A stretch of 44,133 nucleotides of DNA, taken from positions 1 to 44,133 of the IMG/VR virus record IMGVR_UViG_3300015202_000019; one strand, written 5' to 3'. The position numbers and the translations under genes were made by a program. This document shows positions 1-44,133 of this stretch, piece by piece. Positions within the stretch are counted from its first letter, which is position 1. Each line of letters begins with the position of its first letter. Under the pieces are notes generated by a model. It searched no databases, was not told the origin of the DNA, and saw only the letters and a list, made by a program, of their open reading frames with translations. This DNA comes from a virus.

Positions 1-99
1 GAGCGCGCGCTCGAGCATGAGCCGCGCCTCCTTCAGCGACCGGTAATCGTTCCGGTACAGGATCAGAACTACGGCCTCGACCGTCTCGACGGGGATCAC
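1..99 (-). CDS. Partial copy of small coiled protein gene (5' end)
   Basis: This is the first 33 codons of the gene seen in full at 43746-44093, repeated because the contig ends overlap. The GTG start (99-97) overlaps the TGA of the gene at 96-287 in the four bases GTGA. The three bases that differ from the other copy (positions 1, 7 and 13) are all third codon positions and all synonymous (Leu, Arg, Leu). It should be counted once in a circular map. Confidence 0.75.
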   Translation of the reverse strand, partial: MIPVETVEAVVLILYRNDYRSLKEARLMLERAL

Positions 100-139
100 T
101 CCGCCGCCGCCTGCAGCTCGATCGCGAGCGTGCTCGAAC
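14..139. repeat. Terminal direct repeat, left copy
   Basis: These 126 bp are identical to the last 126 bp of the window (44008-44133). Thirteen further bases to the left align with three G/A differences. The repeat lies inside a leftward reading frame that is only complete if the two ends are joined, so the simplest reading is a circular or circularly permuted genome whose contig ends overlap. A true short terminal redundancy is the alternative. Confidence 0.9.
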
Positions 140-287
140 AGAAGCAGTTGCGGAGCTCCAGACCCTCCCACCGTGCGGCGACGAGCGGCAGCGAGGACCA
201 GGCGAGCAGGTCATGCGTCGCGCCACATCCGCAGGCCTTCACGGGCGGCGCCGGGATCGTAGGGGCAAGCTGTTCCTCGAGCGTCAC
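96..287 (-). CDS. Small CxC-containing protein, 63 aa
   Basis: A 63-residue protein starting at GTG (287-285), chosen because GTGA overlaps the stop of the gene upstream. Its own TGA overlaps the GTG of the next gene in the same way. It has a CGCG motif near residue 20 and a CFC motif near residue 50, four cysteines in all that could bind one metal ion. I do not recognise the family. A longer frame extends upstream to 440, but that part is out of frame with the neighbour and looks like a shadow. It is the second gene of the leftward early unit. Confidence 0.6.
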   Translation of the reverse strand: MTLEEQLAPTIPAPPVKACGCGATHDLLAWSSLPLVAARWEGLELRNCFCSSTLAIELQAAAE

Positions 288-415
288 GGGCGCACCGTCT
301 CGGCTGCGAACGCCGGCACGCGCGGCGGCGCGAGCATCAGGCCGAGGAGGTCGTCCTCGAGGAAAGACCAGAGGGCGGCGTCCGTGCGTGCGGCTGCGTG
401 CTGCTGCGTCGTCAT
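284..415 (-). CDS. First gene of leftward unit, 43-aa protein
   Basis: A 43-residue protein starting at ATG (415-413), beginning MTTQQHAAARTDAALW. It is acidic and hydrophobic in the middle (FLEDDLLGLML) with no recognisable domain. Its TGA overlaps the GTG of the next gene (GTGA). There is no Shine-Dalgarno sequence. The promoter-like -10 TAATGT ends only 9 bases before the ATG, so the mRNA would be leaderless or nearly so. The first position in the early operon and the coupling to its neighbour are the main support for its being real. Confidence 0.55.
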   Translation of the reverse strand: MTTQQHAAARTDAALWSFLEDDLLGLMLAPPRVPAFAAETVRP

Positions 416-424
416 CTGGCAAAC

Positions 425-453
425 ACATTAGGCGCGCCAACTAGGTTAGGCAA
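425..453 (-). promoter_or_regulatory. Leftward early promoter (PL-like) with operator over -35
   Basis: Read on the minus strand: TTGCCT (453-448), 17-bp spacer, TAATGT (430-425). The -35 is embedded in TTGCCTAACCTA, the same 12 bases found at the -35 of the rightward promoter at 600. The first ATG (415-413) lies 9 bases beyond the -10. The shared 11-mer is the likely operator of the HTH repressor encoded at 636. Promoter and operator are inferred from pattern only. Confidence 0.55.
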
Positions 454-454
454 C

Positions 455-568
455 ATGAATCTCGACCGCCGCGGGTCGATTGTCAGTTCCTTCGCGATTC
501 GCAGCGTGACCGGCCTAGGCCCCCGGTTCGTCGACCGCGCCGAGGACGAAAAGGCCGCCTACGGCTAA
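455..568 (+). CDS. Doubtful 37-aa ORF in the control region
   Basis: An ATG two bases after the TAGGTTAGGCA element opens a 37-codon frame (MNLDRRGSIVSSFAIRSV...). It has no Shine-Dalgarno sequence, no known domain and no overlap with a neighbour. It fills most of the space between the two divergent promoters and may be fortuitous. It contains the perfect palindrome GGCCTAGGCC at 512-521. Confidence 0.2.
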   Translation: MNLDRRGSIVSSFAIRSVTGLGPRFVDRAEDEKAAYG

Positions 569-599
569 CACTTTAGTCGCAGAGCGCGGCCGAATTGCT

Positions 600-636
600 T
601 TGCCTAACCTATCCGGCAGGGCTAATAGGTTAGGCA
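600..636 (+). promoter_or_regulatory. Rightward promoter with paired operators (PR-like)
   Basis: TTGCCT (600-605), 17-bp spacer, TAATAG (623-628), then seven bases to the ATG at 636, so transcription should start on or beside the A of the start codon (leaderless mRNA). A perfect 11-bp inverted repeat flanks the promoter: TGCCTAACCTA (601-611) over the -35 and TAGGTTAGGCA (626-636) over the start point. A third copy covers the -35 of the leftward promoter (442-452). This suits autorepression by the downstream HTH protein. Confidence 0.6.
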
Positions 637-968
637 TGCAAACCCCGATCGCAACGCCCTTGGGCGAGCGTCTTCATGGGGCGCGCTGCCTCGTCGACCT
701 CGCGGCCCGAGAGTTGGATCGGCTGGCCCAGACGACGCAGGGCCATACGTCGCTGATCGAGTCTGGCGTCGCGAAGAACATCACCATGAAGACGGCGGCC
801 CGTCTCGCTGGTGCGCTCGGCGTGACGATCGACTGGCTGGTCAACGGGACCGGCGACGCCCCCGATGCGGCATCGGTGCAGGCCGCGGTCGATGTCGCGC
901 GAGCGCGCGTGGCAGACGAGTCCGGCGAGCACCCGGCGGTCGACGTCGTCTCGTCCCGCGTCGGCTGA
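636..968 (+). CDS. Cro/CI-type HTH repressor (XRE family)
   Basis: A 110-residue DNA-binding protein. Residues about 10-70 fit the XRE/lambda-repressor helix-turn-helix fold: GERLHGAR helix 1, a recognition region near QTTQGHTSLIESG, then ITMKTAARLAGALGVTIDWL, the usual last helices with the ending 'LGVTIDWLVNG'. The C-terminal 40 residues are Ala/Val-rich and lack the LexA/CI self-cleavage domain, so it is Cro-like or a short repressor. The start is ATG 636; an upstream TTG frame from 600 exists but would read through the promoter. It is divergent from the leftward unit, and its start codon lies in a half-operator. It probably decides between lysogenic and lytic expression. Confidence 0.75.
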   Translation: MQTPIATPLGERLHGARCLVDLAARELDRLAQTTQGHTSLIESGVAKNITMKTAARLAGALGVTIDWLVNGTGDAPDAASVQAAVDVARARVADESGEHPAVDVVSSRVG

Positions 969-1003
969 TCTGCGCGCCATGCCGGTGAGACTGACTCGCC
1001 GGC

Positions 1004-1017
1004 GTTTGCATGCAAAC
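1004..1017. promoter_or_regulatory. 14-bp perfect palindrome GTTTGCATGCAAAC
   Basis: A perfect palindrome in the gap between the repressor gene and the next gene. Its right ten bases, GCATGCAAAC, also occur at 634-643 over the repressor start codon. This placement suggests a protein-binding site, perhaps for the same regulator, but no factor can be assigned. Confidence 0.4.
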
Positions 1018-1025
1018 TGCACGCA

Positions 1026-1160
1026 GTTCAGTGGTGAGCGGCAGTGCAGTGTGGGATCGGCGGGACAGACTGAACGGGTTCGCTGAACGGATACTGAACG
1101 ACGTTACGGGGAGGCTAGATTCTCGATGCGAAATAAAATTGAGGGGGTCGGCAGTTCAGT
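1026..1160. repeat. Cluster of ACTGAAC / GTTCAGT 7-mers
   Basis: Four exact copies of one heptamer occur in both orientations: GTTCAGT at 1026-1032 and 1154-1160, ACTGAAC at 1069-1075 and 1093-1099. One variant, GCTGAAC, lies at 1082-1088. The cluster brackets the start of the gene at 1126. A TAGATT (1116-1121) four bases before that ATG could be a -10 with an ACTGAAC copy at the -35 position. The likely role is an operator array; the protein that binds it is unknown. Confidence 0.45.
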
Positions 1161-1332
1161 TCCCTATCGGGGGCTACGTGTATCGTGCACGTACTGTTGC
1201 TATGAGGTGGGTACTGGTCGCGGGGGCTGCCCTAAGGCGCCTGCGGCGACTCGCCTGGTGCTCACGGCGAAGGGCCCGCGCCAGCTTTGCGACCGACACG
1301 CCGGCAAGGGCAAGCATCGGCGGGCCGCATGA
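1126..1332 (+). CDS. Small cysteine-rich protein, 68 aa
   Basis: A 68-residue basic protein with the pattern CTYCC (residues 21-25), a further Cys at about 35, and CDRH at about 55-58, which resembles a small zinc ribbon. GGAGG lies about 12 bases before the ATG. Its TGA overlaps the ATG of the next gene (ATGA at 1329). It is the first gene after the repressor, in the regulatory or early part of the rightward unit. Many phage zinc-ribbon proteins of this size have no assigned function, and I cannot give one here. Confidence 0.6.
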   Translation: MRNKIEGVGSSVPYRGLRVSCTYCCYEVGTGRGGCPKAPAATRLVLTAKGPRQLCDRHAGKGKHRRAA

Positions 1333-1541
1333 TCGGCTTCTCGATCGTCGACGCGGGCGGGAACGTCCTCGACTGGCGCGAGCACATCGAGGAGGCGCTC
1401 CCCAGGCAACGGGAGCTCCACGCGGCTGAGGACGTCATCCGCGTGAGCGACGGCGCCGTGGTCGCGACCAAGCGCCGTGTTCGTGGAGAGCACCTCTATC
1501 AGATGATTTGGCGCATGCGCTTCGAGCCGGGGTGGCAGTGA
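1329..1541 (+). CDS. Hypothetical protein, 70 aa
   Basis: A 70-residue protein starting at the ATG that overlaps the previous stop (ATGA), so translation is probably coupled. It looks like a compact alpha/beta protein (MIGFSIVDAGGNVLDW... start, basic 'KRRVRGEH' near residue 50). No family is recognised. Its TGA overlaps the GTG of the next gene. Confidence 0.6.
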   Translation: MIGFSIVDAGGNVLDWREHIEEALPRQRELHAAEDVIRVSDGAVVATKRRVRGEHLYQMIWRMRFEPGWQ

Positions 1542-1645
1542 GATACCGCGCCATCGCTCGAGGCCTCGTGTCGCTCTGGGTCTTCGCCGCCACCATCACC
1601 GCGGTCGTCATCGTCGCCACAGTTACGGGGAGGCCGATCCGATGA
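1538..1645 (+). CDS. Tiny single-span membrane protein, 35 aa
   Basis: Thirty-five codons from GTG 1538, overlapping both neighbours by four bases (GTGA at 1538, ATGA at 1642). After a basic start (MRYRAIARG) there is one hydrophobic segment of about 20 residues rich in Val, Ile, Thr and Ala, ending before TGRPIR. That predicts one inner-membrane helix. The double coupling is the main evidence that it is a gene. Function is unknown; small early membrane proteins in phages can affect host or superinfection, but nothing here shows that. Confidence 0.5.
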   Translation: MRYRAIARGLVSLWVFAATITAVVIVATVTGRPIR

Positions 1646-1809
1646 CGTTCTACCCGGGCGATACGGTCCGCGTCGCCGTGCACTGGCACGCGTTCTACGG
1701 GCGGCGTGGCGTCGTCTACAGCGTCATCCCGATGCGCGTCCGCTTCGACGGCGACGAGCACCCGACCGCGGTGGACGGCGTGGCTCTGATCCTTTGCGAG
1801 GACGCGTGA
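1642..1809 (+). CDS. Small SH3-like beta protein, 55 aa
   Basis: Fifty-five residues starting MTFYPGDTVRVAVHW. The pattern 'GDTVRV...GRRGVVYSV...MRVRFDG' is like the small SH3/KOW-type beta barrels common in phage early regions (a 'passage' of short strands with Gly turns). The ATG overlaps the previous stop and its TGA overlaps the next GTG. No specific function can be given. Confidence 0.55.
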   Translation: MTFYPGDTVRVAVHWHAFYGRRGVVYSVIPMRVRFDGDEHPTAVDGVALILCEDA

Positions 1810-2033
1810 GCGCGGCCCCCTCTCCGAGCATCGAGGAGCTCATCGCGTCGAGCGGCGAGGTGGAGCTGTTCGCCCTCGCCCGCGTCGCGCACGAATTCGC
1901 CATGCTGCAGTTGCGCGAATCGGAGGGCGACCTCGAGGCCGCTATCCAGCGTGCCGAGCGAGCTAGGGGCCATGCTGAGCGTGCCGGGGAGCTCCTCACA
2001 CAGGCGATCCGGCTTCGGGAGTTGGTGCGGTGA
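1806..2033 (+). CDS. Helical hypothetical protein, 75 aa
   Basis: Seventy-five residues from GTG 1806 (GTGA overlap with the previous gene). It is almost entirely Ala/Glu/Arg/Leu-rich and predicted helical, with heptad-like spacing from about residue 25 on, so a short coiled coil or helical hairpin is likely. Its stop overlaps the GTG of the helicase gene. No family is recognised; it may be an accessory factor of the helicase by position only. Confidence 0.55.
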   Translation: MSAAPSPSIEELIASSGEVELFALARVAHEFAMLQLRESEGDLEAAIQRAERARGHAERAGELLTQAIRLRELVR

Positions 2034-3502
2034 GCGAGGTCCTTCTCCGCCTCTATCAGGTCGCGTGCATCGCGGCCATCCGCGCGGCCATCCGCGCGGG
2101 CCATCGACGCATCCTCCTCACCGTCCCCACCGGCGGAGGGAAGACACTCATCGCTGCGAGCATGATCCTCAGCGCCCTCGGGAAGGGCAAGCGCTGCCTC
2201 TTCGTCATGCATCGCAAGGAGCTGATCGACCAAACGGTAGCGGCCCTCGCGCGCCTTGGTATCACCAGCGTAGGCGTCATCCGAGCCGGCGACCGGCGAC
2301 GGGACTCAAGTCAGCCGATTCAGGTAGCGAGCATCCAGACGATCTCTCGCCGCACGCAGCAGGAGTACGACCTCGTCTTTGTCGACGAGGCGCACCGCTC
2401 TAACGCTGCGACCTACACAGAGCATGTGTTCAAGCGCCACTCGAAGGCCGTCATCATCGGGCTTAGCGCGACGCCTTGCCGGGCCGATGGGCGCCCACTT
2501 GGGACGCACTTCGATGAGCTGATCGTCGGCGCGCGCTACTCCGAGCTCATCGCCGGGGGGCACATCGCGGCTCCGCTCGTCTACTCCACGCCCGTACTCC
2601 CCGACCTCTCGACGGTGCGGACCGTCTCGGGCGACTACAACCGAGAGGACCTCGAAAAGGCGATGAATCGAGGGGCGCTCATCGGAGACCTGTTCACGCA
2701 GTGGTCGAAGCATCCGCGCGCTCGCACCGTCGTCTTTGCGGTCGGCGTGGCGCACTCGCTTGCGATCGTCGAGCGATTCAGGGCCGAAGGGGTCGCAGCT
2801 GAGCACCTCGACGGCAATACTCCCGAGGCTGAGCGCACCGCGATACTTCAGCGCCTCGCATCGGGCAAGACGACGCTGGTAAGTAACGTCGGTGTGCTGT
2901 GCGAGGGGTGGGACCTCCCGTCGTGCAAGCGCCTCATCCTGGCGCGGCCGACGAAGTCCCTTGGACTCTACATGCAGATGGCGGGGCGAATCCTTCGGCC
3001 GTGGGAGGGGGAGTCCCCGATCATCACCGACCACGGCGGCAACGTCGACCGGCACGGGCTCCCGCATGAGGATCGCGAGTGGTCGCTCACCAAGAAGCAG
3101 AAGAAGGGGAGCGGAGCGCAGCCGGTGAAGGCGTGCCCTACCTGTTTCGCGTTCATCGCCGCGGTTGCGCGGAACTGCCCACACTGCGGCCGCGTGTTCC
3201 CTGTCGTCGTTGCCGTAGAGAAGGAGGCCGAGCCGATTATCATCGACCTGGCCCTCCGTACGCTCGATGGGGACGACGCGAAACTTGCATTCTTCCGGCA
3301 GCTCCACAGGTCATGCCGTGAGCGCGGCTGGAAGTCTGGCGCGGTCGTTCATAGGTATTTCGCTCGGTTCAACGAAGAGCCCCCGAAGCACTGGATTGCG
3401 GCGCTAAAGAGCGATTACCGGACAGACCATGAGTGGAAAGAGCGAGTGTCCACTAAGCAGGCCGAGAAGCGCGCCGAGGAGGTGCAGAATGCCGCAGAGT
3501 AA
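2030..3502 (+). CDS. SF2 DNA/RNA helicase (DEAH, ResIII type)
   Basis: A 490-residue superfamily 2 helicase that would couple ATP hydrolysis to unwinding or remodelling of DNA. The motifs are all present: Walker A TVPTGGGKT (31-39), DEAH (119-122) in a VFVDEAHRS context, SAT of motif III in GLSATPCRADG, and motif VI QMAGRILRP in the second RecA domain. After the helicase core comes a four-cysteine zinc ribbon (CPTCFAF...CPHCGRVF, about residues 370-390) that may bind DNA. The start is GTG 2030, overlapping the previous stop (GTGA). The family is common in phage replication modules, and this gene leads the rightward replication block. Confidence 0.9.
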   Translation: MSEVLLRLYQVACIAAIRAAIRAGHRRILLTVPTGGGKTLIAASMILSALGKGKRCLFVMHRKELIDQTVAALARLGITSVGVIRAGDRRRDSSQPIQVASIQTISRRTQQEYDLVFVDEAHRSNAATYTEHVFKRHSKAVIIGLSATPCRADGRPLGTHFDELIVGARYSELIAGGHIAAPLVYSTPVLPDLSTVRTVSGDYNREDLEKAMNRGALIGDLFTQWSKHPRARTVVFAVGVAHSLAIVERFRAEGVAAEHLDGNTPEAERTAILQRLASGKTTLVSNVGVLCEGWDLPSCKRLILARPTKSLGLYMQMAGRILRPWEGESPIITDHGGNVDRHGLPHEDREWSLTKKQKKGSGAQPVKACPTCFAFIAAVARNCPHCGRVFPVVVAVEKEAEPIIIDLALRTLDGDDAKLAFFRQLHRSCRERGWKSGAVVHRYFARFNEEPPKHWIAALKSDYRTDHEWKERVSTKQAEKRAEEVQNAAE

Positions 3503-4145
3503 GGTCAGTAAGGTCCTTATGAACGGGATGGTTGCGGGAGAAGGGTCGCCGCCCGTGGATGAGGATGCGGTGATTGCGGCGGAGGTGGAGCGCGGGAAGC
3601 GTCGCAAGGCGGTAGCCAGAGCGCGCGCTTGGGCGCGGGCTAACCCGGACCGTGTGCGCGAGATCTTCCGCAAGGCGGGTCGCAAGTGGGCGGCGGCGAA
3701 CCCGGATAAGGTGCGCGCAAAGGCTCTCAAGCAGACGCGAAAGAACCCGGAAAAGAATCGGGCTCGGGCGCGCGCGTGGGCCGCTGCCAACCCTGAGCGG
3801 CACCGAGCAAGGTCGCGCGATTGGTCTAAAGCCAACCTCGCGAAGGTGCGAGAACTTCAGGCCGAACGCCGGAACATCAACCGAAGCAAAGGCCTCTGCC
3901 GGTGCGGCCGGGCCATGCCACAAAAAGGCTTCCGCTCGTGCCGTCTCTGCAAGGAGGAGAGTCGTAACTTGCAGCGTGAGGCGCGACAGAAAAGGCGTGA
4001 GGCGGGGCTGTGCCTTCACTGCCGCGAGAAGGCTGAGCCGGAGCGAACTTTGTGTGCAAAACACATCAAGGCGACGGGCGCAGCCGCGGCGCGCTACGCG
4101 AAGAAAAAGGCCGCGTCCAGAGGCTCGTTCGATGATCGAAAATGA
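3489..4145 (+). CDS. Basic repeat protein with C-terminal zinc ribbons
   Basis: A 218-residue, very basic protein. Residues about 45-120 hold four to five copies of a roughly 19-residue unit built around 'ANPDKVR', 'NPEKNRARARAW' and 'ANPERHRARSRDW'. The C-terminal third has eight cysteines in pairs (CRCGRAM, CRLCKEE, CLHCREK, CAKH), consistent with two zinc sites. Similar NP-repeat arrays accompany phage HNH or DNA-binding proteins, but no HNH triad is visible. It starts at ATG 3489 inside the end of the helicase gene (14-nt overlap) and overlaps the nuclease gene downstream. A role as a nucleic-acid-binding partner of the adjacent helicase and nuclease is inferred from charge and position. 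Confidence 0.7.
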   Translation: MPQSKVSKVLMNGMVAGEGSPPVDEDAVIAAEVERGKRRKAVARARAWARANPDRVREIFRKAGRKWAAANPDKVRAKALKQTRKNPEKNRARARAWAAANPERHRARSRDWSKANLAKVRELQAERRNINRSKGLCRCGRAMPQKGFRSCRLCKEESRNLQREARQKRREAGLCLHCREKAEPERTLCAKHIKATGAAAARYAKKKAASRGSFDDRK

Positions 4146-4485
4146 TTTGCTTCACCTCTTCATCAAACTAACGCCGCACGTCATCCCAGGCGCGCGCGTC
4201 GAGCGGCGAAACATAATCAATACACGCAGCGAGCAAGGCTACCGCGTGCGCAATGGCATCAAGGGACAGTGCGATGCCTTCTGCGTCTACCGCGGTCGGC
4301 ATGTCGAGATAGAGACCAAGGCGGCGCGCGGTGTCATGCGAGAAGCGCAGGAGCGGTGGCGTCTATGGTGCGTCGCATCGGGTACGCCGCACATGGTGCT
4401 CAAGGCCAAACCCAAAGAGACGGCAGACGAGACGGTAAATCGGTGGGCGGCGGAACTCAGGGCGGAACTGGCCAATCATGTATGA
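4132..4485 (+). CDS. VRR-NUC-like endonuclease, 117 aa
   Basis: A 117-residue nuclease of the PD-(D/E)XK superfamily, VRR-NUC type, expected to cut branched or single-strand/duplex junction DNA with Mg2+. The visible core is Asp48 in GQCDAF, the E-x-K pair Glu61/Lys63 in VEIETKAA, and a following Gln73. Phage VRR-NUC proteins are usually about 100-120 residues, so it is full length. It starts at ATG 4132, overlapping the previous gene by 14 nt, and ends inside the D5 helicase start (8-nt overlap). It lies between two helicases, in the replication/recombination block. Confidence 0.8.
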   Translation: MIENDLLHLFIKLTPHVIPGARVERRNIINTRSEQGYRVRNGIKGQCDAFCVYRGRHVEIETKAARGVMREAQERWRLWCVASGTPHMVLKAKPKETADETVNRWAAELRAELANHV

Positions 4486-6034
4486 CGAAGACGACCTACT
4501 CGAGGAGCTTGCTTCGGCGCCCAGTCTGGAGGAACTCGTCGACGCGTCCCCTCGCTGCACGGATAGCGCGAACGCGGATGCGATCGTCGCCGAGCATGGT
4601 GCGGGCTATCGCTACGTCGTGGAATGGGACACGTGGATCGCGTGGAACGGTGCGCGTTGGGACATGTCCGGCGCTGCGAAGGGTCGCGTAGAGAACGCTG
4701 CGGCGCTGACCGCGCGCCTCGAGCACTACCGGACCAGCGCCGTCATTCGAGCGCTCCAGGAGCAACTGAAGCCGCTTCTCCTGCAGCCGCTCAAGGACGC
4801 TGACCGCATCGAGGAGCTAGAGCGCGAGGTCAAGCGCCAGATCAAGATCCTGAAGTGGCACGAGCAGAGCCAGAACTGCTCGCGCATCGAGGGCGCCGTC
4901 CGCATCCTTCGCACGCGCCTCGTGGTGCACATGGTCGATCTCGACGCTAACCCGTGGCTGTTCAACGTCGCCAACGGCACGATCGACCTTCGCACCGCCA
5001 CGCTGCACGACCACGACCCGAGCGACCTGATTACGCAGATCAGCGATATCGAGTGGAGCGATAGCGCGAGCTGTCCGGCGTGGGACGCGTTCGTCTACCA
5101 GGTCATGGGCGGACAGCGCGATCTCGTCTGCTACCTACAGCGCCTCGTGGGCTACTCCGCTACGGCGCTGACCCGTGAGCACCTCCTCGCGTTCTTCTAC
5201 GGCACGGGTCAGAACGGCAAGAGCACGTTCATGCAGACGCTGCGCGTCGTGTTCGGCGAGTACGCGTGTGCGGCCCCTCGTGATCTGCTCTTCGAAGACA
5301 AGCACGGCAAGCGTCACCCCGAGGAGCTCGCGCGGCTCTATGGGAAGCGACTCGCGATCTGTGCGGAGATCGGCGAGTACAACAAATTCGACGAGGCCAA
5401 GATCAAGGATCTCACGGGCGGCGACGTCGTCTCGTGCCGCCGCATGCGGGAGAACTCGTGGGACCTCATCCCGACGCACACCCTGTTCATTAGCGGCAAC
5501 CACAAGCCCGACGTGAAGGGCGACGACCTGGGCATCTGGAGACGCATCCGTCTCGTGCCCTGGACGGTGACTGTGGCCGTGGTCGACAAGGAACTCCCCG
5601 AGAAGCTCAAGAAGGAACTCGCTGGCATCCTTCGGTGGGTCGTCCTCGGCTGCGTCGACTGGCAGGAGAACGGCCTCAGTGAGCCTGAAGCCGTCCGAGC
5701 GGCCACGAGCGCCTACCGGGTCGAAAGCGACGTCCTAGGGGAGTTCCTGGCCAGCCACGTGGTGTTTGAGGCCGATGCCAGGGTGAGCAGGAAGGGCCTC
5801 AGAGAGCGTTACGAGGAGTGGTGCAAGGACGCGGGCCACATGCCGCTCGGCGCCAAGAAGGTCGCGCAGCGGCTTCGGGAGAACGGCGTCTCCAGCGTGA
5901 ACGTCAGGGACGGGGCCCGCTTCGTGGATGGCTGGGCAGGTTGTCGCATGCGCTCTGACTATGACGCACAACCGTCGCACATCAGACTTGTGGGGCCCGT
6001 GGGGACTGTCGTGGGGACCAACGTGGGGACATAG
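4478..6034 (+). CDS. D5/P4-type SF3 replicative helicase
   Basis: A 518-residue replication helicase of superfamily 3. Residues about 120-220 match the D5_N region (NPWLFNVANGTIDLRT is characteristic). The ATPase follows: Walker A GTGQNGKST (242-250), an acidic Walker B-like segment in ICAEIGEY, sensor segment LFISGNHKP, and an arginine-rich IWRRIRLVPW. The P4-family proteins often carry an archaeo-eukaryotic primase domain at the N-terminus; none is visible in the first 120 residues, so priming may come from the host. The last codons (VGTVVGTNVGT) are encoded by three GTGGGGAC iterons, so the gene runs into the candidate origin. Confidence 0.88.
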   Translation: MYDEDDLLEELASAPSLEELVDASPRCTDSANADAIVAEHGAGYRYVVEWDTWIAWNGARWDMSGAAKGRVENAAALTARLEHYRTSAVIRALQEQLKPLLLQPLKDADRIEELEREVKRQIKILKWHEQSQNCSRIEGAVRILRTRLVVHMVDLDANPWLFNVANGTIDLRTATLHDHDPSDLITQISDIEWSDSASCPAWDAFVYQVMGGQRDLVCYLQRLVGYSATALTREHLLAFFYGTGQNGKSTFMQTLRVVFGEYACAAPRDLLFEDKHGKRHPEELARLYGKRLAICAEIGEYNKFDEAKIKDLTGGDVVSCRRMRENSWDLIPTHTLFISGNHKPDVKGDDLGIWRRIRLVPWTVTVAVVDKELPEKLKKELAGILRWVVLGCVDWQENGLSEPEAVRAATSAYRVESDVLGEFLASHVVFEADARVSRKGLRERYEEWCKDAGHMPLGAKKVAQRLRENGVSSVNVRDGARFVDGWAGCRMRSDYDAQPSHIRLVGPVGTVVGTNVGT

Positions 6035-6394
6035 AAAACCATGCAACATTACGACATCGCATCGGAAATCAATATTGTGGGGACTTGTGGGGACTTACTT
6101 CTCGCGCACACACACATGAATATTTCTTCTGTGCACATTTCATTTGGAAGGAATGGTGGATCTGCTCAGACAAGTCCCCACGTCCCCACAGGATCACCAG
6201 GGTACGCGTACTTAGCTACGTGCGATGCGGAACCACATGTGCGCGCGACCGTGGGCGCACATGGTGAGACAGCCAACCTAGACACACAACGTTCAGTGGT
6301 TACATGTCAGCACGCGACGCATCGCGTCAGGCGCGCACGCAGCACACATGTACCCCCGTCAAAAATGCTGCGTTGCGTCGTGTGGTGTGGGGAC
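5990..6394. repeat. GTGGGGAC iteron array; candidate replication origin
   Basis: Eight exact copies of the octamer GTGGGGAC: forward at 5999, 6011, 6023, 6077, 6087 and 6387; reverse (GTCCCCAC) at 6174 and 6182. A variant GTGGGGCC lies at 5990. Three forward copies are spaced exactly 12 bp apart and two 10 bp apart, near one helical turn. The array starts in the last codons of the replicative helicase and runs into the least GC-rich stretch of the genome. An iteron origin bound by the helicase or an initiator is the best reading; an operator array for the late genes is the alternative. Confidence 0.6.
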
Positions 6395-6540
6395 CCCGTC
6401 GAAAAAAGTTTTAGGGAATTGCACCCTAAAAACGGCCACTTACCGGTGTTTTCCAGATGTAGGGTTATGGTGGTGCGTCAACATACACGAGAACCGTGTG
6501 TGGTTGACGCAGAGTTGGCACGCACTGAACACGGTGTGTC
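6035..6540. other. Main intergenic region (506 bp)
   Basis: This is the only gap over 300 bp. It is clearly less GC-rich than its flanks, with runs such as AATATT and GAAAAAAGTTTT, and holds iterons, an 8-bp inverted repeat (6409-6431) and many ACACACATG/GCGCGC-type short repeats. Open frames cross it, the longest 6041-6544, but their third positions lack the strong GC bias of real genes here. It separates the replication block from the packaging/virion block, so the late promoter is expected near its right end. I see no convincing -35/-10 pair; TTGACG at 6504-6509 has no good partner. Confidence 0.6.
6409..6431. repeat. Inverted repeat TTTTAGGG / CCCTAAAA
   Basis: Two perfect 8-base arms with a 7-base loop (aattgca) inside the intergenic region, just right of the last iteron and after an A-run. 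It can form a weak stem-loop. It lacks a GC-rich stem followed by a U-run, so it is more likely a binding site or melting element than a terminator. Confidence 0.4.
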
Positions 6541-7047
6541 GTGACGGACGACCGGTCGCAGCGGATCGCGTCGTACCTGGCGATCATCCGGATGACTCCC
6601 GCCGCGACGACCGTGGCAAATCCGACGGTCGCGGTGCCTCCAGCGCCTGAGTTCGACGGCACGCCGCGGCCGAGCCAGCCGCTACCACATCACTTCGCCG
6701 CTCCGATCTCAGGCCCGGACGGGCATACGCCCGCGCCAGCGGAGGACCCCGACGACCCGTTCGGATTCGGCGCCATGGTGGGAGCCCCAGTCGATCCGCC
6801 TCTGACGGAGGAGGAAAACGAACGGCTCCGCGCGGCCTACCTGCGGAGCCGTGGAGCGGCTGCCTACCAGGCGGATCGGGAACGGGTCTTGAAAGCGAGC
6901 AAGGAGGGTAAAGCTGCCCTTCGGGCCGCAGGCAAATGCGAGACGTGTGCTCTGCCTCGCGTCAACGCGTTCTATTGCCAGGAGCATGCGGACAAAAAGA
7001 ACGCGGCAAAGCGTGCGCGACGCGCGAAGAAGGCGGGTGGCTCATGA
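6541..7047 (+). CDS. Hypothetical protein with C-terminal zinc motif, 168 aa
   Basis: A 168-residue protein from GTG 6541. The N-terminal half is Pro/Ala-rich and probably disordered (PPAPEFDGTPRP, PAPAEDPDD). The C-terminal 60 residues are helical and basic with CETC...CQEH, a plausible single zinc site, and end in a Lys/Arg-rich tail. The layout (disordered arm, then a small basic zinc module) suits DNA binding. It is the first gene of the late block and precedes the terminase genes with an ATGA overlap, so a packaging role such as DNA recognition is possible but unproven. Confidence 0.6.
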   Translation: MTDDRSQRIASYLAIIRMTPAATTVANPTVAVPPAPEFDGTPRPSQPLPHHFAAPISGPDGHTPAPAEDPDDPFGFGAMVGAPVDPPLTEEENERLRAAYLRSRGAAAYQADRERVLKASKEGKAALRAAGKCETCALPRVNAFYCQEHADKKNAAKRARRAKKAGGS

Positions 7048-7496
7048 CGGCGCAGGCGGATCGGCTCGCGGAATACGAGGCCATCATCGCCGAAGCCGAA
7101 GCGACGGCCGCGGCGGAGGCCGAGGCTGAAGCCATCTCGGTCGCGGCGGCGGATACCGTGGCGCGCATCCGTCAACGAGAGCCCGAGTCGACGTCGGCGG
7201 CACGCCTAGAGGAAAACGTCGCGGAGTATGACGACCTCCTCGGTGGCGACATTACGGACGATCAGCGGATCAAAGTACTGAGAGCTCGCACGGAGACGCT
7301 CATGCAGCTTGCGCGACTGAGGGGTGAGGACAGGCTCTCATTTCGGCAATTCCTCGCAAGTGGATCGTGGAGGAAGATTGAGACGCATCTTGAATGGCTT
7401 CTCGGCCACGTGGACCGGCCTACGATCGACGAGTTTCGGCGCCGCATGATGGCACTCGACGAAGAGGCGAAGGGCGTCCTCAAGGACCCCACGTAA
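7044..7496 (+). CDS. Putative small terminase subunit, 150 aa
   Basis: A 150-residue protein in the position of a small terminase, directly before terL. Residues 1-45 are a long Ala/Glu helix likely to form a coiled coil; the rest is helical (DDQRIKVLRARTETLMQL, then a second helical part). Mu-type and many other small terminases are helical oligomers that bind the packaging site, but no clear N-terminal HTH is visible, so the call rests mainly on position. It starts at ATG 7044 (ATGA overlap). The large subunit starts at GTG 7499, just past its stop. Confidence 0.5.
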   Translation: MTAQADRLAEYEAIIAEAEATAAAEAEAEAISVAAADTVARIRQREPESTSAARLEENVAEYDDLLGGDITDDQRIKVLRARTETLMQLARLRGEDRLSFRQFLASGSWRKIETHLEWLLGHVDRPTIDEFRRRMMALDEEAKGVLKDPT

Positions 7497-7498
7497 GC

Positions 7499-8983
7499 GT
7501 GGCGATCCTTTATACCCCTAGGGTCGACGTCGACCAAAGCGTTGAGACCCCGTTCCGGTCGATCGCGTCCGTGTGCGATCGCGTGAACGACCGGCAAGCG
7601 CCCCGCCCGCTTGCGACCCTGAAGAAGCTCGGGCGCCACCACGACGCGACGCTAGCCGAGCTCGGGGCGATGCCGCTCATAGACTTCATCCCGTTCATCA
7701 ATCCGCGCTTCGAGGCGCCGCTCCACCTCGCGCCGCTGGTCGACACGCTCGAGAGGATGCGGTCCGAGCCCGTGCGGATGCTCGTGTCGGTTCCGCCGCG
7801 CCACGGCAAGACCGAGACCATCTTGGCCGCCCTGGCCCAGATGCTGGTGCGGGACCCGACCGTGCAGATTGCCTATGTCTCGTATTCGGCCGACCTCGCG
7901 GAGCGGAAGTCGTGGCAGCTCCGCGAGCTCTGTCGCCGGCTCGGCGTCCCGATCAGCAAGGACAGCAAGAGCAAGAGCAACTGGCGCACCGGCGCGGCGC
8001 AGGGCGGAGTCTGGGCGTGCGGTATCGGAGGCTCGCTCACGGGCGAGGGGTTCGACGTGTTCGTGATTGACGACGCGATCAAGGGCCGGGCCGAGGCGGA
8101 GAGCGCGACGCTTCGGGATCGCATGGTCGATTGGTTCTGGTCGACGGCATACACGCGGCTCGAACCGTCGGCCTCGATGCTCGTGAACATGACCCGATGG
8201 CACGAGGACGACCTTATCGGGCGACTCGAGAGCGAAGGTTGGAAGAGCGTGAATCTGCCCGCGCTCGGCGGCGGACGCGGAGATGAGCCGCTCTGGCCGT
8301 CGCGCTGGCCGTACGAGTACCTGATCTCCCTCCGCGAGCAGGACGCGTACACGTGGAGTTCGCTGTATCAGGGCCAGCCGACGCCGCGCGGGATGTCCGT
8401 ATTCCGCGACGCGACCATGTACGCCGGCGCGCTGGGGTCGTCGTGGAAGGCGGCTATCGGGGTCGACTTCGCGTACTCGGCAAAGACCCACGCGGACTGG
8501 AGCGTCGCCGTCCTGCTCGTTACGCATCCGCTCCTCGAGAACGCGTGCATCGTTTGGGATGTCCTTCGCGTACAAGAGAGTGCGGATAAATTCGTCGCGC
8601 GCCTAAAAGCATTCCAGACTCAGTGGATGGGCGCGCCGATTCTCGGATACATCGGCGGTTCGGAAATCGGGACGTATCAACTCTTGCGAAAGCTAGGTCT
8701 GACGATGAGCCACCGTGAGCCGCTCTCGCATGTCGACAAGTTCGTGCGCGCGCAGCCCGCGGCGACGGCTTGGAACAACGGCCGCATCATGGTCCGCCAT
8801 TGCGGGGATAGGTGGGTCGAGCCGTTCCTCTCCGAGGTCCGCGGCTTCACCGGTATCCACGATTCGCACGACGACCACGTAGACGCGCTCGCGGCGGCGT
8901 TCGACCATCTGTCGCCGTCGCTCGTGGAGAAGGCGGCGGCGGGCGCCTCTCGCGCGATCACCGGCGGAAGGCCGCGCTGGTGA
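7499..8983 (+). CDS. terL: Terminase large subunit (packaging ATPase-nuclease)
   Basis: A 494-residue motor that pumps DNA into the prohead and cuts it. The ATPase domain shows Walker A SVPPRHGKTE (97-106), Walker B VFVIDDAI (Asp191/Asp192), and a coupling segment near MLVNMTRWHEDD. The RNase H-like nuclease has GVDFAYSAKT (Asp323) and the final acidic motif SHDDHVDALAAAF (Asp462). The PRHGKTE Walker A and the TRWHEDDL segment are typical of the PsiM2/TIGR01630 group of large terminases, rather than of the Mu gp28 protein. The GTG start at 7499 is the only good start after the previous stop. The next gene overlaps by GTGA. Confidence 0.93.
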   Translation: MAILYTPRVDVDQSVETPFRSIASVCDRVNDRQAPRPLATLKKLGRHHDATLAELGAMPLIDFIPFINPRFEAPLHLAPLVDTLERMRSEPVRMLVSVPPRHGKTETILAALAQMLVRDPTVQIAYVSYSADLAERKSWQLRELCRRLGVPISKDSKSKSNWRTGAAQGGVWACGIGGSLTGEGFDVFVIDDAIKGRAEAESATLRDRMVDWFWSTAYTRLEPSASMLVNMTRWHEDDLIGRLESEGWKSVNLPALGGGRGDEPLWPSRWPYEYLISLREQDAYTWSSLYQGQPTPRGMSVFRDATMYAGALGSSWKAAIGVDFAYSAKTHADWSVAVLLVTHPLLENACIVWDVLRVQESADKFVARLKAFQTQWMGAPILGYIGGSEIGTYQLLRKLGLTMSHREPLSHVDKFVRAQPAATAWNNGRIMVRHCGDRWVEPFLSEVRGFTGIHDSHDDHVDALAAAFDHLSPSLVEKAAAGASRAITGGRPRW

Positions 8984-9276
8984 GGTACCTCGAGCAATGC
9001 CCCAGCTACCGGCCGTGCGAAGTCCTGGACTGTCGATACAACCTCGTTCGCGAGCGGGCGCGAAAGGGTCTCGACGATTCGATATCGTGCGCGATTGACG
9101 TCTCTGCGGACGGGCCGAAGGGGCTTCGGGATATCGCGCAGATACTCGGCGTCAATCACAGCTACGTGCAGGCCGTCGAGAAACGAGCGCTTGCGATTCT
9201 CGCCGCGAGCCTGAATGCAGATGTCGAAGTGCCGACGCTTCCGGAGAGCAAACGCAAGGCCTCCGGTGAACGGTGA
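8980..9276 (+). CDS. Sigma-70 region 4-like HTH protein, 98 aa
   Basis: A 98-residue protein from GTG 8980. Residues about 50-75, GLRDIAQILGVNHSYVQAVE followed by KRALAIL, read as the helix-turn-helix of sigma-70 region 4: a 'LRDIAQILGV' helix, a turn, a recognition helix, and the 'E+RAL' ending seen in sigma factors. The N-terminus has three cysteines (CPSYRPCEVLDC). It is too short to be a full sigma factor. It could recognise promoters as an accessory factor, bind packaging DNA, or be a small regulator of late genes. Its place between terL and portal is unusual. Confidence 0.65.
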   Translation: MRYLEQCPSYRPCEVLDCRYNLVRERARKGLDDSISCAIDVSADGPKGLRDIAQILGVNHSYVQAVEKRALAILAASLNADVEVPTLPESKRKASGER

Positions 9277-9301
9277 TGGATCGCGCTGATACGCTGCGCA
9301 T

Positions 9302-10663
9302 GTGGCCGCACCCGCAAACGTCCCTGGGATTGGGCCCGTAGCCGCCCCCTCGGACGCCCTTCGCGAGGCGGCCAGACCGAAGACGGCGAGCGACTTCCGT
9401 ATCCACACGGACCCGCCGATCCCGATCGCATCGAGCTACACCTACGATATCGCGGCCACGGCGCTTACCGCGCATTCGATCGGCCTGTTCTACCAGTCGG
9501 GCCTGATGGCCGACGTGATGCGCAGCGACGACGCGATCGCCGGCGCATTCCAGGCGCGCGCGCTCGGCCTGTTCTCGAACGAGATGGGCTGGGAGGCCGG
9601 CTCCGGAAAGAGCGGCGCCGAGTGCCTCGCGCTCGTCCAGGGCAAGTGGGACTCGATCGCGTCAGAGACGACGCTCGCCCAGATCCACAAATGCGGCCTG
9701 CAGATGGGATTCGCGATCGCCCAGCTCGTGTGGGTTGTCGACGGGAAGAATATCCTCCCTCGGCTGTACTTTTGGCACCCCTCGCTGGTGCAGTGGTCGT
9801 TTCCAGACCGTTGCTTTACGGTCCGCACGCTCGAGGGCCTCGAGTACGCGGTCCCGGGAAACGGGCAGTGGTTCGTCTGGACTCCCTATGGCGACTACCT
9901 CGGCTGGCGCGACGGCCTGATCAACGGGCTCATGGCGCCTTGGATGTCGCGCCAGTACGCATGGCGCGACTGGGGCCGCTACAACGAGGTGCACGGCCTG
10001 CCTCAGCGGAAGGTTCGCGTCCCCGAGACCGCATCGGAGGCCGATAAGCTCGCGTTCCAGAATGCGATGTCGACGATCGGAAGCGAGGCGAACATCCTCC
10101 TCCCCTCGGCGGTCGGCGGGGAGTCGGGCGTCAATTTTGACGTGGAACTCCTCGAGCCCACCGGCGACAGCTGGGAGGCCTTCGAGAAGCTCCTGAGCAA
10201 GGCCGAGACGCGCATTGCCGTCACGGTGAACGGCCAGAACCTGACGACGGAGGTTCAGGGCGGATCGTTCGCGGCGACCAAGATGCACTCGCAGAAAGAA
10301 ATTGGCTACTTCAAGGCCGATAACCGCTCCCTGTCGCGCGAGATCAACCGGCAGATATTCGCGCCCATCGCCCGATATAACTTCGGCGACGAGGCCGCGG
10401 CGCCGCGCGCGTGCTGGAAGATCGTGGAGCAGGACGACCGCCTGACGAATGCGCAGGCGACCCAGGCCGTCGCGCAGGCGATTACGATGTTTCAGACCGC
10501 GGGCGTCCCTGTCGATGCGCGCCGGCTGCTCACGCTAACGGGGATTCCCGTGCTGCCCGGGACCGAGGGGTTTGTACTCCCGCCGCCGGCGCCGGCGGCG
10601 AAACCGGGAGATGCTGGGCCCCCAGGTGAACAGGCGCCGAAGCCAGTGATATCTCCAAAGTAG
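9302..10663 (+). CDS. Portal protein (Mu gp29-like, DUF935)
   Basis: A 453-residue portal, the dodecameric ring through which DNA enters and leaves the head. It has the DUF935/Mu gp29 hallmarks: 'MRSDDAIAGAFQARALGL' near the start, the 'LPRLYFWHPSLVQW' segment, 'LPQRKVRVPETA', and the C-terminal 'TVNGQNLTTEVQGGSFAATKMHSQ...' region with 'INRQIFAPIARYNFG'. The length is close to that of the family. It starts at GTG 9302; the ends are Pro/Ala-rich and probably flexible. It is next to terL through the HTH gene, as expected for the packaging module. Confidence 0.92.
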   Translation: MAAPANVPGIGPVAAPSDALREAARPKTASDFRIHTDPPIPIASSYTYDIAATALTAHSIGLFYQSGLMADVMRSDDAIAGAFQARALGLFSNEMGWEAGSGKSGAECLALVQGKWDSIASETTLAQIHKCGLQMGFAIAQLVWVVDGKNILPRLYFWHPSLVQWSFPDRCFTVRTLEGLEYAVPGNGQWFVWTPYGDYLGWRDGLINGLMAPWMSRQYAWRDWGRYNEVHGLPQRKVRVPETASEADKLAFQNAMSTIGSEANILLPSAVGGESGVNFDVELLEPTGDSWEAFEKLLSKAETRIAVTVNGQNLTTEVQGGSFAATKMHSQKEIGYFKADNRSLSREINRQIFAPIARYNFGDEAAAPRACWKIVEQDDRLTNAQATQAVAQAITMFQTAGVPVDARRLLTLTGIPVLPGTEGFVLPPPAPAAKPGDAGPPGEQAPKPVISPK

Positions 10664-10666
10664 CTC

Positions 10667-10942
10667 ATGAATCCTCAAGACCTGATGGTGAAGGAGTTGG
10701 CGCGCCTCTCGAGGATCGCCTATCCAGACCCCGCCATCGGCGAGTGGACGGCATTCGCGCTCGAGGCGCGGCGCGCCGAGCTCGTGGAGAAGGTCCTCAA
10801 GGAAGCGCGCGCTTCCGGCGTCGACAACTCCGAGACGCAAATCCGGACGACGTTTGATTTGTGGTGGCACCAGGGCGGATACAAGACCTGGCTCAAGTGC
10901 GGCGACCGCGCTCCTGTCGCGGTCGAAGGCCGCTACAAGTGA
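10667..10942 (+). CDS. Hypothetical head-region protein, 91 aa
   Basis: A 91-residue helical protein (MNPQDLMVKELARLSRIAYP...) with a Trp-rich patch near the C-terminus (FDLWWHQGGYKTW). It starts three bases after the portal stop and overlaps the next gene by GTGA. In Mu-type heads the gene after the portal is usually gp30 (minor head protein F), which this is far too short to be. No family is recognised; a head accessory role is inferred from place only. Confidence 0.6.
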   Translation: MNPQDLMVKELARLSRIAYPDPAIGEWTAFALEARRAELVEKVLKEARASGVDNSETQIRTTFDLWWHQGGYKTWLKCGDRAPVAVEGRYK

Positions 10943-11193
10943 CGATCGGAAACGGCGCGCTCATTGGCGAGGCCCCCGCCGCCGCTCCGGCAGAGGCGCC
11001 CTCGCTGGCGGCCCTCGCCTCGCTGATCGTTCAGATCGCGATGCGCGTGGACGTCCTCGCGCAGGTTGTCGTCGCGCAGAATGCGAACGTCGAAGCACTG
11101 ACGGCGAAGGTCTCGGAGTTGGAAGCGAAGCCTGATGCGGCTAAGGCCGCGTTCCAATCTTCGCTCGACGCACTGGAAGGGTCGAAGTCCTAA
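10939..11193 (+). CDS. Small coiled-coil protein, 84 aa
   Basis: An 84-residue protein from GTG 10939. Its first 25 residues are Ala/Pro-rich; residues about 30-84 are a continuous amphipathic helix with Leu/Val heptads (LASLIVQIAMRVDVLAQVVV, then QNANVEALTAKVSELEAK), so a parallel coiled coil is likely. Such small coiled proteins in head operons can be head fibres, scaffolding or decoration anchors. The stop overlaps the next start by one base (TAATG). Confidence 0.6.
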   Translation: MTIGNGALIGEAPAAAPAEAPSLAALASLIVQIAMRVDVLAQVVVAQNANVEALTAKVSELEAKPDAAKAAFQSSLDALEGSKS

Positions 11194-11525
11194 TGTTCTT
11201 CAACCCGACCCCAGTACCGTCCGCGGGATTCGTGGCGTCTGCCGTATTGAAGGCGCTCAAGGGCCGGCTTCTGTACCTGAACGCCTACAACAATAACGCG
11301 GCCGTTCGTTACCTGATGCTCTTCGACCTCGCGGCCGTCCCGGGCAACGGCGCAACTCCGCTGCTCATGCAGGCGATTCCGCCGACGTCCAGTATCCCGA
11401 AGGAACTGGCATTCCCTCCCGAGGGTCTGCTGTTCATGAACGGGCTCTGCATCGCGATCTCGAGCACGCCGGCGACGCTCACGCTCGCGGCCGCTGACCT
11501 GAGCTATACGGCGGGTATCGCGTGA
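11193..11525 (+). CDS. Hypothetical beta-rich virion protein, 110 aa
   Basis: A 110-residue protein with short beta strands and Pro/Gly turns (LKALKGRLLYLNAYNNNAAV, then RYLMLFDLAAVPG) and a Thr/Ala-rich end. The segment 'GRLLYLNAYNNNAAVRYLMLFD' resembles small beta-sandwich domains found on phage capsids and fibres, so a head decoration or accessory protein is possible. It overlaps the protease gene by GTGA. No firm family assignment. Confidence 0.55.
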   Translation: MFFNPTPVPSAGFVASAVLKALKGRLLYLNAYNNNAAVRYLMLFDLAAVPGNGATPLLMQAIPPTSSIPKELAFPPEGLLFMNGLCIAISSTPATLTLAAADLSYTAGIA

Positions 11526-12718
11526 GAGCGCGCGGCAAACTCAGCAGCATCGCCGCGGCGCCTCCGCTCGCGGTGCGCCTGTTCAAGTTCGGCAAGGTCG
11601 AGACGACCAAGGGCACGTTCCTTTTTGACCGCAAGGCCGCTGATTCGGTCATGTCGAAGTGGAACGACTACGGAAACGATCTCTGCTTCGATTACGAGCA
11701 TCGCGCGGTGGACGCCGATGCGCGCGCCGGCGACGGCAAGGCCGCGGGCTGGTTCAAGTTGGCAGTGCGTGACGACGGACTCTATGCCATCGACGTGCGC
11801 TGGACGGACCGCGCGGCCAAGGAAATCTCTGAACGCGAGTGGCGCTACTACTCGCCGACGTTCGATTACGACAACAAGTCGGGCCGAATCCTCGAGCTCG
11901 TGAACGTGGCGCTCACCAATATTCCGGCAACGAAAGACCTGCCTCCGCTTGTGGCGGCAAAGAGGGATGCGATGAAAGCGAAAGCAAAGAAGACGGCGCC
12001 GCGTGCGGCCCTCGCCGTGAAGTCGAAGAAGATGGACGACGCGGCCACCGACGACGCGGACCTGGACGATACCGCGACGGACGACGACGGCGGCGACGGC
12101 AGTAGCGACGGCGCCACCCTCGACGACGACGCTTCGCTGGACGACGCGGCCACCGACGACGCGGACCTGGACGATACCGCGACGGACGACCTGGACGACG
12201 CGGACCTGGACGACGACGGCGCCAGCGATGACGACGCGCCCCCGGCGAAGACGAAGAAGACGGCCAAGTCGGGCCGCGCTTCGATGTCCGTCACCGAGCG
12301 CGCGATCCGCGCCGTCGAAGTGATGAACAAGCAGAACGCGCAGCTGAACGCGCGCCTGATGCGCATCGAGCGCAAGGCTCACCTGGACCGCGTCGGGGCG
12401 CTGATCGACAGCGCGATCGCCGCCGGCAAGGCGACCCCCGCCGAGCGCGAGACGCTCTCTCGCATCGGCATGCTGGATACGAAGCTCCTGCGCACGAACC
12501 TCGCGCAGCGTGTCCAGGTGCTCCAGATCGGCCGCGTCGCCGCTCAGCCCGACGTCAACGCGGCCGAGGTCGCAAACCTCGCGCAGCGCGTCCCCGACGC
12601 CGACAAGGTGATTCGCCTGTTCGGTAACGAGGCCCGCTACGACAAGGCCGCCAAAGACGGCACCCTCGGCCAGTTCTCCTCGTTCGCTCCGATGAAGCTC
12701 GAAAGGAAGGGCAGCTGA
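11522..12718 (+). CDS. Head maturation protease/scaffold (Mu gpI-like)
   Basis: A 398-residue protein of the Mu gpI protease/scaffold family. The N-terminal 140 residues carry the family marks: 'LCFDYEHRAVD', 'AAGWFKLAVRDDGLYAIDVRW', 'EWRYYSPTFDYD' and 'LVNVALTNIPA'. It would cleave head proteins during prohead maturation, and its C-terminal helical part (about 255-398) would act as scaffold, as in Mu where gpI and an internal gpZ-type product share the C-terminus. Between them (about 165-245) is an extremely acidic Asp/Ala/Thr-rich linker built by a 53-bp direct repeat, unlike Mu. The start is GTG 11522, overlapping the previous stop. Confidence 0.85.
   Translation: MRARGKLSSIAAAPPLAVRLFKFGKVETTKGTFLFDRKAADSVMSKWNDYGNDLCFDYEHRAVDADARAGDGKAAGWFKLAVRDDGLYAIDVRWTDRAAKEISEREWRYYSPTFDYDNKSGRILELVNVALTNIPATKDLPPLVAAKRDAMKAKAKKTAPRAALAVKSKKMDDAATDDADLDDTATDDDGGDGSSDGATLDDDASLDDAATDDADLDDTATDDLDDADLDDDGASDDDAPPAKTKKTAKSGRASMSVTERAIRAVEVMNKQNAQLNARLMRIERKAHLDRVGALIDSAIAAGKATPAERETLSRIGMLDTKLLRTNLAQRVQVLQIGRVAAQPDVNAAEVANLAQRVPDADKVIRLFGNEARYDKAAKDGTLGQFSSFAPMKLERKGS
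12033..12190 (+). repeat. 53-bp tandem-like repeat encoding Asp-rich linker
   Basis: 12033-12085 and 12138-12190 are identical, 105 bp (35 codons) apart, in frame within the protease/scaffold gene. They encode a block such as DDAATDDADLDDTATDD twice. Perfect identity points to a recent in-frame duplication or to selection for an acidic spacer. Confidence 0.85.
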
Positions 12719-12719
12719 T

Positions 12720-13805
12720 ATGCCGCTCACTCTCTCTCGCAAGACCCCCAAGGTCGGTCAAGACACCTTCGCGGCGTTCCCGCAGGATCAGGGCGTTCCC
12801 GTCGCGGCGAACGTCGGCCTCTACGCCGGCGGCGTGGCGATGCTCGCGACCGGCGCGGTCGGGACCGGCGTCATCGCAGCGGCGATCGGCAATGCCGTTC
12901 CCGGGCAAACGGCTCCGGGCCTCATCCCGCTGGGCATCTCGCAGCCGAGCAACCCGCAGACCGCCGCGGACGTGTTCAACACCACGTCTCCCGCGAACCC
13001 CTCGCCGGTCAACGGCGGACCGGCCACTCCGAACGGGCTGTACTCGTACTACGTGACTCCCCGCACGGGCGAGTTCCTGATGAACAACGGAACCGCGGCG
13101 TGGGACGTCATCGCTCCGCAGCACACCGGGCAGATCGCGTACTCGATCGACGATCAGCAGGTCGCGTGTAGCTCGGCGTTCGCGTCGCGCTCGCCGGTCG
13201 GCGTCATCTGCGGTCTCGAGACCCAGACCCAGACCCTCCCCGGCGGCGTGCTCGTGGAGATGGCCCCGGGCATCGCCCAGCTGCACCCGCCGAGCCTCGC
13301 GGAAGTTCCGCTCGCCGCGACGACCATTCTCGCGGCCCTCGGCGAGACCGTCATCGGGCGCACGAACGCTCCCCGGATGATCAACGGGTTCTCGTTCGCC
13401 TCTCCGACCGCGGTGCTCACCGGCGCACTCCCGCTCGATGCGACGCTCCAGACCTGGGCCAAGTTCCAGCTGGGATACCGCGCGCCCACGGCGCCAGGTA
13501 CGCTCGTCATCATCGGCGAGGTGGTGCTCAGCGGCACCACGACCGTCGCCGGCGCGACCCTCGCGGCCTTCGCCCCGACCGGCCTCAACCTGAGCGGCGT
13601 GCCGGTCTACGGACCGAATGCCAACGGCGCTGCCTACTTCGGCACGCAGACGCAGGCCGCAGCGCTCGCCGCGACCGGCTGGGGCCTCGGGACGATCACC
13701 GGCCAGAACCCCCCGTTCGTTCCCGCCGGCTCGGTCCTCACCCTGTCGATCATCAAGGGCACCACCGGTGCCGTCACCCCCGCCGGGACCCTCTCGGTCT
13801 TCTGA
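12720..13805 (+). CDS. Capsid decoration/cement-like protein, 361 aa
   Basis: A 361-residue Ala/Gly/Thr/Pro-rich protein immediately before the major capsid gene. Segments 'VAMLATGAVGTGVIAAAIGNA' (split as TGAVGTGVIAAAIG) and the Gly/Val-rich strands after it resemble capsid cement proteins of the DUF2190 type, which are much shorter (about 110 aa), so there would be extra domains here. It has no Cys-rich or catalytic motif. In Mu-type operons a small decoration protein often sits between protease and capsid. SD GGAAGG lies upstream. An alternative is a second structural head subunit. Confidence 0.55.
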   Translation: MPLTLSRKTPKVGQDTFAAFPQDQGVPVAANVGLYAGGVAMLATGAVGTGVIAAAIGNAVPGQTAPGLIPLGISQPSNPQTAADVFNTTSPANPSPVNGGPATPNGLYSYYVTPRTGEFLMNNGTAAWDVIAPQHTGQIAYSIDDQQVACSSAFASRSPVGVICGLETQTQTLPGGVLVEMAPGIAQLHPPSLAEVPLAATTILAALGETVIGRTNAPRMINGFSFASPTAVLTGALPLDATLQTWAKFQLGYRAPTAPGTLVIIGEVVLSGTTTVAGATLAAFAPTGLNLSGVPVYGPNANGAAYFGTQTQAAALAATGWGLGTITGQNPPFVPAGSVLTLSIIKGTTGAVTPAGTLSVF

Positions 13806-13817
13806 TCGGAAAGCACC

Positions 13818-14807
13818 ATGCAACTCACCGCACCCGGCCTCCTCCTCTTTTTCCAGAACGCAAATATGGCGATGCAGGTCGCGTGGCAGGCGCAGACGCC
13901 TCCCATGAATGCCGTCTTCGCGACGAGCGTTCCGTCCACGACCGAGCAGGAGGTCTACGGCGTGAGCGCCCGGACCTCGCTGCCCCGCGAGTGGATCGGC
14001 GAGCGCCAGCCGCGCAGCGTCGGGACCTACGCGCTGACCGTCATCAACCGGCACTTCGAGAGCACGATCGAGCTCTCGGCCGACAAGATCCGCGATGACC
14101 AGTTCGGGCTGTTCAACTACGCGCTCGGCGACCTCGCCCGCGCGATGTCGATCTTCCCGGACGTCCTCGCGCTCTTCAACGTCTTCGTGAACGGCCAGAG
14201 TTACCCGACGTACGACGGTCAGAGCTTCTTCTCGATCTCGCACCCGGTCGACCTCTACTCGGGCCAGTTCAGCTCGACGATCGCGAACACGCAGCAGAAC
14301 TACTTCGTCTCGACGCCGCTCACGTTCGACAACTACCAGAACGTTCGCGCCACGATGATGAAGTATCGCGGAGAGGACGGTCTCCCGTTCGGCGTCATGC
14401 CGGATACGATGATCGTCGGCCCCGAGCTCGAGATCACCGCGCGCCTCATCGCAGAGGCGAAGAGCGTCGCCCCGGGTAACCTCGGCGTGAACATCACGTC
14501 GGGCACCGGAATCGCGCAGGTCGGCGCGAACGACAACGTGCTCCAGGGCTCCACGAAGGTCGTGGTCTGGCCCCTTCTCGGCCTGTACCTCCCGTTCTCG
14601 TGGTTCCTCCTCGACACCACGAGCCGAGGCGTCAAGCCGGTCGTCTACCAGAACCGCCAGAGCGCGCAGACCCTGCAGCTCACCGATCCGTCCTGGGAGA
14701 ACGTGTTCAAGCGCAACATGTTCGTCTACGGCGCGGACGAGCGCCTGAACATCTTCGGATACTCGTGGTTCCTTATGGCCAAGTGCGTCCCCACCCCGAC
14801 CGGCTGA
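13818..14807 (+). CDS. Major capsid protein (Mu gpT-like)
   Basis: A 329-residue HK97-fold capsid subunit of the Mu gpT family. It matches family length (about 300-330) and typical segments: 'TTEQEVYGVSARTSLPREWIGERQPR', here split as TEQEVYGVSART and LPREWIGERQPR, 'TIELSADKIRDDQFGLF', 'SYPTYDGQSFFSISHP', and 'MIVGPELE...A...LIAEA'. It forms the icosahedral shell and needs the gpI-type protease and scaffold upstream. It is preceded by a GAAAGCACC leader with weak SD and followed by a strong SD for the next gene. Confidence 0.9.
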   Translation: MQLTAPGLLLFFQNANMAMQVAWQAQTPPMNAVFATSVPSTTEQEVYGVSARTSLPREWIGERQPRSVGTYALTVINRHFESTIELSADKIRDDQFGLFNYALGDLARAMSIFPDVLALFNVFVNGQSYPTYDGQSFFSISHPVDLYSGQFSSTIANTQQNYFVSTPLTFDNYQNVRATMMKYRGEDGLPFGVMPDTMIVGPELEITARLIAEAKSVAPGNLGVNITSGTGIAQVGANDNVLQGSTKVVVWPLLGLYLPFSWFLLDTTSRGVKPVVYQNRQSAQTLQLTDPSWENVFKRNMFVYGADERLNIFGYSWFLMAKCVPTPTG

Positions 14808-14822
14808 TAGGAGAATTCCAAA

Positions 14823-15230
14823 ATGGCTGATACGAACTACCTGAGCGCCACCGAGCGCTCTGAGACTGGCGACGAGTCCACCAACTCGCCGCTACCCCCG
14901 CCGGGCACCTACGGCGTCTCGCGTCCCATCTTCTGGGGCGCGGGCAGCATCGGCACCCGCATGCAGAACTTCTCGGTCGCCGAGCAGTTCAGCGAGCAGC
15001 ACAAGGCGCTCAAGGACGCGAGCGGCTTGCCCGTTCTGCCCCCGAGCGACGCGCACAAGATCGCGAACGCGCTTCCGGAGCATCTCCGCAAGGAGGCTTA
15101 CGCGAAGCTCGCGAGCGACAAGACGGTCGCCGCCGAGATGGCCGAGCTCTACGCGAAGGCCACGGCCTCCGCGCTGGCTCAGTCGCTCCCGAAGATCATC
15201 GAAGAAGCGGCCAAGCTCGCCAAGCGGTAA
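14823..15230 (+). CDS. Hypothetical head protein, 135 aa
   Basis: A 135-residue protein with a strong ribosome site (ATAGGAGAATTCCAAA before ATG 14823), matching high expression next to the capsid gene. The first 50 residues are Ser/Pro-rich with 'GTYGVSRPIFWGAG'; residues about 60-135 are helical (AHKIANALPEHLRKEAYAKL). Mu gp35 sits at this place and has a similar size, but sequence alone does not prove the link. Probably a head accessory protein. Confidence 0.6.
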   Translation: MADTNYLSATERSETGDESTNSPLPPPGTYGVSRPIFWGAGSIGTRMQNFSVAEQFSEQHKALKDASGLPVLPPSDAHKIANALPEHLRKEAYAKLASDKTVAAEMAELYAKATASALAQSLPKIIEEAAKLAKR

Positions 15231-15776
15231 ATGGCAGTCAGCTACCAGAGCTATGCGACGGTCGTGCAGTTTGCGAGTTTCGGTCTGCCGAGTACGGCAT
15301 ACACGGGAATCGTAGCCGGCACGGGCGGGACGCAGATTACGAACCAGAACATCAGCGATCAGCTGTTGGCCTCGTCGTCGTATGCGGACGCGCATCTGGC
15401 AGCTCAGTTCTCACTGCCGCTCAAGATGTGGGGCACGGACCTCACCATGCACGTCTGCGCGCACGCCGCGTATGAGCTCATGGTGTCGGTCCGCGGCATG
15501 AACCCCGAGGGCGGCGAGGACACGGTCCTGAAGGACCGCTACGACGCCGCTAACCTCTACTTCCGGAACATCGCCGAGCAGAAGATCACCCCCCAGGTGG
15601 TCGACTCCTCGAGCGGCGGATCGGGAGCGGCTGCCCCTCAGGTCATCTCCGGGCTCTCCGGGACGTCCGTGGGGGCCGCCGGCGCGCTGGGGCAGGGCTT
15701 CTACAACGGCGTCCCGTACCAGCCGACGGCGTACCCGTACGCACCGGGGCAGCAGCGCAACAGGCGGGGTTACTGA
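15231..15776 (+). CDS. Head completion protein (Mu gp36-like, DUF1320)
   Basis: A 181-residue protein with the gp36/DUF1320 pattern: 'SYQSYATVVQFASFGLPS' at the start, a 'DQLLASSSYADAHLAAQFSLPL' helix (variable sequences in this family have 'D..S..IDSYL..RY.LPL'), and 'LTMHVCAHAAYELMVSVRG'. It would bind below the portal to join head and tail. The last 45 residues are Gly/Pro/Tyr-rich and may be flexible. It starts right at the previous stop and is followed by the virion morphogenesis gene. Confidence 0.75.
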   Translation: MAVSYQSYATVVQFASFGLPSTAYTGIVAGTGGTQITNQNISDQLLASSSYADAHLAAQFSLPLKMWGTDLTMHVCAHAAYELMVSVRGMNPEGGEDTVLKDRYDAANLYFRNIAEQKITPQVVDSSSGGSGAAAPQVISGLSGTSVGAAGALGQGFYNGVPYQPTAYPYAPGQQRNRRGY

Positions 15777-15777
15777 C

Positions 15778-16188
15778 GTGGCGGGCCGCAAGCTATCGAT
15801 GTCGCTCCGTGACTACGCGTCCGCCGCCGGCAAGGCTGCGCTCGGCGAGCTCGCCGCGGAGTGCTCTCAGGTCGCCGTGGACGCTCTGGCGAAGCTCCTG
15901 GATGCCGAGTTCAAGGCTGGCAAGGCCCCCGACGGCACGCCCTGGGAGCCGCTGAAAGACGGTAGCGGTCGCTCGCCGCTCGTTCGTAGCGGCGCGCTCC
16001 AGGCAAGCATCTCCGTCGTCGCCGCGAAGGGTGCGATCAAGCTGATCGTCGCCGCGCCCTACGCGCGGTACCACCAGAACAAACGCCCGATCTTGCCGCC
16101 CAAGGTCCTTCCGCCGAAGTGGATCGCGGCGGTCGACCGCGCGATGCGCAAGCTCCTCGGTGAACGTCTGCCGGTGCCGACGTCATGA
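15778..16188 (+). CDS. Virion morphogenesis / tail completion protein (Mu gpG-like)
   Basis: A 136-residue protein of the phage virion morphogenesis family (Mu gpG, P2 gpS-like). Supporting features: an N-terminal helix, 'GKAPDGTPWEPLKDGSGRSPLVRSGAL' (the conserved 'DG.PW..L....G.ILV.SG.L' pattern, here split as DGTPWEPLKDGS and PLVRSGALQ), and 'APYARYHQ' ('Y..YHQ..') near residue 95. It acts in head-tail joining. GTG start at 15778; the stop overlaps the next ATG. Confidence 0.8.
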   Translation: MAGRKLSMSLRDYASAAGKAALGELAAECSQVAVDALAKLLDAEFKAGKAPDGTPWEPLKDGSGRSPLVRSGALQASISVVAAKGAIKLIVAAPYARYHQNKRPILPPKVLPPKWIAAVDRAMRKLLGERLPVPTS

Positions 16189-16730
16189 GCGGCTTTGCAG
16201 ACTTCGCGACGGCGTTTGCCTCCCAGGTGACGCCGCTCAAGGTGGGCATCGGCAAGCGTGATCTCGCGAGCCACGTCACCGCCCCGTACTACTTCATGGA
16301 GCCGCTCTCCGAAGCCTTCCCCGGGCCTCGCGGCATGGGCGGGTCTGGCGTCAACGCGCCGGGCCTCGGCCAGCCGGGACTCACGCGGAACATGGCCGAG
16401 CGACAGCTCACGATCGCGATTCACTCGTGGGGCCAGGACTTCAATCAGGCCGAGACCCTGAATGCCATTGCCATCGCGGCATTGCGCGCGGCCATGGCTG
16501 GCGGCAATTCCTACGATCTCCAGGGCGCCGAGTGGAACAACCCGGCAAACGAAGTAAGCGCGTACGCCCTCGTCCTCAAGGTCATGCTCCGGCTCACGCT
16601 TCCGCTCCAGAAGGTTCCTCCCGTTCTCACAACGTTCCCGCTCGATTCGAGCGCCATCGCCGTCCCCAACCTTTTCGTGTTCGACACGAGCAACCACGTC
16701 GCAGGGAAAATCGATGCAGGATCAGGCTGA
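16185..16730 (+). CDS. Putative tail terminator protein, 181 aa
   Basis: A 181-residue protein at the position of Mu gp37/tail terminator, between the morphogenesis gene and the sheath. It has an alpha/beta layout: an N-terminal helix, a 'RQLTIAIHSWGQD' strand, a helix 'NQAETLNAIAIAALRAAMAG' and a 'YALVLKVMLRLTLPL' strand, as expected of tail terminator folds, which cap the tube and sheath. Assignment is by order and fold pattern. It overlaps its neighbours by 4 and 17 nt. Confidence 0.6.
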   Translation: MSGFADFATAFASQVTPLKVGIGKRDLASHVTAPYYFMEPLSEAFPGPRGMGGSGVNAPGLGQPGLTRNMAERQLTIAIHSWGQDFNQAETLNAIAIAALRAAMAGGNSYDLQGAEWNNPANEVSAYALVLKVMLRLTLPLQKVPPVLTTFPLDSSAIAVPNLFVFDTSNHVAGKIDAGSG

Positions 16731-16986
16731 GCCCAAGGCTTTTTTGCGGATCGACTCCGACGCGGCCGCGCCCACCCCCGCGGTGCGCATGACCGGCGAC
16801 GAGCGTCACCCCCTCGCGTGGGCCATCGAGCGCGGCGACGTCGTCCCCGGCGATGTTCGACACGTCCCCTGGCGTTTTCGTCAGGCCTGCATGTTCAACA
16901 AATGGTCACCGGTCGAGCACGACCCGGACTTTGCGATCACCGCCGAGGCCTACGACAAAGGCATGGCCCACGAGTCCATCTACTAG
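16714..16986 (+). CDS. Small protein before sheath (Mu gp38-like position), 90 aa
   Basis: A 90-residue protein from ATG 16714, overlapping the upstream gene by 17 nt. It includes 'DERHPLAWAIERGDVVPGDVRHVPWRF'-type text (here 'LAWAIERGDVVPG'). Mu gp38/DUF2635 proteins at this position carry a short 'V P...YW.RRL..GDV' pattern, and 'GDVVPGDVRHVPWRFRQ' is only loosely like it. Function is unknown; its place directly ahead of the sheath is conserved in Mu-type phages. Confidence 0.5.
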   Translation: MQDQAEPKAFLRIDSDAAAPTPAVRMTGDERHPLAWAIERGDVVPGDVRHVPWRFRQACMFNKWSPVEHDPDFAITAEAYDKGMAHESIY

Positions 16987-16997
16987 GAGCATGAGCG

Positions 16998-18443
16998 ATG
17001 CCTCTCGGAACAGTCACTGAAATCATTCGTGACGGCGGACTCGGCATTGCGCCGAGCTCGGCGGCAAACGCCCAGCTCACGATCGGCGTATCCTCGCTCG
17101 GTACGGCGAACACGCTGTACGGCCTGTCCACGTCCGACACGATCTCGTCGACCCTCGGCCTCGGCCCGCTCGCGGATGCGATGGCGCTCAAGGTCGCTCT
17201 CGGTGGCGGACCTCAGTACGCGATCCCGATCAACGCGAGCGTTGCTGGCGTATCGGGCGCGGTCACCCCGACGCGCGTCGGCTCCTCGACTGGCACCGTC
17301 ACGACGGCGACCGCGCCGAACGACGCGTATCAGCCCGTCATCACGATCGTGTCCGCAGGCGTGGGCCAGCTCGTGACGGGCGGCACCGTCCAGGTGACGA
17401 TCAGCTACGACAACGGCCTCAGCACCGGCGCGGCCATTCTGGTTCCGGCGGGCGGCACGCTGGTCCTCACCGGGACGGGAATCACGCTCACGTTCTCGGT
17501 GAGCGCAACGACGTTCGACAAGGGGGACGTGTTCAAGTTCACTTGCCAGGCGCCGTTTTACGCGTCGGCGGACCTTACCGCGGCGGTCACGCCGTGGCTC
17601 GGCGACCCGCGCCAGTTCACGATCATCCACGTCGTGGGCTTCCCCACGGCGGGCAACAGCGCAGCGAATGCGACCGCGAGCGCGGCGATCGCCGTCACGT
17701 GCGACACGCTGGCGACGGCGTTTTTCAACGCTGGCAAATACGTGCGCTTCGTCCTCGACACGCCCCCCAGCGCCGACGCCGACCTCATCACCGCGTTCAC
17801 GTCGTACTCGTCCACTCGCGTCTTTACCGGCTCGAGTACCGGCGTGGTCAACTCCGCGCTCAATGGCCGCAAGCTGACCCGCGCGTGGGCCTGGGCGATC
17901 GCGTCCCGCATGGCGCAGCCGTTCTGTACTCCCAGCGTTTCGCCGGGCCGCGTGAGTGACGGCAATATGCAGGGGTGGATCTCGATCACCCGGAACGAGG
18001 CCTCGACCCCGGGCCTCTTCGACGCCCGCTTCGGCGTCGCTACGACCATCATCGGGAAGAACGGCTTCTTCTCCGATATCGGCAAGACGTTCGCGCCGAA
18101 CGGCTCGGACTTCTCGATCATCCCGAACTGTCGCGTGATCGACATCGTGAGCAACGCGGCACGCATCGCGGCGACGCAGTTCCTGAACTCCTCGGTGCGC
18201 GTCAACGCGACGACCGGGCTCATCCTCGAAGCCGACGCGCAGGGCATCGAGCGATACATCACGTCGATCGTGAACGCCGCCGCTCAGTCCGAGTACTCGG
18301 CGCTCACCGTCACGCTTGACCGCACGGTGAACGTGCTTTCGACGCAGCAGTTGCTCGTCAAAATTCGCGTGACCCCGCTGGGATACGCGACGTCGATCGT
18401 GCTCGACATCGGCCTGCAAAACCCCCTCCTGGCGCTCAGCTGA
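16998..18443 (+). CDS. Contractile tail sheath protein
   Basis: A 481-residue sheath protein that makes this a contractile-tailed phage. It starts MPLGTVTEIIRDGGLG, continues through repeated Thr/Val/Gly strands (an inserted beta domain), then 'QFTIIHVVGFPTAGNSAANA', 'KLTRAWAWAIASRMAQ', and the conserved final part 'LNRTVNV'-like 'VTLDRTVNVLSTQQLLVKIR' leading to 'PLGYATSIVLDIGLQNPL'. This matches the Mu gp39/DUF2586 sheath group. SD: TAGGAGCATGAGCG before ATG 16998. The tail tube gene follows directly. Confidence 0.82.
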   Translation: MPLGTVTEIIRDGGLGIAPSSAANAQLTIGVSSLGTANTLYGLSTSDTISSTLGLGPLADAMALKVALGGGPQYAIPINASVAGVSGAVTPTRVGSSTGTVTTATAPNDAYQPVITIVSAGVGQLVTGGTVQVTISYDNGLSTGAAILVPAGGTLVLTGTGITLTFSVSATTFDKGDVFKFTCQAPFYASADLTAAVTPWLGDPRQFTIIHVVGFPTAGNSAANATASAAIAVTCDTLATAFFNAGKYVRFVLDTPPSADADLITAFTSYSSTRVFTGSSTGVVNSALNGRKLTRAWAWAIASRMAQPFCTPSVSPGRVSDGNMQGWISITRNEASTPGLFDARFGVATTIIGKNGFFSDIGKTFAPNGSDFSIIPNCRVIDIVSNAARIAATQFLNSSVRVNATTGLILEADAQGIERYITSIVNAAAQSEYSALTVTLDRTVNVLSTQQLLVKIRVTPLGYATSIVLDIGLQNPLLALS

Positions 18444-18453
18444 AAGGCCTCTC

Positions 18454-18939
18454 ATGGCGATCATTCCGCAGGTTCTGATCAACGGCTTCTATCACGACGT
18501 CACGTCCCTCGACTTCCGGATCGATACGCTGGCCTCCTACTTCCAGGTCAAGTCGATCAACTGGTCGGACGGCCTCGAGAAGGGCGCCGTCACCGGCCTC
18601 GGCCCGCAGAAGATCGGCCGGACGCGAGGCGCGGCCTACGCTCCGTCCTTCGACTTCGAGCTCTACTCGGCTCTTGGCGACCAGTTCGAAGGCTACCTGA
18701 TTAGCAAGAACGCCGGCGGCCTCTACGAAGTGAGCTTCAATGCTCAGGTGACGTTCGCAGCGGAAGGCGCCAACGCTGGATGGGCCGTGGCCATCGGCGG
18801 ATGCGTGCTCACGAACAAAGAGCAGGGCGGCGTTAGCGCCGGCGGCACCGACGCGCTGACCAAGAAGTACACGTGCGACGTTCTCACGATCGTGGAGAAC
18901 AACCGCCTGCCCTTCAACTCGATGATCAGGGCGTCATGA
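18454..18939 (+). CDS. Tail tube protein
   Basis: A 161-residue tube protein, stacked in rings inside the sheath. It has the expected size (Mu gp40 is about 120, others about 160) and beta-rich sequence: 'LINGFYHDVTSLDFRIDTL', 'KSINWSDGLEKGAVTGLGPQKIGRTRG' (split as SINWSDGLEKGAV), and 'YAPSFDFELYSALGDQF'. It lies between the sheath and the frameshifted chaperone genes, the fixed order in myoviruses. Its TGA overlaps the ATG of the chaperone gene (ATGA). Confidence 0.82.
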   Translation: MAIIPQVLINGFYHDVTSLDFRIDTLASYFQVKSINWSDGLEKGAVTGLGPQKIGRTRGAAYAPSFDFELYSALGDQFEGYLISKNAGGLYEVSFNAQVTFAAEGANAGWAVAIGGCVLTNKEQGGVSAGGTDALTKKYTCDVLTIVENNRLPFNSMIRAS

Positions 18940-19256
18940 TGGGCCCCACCGAAGAGAAGCTCACCGAGCTCCGCGCCAAGTGGGGACGCATCCAGCGAAT
19001 GGACGTCGTCCCCGCCGGCTACGACGGCGAAATCTGGGTTCGCCTGATGAACAAGTTCGATGCTCGCAAATACTTCAAGACGCGCATCGACTCGCCGGAG
19101 CTCCTGGCGGAGACGACCGCGGAGGCCGTGATCGTGTGGCCCGAGGAGCAGGGGCGGATCGACCTCCTCGACGCATTCCCGTTCTTCGCGCAGCACGTCG
19201 AAAACTTCGCGGTCCTGGCCTCTGGACTAGGGACCGATGCAATAAAAAAAGGCTAG
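18936..19256 (+). CDS. Tail assembly chaperone, short form (G-like)
   Basis: A 106-residue tail chaperone analogous to lambda gpG and Mu gp41. It starts ATGATG at 18936, overlapping the tube stop. It contains 'GEIWVRLMNKFDARKYFK' and an acidic C-terminal part. The zero-frame stop (TAG 19254-19256) comes two codons after a run of seven A's. The protein would bind the tape measure protein during tail assembly. A fraction of ribosomes would shift frame to give the longer form. Confidence 0.82.
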   Translation: MMGPTEEKLTELRAKWGRIQRMDVVPAGYDGEIWVRLMNKFDARKYFKTRIDSPELLAETTAEAVIVWPEEQGRIDLLDAFPFFAQHVENFAVLASGLGTDAIKKG

Positions 19257-19450
19257 CGGCGTGGACGCGGTCCAAGGGCGATCTGCTCTACGCCGGAGAG
19301 TGCATTCACGAGCTGTTTGACAGAGAGGACTCGATGGGCGCGGAGGTCGGTGCAATGCTGCTAGCCGAGCTCGTGGACGCCGCTCGGGCCTTCCGCGACG
19401 CCTATGCCCAGATAGGCAAGGGCGGCGGACCGCCTCCGAGGCGCCGGTAA
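18936..19450 (+). CDS. Tail assembly chaperone, frameshifted long form (GT-like)
   Basis: The product of a -1 frameshift at 19244-19250, about 171 residues, joining the 104 or so N-terminal residues to a helical C-terminal part that begins RLAAWTRSKGDLLYAG and ends in a basic GGGPPPRRR tail. The second frame has no good start of its own between the slip site and its stop, while the frameshifted reading gives one continuous protein. In lambda and Mu the long form tethers the tube protein to the tape measure. The tape measure ATG follows the stop directly. Confidence 0.8.
19244..19250 (+). promoter_or_regulatory. -1 ribosomal frameshift site A AAA AAA
   Basis: Seven A's in the phase A AAA AAA followed by G, the classical slippery heptamer. 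In the zero frame it reads ATA AAA AAA GGC TAG; a -1 slip gives AGG CTA GCG GCG TGG and opens 66 more codons. Location (tail chaperone, just before the tape measure gene) and phase are exactly as in known phages. Confidence 0.85.
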
Positions 19451-21352
19451 ATGGATTTCAGCTACAAGCTGATCGACGGCGTTTCGCCGGCCATGAACGC
19501 CATCTCCAAGGCGTCCGAGGCCACCGCGAAGCAGGCCGAGAAGCTCGAGGCGCAGCTGGACAAGCTGAATCGCCAGAGCGCCATTGCGGCCGCGCAGAAG
19601 GAGAAGGACCCGGCGAAGAAGCAGGCCCAGTACCTGAAGCTAGAGCTGGACCGCCTCAAGGGGATCTCGAAGCAGCACAAGCTCGACCTCGACGCGACGA
19701 AGAAGCGCGGCCTGGTCGAGAAGGCGGGCGACAATCAGAAGAAGCAGAATATGGACGACCTCATGGGGGGGCTCAAGGGCCTCGCCGGGTTCGCCGTCAC
19801 TGCTGCTGCCGCTGTCGCCGCTGTCGGAATCGCGTTCGTCGCCGCGTCGGTCAAGGCGAGCCAGTTTCGCAAGGGTCAGGAGCGCGGTCTTTCGTTCTCC
19901 GTCGGCAAGGCAAACGCCGGCGCCGAGTACGACATTCTGCGGAAGATTGCCGACGCGTCGGGCCGTGAAAACGCGGACATCATCGACGCCTTCAAGAAGG
20001 CGTCGAACATCGGCTTTACGTCGCGCGAGGCGGAGAACATCCTCACCGTGGCGGCCGATGCGTCCTCGGCAAGCGCCGATGCCTTCGATGCGGTCAAGGA
20101 CGCGTATACGGGAATCAAGAAGAGCCAGAACGACCTCGTCAACATGGGTAAGGGCGCCTTCGACAAGGGCGTATTCGACCGACTCGTGGAGAGCGGCGCC
20201 ATTGACCGAAAGACGTTCCTCGAGGACCTCGGCAAGGCCTACAAGATCACCGACAAGCAGGCGCTCAGGCTCCTGCAGTCCGGCGGCGTGCGCGGCGACG
20301 TCGCGGAGAGCGTCCTTACCTCGCACGTGCGATCGCGCTTCGACAGGGGCAAGAACGGCGCGGTAGGCACCGAGGCGCTCGACGAGAGCAAGGGCAACGT
20401 CGGGAAGGGGCTCGACAAGGTCAAGAACCAGTTCATGGACCTGATCTCGAAGGTCGATACGTCGCCCCTCGAGAAGGGCCTGGGGCTCGTCGCAGACCTG
20501 ATCGGCAAGATCGACGCGAGCGCAGTGAGCGGGGCCCTGAGCGCGTTCTTTACGTTCGCCGCCGCTCGCGCGGCCGTGCTCTGGGAGCAAGGGAAGCGGC
20601 TCTACAACGTGTTTTCCACGTTCGTTGGGCCCGCGTTTGCCGACCTGGGCAAGACCCTCTCACCCGTGATCGACCTCATCGGCCGCTTCTTCGGCAGCAG
20701 CACGGACATGAAGATACTCGGGACTCTGCTCGTCGGCGTCGGCTACGCGATCGGCGGGATCGTCTGGGTCATCAATAACGCGATCAAGAGCATTCAGCAG
20801 ACGTTCAAGGTCCTCGGCGACTGGACGGACCTCATGACGACCCTCGGCGGGGACATCGTTGCGGGCCTCGTGAAGGGCCTCCTCGGCGGCGTGAACCTCG
20901 TCAAGAACGCGATGGGCAGCGTCGGTGACGCGGCCGTGAAGGGCCTGAAGGACGTTCTCGGCATTCACTCGCCGTCGCGGGTCATGTTCGCGCTCGGCGG
21001 GCATACCGCGAAGGGGTTCGCGCTTGGCACCTCGAATGGCCCCAGCGCCCAACTCCCGCCCATCATGGCCCCTGCAGCGCCGGACATGCGGGCAAGCGGC
21101 TCAATCTTCGCCCCACCGTCCCCAGCGATTTCCCCTGCAGCGCTCGGGGGCGGTGGCCGCGGCGGCGGCGGTGGCTTCTCCGGGAACATCACCGTGAACG
21201 TTCCGGTGACGATGAGCGGCGGGGGCGACGACAAGAACCCCGCGGCCGTCGGCGCCGAGCTCGCGAACCAGATCGGCGACGCAGTCCGAAACGAGCTCGT
21301 CAAGGTGCTTGAGTCGATCGGCTACCAGACCGGGGACATCGGCGTCACATGA
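19451..21352 (+). CDS. Tape measure protein
   Basis: A 633-residue protein that sets tail length, implying a short contractile tail (on the common ratio of about 0.15 nm per residue, near 95 nm). It begins FSYKLIDGVSPAMNAISKAS, typical of Mu-type tape measures, followed by a Lys/Ala/Gln-rich coiled coil (about 25-95), a hydrophobic segment (about 110-135), more helices, further hydrophobic segments (about 400-440), and a Gly-rich end with 'GIHSPSRVMFALGGHTAKGF', a motif common near tape measure C-termini. The start abuts the chaperone stop; the end overlaps the next gene (ATGA). Confidence 0.9.
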   Translation: MDFSYKLIDGVSPAMNAISKASEATAKQAEKLEAQLDKLNRQSAIAAAQKEKDPAKKQAQYLKLELDRLKGISKQHKLDLDATKKRGLVEKAGDNQKKQNMDDLMGGLKGLAGFAVTAAAAVAAVGIAFVAASVKASQFRKGQERGLSFSVGKANAGAEYDILRKIADASGRENADIIDAFKKASNIGFTSREAENILTVAADASSASADAFDAVKDAYTGIKKSQNDLVNMGKGAFDKGVFDRLVESGAIDRKTFLEDLGKAYKITDKQALRLLQSGGVRGDVAESVLTSHVRSRFDRGKNGAVGTEALDESKGNVGKGLDKVKNQFMDLISKVDTSPLEKGLGLVADLIGKIDASAVSGALSAFFTFAAARAAVLWEQGKRLYNVFSTFVGPAFADLGKTLSPVIDLIGRFFGSSTDMKILGTLLVGVGYAIGGIVWVINNAIKSIQQTFKVLGDWTDLMTTLGGDIVAGLVKGLLGGVNLVKNAMGSVGDAAVKGLKDVLGIHSPSRVMFALGGHTAKGFALGTSNGPSAQLPPIMAPAAPDMRASGSIFAPPSPAISPAALGGGGRGGGGGFSGNITVNVPVTMSGGGDDKNPAAVGAELANQIGDAVRNELVKVLESIGYQTGDIGVT

Positions 21353-22071
21353 CTCGCGTACCGTACTGGGCACCGCTCGACGCTCCGCCGCCCGGCGGGA
21401 TCAACCCGTGGGACATCGTCACGCTCACGGCGAGCGCTATCGTCCAGCAGCCTTCCGACCAGACCTATACAAACGAGGTCGCGCAGGACTATCGGAGCGG
21501 CGGCGTCTCCCTCTACCCGACCGTCCAGGCCGTCTCAGGCAAGACCATCCGGCTCCCGGGCATATCGAAGATTCAGGGAATATCGAAGGACGCGCGATAC
21601 AACGTGCAGATTGCGCCGGGCGTCGATAACGCGCCGATCTACTACCTGGGAGCGAACCCCGGTACGTTTGAAATCGTCTGCAATGTGTGGCTGCCAAGCC
21701 AGTGGGCCGCGCTGCAAAACGTCCTCGAGACCGTCTACATCGCACCGAACAAAACGACCCCGGTGGCGAGCTACGCGATCGGGCACCCTATCGTCGTCGC
21801 GCGGAAGTTCGCGGCCGTGCTCATCACGAAGATCACCGGCCCCGAAGATGGCGACTACGGAGACTCAGGCGGTTCGATGAAGGTCACCTTTTCGTGCATC
21901 GAGTACGCGCCGCCGCCGAAGGTCATCCCGCCGCGCCCGACGCTCATCGGTCAGGCACCGAACGCCGTCACCGGATTCGCCGGCGGCAGTCCGCAGGCCG
22001 CGCCGGGCTCCGCTACCGCCACGGGCGCTATCGCAAACCCGCCATCGAAGGCGATCAAGCCGACGCCATGA
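21349..22071 (+). CDS. Baseplate/DNA circulation-type protein (Mu gpN position)
   Basis: A 240-residue protein between tape measure and hub, the place of Mu gp43 (gpN, 'DNA circulation protein'). It is beta-rich ('SLYPTVQAVSGKTIRLPG', 'FEIVCNVWLPSQWAAL') with a Pro/Gly/Ala-rich C-terminal 45 residues. It is shorter than Mu gpN (about 490), so it may be a reduced version or a different tail-tip protein. The overlap signals (ATGA on both sides) tie it to the baseplate operon. Confidence 0.55.
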   Translation: MTRVPYWAPLDAPPPGGINPWDIVTLTASAIVQQPSDQTYTNEVAQDYRSGGVSLYPTVQAVSGKTIRLPGISKIQGISKDARYNVQIAPGVDNAPIYYLGANPGTFEIVCNVWLPSQWAALQNVLETVYIAPNKTTPVASYAIGHPIVVARKFAAVLITKITGPEDGDYGDSGGSMKVTFSCIEYAPPPKVIPPRPTLIGQAPNAVTGFAGGSPQAAPGSATATGAIANPPSKAIKPTP

Positions 22072-22766
22072 GCGGCACGATCCTCAGCTGCAACACCTCG
22101 AACGTCGTCTATGGGCGCATCCGTATGCCCCGCGTCGGGCTCTGGGATGCCCAGCTGAAGCTCGATACGTCGACATCCTTCGCTCAGGGGCAGTCGGTCA
22201 CGATCGCGACGGCGAGCGACCCTACGACCTTCTCGGTCGTCGGCACCGTCATGCAGGCGGGCGTATTCGACGGCGTGACGCAGGTCCGGGCGATCGGAGG
22301 CGGCGGCGGGCTCTCAATCGTCGTGCCGGCGAAGAGCTACCAGGGGGCCACGGTGAAGATGGTGCTGTCCGACCTGCTGGCCGCCGTCGGGGAGAAGCTG
22401 TCTCCGACGAGCGACACCGGCGCGATGAGGACGGTACTCAAGTTCTGGTCACGCACCGCAGGGCGCGCCAACGTCGCATTCTATCGGGTCCTCGAGGAGC
22501 TCCCGGGCATCGCGTGGCGCGCGCTCCCCGACGGCACGATCTGGGTCGGCACCGAGACGTATCCCGCCGCGCCCACAAAGATCTCGCTCACGCTCCGGGA
22601 ACGCTGGTTCGGCGAGGGACGCGCGGTCGTCTCTGCCCAGTACCCCTTTCTTCTGCCCGGCTACACCGTGGCCCTCCCCGGGTTTACCGGCGTCCCTCAG
22701 CGAATGAGCGTCGTGGCGCATGAGCTCTACAAGGACGACTATCGCGCGGATCTCCTATTCGAATGA
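22068..22766 (+). CDS. Baseplate hub protein (Mu gpP/gp44-like position)
   Basis: A 232-residue protein at the place of Mu gp44 (gpP), the hub that holds the spike. Visible features: N-terminal beta domain ('VVYGRIRMPRVGLWDAQLKL'), a middle 'TVKMVLSDLLAAVG' helix and a 'PGIAWRALPDGTIWVGTE' segment typical of hub proteins. At 232 aa it is shorter than Mu gpP (379). The final part ends with 'LPGYTVALPGF'. It overlaps both neighbours. The spike gene follows. Confidence 0.65.
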   Translation: MSGTILSCNTSNVVYGRIRMPRVGLWDAQLKLDTSTSFAQGQSVTIATASDPTTFSVVGTVMQAGVFDGVTQVRAIGGGGGLSIVVPAKSYQGATVKMVLSDLLAAVGEKLSPTSDTGAMRTVLKFWSRTAGRANVAFYRVLEELPGIAWRALPDGTIWVGTETYPAAPTKISLTLRERWFGEGRAVVSAQYPFLLPGYTVALPGFTGVPQRMSVVAHELYKDDYRADLLFE

Positions 22767-23236
22767 ACCTGATCCTCAATGACCGATTCAAGAAGGCGCT
22801 CGAGGCGATCGTCGTCCGGATCGCCTCACGCTACGACTTCGCAGCGATGTATCCGTGCACGGTCGTGAGCCAAAATAGCGACCTGACGCTTGAGCTGAAA
22901 CCGGACTCCAGCCTCGTCCCCGGGCAAAGCAACGTGACGATCCGCGGGCTCCCTGGCGTGACGGTGAAGGTCGCGCCCGGTGCCCGCGTGCTGCTCGCCT
23001 TCGACAACTGCGACCCAAGTTCGCCGTTCGCCTCGATATTCGACACGAATTCGCTCACGGAAATCATCATCACCGCATCGACGAAGGTGACAGTCAACAG
23101 CCCGCTTACGGTGATGGGCGACGAGCAAATCCCCGTTGCTCGACTCGGGTCCACGGTCGTAATCCCCGTAACCTCGCCGCCTGGCGCGCCTTCGTACGGG
23201 TATATCTTCGACGGTCAGAGCAAGGTCCTGGTTTAG
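22763..23236 (+). CDS. Baseplate spike/puncturing protein (Mu gp45-like)
   Basis: A 157-residue protein. Residues about 25-90 look like an OB-fold ('YPCTVVSQNSDLTLELKPD', then 'RGLPGVTVKVAPGARVLLAFDN'), followed by short Thr/Val-rich repeats ('EIIITASTKVTVNSPLTVMG') that suit a triple beta-helix spike as in Mu gp45. The usual metal-binding HxH tip is not seen. It would pierce the outer membrane at infection. It starts at ATG 22763 (ATGA overlap). Confidence 0.75.
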   Translation: MNLILNDRFKKALEAIVVRIASRYDFAAMYPCTVVSQNSDLTLELKPDSSLVPGQSNVTIRGLPGVTVKVAPGARVLLAFDNCDPSSPFASIFDTNSLTEIIITASTKVTVNSPLTVMGDEQIPVARLGSTVVIPVTSPPGAPSYGYIFDGQSKVLV

Positions 23237-23284
23237 CCCGTGGCTCGGTGACCACTCTGGGATTTGTGCGATATCCTTCGGATC

Positions 23285-23500
23285 GTGGCACTGCCGACCC
23301 CGAACGCCCTCGGCGCGCTCCTCATGGCCTCGGCGGCCCCCTTGCTCCTGCCCGCCGACCCGAACTACCCGGTTATCCTCGCCTACTACGTAAACCAGGC
23401 ATCAATCCTGCTTACGGCGGTGGCAGCGGCGACGGTTCTGCCCGGAACGTTCGCTAACGGCTCAGGCCCCGTGACCGGTATCGGCGGGCCCCTCCTGTGA
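23285..23500 (+). CDS. Small hydrophobic protein in baseplate operon, 71 aa
   Basis: A 71-residue protein from GTG 23285. It is hydrophobic (LGALLMASAAPLLLP, then AYYVNQASILLTAVAAATVL), with two possible membrane segments or buried helices. It ends in Gly/Pro-rich GSGPVTGIGGPLL and overlaps the next gene by GTGA. It is not found in the Mu order, so it is an insertion between spike and gp46-type genes. Function unknown. Confidence 0.5.
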   Translation: MALPTPNALGALLMASAAPLLLPADPNYPVILAYYVNQASILLTAVAAATVLPGTFANGSGPVTGIGGPLL

Positions 23501-23988
23501 CGGTCGCCCTGGTCGGGATCGTGCCGGTGAGCGGCTTCGCGATCGGTGTCCAGCTCGGGATCGGAGGCGCGCTCGCGGTCGTCGCAGACCTGCAGGCCCA
23601 GCTCGCGGCGTCGCTGAAGTGCAGCGCGAGCCTTTCGATCTCGCCGCCGACCATCGCGCTCATGCTGCAGGCGCAGGCCTCGATCGCCGCGTCTCTCGCG
23701 ATCGGGCTCCCAAGCATCTCGCTCGGCCTGTCCGTCCAGGCGAATCTCCAGGCCGCGATCCAGCTCAAGCTGGCGCTCCTGCTGCCCTTCATCGCGCTCC
23801 AGGTGTCCCTTGGGTTCGGCGGGATCGAGCTCTACTCGTTCAACGGAATCCGCGGCAACTTCGGTAACGAGCTCGGCGCGGCGATCGCCCTGACCGGCTC
23901 GGGGTCGGTCTCTGCGCAGGGCATCGCGCTCGTGGTGCAGGACCCGGCCGCCTTCGCCGCGCTCGGAAAGGTCATCCGGGTGGCCTGA
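23497..23988 (+). CDS. Hydrophobic baseplate-region protein, 163 aa
   Basis: A 163-residue, strongly hydrophobic Ala/Leu/Ile/Gly/Ser-rich protein with semi-regular repeats ('ALMLQAQASIAASLAIGLPS', then 'ISLGLSVQANLQAAIQLKLA'). The pattern suggests a helical or solenoid-like region rather than simple membrane spans. The C-terminal 60 residues look like a normal globular beta part ('GIELYSFNGIRGNFGNELG'). With the previous small gene it is extra to the Mu baseplate order. Possibly a tail-tip protein that meets the host membrane. Confidence 0.5.
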   Translation: MTVALVGIVPVSGFAIGVQLGIGGALAVVADLQAQLAASLKCSASLSISPPTIALMLQAQASIAASLAIGLPSISLGLSVQANLQAAIQLKLALLLPFIALQVSLGFGGIELYSFNGIRGNFGNELGAAIALTGSGSVSAQGIALVVQDPAAFAALGKVIRVA

Positions 23989-24405
23989 ATGGGACTCGTG
24001 CTCACCACCTCCGTCGATTACGGGTCGGACGTCTCGACGTTCGCGGGTCCGCTCTTGGATCTCGATCCCACGTTCACGGTCATCACCGGGCCTCGCGTGG
24101 TCGCGGAGCGCGTGGCGCGCAGGCTCACTACGCCCCGCGGAGGTCTGTTCTACGACGCCAACTACGGCATGGACATTCGCGACTTCCTGAACGCTGGAGT
24201 GACCAATCAGCTCTCCGCTATCCAGGAGCTGTGCAATCAAGAGGCCCTGAAAGAGGAGACTGTCCAGGCCTCGAATTGCACCGTCACGTACGTCGCCGCA
24301 ACGTCGACGATGACGATCGCGTATCGCCTGCAGCTCGCGAGCGGTCCGTTCCAATTCACGCTCAGTGTTTCGCAGCTGACCGCCAGCGTTTTCCTGCCCC
24401 GGTGA
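23989..24405 (+). CDS. Baseplate wedge protein (Mu gp46 / gp25-like)
   Basis: A 138-residue protein of the gp46/gp25-W type: 'VSTFAGPLLDLDPTFTVITG' then 'VVAERVARRLTTPRGGLFYDANYGMDIRDFLN', where 'RL.TPRG.L.YD..YG.D......' is the family signature (key residues R, TPRG, YG, D). In the baseplate it forms the wedge core with gp47. Directly before the gp47-type gene, as in Mu. Confidence 0.85.
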   Translation: MGLVLTTSVDYGSDVSTFAGPLLDLDPTFTVITGPRVVAERVARRLTTPRGGLFYDANYGMDIRDFLNAGVTNQLSAIQELCNQEALKEETVQASNCTVTYVAATSTMTIAYRLQLASGPFQFTLSVSQLTASVFLPR

Positions 24406-24408
24406 ACC

Positions 24409-25569
24409 ATGGGACTTCAAGACCTACTCACCGTCCAGTCGCAAGCGCAGATCCAGAGTACGTATCTGGCACTTCTGCAGCTCGCGGGATTCCCGACGAC
24501 GGGATATCAGTCGGGCTCGGTCCCGCTCACGCTGGCGAACCTCGCGACGCAGGCGCTCGCGGACATGACCGGCACCGTGCAGAACGTCGCCGCCAGCGGG
24601 TTCCTGCAGTCGTGGCAGACCGGGGCCCTCTACACGCCGGCCGACGCGTGGCTCGATCTCAAGGCGCTATCTGACTACCAGCTTCTCCGCAACGTCGGGC
24701 AGCAGTGCATCCGCACCGTGCAGCTCACCGACGTGGGCGGCGGCGGCCCGTACACGATCGCGCCGGGACAGCTGACCGTTTCGACGTCTGGCGCTGCGGG
24801 CGTGCTCACGTACACGAACACGACGGGCGGGACGCTGCCGAAGAGCGGCACGATCCCCCTCACCTTCTCCGCGTCGTCTGTGGGCGCGGCCTATAACGTC
24901 CCGGACGGCACGATCACCGTGCTCACCACGCCCCTTCCGGGCGTGCAGATTACCTATCCCGCCGGCATCACCGCGCAGTCGATCACGACATCGGGCGCAG
25001 ATGGCGAGCCATCCTCGGCGCTCGCGACCCGATGTGCCTCGCGATGGGCGACCATCGGCGGCGGCGCGAGCACCAACGCCTATACGTTTTGGGCGACCAC
25101 GGCCGCGCCGGCGATCACCCGCGTGCAGGTGCTCGAGGCGACCCCCATCGGGGGGCAGGTCACGATCTACTGCGCCGGACCCAGCGGGCCGGCGGGCACC
25201 GCAGACGTCGCCACCGTCCAGACCTACGTCGGAGCGCCGTTCTCGCAGACCGGCGTGCGGCCTCTCTGCGTCAAGGTCAACGTCCTCGCCGCGACGGCAT
25301 ATCCGATCGTGCTCAGCGGAACAGTGAACGTCGCATCCTCGCAGCTCGCGACGGCGACGAGCACGATCGCCTCTGCCCTCGTGGCCTTCAGCCAGACGAC
25401 AAAGATCGGCGGGACGATCTACCTCTCCGTCCTGATCGACCTGGTCCAGAAGGTCGCCGGCGTGCAGAACGTCAACCTGAGCTCGCCAGTCGCAGACGTG
25501 AACCTGTCCCTCCTCGGGACCGGGCTCGTCGCGAACATCGTCAACAGCCTCACCCTGGTCGGTGTCTGA
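24409..25569 (+). CDS. Baseplate J-like protein (Mu gp47-like)
   Basis: A 386-residue baseplate protein J-family member: N-terminal helices, then 'WLDLKALSDYQLLRNVGQQC', beta-rich middle domain, and 'TTSGADGEPSSALATRCASRWATIG' ('GAD.ES...L..R...RW'; key residues GAD, E, R) with 'TIYCAGPSGPAG' and a ferredoxin-like C-terminal part. It connects wedge units around the hub. Length agrees with Mu gp47 (about 360). The end overlaps the gp48-type gene. Confidence 0.88.
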   Translation: MGLQDLLTVQSQAQIQSTYLALLQLAGFPTTGYQSGSVPLTLANLATQALADMTGTVQNVAASGFLQSWQTGALYTPADAWLDLKALSDYQLLRNVGQQCIRTVQLTDVGGGGPYTIAPGQLTVSTSGAAGVLTYTNTTGGTLPKSGTIPLTFSASSVGAAYNVPDGTITVLTTPLPGVQITYPAGITAQSITTSGADGEPSSALATRCASRWATIGGGASTNAYTFWATTAAPAITRVQVLEATPIGGQVTIYCAGPSGPAGTADVATVQTYVGAPFSQTGVRPLCVKVNVLAATAYPIVLSGTVNVASSQLATATSTIASALVAFSQTTKIGGTIYLSVLIDLVQKVAGVQNVNLSSPVADVNLSLLGTGLVANIVNSLTLVGV

Positions 25570-26233
25570 CGTGGCCTACGCCGACGATTACACCGTCCCG
25601 CTGCTCCCCACGTTCCTTCATGGGTACTACGGCGAGGCATGGGGAAGCGTGCTCGGGACGCTCGTCGACGGCTGGGTCGAGGGCGTGCACCAGGCGCTCT
25701 TGCAACGCGTGCTGTCCCGTTGCTCTGAGGACGCCCTCCCGCTGCACGCGGCCGACCGCCTGCTCTTCCAACTCCCCGGCGAGACGGCCGGCGCCCTGCG
25801 AGCGCGGCTCGGCTTCGCGTGGACGATCAACGGTTCGCTGGGGACGCCCGGCGGCATGGTGACCGAGGTCAAGCGGCTCGGCTACACGAACGTCACCCTC
25901 TACGAAAACATCGACTGGAGCCAGCCGCCTAGTCCTGGCTTCAACCCGGGCGACGAGTGGTGGCGGTTCTGGGTCCTCATCCGCCAGCCCCACCGATTCG
26001 GAGCCCCGTGGTTCATCGGCGACGGGACCCTTGTCGGGCTCGGCAAGGCCGTGGGGATTACCGGTAACGCGACCGACCTGGCGGCCCTGGTGCGCGTCGT
26101 TCGGCAGATGCGCTCGGCTCACACGATATCTAGCGTAATCATTGTTCTGGCTGGCCAGATCATCGGCGGCGGCTGGACTGTCGGCGGCGGTACGAATGTC
26201 GGCGCGAATACCATCAATCTCACGGTGAACTGA
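25562..26233 (+). CDS. Baseplate wedge protein (Mu gp48 / tail protein I-like)
   Basis: A 223-residue protein at the Mu gp48 position. It shows 'LPLHAADRLLFQLPGETAGAL' (split as AADRLLFQLPGE), 'RARLGFAWTINGSLGTPGGM', and 'EWWRFWVLIRQPHRFG', typical of the tail protein I/YmfQ-like wedge group that joins baseplate and fibres. Start GTG 25562 (overlap of 8 nt with upstream); a second GTG at 25571 is possible. The fibre gene starts right after. Confidence 0.7.
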   Translation: MSDVAYADDYTVPLLPTFLHGYYGEAWGSVLGTLVDGWVEGVHQALLQRVLSRCSEDALPLHAADRLLFQLPGETAGALRARLGFAWTINGSLGTPGGMVTEVKRLGYTNVTLYENIDWSQPPSPGFNPGDEWWRFWVLIRQPHRFGAPWFIGDGTLVGLGKAVGITGNATDLAALVRVVRQMRSAHTISSVIIVLAGQIIGGGWTVGGGTNVGANTINLTVN

Positions 26234-27085
26234 ATGCCTCCCCAGAACATTACCGACGTCATCACGTACACGACCCCGGTGCAGAGCGTCGCGGACGGCG
26301 ACGGCGCGACCGGCGCCAACTTCCTCCTGGGCCCTCAGGCGCTCGCGAACCGAACCGCGTTCCTGAACAACCTCACGAGCAACCCTGCCGCGGGCGTGAG
26401 TGCGATCCGTAACGTCGCCAACGCCGCAGCGCTCACCGCGATCAGTGCGCCGACGAATGGGAGCGTCGCGCTCATCCCGGGCGCTGGGCTCTACGCCTAC
26501 AACTCCTCGAGCGCGGCGACGGTGGATAACGTCTTCGTCGTCAACGGACCGGCCGGCGTTGGGCGGTGGCTTCACGAGATCCAGGGCATCGCGAACACCT
26601 CGCCAGGCATCGGAGTCGTCTCTGCAGCGGGACGAATCCCCGGCGCGATCGTGCCGAATGCGGTGGTGGCGGTGGCGACCGCCACTCAGTCCGCGAACCA
26701 GATCATCCCCGCAGCCCAGGCGGCGCTCCTCGACGTCACGAGCGTCACCGTTACTCTCACGGTCGCCGTCGGTGACATCCTGATCGTGGACGCGTCCGCG
26801 CCGGTCTACTACGGAGGGACGACCGCGGGCCTCGTGATCGTGAGCAACATCGCTGCCCCGGGCACCGGAGTCTACGCGGCGGGGACGGACGGCTCCTTGG
26901 TCGCCACCTCCGCGGGCACCATCACGTGCCCCTTGGTGCAGCGGCTCGTGTGCGGCGCAGCAGGCTCCGTAACGGTGAAGCTCCAGACGGCCGGGACCGG
27001 GGCCTCTACGGCATACACGGTCGGAGTGACGAACGGCGTGATCACCGCATACGCGACGATTCGCGTTCAGCAGATTAGGCCGTGA
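26234..27085 (+). CDS. Tail fibre protein, N-terminal type
   Basis: A 283-residue fibre-like protein. The start ('DVITYTTPVQSVADGDGATG') is typical of fibre attachment regions with 'P..GD...A', followed by Ala/Thr/Val-rich repeats, low in charged residues, as in trimeric fibres. A short 'VDNVFVVNGPAGVGRWLHEI' segment looks like the small beta domain often found before the shaft. It probably attaches to the wedge protein upstream. Confidence 0.7.
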   Translation: MPPQNITDVITYTTPVQSVADGDGATGANFLLGPQALANRTAFLNNLTSNPAAGVSAIRNVANAAALTAISAPTNGSVALIPGAGLYAYNSSSAATVDNVFVVNGPAGVGRWLHEIQGIANTSPGIGVVSAAGRIPGAIVPNAVVAVATATQSANQIIPAAQAALLDVTSVTVTLTVAVGDILIVDASAPVYYGGTTAGLVIVSNIAAPGTGVYAAGTDGSLVATSAGTITCPLVQRLVCGAAGSVTVKLQTAGTGASTAYTVGVTNGVITAYATIRVQQIRP

Positions 27086-27094
27086 GGTAATCCA

Positions 27095-27571
27095 ATGGCT
27101 GCAGCATGGCTCAATCAGGTATTCAACTTCCTAGCGGGCGCGCAGTATGCGACCTCTCCGAGCGCCATTACGCCTGGATCGAGCGGGCCGCTTCTCTGCG
27201 ACCAGTACGCGCGCCTCTACACGGTGCCGTTCGTTCCGGTCGCGGGCACTCCGCACGGGACGCTATGGGCTGATAGCGGCGCGCTCGTCACGAGCCTGAC
27301 CGTCAAGGCGACGCCCGGCAACGTTCTGCAGCTCATCGGCTACAACGCGGGCGCGGCGGGCTTCATCCAGGTGCACAACGCGGTCTCGCTGCCGACCAAC
27401 GGTACCGCGCCGGTCTACACGTTCCCGGTCCCCGCTGGCGTCGCGTTCTCCCTCGACCTCTCGGCGCGCCCGCGCTCGTTCGCCACGGGCATCGTCGTCG
27501 CGCTCTCGTCAACCGGTCCGACGCTTACCAGCGTCGCAACGTCCCTCTGGGCGAATGTGGAGTACGTGTAA
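27095..27571 (+). CDS. Virion surface/fibre accessory protein, 158 aa
   Basis: A 158-residue protein, beta-rich and low in charge, e.g. 'LVTSLTVKATPGNVLQLIGY' and 'AGFIQVHNAVSLPTNG'. The pattern suits a small beta-sandwich on fibres or baseplate. It lies between two fibre-like genes and overlaps the next by one base (TAATG). Possibly a receptor-binding or fibre-tip protein; no family is recognised. Confidence 0.5.
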   Translation: MAAAWLNQVFNFLAGAQYATSPSAITPGSSGPLLCDQYARLYTVPFVPVAGTPHGTLWADSGALVTSLTVKATPGNVLQLIGYNAGAAGFIQVHNAVSLPTNGTAPVYTFPVPAGVAFSLDLSARPRSFATGIVVALSSTGPTLTSVATSLWANVEYV

Positions 27572-28383
27572 TGCCGCTTACCGTTGGAACAGCACCGGGC
27601 GGAGGAACGACCCCCACCGGTACGGGCGTGCCGAAGATTGTGGGCGGAGTGCAGCAGGGCGCGGCCGCGCTCGTCGTCGACGCGGACGTGTCGTCAGGCG
27701 CGGCCATTGCGGGCACCAAGGTCGCGCCCAACTTCGGCGCGCAGACGATCCAGACGACGGGCGGCCTCAGCGTCCAAGCATCGGCGAGCATCGGCGGTGC
27801 GACGGTGGCGAGCACGGGCACCGTGCGTCTCCCGAGCGCGTCTCAGATTGTCGCGCGCAACGCGGGCAACTCCGGCGACGTCGCGATGATCGCGACCGAT
27901 GCTTCGGACCAAGTCTTCATCGGCAGTCCGAGCAACCTGGTCCCCACGGCGCAGTACACCTACGTCTCTGCCATCAACAGCGGCTACGGCTACATCAACG
28001 GAAGCGTTGTGTTCACGTGGAGCGCGGGCGCGGTGCAGACCGCGCAGCCCATCACCGGCTACGGCGCGCCCTACGCGGGGATGAACGGGCTCTTCTCGAA
28101 GACCCTCACGGCGGCGCAGAGCTACGACCTATCCAACGTCGAATACGTGTATTCGATTCTGCAGTTCGTCACGAGCGGCGCCAACATCGTGCGCCTTCCG
28201 CCACCTACGAACGCGCAGTCCTACATGAAGTTCGTCTGGAACCTGTCGGGCGGCGGAACGATCTCCGTGCGCGACACGAACGGCGCTGCGGCCGCGGCGA
28301 CTCTCGCGAGCGGCACCGGGGCCTGGTTCCTTTGGGCGAACGGCATCGTCAAGCAGATGTCCGCCGCGTTCACCGTCGCATGA
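27571..28383 (+). CDS. Tail fibre protein, distal type, 270 aa
   Basis: A 270-residue fibre protein. It starts with Gly/Thr-rich linker, then 'AIAGTKVAPNFGAQTIQTTG', the common 'I.gtKi...FG.Q...T.G...' unit of phage fibres (key words 'GTKVAPNFG'), and ends in a beta-rich C-terminal domain of about 110 residues that probably binds the receptor. It is the last structural gene before lysis. No chaperone gene follows. Confidence 0.75.
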   Translation: MPLTVGTAPGGGTTPTGTGVPKIVGGVQQGAAALVVDADVSSGAAIAGTKVAPNFGAQTIQTTGGLSVQASASIGGATVASTGTVRLPSASQIVARNAGNSGDVAMIATDASDQVFIGSPSNLVPTAQYTYVSAINSGYGYINGSVVFTWSAGAVQTAQPITGYGAPYAGMNGLFSKTLTAAQSYDLSNVEYVYSILQFVTSGANIVRLPPPTNAQSYMKFVWNLSGGGTISVRDTNGAAAAATLASGTGAWFLWANGIVKQMSAAFTVA

Positions 28384-29009
28384 CACAGGACAAGACCATG
28401 GCCGACCAGCCTATCGACCCCCGAGCAGAACCGCCGGCGCAGCCCGCCACCAAGCAGGTCCCCCGTGAGGACATCCTGCAGGCGCAGCTTTCGCAGCTCC
28501 TCACCCGAATGGGAGAGGGGTTCGCAAAGGTAGACGTGCTGGTCGTCGACGTCACTCGCCTGACGGGGACCGTCGAGCTCGTGAGCAACGACCTGGGCAT
28601 CGTCAAGGATCGCGTCACCATCTTGGAGGCCGAGCGCACCAAGCAAAGCGGGGGCCTCCGCGGACTGAGCAACGCTGGCGAAAACCTGCAGCTACAGGTC
28701 GCTTCGCTTCAGGCGCAGCTCGCTGAAGCGAAGGCGCGCACCGTCTCCAAGGAGGACGTGAAAACGTTGGTCAAGGAAGCGGCCGCGTCGCAGACCGCCG
28801 AGATTGCGACCATCGTGGAAACGTTCGCGAAGACTCCCACGGCGCAGAAACTCAAGGGCGCCATCCTCCCCGTGCTTATGGCGGCGATCGCGATCATCGG
28901 AATCAAGCTCACCGTGATTCTAAACAAGCTCCAGGAGGCCCCGCCGCCTCCGCCAACCGTCGTGCAGCTCGCCCCCATTACCGTCTACGGAGACGCCGGA
29001 ACCAAATGA
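28380..29009 (+). CDS. Coiled-coil membrane protein, possible holin/lysis factor
   Basis: A 209-residue protein with three parts: a Pro-rich start, a long coiled coil from about residue 40 to 145 ('VLVVDVTRLTGTVELVSNDL', 'LQLQVASLQAQLAEAKA'), and one hydrophobic segment near 165-187 (ILPVLMAAIAIIGIKLTVIL), then a short Pro-rich tail (APPPPP). One transmembrane helix at the C-terminal side with a coiled coil predicts a membrane-anchored oligomer. It lies just before the endolysin cluster, so a holin-like or lysis-control role is plausible; canonical holins are shorter. Start at ATG 28380 (ATGA); ATG 28398 is a second choice. Confidence 0.5.
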   Translation: MTQDKTMADQPIDPRAEPPAQPATKQVPREDILQAQLSQLLTRMGEGFAKVDVLVVDVTRLTGTVELVSNDLGIVKDRVTILEAERTKQSGGLRGLSNAGENLQLQVASLQAQLAEAKARTVSKEDVKTLVKEAAASQTAEIATIVETFAKTPTAQKLKGAILPVLMAAIAIIGIKLTVILNKLQEAPPPPPTVVQLAPITVYGDAGTK

Positions 29010-29233
29010 AGATGCTCCTCTCCACGTTCACCATCCCGCTCACGGTCATGCTGACCGTGGTCTTCGTCAACTGCACCGAGGCCAAGCAGATCGAGGCCGC
29101 ATCGGGATACGAGGCTCAGCAGATGAGCTGTATCGACCAGTACGCTCGGCGCGCGGACATCGACGCATGCCGCGCGCGCGTCAAGGCCGCATGGTCCACG
29201 GTCGACGCAGGCAGCGAAGGGGGCGACCGATGA
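29006..29233 (+). CDS. Small membrane-anchored or exported protein, 75 aa
   Basis: A 75-residue protein with an N-terminal hydrophobic stretch (MKMLLSTFTIPLTVMLTVVF) ending at Cys23, which could be a signal or signal anchor; VFVNC is only a poor lipobox. The rest is helical with two more cysteines. Between a coiled-coil membrane protein and endolysin, it might be a spanin component (o-spanin-like) or a holin partner. The evidence is position and the N-terminal segment. ATGA overlaps on both sides. Confidence 0.5.
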   Translation: MKMLLSTFTIPLTVMLTVVFVNCTEAKQIEAASGYEAQQMSCIDQYARRADIDACRARVKAAWSTVDAGSEGGDR

Positions 29234-29451
29234 GCCAGCCGGACCCCAAGGATGCGGCGTTCAAGGCAATCCACGTTGCGCTCGGCGTTGCTGCCGGCGA
29301 CACGAAGCCGTCGGACGGCGCGAAGGAACTCATGGAGATCATCATCTCGATGGTCCCCGTCGACGAGCTCAAGGACTTCCTGACCGCGCGCGACAAGGCG
29401 TGGGCTGATGCCGCGGCCGACGTCGCGGAAGAAATCAAGCTCGACACGTGA
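29230..29451 (+). CDS. Small acidic helical protein, 73 aa
   Basis: A 73-residue acidic, helical protein (MSQPDPKDAAFKAIHVALGV...) with no membrane segment and no known domain. It starts at an ATGA overlap with the previous gene and ends 55 bp before the endolysin gene. A cytoplasmic regulator of lysis or unrelated accessory gene are both possible. Confidence 0.5.
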   Translation: MSQPDPKDAAFKAIHVALGVAAGDTKPSDGAKELMEIIISMVPVDELKDFLTARDKAWADAAADVAEEIKLDT

Positions 29452-29506
29452 GGGCTATGGAGAGAGTCGCTGCGGGCACCTTCGTTTTGTAGCACTGGGG
29501 GTAATC

Positions 29507-30241
29507 ATGCGCGAGTCCGTACGATCGTCGTGGATAGAGATGAATACGCCGCTCGAGGGCTGTCTCGATTACCCGTACGCCGACGTGCTGAATCTCATAA
29601 CCACGGGCATGGGCAACCTTATCGACCCGGTGTCTTCGGCGATGGGTCTACCGTGGCAGGTGGACGGCCGAGAAGCTCGCGGAGATGAGATTGCAGCGCA
29701 GTGGTGGCGCGTGAAAAACGACCCATTCTGCGCCAGAAAGGGGCACCTATACGCCAGAGGGTTGACCACGATTCGTCTCACTCAGGAGGGCATCAAGACG
29801 GTCGTCTTCCGCAAGCTAGATGCGAATGAAGCGGTGCTTCTATCGCGGTTCCCTGACATGGCCGGATGGCCCGCGTGCGCACAAATGGCGACGCACTCGC
29901 TCGCGTGGGCCTGTGGGCCGTCGTTTCACTTCCCCAAGCTGGCCTCCGCGTTGCTCGCGCGCGACTTCGATGCTGCTGCCGTTGCGTGCACGATCAACGA
30001 GTGGAATGGCTCGGTTCATAACGTGGGAGTCATCCCGCGAAACGTTGCGAATCGCATTCTTTACCGCAACGCGCAGCGGGTCGAGGCGTACCACCTAGAC
30101 CCTGACCTCCTCGACTGGACGCACGACCTCAGCGTGAGCGATGCGCCGACGCTGCCTACACTGGACGACCCGCCGAGCGAGCCCACGGTGCACGTGGACC
30201 CGGGGTCATACTTCGAGGACCCGCCCGACGACGCGGCTTAG
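29507..30241 (+). CDS. Endolysin, T4-lysozyme type (GH24-like)
   Basis: A 244-residue muramidase predicted to cut the glycan chain of peptidoglycan. The catalytic E-D-T triad of T4 lysozyme is present at exact spacing: Glu17, Asp26 and Thr32, in EGCLDYPYAD and TTGMGNL (T4: Glu11, Asp20, Thr26, TIGIGHL). The middle (RFPDMAGWPACAQMATHSLAWA) resembles the second lobe of the fold. There is an extra C-terminal Asp/Pro-rich tail of about 50 residues. No signal peptide, so a holin is needed. Start ATG 29507; ATG 29540 is an alternative five residues before Glu17. It ends convergently on the metzincin gene. Confidence 0.82.
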   Translation: MRESVRSSWIEMNTPLEGCLDYPYADVLNLITTGMGNLIDPVSSAMGLPWQVDGREARGDEIAAQWWRVKNDPFCARKGHLYARGLTTIRLTQEGIKTVVFRKLDANEAVLLSRFPDMAGWPACAQMATHSLAWACGPSFHFPKLASALLARDFDAAAVACTINEWNGSVHNVGVIPRNVANRILYRNAQRVEAYHLDPDLLDWTHDLSVSDAPTLPTLDDPPSEPTVHVDPGSYFEDPPDDAA

Positions 30242-30813
30242 CGCGCGGAGCACCAGAGGGACGCGTACGCCGCGGCCGCCCCCGGCGTGACCGTCGTCCA
30301 GACGGTGCCCTGCTCCATTAGGCCGGTAGTGGCGTGCGAGATCCCGAAGCCATGGCCGAGCTCGTGGAGGGGAACGTGCAGGAACGTATCGGCGGGCGCG
30401 GCGGGGTCAAAGACGACCCAGGAGCCCCGGACGTGGTCTGGGTCCCACGACGCGTAGCCCCAGTCTCCGCCCGGGACATCCCCTACCCCCACCTCGATAG
30501 TGAACGCCTCGGGGAGCGCCTTGATCGACCGGAGCACGGCCTCGATGGGACGCGTCGGACCGCGCGAGACGGTGAACTCCAGATCGCACGGGACAGCGCC
30601 CTTCCATGCGCTCATGGCGTCGATCACTGCAAGATACTGGGCCTCAGGCACGCGGGGGTCGACGGTGACGGTCCAGGACGTACGCGCAGCGGCCTCGGTC
30701 AGAAGGACGGGCTCGGCAGCGGGCGCTAGGTCGGTGCCGGACGGCTCGACGGGCTCGATGCACCCGACCGATAGGACGGACACCGAGAGAAGGACCGCAA
30801 CACAGGTGGTCAC
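30238..30813 (-). CDS. Metzincin-type zinc protease, predicted lipoprotein
   Basis: A 191-residue protein from GTG 30813, fixed by a GTGA overlap. It begins with a short signal (MTTCVAVLLSVSVLSVGC): a hydrophobic core then a lipobox-like SVGC with Cys18, so export and lipidation are likely, though Ser at -3 is not ideal. After an Ala/Pro linker comes a small protease domain with HELGHGFGISH (150-160): zinc ligands His150, His154, His160, catalytic Glu151, plus a Met-turn candidate in ATTGLM (Met166). This is the metzincin/matrixin signature HExxHxxGxxH. It is the last gene of the leftward unit, facing the endolysin. A role at the cell envelope (superinfection exclusion, surface change or lysis) is inferred. 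Confidence 0.8.
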   Translation of the reverse strand: MTTCVAVLLSVSVLSVGCIEPVEPSGTDLAPAAEPVLLTEAAARTSWTVTVDPRVPEAQYLAVIDAMSAWKGAVPCDLEFTVSRGPTRPIEAVLRSIKALPEAFTIEVGVGDVPGGDWGYASWDPDHVRGSWVVFDPAAPADTFLHVPLHELGHGFGISHATTGLMEQGTVWTTVTPGAAAAYASLWCSAR

Positions 30814-31394
30814 GTGGCTGGTCCCCTCACCGCCGCCCGCCGACCAAAGTGCTGCCCAATGATCCGCCCGGTCGGCCGCCCGGCAGGCGGCAAGTCGTCC
30901 TGTCCGGTCGCGGCTTTCGCAACTCGGGCCAGCCAGTCGCCGTTGATTCTCGCGGCGCCGCTGTCTCGCTGGCATCGCTCTGCCGCCTCTCTGATGACCT
31001 TGGCAATCACCTGGCTACGCACCAGGCCCCAGCGCGCCGCGAGCGCATCCAGGGCCGACGTGGTGACGCCGTCGAGCCGCAGCGTCATGCGGGTGCCGAG
31101 ACGGTCGCCCTCTGCGATGGTCGGCCCCGAGCGACTCTTGCGCTCGGGGGTGGGCTTGCGGCGGGGCATCAGGCGCCCTCCTAAGAGGCGGAGCACCTTG
31201 CGTTCGTTGACGGCCCACTCCAGCGTGATGCAGGCGCGAACCCACGTCTTGCCGTGAGCGCTGAACCGATCAGCCATGTACTTTACCTCGGCGTTGCCCT
31301 CGGCCAGAGTGTCCCGCTTCGGACTCTCCTCACCGTCGCGGCCGTCGCGGGCCCAGAAGTCGTAGGCAGCCTCTGGCAAGAGGCGGCGCCTCAC
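30810..31394 (-). CDS. Putative ribbon-helix-helix type DNA-binding protein, 194 aa
   Basis: A 194-residue protein from GTG 31394 (GTGA overlap). The first 75 residues are of unknown fold. From residue 76 the protein reads like a ribbon-helix-helix regulator: 'RMTLRLDGVTTSALDALAAR' (strand then helix A) and 'WGLVRSQVIAKVIREAAERC' (turn and helix B), inside a basic sequence. A strong ribosome site (AGGAGGG at 31182-31176) precedes an in-frame ATG at 31169, so a 119-residue short form containing only the DNA-binding half may also be made. It may regulate the leftward unit or the protease gene coupled to it. Confidence 0.6.
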   Translation of the reverse strand: MRRRLLPEAAYDFWARDGRDGEESPKRDTLAEGNAEVKYMADRFSAHGKTWVRACITLEWAVNERKVLRLLGGRLMPRRKPTPERKSRSGPTIAEGDRLGTRMTLRLDGVTTSALDALAARWGLVRSQVIAKVIREAAERCQRDSGAARINGDWLARVAKAATGQDDLPPAGRPTGRIIGQHFGRRAAVRGPAT

Positions 31395-32101
31395 GTCCCC
31401 TCCTTGGTCTGCGCCGCAGTCGGGCGCCGCCCGAACAGGCGGCGCACCTGACCGTTTCGCAGGATTGCGTAGCCATCCCCGGGCGCCAGGAATCGGTCGC
31501 TCAAGATCGCCACGCCATACGTCCACGGCATGCCGTCCTTTTGAGCGTCGCCCCGGGGGATCGCCTCGAGCTTCGTCATCAAGTCCGGCGCAACGTGGAT
31601 GCTCTGGACGTCGTAGCCGTTCGAGCGAACATAGGCGACGATCGCTGCAACGCCCCGAGCGTTCTCGCGTTCGTGGTGCTCGACGTGGTGCGCCTCCGCC
31701 TCGGCGAGATCCGCCTTGAGCGCGTCTCGCTCGCGCTCGGTGATGGTCAACGCGTGCTCCAGCGCCTGCGCGTCGGCACCGTCGAGGCGTAGGCGTCGGC
31801 GTGCCGCCTCGCGGGCGGAGATGGGCCTCGCAGACCCCGCGGCAGAGCCTACGGGGTCGGACCGGCGGCGCATGTGGCACTCGGCGACCGTCATGCAGTA
31901 CGGCGGCTCGTGGACGCACCACACGGGATGGAATGCGACCGGCCAGCGCTTGATCACGATGCCGGTGTGGGACCAGCGACCGTGCCATTCGCCGCCGTGA
32001 CCCTTCGTCTGGTTGCACACCGAGACGGCGTCGCCGTAGGCGAGAGGCTCGCCGCATCGGTTGCTCGTGTCCGATTCGTAGAGGTTGGGATCGTCGCTCA
32101 T
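31391..32101 (-). CDS. Cys/His N-terminal plus coiled-coil protein, 236 aa
   Basis: A 236-residue protein from ATG 32101 (ATGA overlap). The first 75 residues have CGEP, CNQTKGHGGEWHG, CVHEPPYC and CHM, which could form one or two zinc sites; the 'C..T.GH.G.WHG' pattern recurs in many phage early proteins and in the protein at 40214. Residues about 110-150 are a coiled coil (ALEHALTITERERDALKADL). The C-terminal part is an unknown alpha/beta domain. Function is unknown. Confidence 0.6.
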   Translation of the reverse strand: MSDDPNLYESDTSNRCGEPLAYGDAVSVCNQTKGHGGEWHGRWSHTGIVIKRWPVAFHPVWCVHEPPYCMTVAECHMRRRSDPVGSAAGSARPISAREAARRRLRLDGADAQALEHALTITERERDALKADLAEAEAHHVEHHERENARGVAAIVAYVRSNGYDVQSIHVAPDLMTKLEAIPRGDAQKDGMPWTYGVAILSDRFLAPGDGYAILRNGQVRRLFGRRPTAAQTKEGT

Positions 32102-32394
32102 GTTTCCTTGCCCTGCCGAGGCGCCGCCTCGTCCGCCATTCGCACGAGCACGTCGCCGTGGCACCGCTGCGGAGCGCACCAGCACCCGAGCACCTTGCCT
32201 GCGAGTTCGGGCAAAGCGGCCATGAGGTCGGGCCTGGAACGCACGTGCTCCTCGAACCGCTCCAAGATGCGGAGCGGGTCCGCGACGCGGTCGTAGCCCT
32301 TCGACGGCACCGGAATAGGGTTGCCCCACTTCGACGGCCGGCCGATGTAGACGTCGTGCGAGGAGCGCTTGCAGTGGACGACTCGGCCGCTCAT
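32098..32394 (-). CDS. DUF4326 family protein, 98 aa
   Basis: A 98-residue protein with the DUF4326 signature: 'HDVYIGRPSKWGNPIPV', a helix ('ILERFEEHVRSRPDLMAALP'), then 'LAGKVLGCWCAPQRCHGDVL' with the C-W-C-x-P-x-x-C-H-G-D motif. The family is widespread in phages and bacteria, is probably metal-binding and has unknown enzymatic function. Full length. It is coupled to both neighbours by ATGA. Confidence 0.85.
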   Translation of the reverse strand: MSGRVVHCKRSSHDVYIGRPSKWGNPIPVPSKGYDRVADPLRILERFEEHVRSRPDLMAALPELAGKVLGCWCAPQRCHGDVLVRMADEAAPRQGKET

Positions 32395-32594
32395 CGCTGC
32401 ACCGCCCAATAGCGCCACGGGACGCCCTTCTGCTCGGCCACCTTGCTCAGCCGGCGCGCTTCCTTCTCCGCGTCGGCGTAGGTCGCGAACTCGCGAGCGA
32501 CCTGCCCTTGGAGCAGGATGCGCGCGTCGCCTGGTGATCCCCACTCGATCATGTTGCGAGGGATCGGGGCCGGTTTCGAGTATCGAGCGGCCAT
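32391..32594 (-). CDS. Hypothetical protein, 67 aa
   Basis: A 67-residue basic protein from ATG 32594 with a good ribosome site (CGGAGGTGAAGTG). It has the look of a small alpha/beta domain: 'EFATYADAEKEARRLSKVAE' helix and 'PWRYWAVQR' strand. No family is recognised. It overlaps the next gene by ATGA. Confidence 0.6.
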   Translation of the reverse strand: MAARYSKPAPIPRNMIEWGSPGDARILLQGQVAREFATYADAEKEARRLSKVAEQKGVPWRYWAVQR

Positions 32595-32818
32595 CACTTC
32601 ACCTCCGTGGCGGGGCGTCCGTTCAGCGCAGCGTGACGCAGCGTGCGGACGTCGGCCTCCAGAGCGACGATCCGCTCCGCCGCCCATCGAGCGAAGACGA
32701 TCAGGTCGAAGTCGCCGCGGTAGCCCCCGTCGCCCATGTGGCAACGCACCGTGTGCTCGGCGCTGTCGAAGTCCTCCGGGGCGACGCCGGCGGGCAGGAG
32801 GTGAACGATCCGCCTCAT
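32594..32818 (-). CDS. Hypothetical protein, 74 aa
   Basis: A 74-residue protein from ATG 32818. It has a short beta start (MRRIVHLLPAGV), a 'CHMGDGGYRGDFDLIVFARW' stretch and a C-terminal helix (AAERIVALEADVRTLRHAAL). No known domain. Both ends overlap neighbours by one to four bases, so it is translated with them. Confidence 0.55.
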   Translation of the reverse strand: MRRIVHLLPAGVAPEDFDSAEHTVRCHMGDGGYRGDFDLIVFARWAAERIVALEADVRTLRHAALNGRPATEVK

Positions 32819-33018
32819 GGTGACCCCAGGATGGTGCTCAGCGCGCCGGAGCGCCACACGATGACGCCGGACATCGCGCACCACACGAGCGTGATGAAGA
32901 TGCCCAGGAAGCCCGAGGGCTCCTGCTTGTCTCGACCGACCGACGCCCGGATGACCCCGGCGACAAGGCGCCAGACCCAGCCGACGAGTACGAGCCCCTG
33001 ACAGATGTTGAGCCACAT
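32815..33018 (-). CDS. Small membrane protein, two spans, 67 aa
   Basis: A 67-residue protein with two hydrophobic segments: residues about 2-24 (LNICQGLVLVGWVWRLVAGV) and about 37-57 (FLGIFITLVWCAMSGVIVW), joined by a charged loop (RASVGRDKQEPSG). This predicts a helical hairpin in the inner membrane, the topology of class II holins and of some superinfection exclusion proteins. It is expressed from the early unit, which favours the second, but function is unknown. Confidence 0.6.
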   Translation of the reverse strand: MWLNICQGLVLVGWVWRLVAGVIRASVGRDKQEPSGFLGIFITLVWCAMSGVIVWRSGALSTILGSP

Positions 33019-33641
33019 CACCCGTTCTCCTTGGGAGAGGCGGCGCTCCCGGTCAGCGCCGCCGCGGCATCGATCGCGTGACCCCATCCGCCGCGCCATT
33101 CCTTCGCGGAGTCGCGGCGGTTGTGGTGCATGTCGAACAGGATCGCCTTCGACCCGGGCCACGCAGCCGACCACGTCTCAACATGCTCCAGCTTATCGTC
33201 AACAAAGACGTCACCTCGGATGAGGTGCTTCTGCGCGGTCTGGATGACGCGCCGGCGCCCGATCGTCGGGAAGTGCCTCGCGACCCAGTGCAGGCGCTCG
33301 AACATCCACGTCGGGGAGCTGTCCCACGGCGACGTGACTACGAACACCTCCCCCAGCTCGGAGAGGCGCCTGACAGCATCCTGAGCGCCGGGCTGAGGCG
33401 CGATGCCATCACAGAAGCCGGCCATGACGACGTGTGCGTCCACGATCTTGCGGAGTCGATGGTGGTCCTCAAGGCCACGCTCGGCAGCGATCCGCTTGAA
33501 GAATGCGCACTCGTGGATCGCCCAGAGGTCGACCTCCTCCTCGTCGATGCGCGCGCCGGTCTCCAACCAAAGAGCGTTGAGGTAGGCCTTGGTGAATCCG
33601 GCCAAGGGGCCGTCGCAGCCGAGCAAGATGATGGGCTTCAC
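33018..33641 (-). CDS. HAD-fold 5'(3')-deoxyribonucleotidase-like protein, nucleophile lost
   Basis: A 207-residue protein of the cytosolic 5' nucleotidase (NT5C-like) HAD family that normally dephosphorylates dNMPs. The layout is intact: motif I at residues 4-16, motif II VVTSPW (Thr103), Lys138, and acidic motif DVFVDDKLEHVETW with Asp148/Asp149. But motif I reads ILLGCDGPLAGF where active enzymes have D-x-D-G-V: the first Asp, the nucleophile, is Gly8 (GGC), while Asp10 remains. So it should not form the phospho-aspartate and is probably inactive as a phosphatase, perhaps kept for binding. A single GAC to GGC change would explain it. Start GTG 33641 (GTGA overlap). Confidence 0.78.
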   Translation of the reverse strand: MKPIILLGCDGPLAGFTKAYLNALWLETGARIDEEEVDLWAIHECAFFKRIAAERGLEDHHRLRKIVDAHVVMAGFCDGIAPQPGAQDAVRRLSELGEVFVVTSPWDSSPTWMFERLHWVARHFPTIGRRRVIQTAQKHLIRGDVFVDDKLEHVETWSAAWPGSKAILFDMHHNRRDSAKEWRGGWGHAIDAAAALTGSAASPKENG

Positions 33642-33832
33642 GTGGGCTCCTTGGGACGTTCGTCGCCGTTGGGCAGCAAGGCCATCGGGTCCTTGTAGCG
33701 AATCGTCATGCTCTCGGTCTCCACCTCGACATTGCCTTCGCCATCGCGCGCGTACGACATCACGTCGATCTCGAACATCGTAGGAACCTCGCCGGTTTGC
33801 GTGACCACGAACCCTGGAATCTTGAGAAACAT
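33638..33832 (-). CDS. Hypothetical beta protein, 64 aa
   Basis: A 64-residue protein, mostly beta by pattern (FLKIPGFVVTQTGEVPTMFE, then VEVETESMTIRYKD), perhaps a small barrel. Start ATG 33832, in TGATG with the previous stop, with GGAGG 4-5 bases upstream. A GTG one codon earlier is possible. No family is recognised. Confidence 0.6.
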   Translation of the reverse strand: MFLKIPGFVVTQTGEVPTMFEIDVMSYARDGEGNVEVETESMTIRYKDPMALLPNGDERPKEPT

Positions 33833-34029
33833 CACTCCTCCTTCGTTGAAGCGTTGCCCGGGGCGGGCGACTTGTGCTGATCCGCCTCATCGCACGAGCA
33901 GAGGCTCGCGCCGTCGCACCCGCACACCAGATCCCACTGCGGCGTGCAGCATCGTGGGTCGCCGCAGCCGGACCAGCGCGCGTCGTAGCTCGCGTCGGCG
34001 CCGCACGTCTCGCAGTGCCAGTCAGCCAC
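33832..34029 (-). CDS. Cysteine-rich zinc-ribbon protein, 65 aa
   Basis: A 65-residue protein with nine cysteines: CETC, CGDPRCC, CGC and CSC. The spacing suggests two interleaved zinc sites. Acidic tail. Start GTG 34029, eight bases inside the previous gene's end. One of several small Cys-rich proteins in this stretch (34022, 34231, 34508 and others); possibly nucleic-acid or protein binding. Confidence 0.6.
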   Translation of the reverse strand: MADWHCETCGADASYDARWSGCGDPRCCTPQWDLVCGCDGASLCSCDEADQHKSPAPGNASTKEE

Positions 34030-34234
34030 CGGAAGCCTCCTGCCGCTCGATGCCGACGAGCTCGCCGCTCTCGATGTCGTCGGCGAGCTCCTGGAGCGCG
34101 TCACACTTCCAGGCGGCAAGTCCGCGAAGTGCGCGACCGCGCTCCCTGACGGCCTCGGCAATCGCGCTTCGCACGCGGCGCGCGGTGCAGTTCTCGCAGC
34201 CTGACACCCATCCAATGCAGTCGTGATGCTTCAC
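34022..34234 (-). CDS. Hypothetical protein with N-terminal Cys/His motif, 70 aa
   Basis: Seventy residues from GTG 34234 (GTGA). N-terminus: HHDCIGWVSGCENCTARRVR with His, Cys, Cys and Cys that could hold one zinc; followed by helix (AIAEAVRERGRALRGLAAWK) and a second helix. No known family. Confidence 0.55.
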   Translation of the reverse strand: MKHHDCIGWVSGCENCTARRVRSAIAEAVRERGRALRGLAAWKCDALQELADDIESGELVGIERQEASGG

Positions 34235-34437
34235 GGCTCCCCCGGTGCTGAGCCCTCGGACTGCGCCGCCGTGGTGCAGGCGTCCGAGCAGTAGACTTTG
34301 CCCATCGGCTCGCCGCACCCGTTGCAGATGCAGGCCGCCTCTTGCAGGCGCGTCACCTCGGCGACCGCAAGCGCGCATTGAGCTTCCGCGGCTTCGGCAC
34401 GCAGCAGGAGCTCACGACATTCCTTCGTAGTCGGCAT
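34231..34437 (-). CDS. Helical protein with C-terminal zinc motif, 68 aa
   Basis: Sixty-eight residues from ATG 34437. The first 34 are a helix likely to coil (LLLRAEAAEAQCALAVAEVT). The C-terminal half has CICNGCGEPMGKVYCSDAC, a C-x2-C-x7-C-x3-C treble-clef-like site, as in small MYND/Zn-ribbon proteins. Unknown role. Confidence 0.6.
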   Translation of the reverse strand: MPTTKECRELLLRAEAAEAQCALAVAEVTRLQEAACICNGCGEPMGKVYCSDACTTAAQSEGSAPGEP

Positions 34438-34601
34438 CACTCGTCTCCCTTCGATGCGTTGCCCAAATCCACGCCCGGTTCCGGCGCAGCCACCCACTCG
34501 CGAACGGTCACGACCTTGTCGACGGGCACGACCTCGATCGCGTCCGCGGTCTCGTCCTGGAAACCCTCTTGCGAGTAGGTCGGCTTCTTCTTACGAGCCA
34601 T
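34437..34601 (-). CDS. Hypothetical protein, 54 aa
   Basis: Fifty-four residues from ATG 34601: basic start (MARKKKPTYSQEGF), then an acidic middle with 'AIEVVPVDKVVTVREWVA'. AAAGGA lies upstream. The gene lies within the end of the longer frame of the next upstream gene (overlap of 94 nt), so the relation of the two is uncertain. It overlaps the following gene by ATGA. Confidence 0.5.
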   Translation of the reverse strand: MARKKKPTYSQEGFQDETADAIEVVPVDKVVTVREWVAAPEPGVDLGNASKGDE

Positions 34602-34711
34602 CGGCCGGTCCTTTCGTGTGCGCGGCGCGGTATTCGACGCACTTCGCGAGTGTGCCCGCACGTCGAGCATTTCGCGTCGGGTCGGTCGATCGGCTGCGGT
34701 TCGTTCGTCAT
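34508..34711 (-). CDS. Zinc-knuckle-like small protein, 67 aa, with overlapping end
   Basis: Start ATG 34711, fixed by an ATGA overlap. The first 35 residues look like a real protein (KCSTCGHTREVRRIPRRAHE), with a Cys pair. From about residue 38 the sequence becomes Arg/Ser/Thr-rich and lies over the gene at 34437-34601 in another frame. Either the two genes truly overlap by 94 nt or a small indel has removed the original stop near 34600. Confidence 0.45.
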   Translation of the reverse strand: MTNEPQPIDRPDAKCSTCGHTREVRRIPRRAHERTGRWLVRRSRPTRKRVSRTRPRTRSRSCPSTRS

Positions 34712-34962
34712 AGCGTCTCCAGCGCGAGCGAACGCGCATCCTCGAACGAGAGCCCGCTGCCCACGGAGCGAGCGCCTTGCCGCACCGGCCGCGAGTCCCA
34801 GACGGTCCACGCCCCGCGGCGATCTTGCGGGTAGCTCGGCGATTCAGCAAAGACGCCGTCGCCGAACTCGATGCGAACGCGCTTGATCGCCTCGTCCTCC
34901 ATGACGGCGTCCAACTCGGCGAGCATTCGATCCACGGTCGGGATTCGATCAGGCTTTCTCAT
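34708..34962 (-). CDS. Hypothetical protein, 84 aa
   Basis: An 84-residue protein from ATG 34962 (ATGA). N-terminal helix 'VDRMLAELDAVMEDEAIKRV', then a beta part ('RIEFGDGVFAES', 'GAWTVWDSRPV') and a last helix (SFEDARSLALETL). No family is recognised. Coupled to both neighbours. Confidence 0.6.
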   Translation of the reverse strand: MRKPDRIPTVDRMLAELDAVMEDEAIKRVRIEFGDGVFAESPSYPQDRRGAWTVWDSRPVRQGARSVGSGLSFEDARSLALETL

Positions 34963-36398
34963 TTCTTCCACTCCCCTCGCTCGATGGCGCTCGCCGCCGC
35001 GTTGCAGGCGATGTGTCCGGCGTTCGCCGGGTGCGAGCCCGAGTGCTCGTCGGCGTACCGGCGCAACCACTTCGCGATCAGGTGAGCCGCGCACGCCATC
35101 GCAGAGTCCTCCATGGCCTCCAGCGCGGCGACGTGCTCATCCCGTGAGTACATCTGCTCCGCAAGACGCGCCTCCAGGAACGTAAGCTTCTCGCTCCGAC
35201 TCATGACCGGCTGAATCCCGAACCCCTCGTCGATGATGTCGCCGAGCCGGTCGAACGACCCGTCGTAAGGCTCGCTCATTGCCTTGCGGACGATGTTGAA
35301 CATCTCCGCGCCGTGCACGCCGCCGATGCCGCCAGACACCGCACCGTTGAACAGTCCGTCGAGCGCCTGCGTCGGGGTGGGCGGGTCGTCAGGCGTCGCC
35401 CTGCGGGCACGGCACGCCTTCCGGTCGACACACGACCAGCCGATCCCGACCCAACGCGAGCACGCGACCTCGGGCTGCTGGCTCGCGCAGGCGAAGCAGC
35501 GGACGAAGACCGGCAACAGGTCCTCCGCGCCGTGGTCGTCGGGCTCGTTGTGCCCCGCGCTGCGCATCATGACGAGGGGGCCGTCGGCGCTCCGCTGGTC
35601 GGCTCGGATCTGCTCGGCCACCCATTCGGCACGGCGGATGCCGCAATGTTGGCAGACAATCGGCTTCGACCGGCCGGCGACCCACTCGTGAGCGCACGGC
35701 GAGTCCTCCACGGACACGCTGTCCGCAGTCGCGAGCGCCATGATGTGCACGACCGTGTCCTCCCGGAGCGCTCGCTCTCCGAGGGTGTGCGCCGACATGT
35801 TGCGGGCGACGACCGCGCACGCCTCGATGGTCTCGCGGCGGACGCGCTCCTCGATGGCCTTCCGCTGGCACTCGCCCGCGTCGATGCAGGCCCGGACTGG
35901 GCCCGCGTTACGCGCAGGCGACCCGGCGCCGTGGACAGCGGTGGCCACCTGACCTGCCCTACCGGCGCCTTCGTGATTCGGTTGCTCAGAGCGTTCCCCT
36001 GCCATACCTCCCGCGGGGCCCTCAGGGTCCGGCTTTTCGCCGGCAGCTCGCATGTTCGTGCCTCCTTCCGAAATCTTTTCCTGACGCGACCCGGGCTCGC
36101 CGATGAAGGCTCGGCCCCGCTCTGCGTCCGTCGACGGACACGGCACGGGACACGGCATCGCGTGATCGGCCTTGGCGCACCCGCAGTATTCGCAGGTGAA
36201 TCCCTCCGTGGCTGCGCGTGGCATCGGCGCAGCCTCGGCGAGCTTCACCCACGGTCCGACGATCGTGTAGCTGTCCAGCATGCCGGCGACCTGCACCTCC
36301 ACGTCCTCGAAAGAGTCACCCGCGTAGTCCGCCTCACCCGTCACGTTCTCGAACGCGACGTAGAGCTGCCGATAGCCAGGGTCGATATCCGCCTTCAT
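34959..36398 (-). CDS. Modular Cys-rich protein of unknown function, 479 aa
   Basis: A 479-residue protein from ATG 36398 (ATGA overlap). Order: a beta-rich start (residues 1-50), a Cys site CEYCGCAKADHAMPCPVPC (about 65-85), a Pro/Gly/Glu-rich linker, a helical part, a second site CAHEW...CQHCGIRRAEW, a Cys-rich part (CFACASQQPEVAC, CVDRKAC) and helical C-terminus with 'AMACAAHLIAKWLRRYADEH'. An in-frame ATG at 36053 has a near-perfect ribosome site (AAGGAGG, 7-nt spacing), so a 364-residue short form, or originally separate genes now fused, are possible. It looks like several small zinc modules joined together. Confidence 0.55.
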   Translation of the reverse strand: MKADIDPGYRQLYVAFENVTGEADYAGDSFEDVEVQVAGMLDSYTIVGPWVKLAEAAPMPRAATEGFTCEYCGCAKADHAMPCPVPCPSTDAERGRAFIGEPGSRQEKISEGGTNMRAAGEKPDPEGPAGGMAGERSEQPNHEGAGRAGQVATAVHGAGSPARNAGPVRACIDAGECQRKAIEERVRRETIEACAVVARNMSAHTLGERALREDTVVHIMALATADSVSVEDSPCAHEWVAGRSKPIVCQHCGIRRAEWVAEQIRADQRSADGPLVMMRSAGHNEPDDHGAEDLLPVFVRCFACASQQPEVACSRWVGIGWSCVDRKACRARRATPDDPPTPTQALDGLFNGAVSGGIGGVHGAEMFNIVRKAMSEPYDGSFDRLGDIIDEGFGIQPVMSRSEKLTFLEARLAEQMYSRDEHVAALEAMEDSAMACAAHLIAKWLRRYADEHSGSHPANAGHIACNAAASAIERGEWKK

Positions 36399-36709
36399 GC
36401 GCCTGCGCTCCCTTTCAGCGATGAACTCATGCCGTCGACGAGAGCGCCCTCGATTGCCCTTAGCGACGTCGCGACGAGCCGACCCGGATCGGTGAGCGCG
36501 TAGCAGAGGGCCTCTCGCTCCGGCTCCACCGTGTAACCGTCGCCGTCCACCTTCACGGCCCACGTCTCCTTGACCAGGCCGCGCGTCTCCAGTTTGCGCA
36601 TCGTGGCCTTCTTGAGGCTCCCGCCGGTGCCGCAGGCGGCGCCATCGAGGCACTTCTCCAGGTGCAGCGCCCACGTCAGGGCGTCCCACTCAGCATCGGT
36701 GAGCCTCAT
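36395..36709 (-). CDS. Winged-helix-like protein, 104 aa
   Basis: A 104-residue protein. 'LTDAEWDALTWALHLEKCLD' then 'LKKATMRKLETRGLVKETWA' and 'VKVDGDGYTVEPEREALCYA' fit a small winged helix: helix, recognition helix (MRKLETRGLV), then a beta wing. This type is common in phage early operons, as DNA-binding regulators or with anti-host roles. Start ATG 36709 (ATGA). Confidence 0.6.
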   Translation of the reverse strand: MRLTDAEWDALTWALHLEKCLDGAACGTGGSLKKATMRKLETRGLVKETWAVKVDGDGYTVEPEREALCYALTDPGRLVATSLRAIEGALVDGMSSSLKGSAGA

Positions 36710-39237
36710 CGCTTCGATCCTTCCTGGGACACGCTGAGCGCGGCTTTCCCGAGCGCTCGGTGCCCGAGGCTGGTCATCACTTCGTCGATGACGACTAGGC
36801 GCGGATCGTCGATGTGATAGCGAATGACCGTCTCGCACATGGCCTCGTTGAGGTCGGCCAGGGTAATGGTGCGTGGCCCGTGGTCAACGAAGCTCGCCCG
36901 TACGTACTGCATCGGGCTGTCTTCCCGCGCCTCGCTCGCGTTAGGGCCCGCCTCCGGGAGGTTGTTCGGGCGGAGCGGCCCCGTGACGTCGGCGAGGCTA
37001 CTGCTTTCCGCAGGGGAGGCAGCGGGCACGACCGGGCTGCGCTTCAGCTCCGCAACTTTGACAGGACCCTTCGGCTCGACGGGCGTGATACCGCCGCTTG
37101 GCGCGTTCGCACATGACTGTTCCTTGGTTCGTTGTACGGCCTGCCTCCACGCGTCGCCGTCGACCGGTATGCCGGGGATCGCCCTCTCTCTGCTCAGTCC
37201 CATGCCCTGGCAGATGTCACATTGTATCCAGCCCCAGTGCGCCATGCGCCGCTTGCTGCCCTTGCACTCAGGACACGGCGGCCAGCCGGGGACGATTGCG
37301 GGTGACGCTTCAGCAGAGCGCGGCTCTTCGGGCACCGGAGCCGCGTGCGTCTGCTCGATGCCGCACCGTCGGCACTTCACGAGCATCTCGTTGTCGTTCG
37401 ACTCGCTCGTCCGCCACGCGTGCGTGCACGCGTGCACGCGCCTCCGCTCGTCGCCGACGCCGCGGTCGTAGGCGCTCTGCACGTCATCATCGTCGGGATC
37501 AAGAGGCAGGATCGGGCCACGCCTTCGTTGGTTGGCGAACTGGATCATCGCGTCGAGAGCGCCCTCCACGGCCTTCGCCTCTTCGTCGGTCATGCGCCCG
37601 GGGTCCAGCGCCCAGTCACGATGCTCTCGCATGTGCGAGACCACGTCCTCCAAGGCCTTGTCGGCGATGACGTCGTAACGACGGATCGCCTCTTTCACGT
37701 CGTGCGTGACGCCGGGCGACGCTGCTTCGCTGCGTCGCTCCGCCGCTTGATACGTGGCCTTCGCGGCCTCCTTAGCGGCGGCGACGGTGCCCGCTGCCGT
37801 CGTATCGATGCTCGACGACGACACCTTCTCTCTCGCCAGGCCGCGAAGGCAGGCAACGCACGTCACGCGGTTCAGGTTCACGCTCTTCGACATGCCCGGG
37901 TAGTCGACCCCGCAGCCCGCGACGCCAGGCGCCGGCATGTGGTGCCAGACCGACGGCGCCTCAGCGGTACCCCCGTGAACGTCGTCGCGAAGAGGGTCGA
38001 CAGGCTCGGTGACCGCGCGTGGTAAGCCGCCGCGGTAGCTCTCGACGGCTGAGGCAAGCGCGGTCGATGCATCGTTGTCGTGCATGCCTTCCTCGAAGGC
38101 GGCAACGCACCTGCGGGCGGCGCGCAGCAGGGCATGCTCTCGGGTCCGGTACTCCTCGCCGCGTTCGCCCCCGGGCCGCGCTGCTTCGCTCCGTTGCTTC
38201 GCGCGCCGGCGCTCGACGGAGACCTTCGACCCCCTGGGCTGGTCATCGCTGGTGCGCGGCCCTACTCCGGACGACGCAGTTCGCGCGCTCGCGCCCTCAG
38301 CTCCTGCACCGCCAGCGCGATCGTCGCCGGGTCCCGGTCGCCCGCCTCCAGGCGATTCGCCACCGTCTCCGCGATTTGCGCCTGCGTCTCTTTCGGGTTG
38401 TCCATCACGCTCTCCGTTCTCGTCCCGGACCCTGCGAAACAGGCACGACACCCACCCGACCATCGGGTCGGCGTCGAGCTGAGCGTCCGTCATGGCCGCT
38501 GCGTGGGGCGCCAGGCGTCGCGCGACGGCGCGAGCCAGCGCCATGTCTTCCAGGTAGGGCCCGTGGTCTCCGTGGAGCCTGGGACGCGTGTCGCTTGCAC
38601 AAGGATCCGCCGGAAGGTGCCCGGCGCAGAGTCGGTCGAGACACGCCAGGTTCTCGCGCAACGCCTCCTCGGCTTCCGAGTCGTGAGCGGGAAGCCGACG
38701 CGGCAGCACCGCGGCGGCGAGCTTGCGTAGGTCGTCCAGGAACGCCGCGTGGTGGTCGTTGTCGTCGCTGATGTGCTCCAGCTTCGTCTCCAGGGCTTCG
38801 ATGCGATCACCGCGCTCGAAGGACTCGCGCTCGTAGCGCCGGTAGAGACCCACGACCTCCGCCAGATCGCGGCCGTGCAGCGGGCACGCCTCCTCCTGGC
38901 AGTCGGGGGCGCAGATGCAGGTGGCGCTCTTATCAAGCGTGGCGCGCTCGGTTCGCTCTCGTGCTACCACCGCCTCGGGCGGGTCATCGGGCTCGGCAGC
39001 GTCGATGCCGATGTGATCGAGGATGGCCTGCGTGAGGTCCTCGCCACCGGGCAACGGCGGGGGCGCGGTCCGCTCACGGTCGGCATTCAGCAGTCCCACG
39101 ATGCGCGTGGCAAGGTGCGCCGATTCGACCAGCCCCTCGAACTGGTCGCCCTGGTAGATGGTTCTCCCTAACGTCCGGCCGACGCGGTAGCGGAACATGT
39201 CCTCGGGCTGGACGTTGGAAGTCCGCAGCCCGCTCAC
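36706..39237 (-). CDS. Large modular protein with DnaJ-type zinc motif, 843 aa
   Basis: An 843-residue protein from GTG 39237, chosen because it overlaps the stop of the frame before it (GTGA); the frame stays open further upstream. Order: an N-terminal part (MFRYRVGRTLGRTIYQGDQF), a Cys cluster CICAPDCQEEACPLHG, a coiled part, the module shared with the protein at 40214 (encoded by 38228-38607), a helical middle, a Cys-x2-Cys pair (CVACL), CRRCGIEQTH, and near residue 715 a CPECKGS...CDICQGMG pair like the DnaJ zinc domain. The final 75 residues are an alpha/beta domain. It looks assembled from separate small phage proteins. Function unknown. Confidence 0.55.
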   Translation of the reverse strand: MSGLRTSNVQPEDMFRYRVGRTLGRTIYQGDQFEGLVESAHLATRIVGLLNADRERTAPPPLPGGEDLTQAILDHIGIDAAEPDDPPEAVVARERTERATLDKSATCICAPDCQEEACPLHGRDLAEVVGLYRRYERESFERGDRIEALETKLEHISDDNDHHAAFLDDLRKLAAAVLPRRLPAHDSEAEEALRENLACLDRLCAGHLPADPCASDTRPRLHGDHGPYLEDMALARAVARRLAPHAAAMTDAQLDADPMVGWVSCLFRRVRDENGERDGQPERDAGANRGDGGESPGGGRPGPGDDRAGGAGAEGASARTASSGVGPRTSDDQPRGSKVSVERRRAKQRSEAARPGGERGEEYRTREHALLRAARRCVAAFEEGMHDNDASTALASAVESYRGGLPRAVTEPVDPLRDDVHGGTAEAPSVWHHMPAPGVAGCGVDYPGMSKSVNLNRVTCVACLRGLAREKVSSSSIDTTAAGTVAAAKEAAKATYQAAERRSEAASPGVTHDVKEAIRRYDVIADKALEDVVSHMREHRDWALDPGRMTDEEAKAVEGALDAMIQFANQRRRGPILPLDPDDDDVQSAYDRGVGDERRRVHACTHAWRTSESNDNEMLVKCRRCGIEQTHAAPVPEEPRSAEASPAIVPGWPPCPECKGSKRRMAHWGWIQCDICQGMGLSRERAIPGIPVDGDAWRQAVQRTKEQSCANAPSGGITPVEPKGPVKVAELKRSPVVPAASPAESSSLADVTGPLRPNNLPEAGPNASEAREDSPMQYVRASFVDHGPRTITLADLNEAMCETVIRYHIDDPRLVVIDEVMTSLGHRALGKAALSVSQEGSKR
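38228..38607. repeat. Direct repeat copy A (364 bp identical)
   Basis: 38244-38607 is identical to 40237-40600 (364 bp); similarity continues left to 38228 with three mismatches in 16 bases. It lies in frame in the middle of the 843-aa protein gene. The other copy forms the C-terminal part of the gene at 40214. Both copies keep the same reading frame, so the same peptide block (DPCASDTRPRLHGDHGPYLE... ) is encoded twice, one near 2 kb from the other. Confidence 0.95.
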
Positions 39238-39573
39238 GACGCATCCCCCAGCGCCACGCACATCGCGGCGTTCTCGGCTTCGCTCACCACCGCGGCGATC
39301 GCCTCGTTGGTGTGCCAGGCCGCGCGGGCCGCTTCCGTGGCTGCAGCAAAAGCCGCAGCCGCATGCGCGACCCCGCACCCATTGTGGCGAGCCATCTCCT
39401 GAGCGCCGCCCAGCCCATCGTTGGTGCAGCATGCAAGGGTTGAGTGTCTCCACGGCTCGGAGGTCGTCGACCTCGTCCGTCGGCAAGCCCATACCTTCCC
39501 ACGTGCACCCGCACATCTCGTCCCCCGGGCGCGTTGCCTTTGCGATCAGCCCGTCTTTCTTCTCGTCCGTCAT
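39234..39573 (-). pseudogene. Frameshifted early gene, about 113 aa
   Basis: ATG 39573 is fixed by an ATGA overlap with the methyltransferase gene. The frame reads MTDEKKDGLIAKATRPGDEM then CGCTWEGMGLPTDEV as a credible protein until about 39410. Beyond that, credible sequence (GAQEMARHNGCGVAHAAAAF, ending ...CVALGDAS) lies in another frame that ends at 39234 with a GTGA overlap to the next gene. Total length is 3n+1, so one base too many or a +1 frameshift would join them. The left-hand frame could alone be a 53-residue gene from ATG 39395 (39234-39395). Without a shift, the first frame runs straight into the 843-aa gene. Confidence 0.5.
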
Positions 39574-40217
39574 GCTGCTCTCCGGCTGGTCAGAATGTGA
39601 GCTCGCGCCTGAAGGCCGAGCCACTCGGCGTAGGCAGGTGGGATCGCCTGCGAGAGCTTCGGGAGAGACATCCAATCGATCCCCATGGCCGCGCGCTGCG
39701 TCGCCACGGGGATGCGGTAGACGCCGACCTCCACCGTCTTTCGCTTGTTCGTGCGGTTCGTGGCCGGCGGGAATCGAGGAGTCCAGACCGAGTGATCGCA
39801 GGCCATCTCGGGCAGCGGGAAGCTCGTCTCAAAGCCGCGGTGGCGCTGGACGTCGAGCCCGAACATCGAGCCGCAGAGCCGACGCGGGCTCTCGAGGGGC
39901 GCCCCCTCCACGTTCTCGATGATGTACGGCACGCCGGCTAGCCGGAGCATCTCGCGCACGGCGGGAATCAGGTTGGCCTTCGGCGCCACGTGTCCGGGGC
40001 GACGCTTGTACGCCGTGAACCCTTGGCACGGGGGAGACGCCCAGATCAGGTCGAACGTGCGCAGGTACGCCAGGGGCGCGGCCAAGGCGTCGCCTCGCGT
40101 GAACCGGTACGGATACTCGGGCTGGTCTTCGCAGTCGACGCCCTGAGTCTCAAACCCGGCCCGCGTGAGACCGCGCGATGCCCCGCCGGCGCAACAGAAG
40201 AGGTCGAGCGCCTTCAC
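39570..40217 (-). CDS. DNA cytosine-5 methyltransferase, 215 aa
   Basis: A 215-residue C5-cytosine DNA methyltransferase that transfers a methyl group from S-adenosylmethionine to cytosine. Motif I DLFCCAGGASRGL (5-17), motif IV SPPCQGF (61-67) with catalytic Cys64, motif VI ENV (101-103), motif VIII-like QRHR (124-127), and the C-terminal 'QAIPPAYAEWLGLQ' (motif X). The region between motif VIII and the end is only about 45 residues, much shorter than in M.HhaI (327 aa in all), so the target recognition domain is minimal, as in other phage orphan enzymes. No restriction enzyme gene is adjacent. Probably protects phage DNA. Start GTG 40217 (GTGA). Confidence 0.9.
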   Translation of the reverse strand: MKALDLFCCAGGASRGLTRAGFETQGVDCEDQPEYPYRFTRGDALAAPLAYLRTFDLIWASPPCQGFTAYKRRPGHVAPKANLIPAVREMLRLAGVPYIIENVEGAPLESPRRLCGSMFGLDVQRHRGFETSFPLPEMACDHSVWTPRFPPATNRTNKRKTVEVGVYRIPVATQRAAMGIDWMSLPKLSQAIPPAYAEWLGLQARAHILTSRRAA

Positions 40218-41119
40218 TTTGACCCCTTGGGCTGCGCATCGCTGGTGCGCGGCCCTACTCCGGACGACGCAGTTCGCGCGCTCGCGCCCTCAGCTCCTGC
40301 ACCGCCAGCGCGATCGTCGCCGGGTCCCGGTCGCCCGCCTCCAGGCGATTCGCCACCGTCTCCGCGATTTGCGCCTGCGTCTCTTTCGGGTTGTCCATCA
40401 CGCTCTCCGTTCTCGTCCCGGACCCTGCGAAACAGGCACGACACCCACCCGACCATCGGGTCGGCGTCGAGCTGAGCGTCCGTCATGGCCGCTGCGTGGG
40501 GCGCCAGGCGTCGCGCGACGGCGCGAGCCAGCGCCATGTCTTCCAGGTAGGGCCCGTGGTCTCCGTGGAGCCTGGGACGCGTGTCGCTTGCACAAGGATC
40601 AGTCCGCAGCGCGTCGAGTGCACCGCGCTGCGCCGCCTGGAGACTACGCCACCACGGAAAGCGGCGGTCGGCGTCGGCCATGTGCGGCGCCTCGCGAGCG
40701 GTCCAGTTGAGCACCTCGCTCACGACCATCATGAGGTTCGACGGAGCGTCAGGGGCGAGCGACTTATCAAGCGTTTCCGCCCGCAGTGCCTGGTACTCGA
40801 CCTGGAGTGCATCGTACGCCGCGATACGCTCGGCGAGCTGCGTCCGCACCTCGTCGCGCTCCTTCCGTAGGACCCGTTTGTCGTCGACGTGCAGGGCGAT
40901 GTGGCGGTCGTACTGATCGCACACCGTCTGGTACTTCACACGCCAGTCCTCGCTTGGCGGCGTCTTCGTCCAGGCGATCCCGTCCTTCGTCTCGTGGCCG
41001 CCGGCATGGCCGTGGCGCAGTTCGCACACGAACCGGCCACCGTCGCCGATCGTCTCCAGGCACGGGCCGGGCGGGACTGAACCGGAGCCCAGCCCTTGTT
41101 CTTTGCCTGTAGCGCTCAT
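40214..41119 (-). CDS. Cys/His plus coiled-coil protein sharing a repeat module, 301 aa
   Basis: A 301-residue protein from ATG 41119 (ATGA). N-terminus has CLETIGDGGRFVCELRHGHA with 'GHAGGHE', like the protein at 31391; then a coiled coil (about 60-115) and a helical part. The last 125 residues are encoded by the direct repeat (copy B) and end in a Gly/Pro/Ala-rich tail (GGESPGGGRPGPGDDRAGGA) which is probably disordered. Its TGA overlaps the methyltransferase start. Function unknown. Confidence 0.6.
   Translation of the reverse strand: MSATGKEQGLGSGSVPPGPCLETIGDGGRFVCELRHGHAGGHETKDGIAWTKTPPSEDWRVKYQTVCDQYDRHIALHVDDKRVLRKERDEVRTQLAERIAAYDALQVEYQALRAETLDKSLAPDAPSNLMMVVSEVLNWTAREAPHMADADRRFPWWRSLQAAQRGALDALRTDPCASDTRPRLHGDHGPYLEDMALARAVARRLAPHAAAMTDAQLDADPMVGWVSCLFRRVRDENGERDGQPERDAGANRGDGGESPGGGRPGPGDDRAGGAGAEGASARTASSGVGPRTSDAQPKGSK
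40221..40600. repeat. Direct repeat copy B (364 bp identical)
   Basis: 40237-40600 equals 38244-38607 exactly; offset 1993 bp. It encodes the C-terminal part of the 301-aa protein. Three mismatches lie in the 16 bases to the left. The right border (at aaggatc) is sharp, where both genes switch to unrelated sequence, as after a non-homologous duplication or gene conversion. Confidence 0.95.
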
Positions 41120-41838
41120 TCGGCCGCGTCCTCGGTCGTAGCGACCTTCGCCGCAGCCGCGCGGGCCGCCTTATCGGCGGCGTCCGCCGCGTCGAGCGTC
41201 GCCGCGACGTCGTCCCACCAGCCCATCGAGCGCTTGCCCGGGTCGCGAAGCGGCATCATCAGGGCAAAGAACTCCGGGCATGCGGCCGAGCAGAGGAGCT
41301 GCGGATCGAGAGCCGTCTTTCCCATCGCGTAGAGCTTCACGCCGGGCATTCGCGCGCGGCCTTTGGCGAGGATCGCGACGGACTTGAGGGCGGCCCCGAG
41401 GATGTGGATGTTGATCGCCGCGCGCTCGTGCACACGGGTCGACTTGCCCTTCGGTACCACGGTCTGAATCGGTGGCGGCGAGAAGCCGTCCAGCGTGCGA
41501 AGCGAGAGCCCCGTGTGGGTCGCGTCGAAACGCAGCGTCTTCTCGCTCATCTCGACGACGACGGGGGGCTCGCGGAGCGCTCCTTTCGGGAGCACCGCGA
41601 CCAGGTTCGGAAGGTCGTCGAGGCGCACACCGGCGAGCCCCTGAGACCCGACCGTGGCGCCATCGAGACGGCAGACCGCAAGCCAGTTCCCGTCCGTCGC
41701 GAACGCGTGCACGCGGTCACCGGAGAGCGCGCGGAGCCACACACTGTTGAGGTGCGGACGCATGCCGTCGCGGGACGCAGCCGTCGCGACGGCCCTCAGG
41801 GCGTTGACCAGCACGCGAGCGGGGACGGTGATCTTCAT
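41116..41838 (-). CDS. DnaN-like sliding clamp, two-domain length, 240 aa
   Basis: A 240-residue protein with the features of bacterial beta clamps: start MKITVPARVLVNALRAV, 'HAFATDGNWLAVCRLDG' (cf. beta 'ATDG..LA'), and the C-terminal 'EFFALMMPLRDPG' (193-198), corresponding to the 'MPMR' end of DnaN. It is about two thirds of the usual 366 residues, so it has perhaps two of three domains. A 40-residue Ala/Asp tail follows. A clamp would hold polymerase on DNA; no polymerase gene is in the genome. ATG 41838 has AAGGA 8 bases upstream; ATG 41913 is an alternative (265 aa). Confidence 0.75.
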   Translation of the reverse strand: MKITVPARVLVNALRAVATAASRDGMRPHLNSVWLRALSGDRVHAFATDGNWLAVCRLDGATVGSQGLAGVRLDDLPNLVAVLPKGALREPPVVVEMSEKTLRFDATHTGLSLRTLDGFSPPPIQTVVPKGKSTRVHERAAINIHILGAALKSVAILAKGRARMPGVKLYAMGKTALDPQLLCSAACPEFFALMMPLRDPGKRSMGWWDDVAATLDAADAADKAARAAAAKVATTEDAAE

Positions 41839-41909
41839 GGCGTCATCCTTCAAAGTGTTCAGAATCGTTTGTGAAGTTCGCTGGTCCTTGGAAGTGCGTT
41901 GCTCGCCCG

Positions 41910-42060
41910 TCATGCGGCAGCCCTCGTGAGCCAGCGGCGCGCGCGAGCGCCGAATGGCGGCTTTCTTGTCGGTGCAGTTCGTCGTTTGCCGACGCGTCCC
42001 GCCGCCGGGCTTGGGGACCCAGGCTAACCAGATTCCGTCTCGCTTAAAGAGTCGTGCCAT
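41910..42060 (-). pseudogene. Truncated, frameshifted integrase N-terminus
   Basis: ATG 42060 opens MARLFKRDGIWLAWVPKPGG, then TRRQTTNCTDKKAA: this is the N-terminal three-stranded arm-type domain of phage tyrosine integrases ('W.....GG.R...T.C.DKKAA'). After that, family-like sequence (GARARRWLTRAAA) resumes in another frame and stops at 41910, overlapping ATG 41913 (ATGA). The length is 3n+1, so one base is extra. The core-binding and catalytic domains (R...H-x-x-R...Y) are absent. The remnant follows the excisionase-like gene. Confidence 0.6.
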
Positions 42061-42224
42061 TCGCGGTTCCTCTTGATCCAGTTTTCGAGATCGATGCGCT
42101 GCACCCGCCAGCCGCTGCCAACCTTGATCGGGCGTAGCTGCGGCAGCAGACGATAGGCGGTCGCGCGAGATACGCCGAGCTCGGCCGCCACCTCGTTCGG
42201 CGTGAGCATACGAGAGGAGGTCAC
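42024..42224 (-). CDS. Excisionase-like MerR/HTH_17 protein, 66 aa
   Basis: A 66-residue protein from GTG 42224 (GTGA overlap). 'MLTPNEVAAELGVSRATAYR' is a clear helix-turn-helix, followed by 'LLPQLRPIKVGSGWRVQRID' and 'LENWIKRNR', the wing and last helix of the HTH_17/excisionase type. Such proteins bend DNA at attachment sites or regulate. Its end overlaps the integrase remnant by 37 nt, which supports a former xis-int pair. Confidence 0.8.
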   Translation of the reverse strand: MTSSRMLTPNEVAAELGVSRATAYRLLPQLRPIKVGSGWRVQRIDLENWIKRNREWHDSLSETESG

Positions 42225-43024
42225 GCGTCCTCTTCGTCGTCGTCGGCCTGCATCCACGAGGGGACGGCCCACACCACCGGCGACTGCGCGCGGCCCGGCC
42301 ACTGGTTCGACTCGCGGTACGTGCGGAGCTTCTCGATGTGCAGAGACACCATGCGGTCGCCGAGGTCAAGCAGGTCCGCCGATGGCTCGAGAACCACCAC
42401 CTCGTAAGGCGCCCTGGTCTCCACGCAGAGAAGAAATGCGCCGTTCGACACGTCGATACCATGCGCCCGACACGCGCGACGATAGAGCGCGAGCTGGCCG
42501 TGATAGCCCATCTTGAAGCACTGTCGCATCAGGGTTTCGAGCGCCGTCGTGCTCGTCGTCTTGAGATCACCGAAGCGCTTGTGCGCGTCCTGGATGATGT
42601 CGACGCCCGACGTGGAGAACGCCAGTCCGCCCTCGTCCCACGTGAGCGGCACCTCGAAGCGGGCGCCCTCGAGGAAGTCGCGCGCGACCGGGTCTGACTT
42701 CACGGCCTCGGCGATGACCTCGCCGGCAGACCACTCCTTCGCCGTCAGGATCTCCGCGTCGGCATTCGCGAGCGCGAACTCCTTCCACGCGTTGCCCTGG
42801 CGCGTCCCATCGTAGCGAACGAGCTCCTTGGCGCCGGGCCGGCCGCCGAGCACCAGGAAGTGCACGAGCGTGCCGAGCACCATCGCGGGAGTCGGTTCGA
42901 AGGGTGTGTTGACGGCGTGGAGATACTGCCGGCCCGAGTCGTCGATCTTCTTCACCTGCGACCAGTGGAAGGTGCCGTCCTCGTCACACGTGCGGAACGC
43001 CTCGATGCTTACCGCTGCGCTCAT
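42221..43024 (-). CDS. RecE/Cas4-type PD-(D/E)XK exonuclease, 267 aa
   Basis: A 267-residue nuclease of the DUF3799/PDDEXK group (RecE C-terminal and Cas4-like). Visible: GTLVHFLVL with His55, Glu124 in FEVPLTW, Asp142 in SGVDII, D-L-K (153-155) in FGDLKTTS, and Gln177 in KMGYHGQLALYR. This set (H, E, D, D/E-x-K, Y-x2-Q) is the active centre for Mg2+-dependent 5'-3' digestion of duplex DNA. With the adjacent SSB/annealing-like protein it would form a recombination pair. Start ATG 43024; two bases from the preceding stop. Acidic C-terminal tail. Confidence 0.85.
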   Translation of the reverse strand: MSAAVSIEAFRTCDEDGTFHWSQVKKIDDSGRQYLHAVNTPFEPTPAMVLGTLVHFLVLGGRPGAKELVRYDGTRQGNAWKEFALANADAEILTAKEWSAGEVIAEAVKSDPVARDFLEGARFEVPLTWDEGGLAFSTSGVDIIQDAHKRFGDLKTTSTTALETLMRQCFKMGYHGQLALYRRACRAHGIDVSNGAFLLCVETRAPYEVVVLEPSADLLDLGDRMVSLHIEKLRTYRESNQWPGRAQSPVVWAVPSWMQADDDEEDA

Positions 43025-43026
43025 GG

Positions 43027-43467
43027 TCAGTCCTCTCCAGGCTCGCGCTGCGCGGCCTCTTGCTCAGCCCTCATGTCCTCATCTACCGGCTGACCAGCGC
43101 CCATCTCGTCCACCGGTGCGGTCGCCTTCATCGGGCGCACGCGAATGCCGGTGACGGGCTTCCCTCCCTTGCTGCGGACCTGCGTCTGAAACAGCGTGAC
43201 GCGCAAGCCGATCCACCTATCGGTGTCCTCGCTCCCCGCCATTGCCGAGAAGCTCTCCGCGTTCGTCGCGTTTGTAACAAGAGGCTTCTGCGCGCCTCGA
43301 AAGTAGACAAAGGGCCGATGCTCGCCGCGCGGCTTCTCTTTGCTCTGCACCAATCCGCGCTCGACCTTTACGATCTCGAGAACAAAATCCTTAGGCTTCC
43401 CGTCTTTGCCAACGAGGTCCCACGCCCCAAGGGTTTCCCTGTCGGTGAAACTACGCCAGTGCGGCAC
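43027..43467 (-). CDS. SSB/annealing-like protein, 146 aa
   Basis: A 146-residue protein starting 'MPHWRSFTDRETLGAWDLVG' with 'KDFVLEIVKVERG', 'KPLVTNATNAESFSAMAG' and 'RWIGLRVTLFQTQV'. This pattern belongs to a widespread phage protein group next to exonucleases, and looks like an OB-type beta barrel with an acidic tail (EPGED), the layout of single-strand binding proteins. I infer ssDNA binding or annealing, as partner of the exonuclease. GTG start 43467; overlaps the HNH gene end by 17 nt. Confidence 0.6.
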   Translation of the reverse strand: MPHWRSFTDRETLGAWDLVGKDGKPKDFVLEIVKVERGLVQSKEKPRGEHRPFVYFRGAQKPLVTNATNAESFSAMAGSEDTDRWIGLRVTLFQTQVRSKGGKPVTGIRVRPMKATAPVDEMGAGQPVDEDMRAEQEAAQREPGED

Positions 43468-43891
43468 TTGATTTCCTCTCCCGCTGTTGCCGAGCCGAAG
43501 CCGCGACCTGGCATGTCCTACAGAACCGGCGCCCCTTGCGGGGGCCAGTCGCGCTACGGCGGGTATTCAGATCGTCGAACGGGTGTCCCTGCCTACAGTG
43601 CGTGATCGCCCTTGCGCGCTCCGCTGCGCGAAGACCACCCGTGCCGCGCCGAACGTTCTCAGCGTGAGAGACCGGCTCTAGGTGAGCAGGGTTCACGCAC
43701 GCACGATTGCGACACAAGTGGTCCAGGTCGTGACGTTCCGGCGGCTCACCGACCAGGAGCGCGTACGCGATACGATGCGCATACATGGACCGGTTCTGAA
43801 CACTGAACTTGCCGTAACCGTTCGCGTCCAGGCAGGCGGCCCACAACCAGCACTCCGACGTCTTGTTCACCTTCGACCAAAATCGATCCAT
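43451..43891 (-). CDS. HNH endonuclease, 146 aa
   Basis: A 146-residue HNH nuclease: 'CWLWAACLDANGYGKF', His39 in AHRIAY, the core HDLDHLCRNRACVNPAHLE (Asp57-His58, Asn67, His70) with zinc cysteines (Cys60, Cys65), then 'CRQGHPFDDLNT' and 'CRTCQVAASARQQRER'. It cuts DNA with a betabetaalpha-metal core; free-standing phage versions of this type are often homing enzymes. Start ATG 43891 lies well inside the gene upstream (146-nt overlap), which suggests late insertion. Confidence 0.88.
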   Translation of the reverse strand: MDRFWSKVNKTSECWLWAACLDANGYGKFSVQNRSMYAHRIAYALLVGEPPERHDLDHLCRNRACVNPAHLEPVSHAENVRRGTGGLRAAERARAITHCRQGHPFDDLNTRRSATGPRKGRRFCRTCQVAASARQQRERKSSAALA

Positions 43892-44093
43892 CGCTCGCCC
43901 TCATCCTCCGCAAGGTTGCGTCCGACTTCGCCACAAGGTCCGCGTCGCTCTCGTACCCGAGCGTCTGCGCGAAGGTCTCCCGCTTGGCCTGCTCAAGCGC
44001 ACGCTCAAGCATGAGCCGCGCCTCCTTCAGCGACCGGTAATCGTTCCGGTACAGGATCAGAACTACGGCCTCGACCGTCTCGACGGGGATCAC
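43746..44093 (-). CDS. Small helical protein, end overlapped by HNH gene, 115 aa
   Basis: Start GTG 44093 (GTGA overlap with the gene at 96-287 across the contig join). The first 65 residues look real: 'SLKEARLMLERALEQAKRET' helix, 'LGYESDADLVAKSDATLRRM'. From there on the frame overlaps the HNH gene in another frame and may be an unnatural tail. A coiled coil near residues 22-42 is likely. No family. The original stop was probably lost when the HNH gene arrived. Confidence 0.5.
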   Translation of the reverse strand: MIPVETVEAVVLILYRNDYRSLKEARLMLERALEQAKRETFAQTLGYESDADLVAKSDATLRRMRASDGSILVEGEQDVGVLVVGRLPGRERLRQVQCSEPVHVCASYRVRAPGR

Positions 44094-44133
44094 TCCGCCG
44101 CCGCCTGCAGCTCGATCGCGAGCGTGCTCGAAC
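44008..44133. repeat. Terminal direct repeat, right copy
   Basis: Identical over 126 bp to 14-139. See the left copy: the join restores one leftward operon from the control region to the HNH gene. Confidence 0.9.

Follow-up and report, generated by a model that had tools for sequence, protein, structure and literature searches.

A predicted lipoprotein metzincin gene at the end of an early-type operon in an uncultured phage

Why would a phage encode a zinc protease with a lipoprotein-like start, and what might such an enzyme act on during infection? The question is raised by the window analyzed here, the whole 44,133-nucleotide stretch of IMG/VR record IMGVR_UViG_3300015202_000019. This 44-kb phage encodes a Mu-like portal and protease, baseplate J, terminase, and a D5-like primase. 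On its minus strand are genes for exonuclease VIII, a DNA methyltransferase, an excisionase-like protein, and a polymerase processivity-factor/RusA-like protein. No integrase was found in the record, and no relatives were found for the head-region gene at 12720 to 13805.

Gene and genomic context

The genes considered in this section are as follows.

30238 to 30813, minus strand: metzincin gene (predicted lipoprotein), 191 amino acids (aa), GTG start; from the codon-usage caller and from profile and fold matches
30810 to 31394, minus strand: upstream gene, ribbon-helix-helix-like by eye, overlapping the metzincin start by 4 nt
29540 to 30241, plus strand: convergent endolysin gene (lysozyme-like), 35% identity (E = 4e-27) to the endolysin of locus L095
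29006 to 29233, plus strand: 75-aa lipobox-like Cys protein (VFVNC), o-spanin-like by position only
28398 to 29009, plus strand: coiled-coil-like protein of the lysis region with one C-terminal hydrophobic segment, from sequence

The frame at 30238 to 30813 was picked by a codon-usage caller, and its GC contents by codon position (0.69/0.55/0.84) resemble those of the neighboring minus-strand genes. HExxHxxGxxH did not occur in any open reading frame (ORF) of at least 150 codons in 200 dinucleotide-preserving shuffles of the window. Together with the motif-independent homology described below, these results uphold the preliminary description, which had read the ORF as a full HExxHxxGxxH plus Met-turn protease, and in our judgment, which is not a computed value, the gene is almost certainly a metzincin gene.

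The metzincin gene is the last of a minus-strand operon of early type, as had been described, with early or late timing judged from gene content only. Its GTG start lies inside a 4-nt overlap (GTGA) with the upstream gene, to which it is translationally coupled. The upstream gene has no PHROG match, and neither a promoter nor a terminator of the metzincin gene's own was found above chance nearby.

At its other end, the gene faces an endolysin gene tail to tail, as the preliminary description had it. The endolysin gene itself matches no family and is assigned by homology: the L095 endolysin matches PG_binding_1 and PHROG endolysins and, weakly, Phage_lysozyme. A second endolysin relative, L128, was dropped as the same contig as L095. 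The window endolysin is also 41% identical to an unannotated ORF of MW202476 (MW202476.1, 23704 to 24285, plus strand; locus L129:12001-12582), an endolysin ORF within a gap in the deposited annotation. The 3' ends of the endolysin and metzincin genes overlap by 4 nt in antisense, with no terminator-like site between the two genes, so that read-through of either gene would be antisense to the other.

Active site, family, and fold

30334 to 30366, minus strand: zinc-binding/catalytic motif HELGHGFGISH, residues 150 to 160, from sequence and alignment
30316 to 30318, minus strand: Met-turn methionine M166, an invariant alignment column

The window protein carries the metzincin-clan zinc motif HExxHxxGxxH/D, with Glu151 as the catalytic Glu, as previously proposed, and a Met-turn downstream of the third His. 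Thirty-three rows were aligned, the window protein and 32 other short metzincins from viruses; H150, E151, G153, H154, G157, H160, and M166 are invariant across them. Most motif columns were fixed by the choice of sequences, and the weight therefore rests on similarity outside them, where A66, W70, and G119 are nearly invariant. A profile lacking both the window row and the motif region recovered the window protein at E = 1e-9, and a motif-masked profile whose alignment was itself built without the window protein recovered it at E = 3e-8. With the motif and the signal region both removed, it was still found at E = 4e-7 to 7e-5, while the next unrelated proteins in the motif-masked searches stood at E = 0.04 or worse.

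The profile of the 33 rows matches matrix metalloproteinases (MMPs) at E = 1.8e-13, and 32 of the 33 members match Pfam M10 at E ≤ 0.01, the window protein being the one exception. Its single-sequence Pfam matches (Metallopep, E = 0.0065; M10, E = 0.023) all lie below the cutoff; it scores 15 bits against the 24-bit gathering score of PF00413, which many relatives pass, and it matches MMPs in the PDB at E of about 1. The metzincin has no PHROG match, and only one of the 33 members has any, a weak one.

Structure prediction, which had been suggested as a check, returned a zinc-protease fold. The AlphaFold2 model is of moderate confidence (pLDDT 72), and its strands and helices follow the order seen in metzincins, with a mixed beta sheet, an active-site helix, and a C-terminal helix. 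Its best PDB matches in Foldseek were karilysin (E = 1.7e-5), several MMPs, archaemetzincin, and snapalysin (E = 2.2e-4), with TM-scores of about 0.55. The motif, the Met-turn, the topology, and the profile similarity are thus common to the window protein and peptidase M10 (PF00413; karilysin and MMP catalytic domains). The window protein differs from M10 in falling below the cutoff, in having its Met only 6 residues past the third His, in its lipoprotein-like start, and in having no visible cysteine-switch pro-domain in residues 19 to 45. Such a pro-domain, known from vertebrate MMPs, is not universal among bacterial M10 members.

Protein searches of the phage, viral-contig, and genome-contig collections found no close relatives. 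Alignment-based searches returned one weak match in cellular genomes (a Methylocystis metagenome-assembled genome [MAG], 25% identity) and no relatives in viral contigs. Lacking a close relative in these collections and lying below the Pfam M10 cutoff, the protein is best described, on its sequence and model, as an orphan, matrixin-like metzincin formally under the M10 cutoff.

Predicted export and anchoring

30760 to 30801, minus strand: lipoprotein-type signal, hydrophobic VAVLLSVSVLSVG followed by lipobox-like SVGC, from sequence, hydropathy, and alignment with the lipoboxes of relatives
30250 to 30588, minus strand: span between the two codons of the candidate disulfide Cys76-Cys188, from counterparts in relatives

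The hydrophobic stretch comprises 13 residues with a mean hydropathy of 2.4. The lipobox-like LSVGC (residues 14 to 18) aligns with the lipoboxes of many relatives and makes Cys18 (30760 to 30762) the predicted lipidation site. The +2 residue is Ile, so that there is no Asp retention signal at this position. A positively charged n-region is usual, although not absolute, in bacterial lipoproteins, and the n-region here (MTTC) has no Lys or Arg. For this reason, lipoprotein status remains a prediction; the lipobox-like start after a hydrophobic stretch agrees with the preliminary description, and we judge it likely, as an opinion rather than a computed value, that the protein is a lipoprotein. 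Cys76 and Cys188 both have counterparts in L047, L104, and L089; the two may pair, and a disulfide would suit an extracytoplasmic protein.

The uncharged n-region would also fit a protein that has an intact metzincin core and yet is not exported or not active, and a tandem relative in L013 with a degenerate motif (RELGHELGLPS) indicates that pseudo-enzymes exist in the group. We consider this very unlikely, given that the catalytic residues and the Met-turn are all kept and that the codon signal is like that of the neighboring genes.

Distribution of related genes

An IMG/VR DNA pattern scan for HELGHxLGxxH, using CAYGARYTNGGNCAYGSNYTNGGNVTNNNNCAY, found the pattern in at least 119 stretches, and a second scan found 7 stretches with HELGHGFG. 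Among the matches listed, 121 metzincin ORFs were read from the pattern-matched stretches; 16 are lipoproteins by a strict rule, 47 have another hydrophobic N terminus, and 58 have none. Some of the latter two groups look like lipoproteins by eye, so that at least 16 of the 121 are lipoprotein-like. The search in other phages that the preliminary description had called for thus turned up genes of this kind in many uncultured phages, and its statement that this is not a normal phage gene was too strong. Phage proteins annotated as matrixin or Zn-protease exist, and a metzincin of phage origin has been published (PMC8235301). Annotated viral matrixins with a predicted metzincin fold occur in tailed phages (Maribacter phage Colly_1, A0A8E4XY18; Lactobacillus phage 3-521, A0A4Y5FGF2; uncultured Caudovirales, A0A6J5P205), with 12 to 17% identity to the window protein over the structural alignment.

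Several other features emerged from these searches. A large, closely similar family of approximately 270-aa phage metzincins (MAR.P...VLP..EIL..L...GYFG, no signal peptide, CHELGHALGL.HL motif) includes L009, L016, L017, L028, L029, L038, L054, L055, L058, L061, L062, L067, L084, and L090. Signal-bearing metzincins with an HE[FL]GH[GA][LF]G-type motif followed by HY were found in L003, L010, L022, L023, L035, L037, L057, L066, L077, L079, and L087; their composition leads us to guess at archaeal viruses. Directly upstream of the L013 metzincin lies a second, homologous lipoprotein gene (L013:8385-9056, minus strand; profile E = 1e-16), the tandem relative mentioned above, whose motif is lost; this pseudo-protease is perhaps a partner or inhibitor. 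The "metallopeptidase" of MW202476 was rejected as a relative, being HELAH type without the metzincin motif.

In viral contigs, metzincin copies are patchy and positionally variable, with a second copy within one record in L119, G029, and G041, and matrixin motifs are common in cellular genomes too. The patchiness and the second copies suit cargo genes. The pattern would also accord with a moron that benefits the host apart from exclusion or lysis, as a protease for nutrient scavenging, defense, or competition. However, the record has no integrase, a short-lived infected cell would gain little from slow benefits, and nothing specific suggests such a host-benefit cargo, which we regard as unlikely.

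Proximity to lysis genes

The place of the gene beside an endolysin raises a further possibility, that of an accessory lysis factor: an anchored protease would weaken the envelope by cutting outer-membrane or peptidoglycan-linked proteins, and endolysin-driven lysis would then be completed. Several relatives fit this. In L095, L002, and L098, the lipoprotein metzincin adjoins a 55- to 62-aa holin-like protein and a small Cys protein, with endolysins 2 to 3 kb from the metzincin in L095 and L098. The window's own small Cys protein (29006 to 29233) has 17 to 20% identity to those of the three loci and has C23, Y35, C42, C55, R56, and V59 in common with them, making it a possible o-spanin analogue; the adjoining coiled-coil-like protein (28398 to 29009) has no family match above cutoff. 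In L086, the metzincin ORF and an endolysin gene (M15 type; PHROG 465, E = 2e-5) overlap by 4 nt, and four relatives are single ORFs in which a coiled coil and a hydrophobic segment precede the lipobox and metzincin.

L014:12164-12790, L052:3299-4000, L086:935-1705, and L109:1115-1810: fused coiled-coil metzincins, near a tail-fibre-like gene

An XhlA identity of these fused N termini was not supported: they have no XhlA family match, which counts against a lysis role. Further, the window gene lies on the early-type strand, antisense to the endolysin 3' end, and metzincins are not significantly enriched near endolysins. Among 12 records with a detectable endolysin (window left out), 3 have one within 3 kb of the metzincin (1.5 expected; P = 0.17) and 4 within 5 kb (2.4 expected; P = 0.20), in a test of low power because family models detect these phages' endolysins poorly. 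In L013, L099, L100, L104, L119, and L047, the metzincin has early-type genes around it or is located at a distance from the lysis genes.

A published precedent for a lysis role is Listeria Mtz, a secreted metzincin of phage origin that is paired with Tim; Mtz-Tim increases lysis sensitivity and is encoded downstream of holin-lysin in prophages (PMC8235301). Compared by description, Mtz resembles the window protein, for which export is predicted, as a phage-origin, extracytoplasmic metzincin near lysis genes. Mtz, however, carries a Sec/SPI signal, and the lipoprotein of the pair is its partner Tim, whereas here the protease itself is the predicted lipoprotein. No Tim-like (lipoprotein TIMP-like) partner gene stands next to the metzincin in the operon: the upstream gene product is cytosolic-looking (RHH-like) and the convergent gene is the endolysin. 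On balance, help with lysis seems doubtful, if somewhat more probable than a moron.

A possible role in surface remodeling

We favor, tentatively and at less than even confidence, a cargo protease, made early and anchored in the outer membrane, that would remodel surface proteins, over help with lysis, because of the early-type operon position, the predicted anchor, and the patchy distribution. The metzincin would be made alongside the phage early genes as an active, Sec-exported, lipid-anchored M10-like enzyme that folds with a periplasmic disulfide and, having no Asp at +2, would be sorted to the outer membrane. There it would cut at least one envelope or surface protein of the infected host cell. 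The phage would most likely gain from this through receptor or adhesin loss, leading to superinfection exclusion or host conversion.

Surface remodeling is consistent with the intact catalytic residues, the motif-independent homology, the fold match, and the lipobox-like start. The terminal position in a minus-strand operon recurs in L047 (record G014), where the metzincin is likewise last of a minus-strand run and faces a plus-strand gene, and early-type genes surround the metzincins of L104, L119, L013, and L099. A precedent is T5 Llp, a small, periplasm-facing phage outer-membrane lipoprotein with an intramolecular disulfide that blocks receptor use (PMC9586334); the corresponding traits of the window protein are predicted. 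The likeness is one of logic only, as Llp is no protease and jams FhuA noncatalytically without a protease fold (PMC9586334), whereas the window protein would act catalytically. Against surface remodeling stand the uncharged n-region, the moderate pLDDT and TM-scores, and the relatives in lysis or late regions (L086, L095, L098, and L002); for lysogenic conversion, the absence of an integrase leaves no direct support.

More speculatively, and improbably on present evidence, membrane-anchored metzincins could be a widespread and overlooked phage tool, in which a catalytic outer-membrane lipoprotein achieves superinfection exclusion proteolytically, by destroying a surface receptor, and related coiled-coil-fused forms have been recruited into lysis cassettes. 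Phage annotation captures this class poorly, as the PHROG searches illustrate. Known excluding phage lipoproteins such as T5 Llp work by binding, and a catalytic one, if true, would represent a new principle, with its target betrayed by the cleavage products. Naming the substrate of one member would explain a recurrent gene of uncultured phages.
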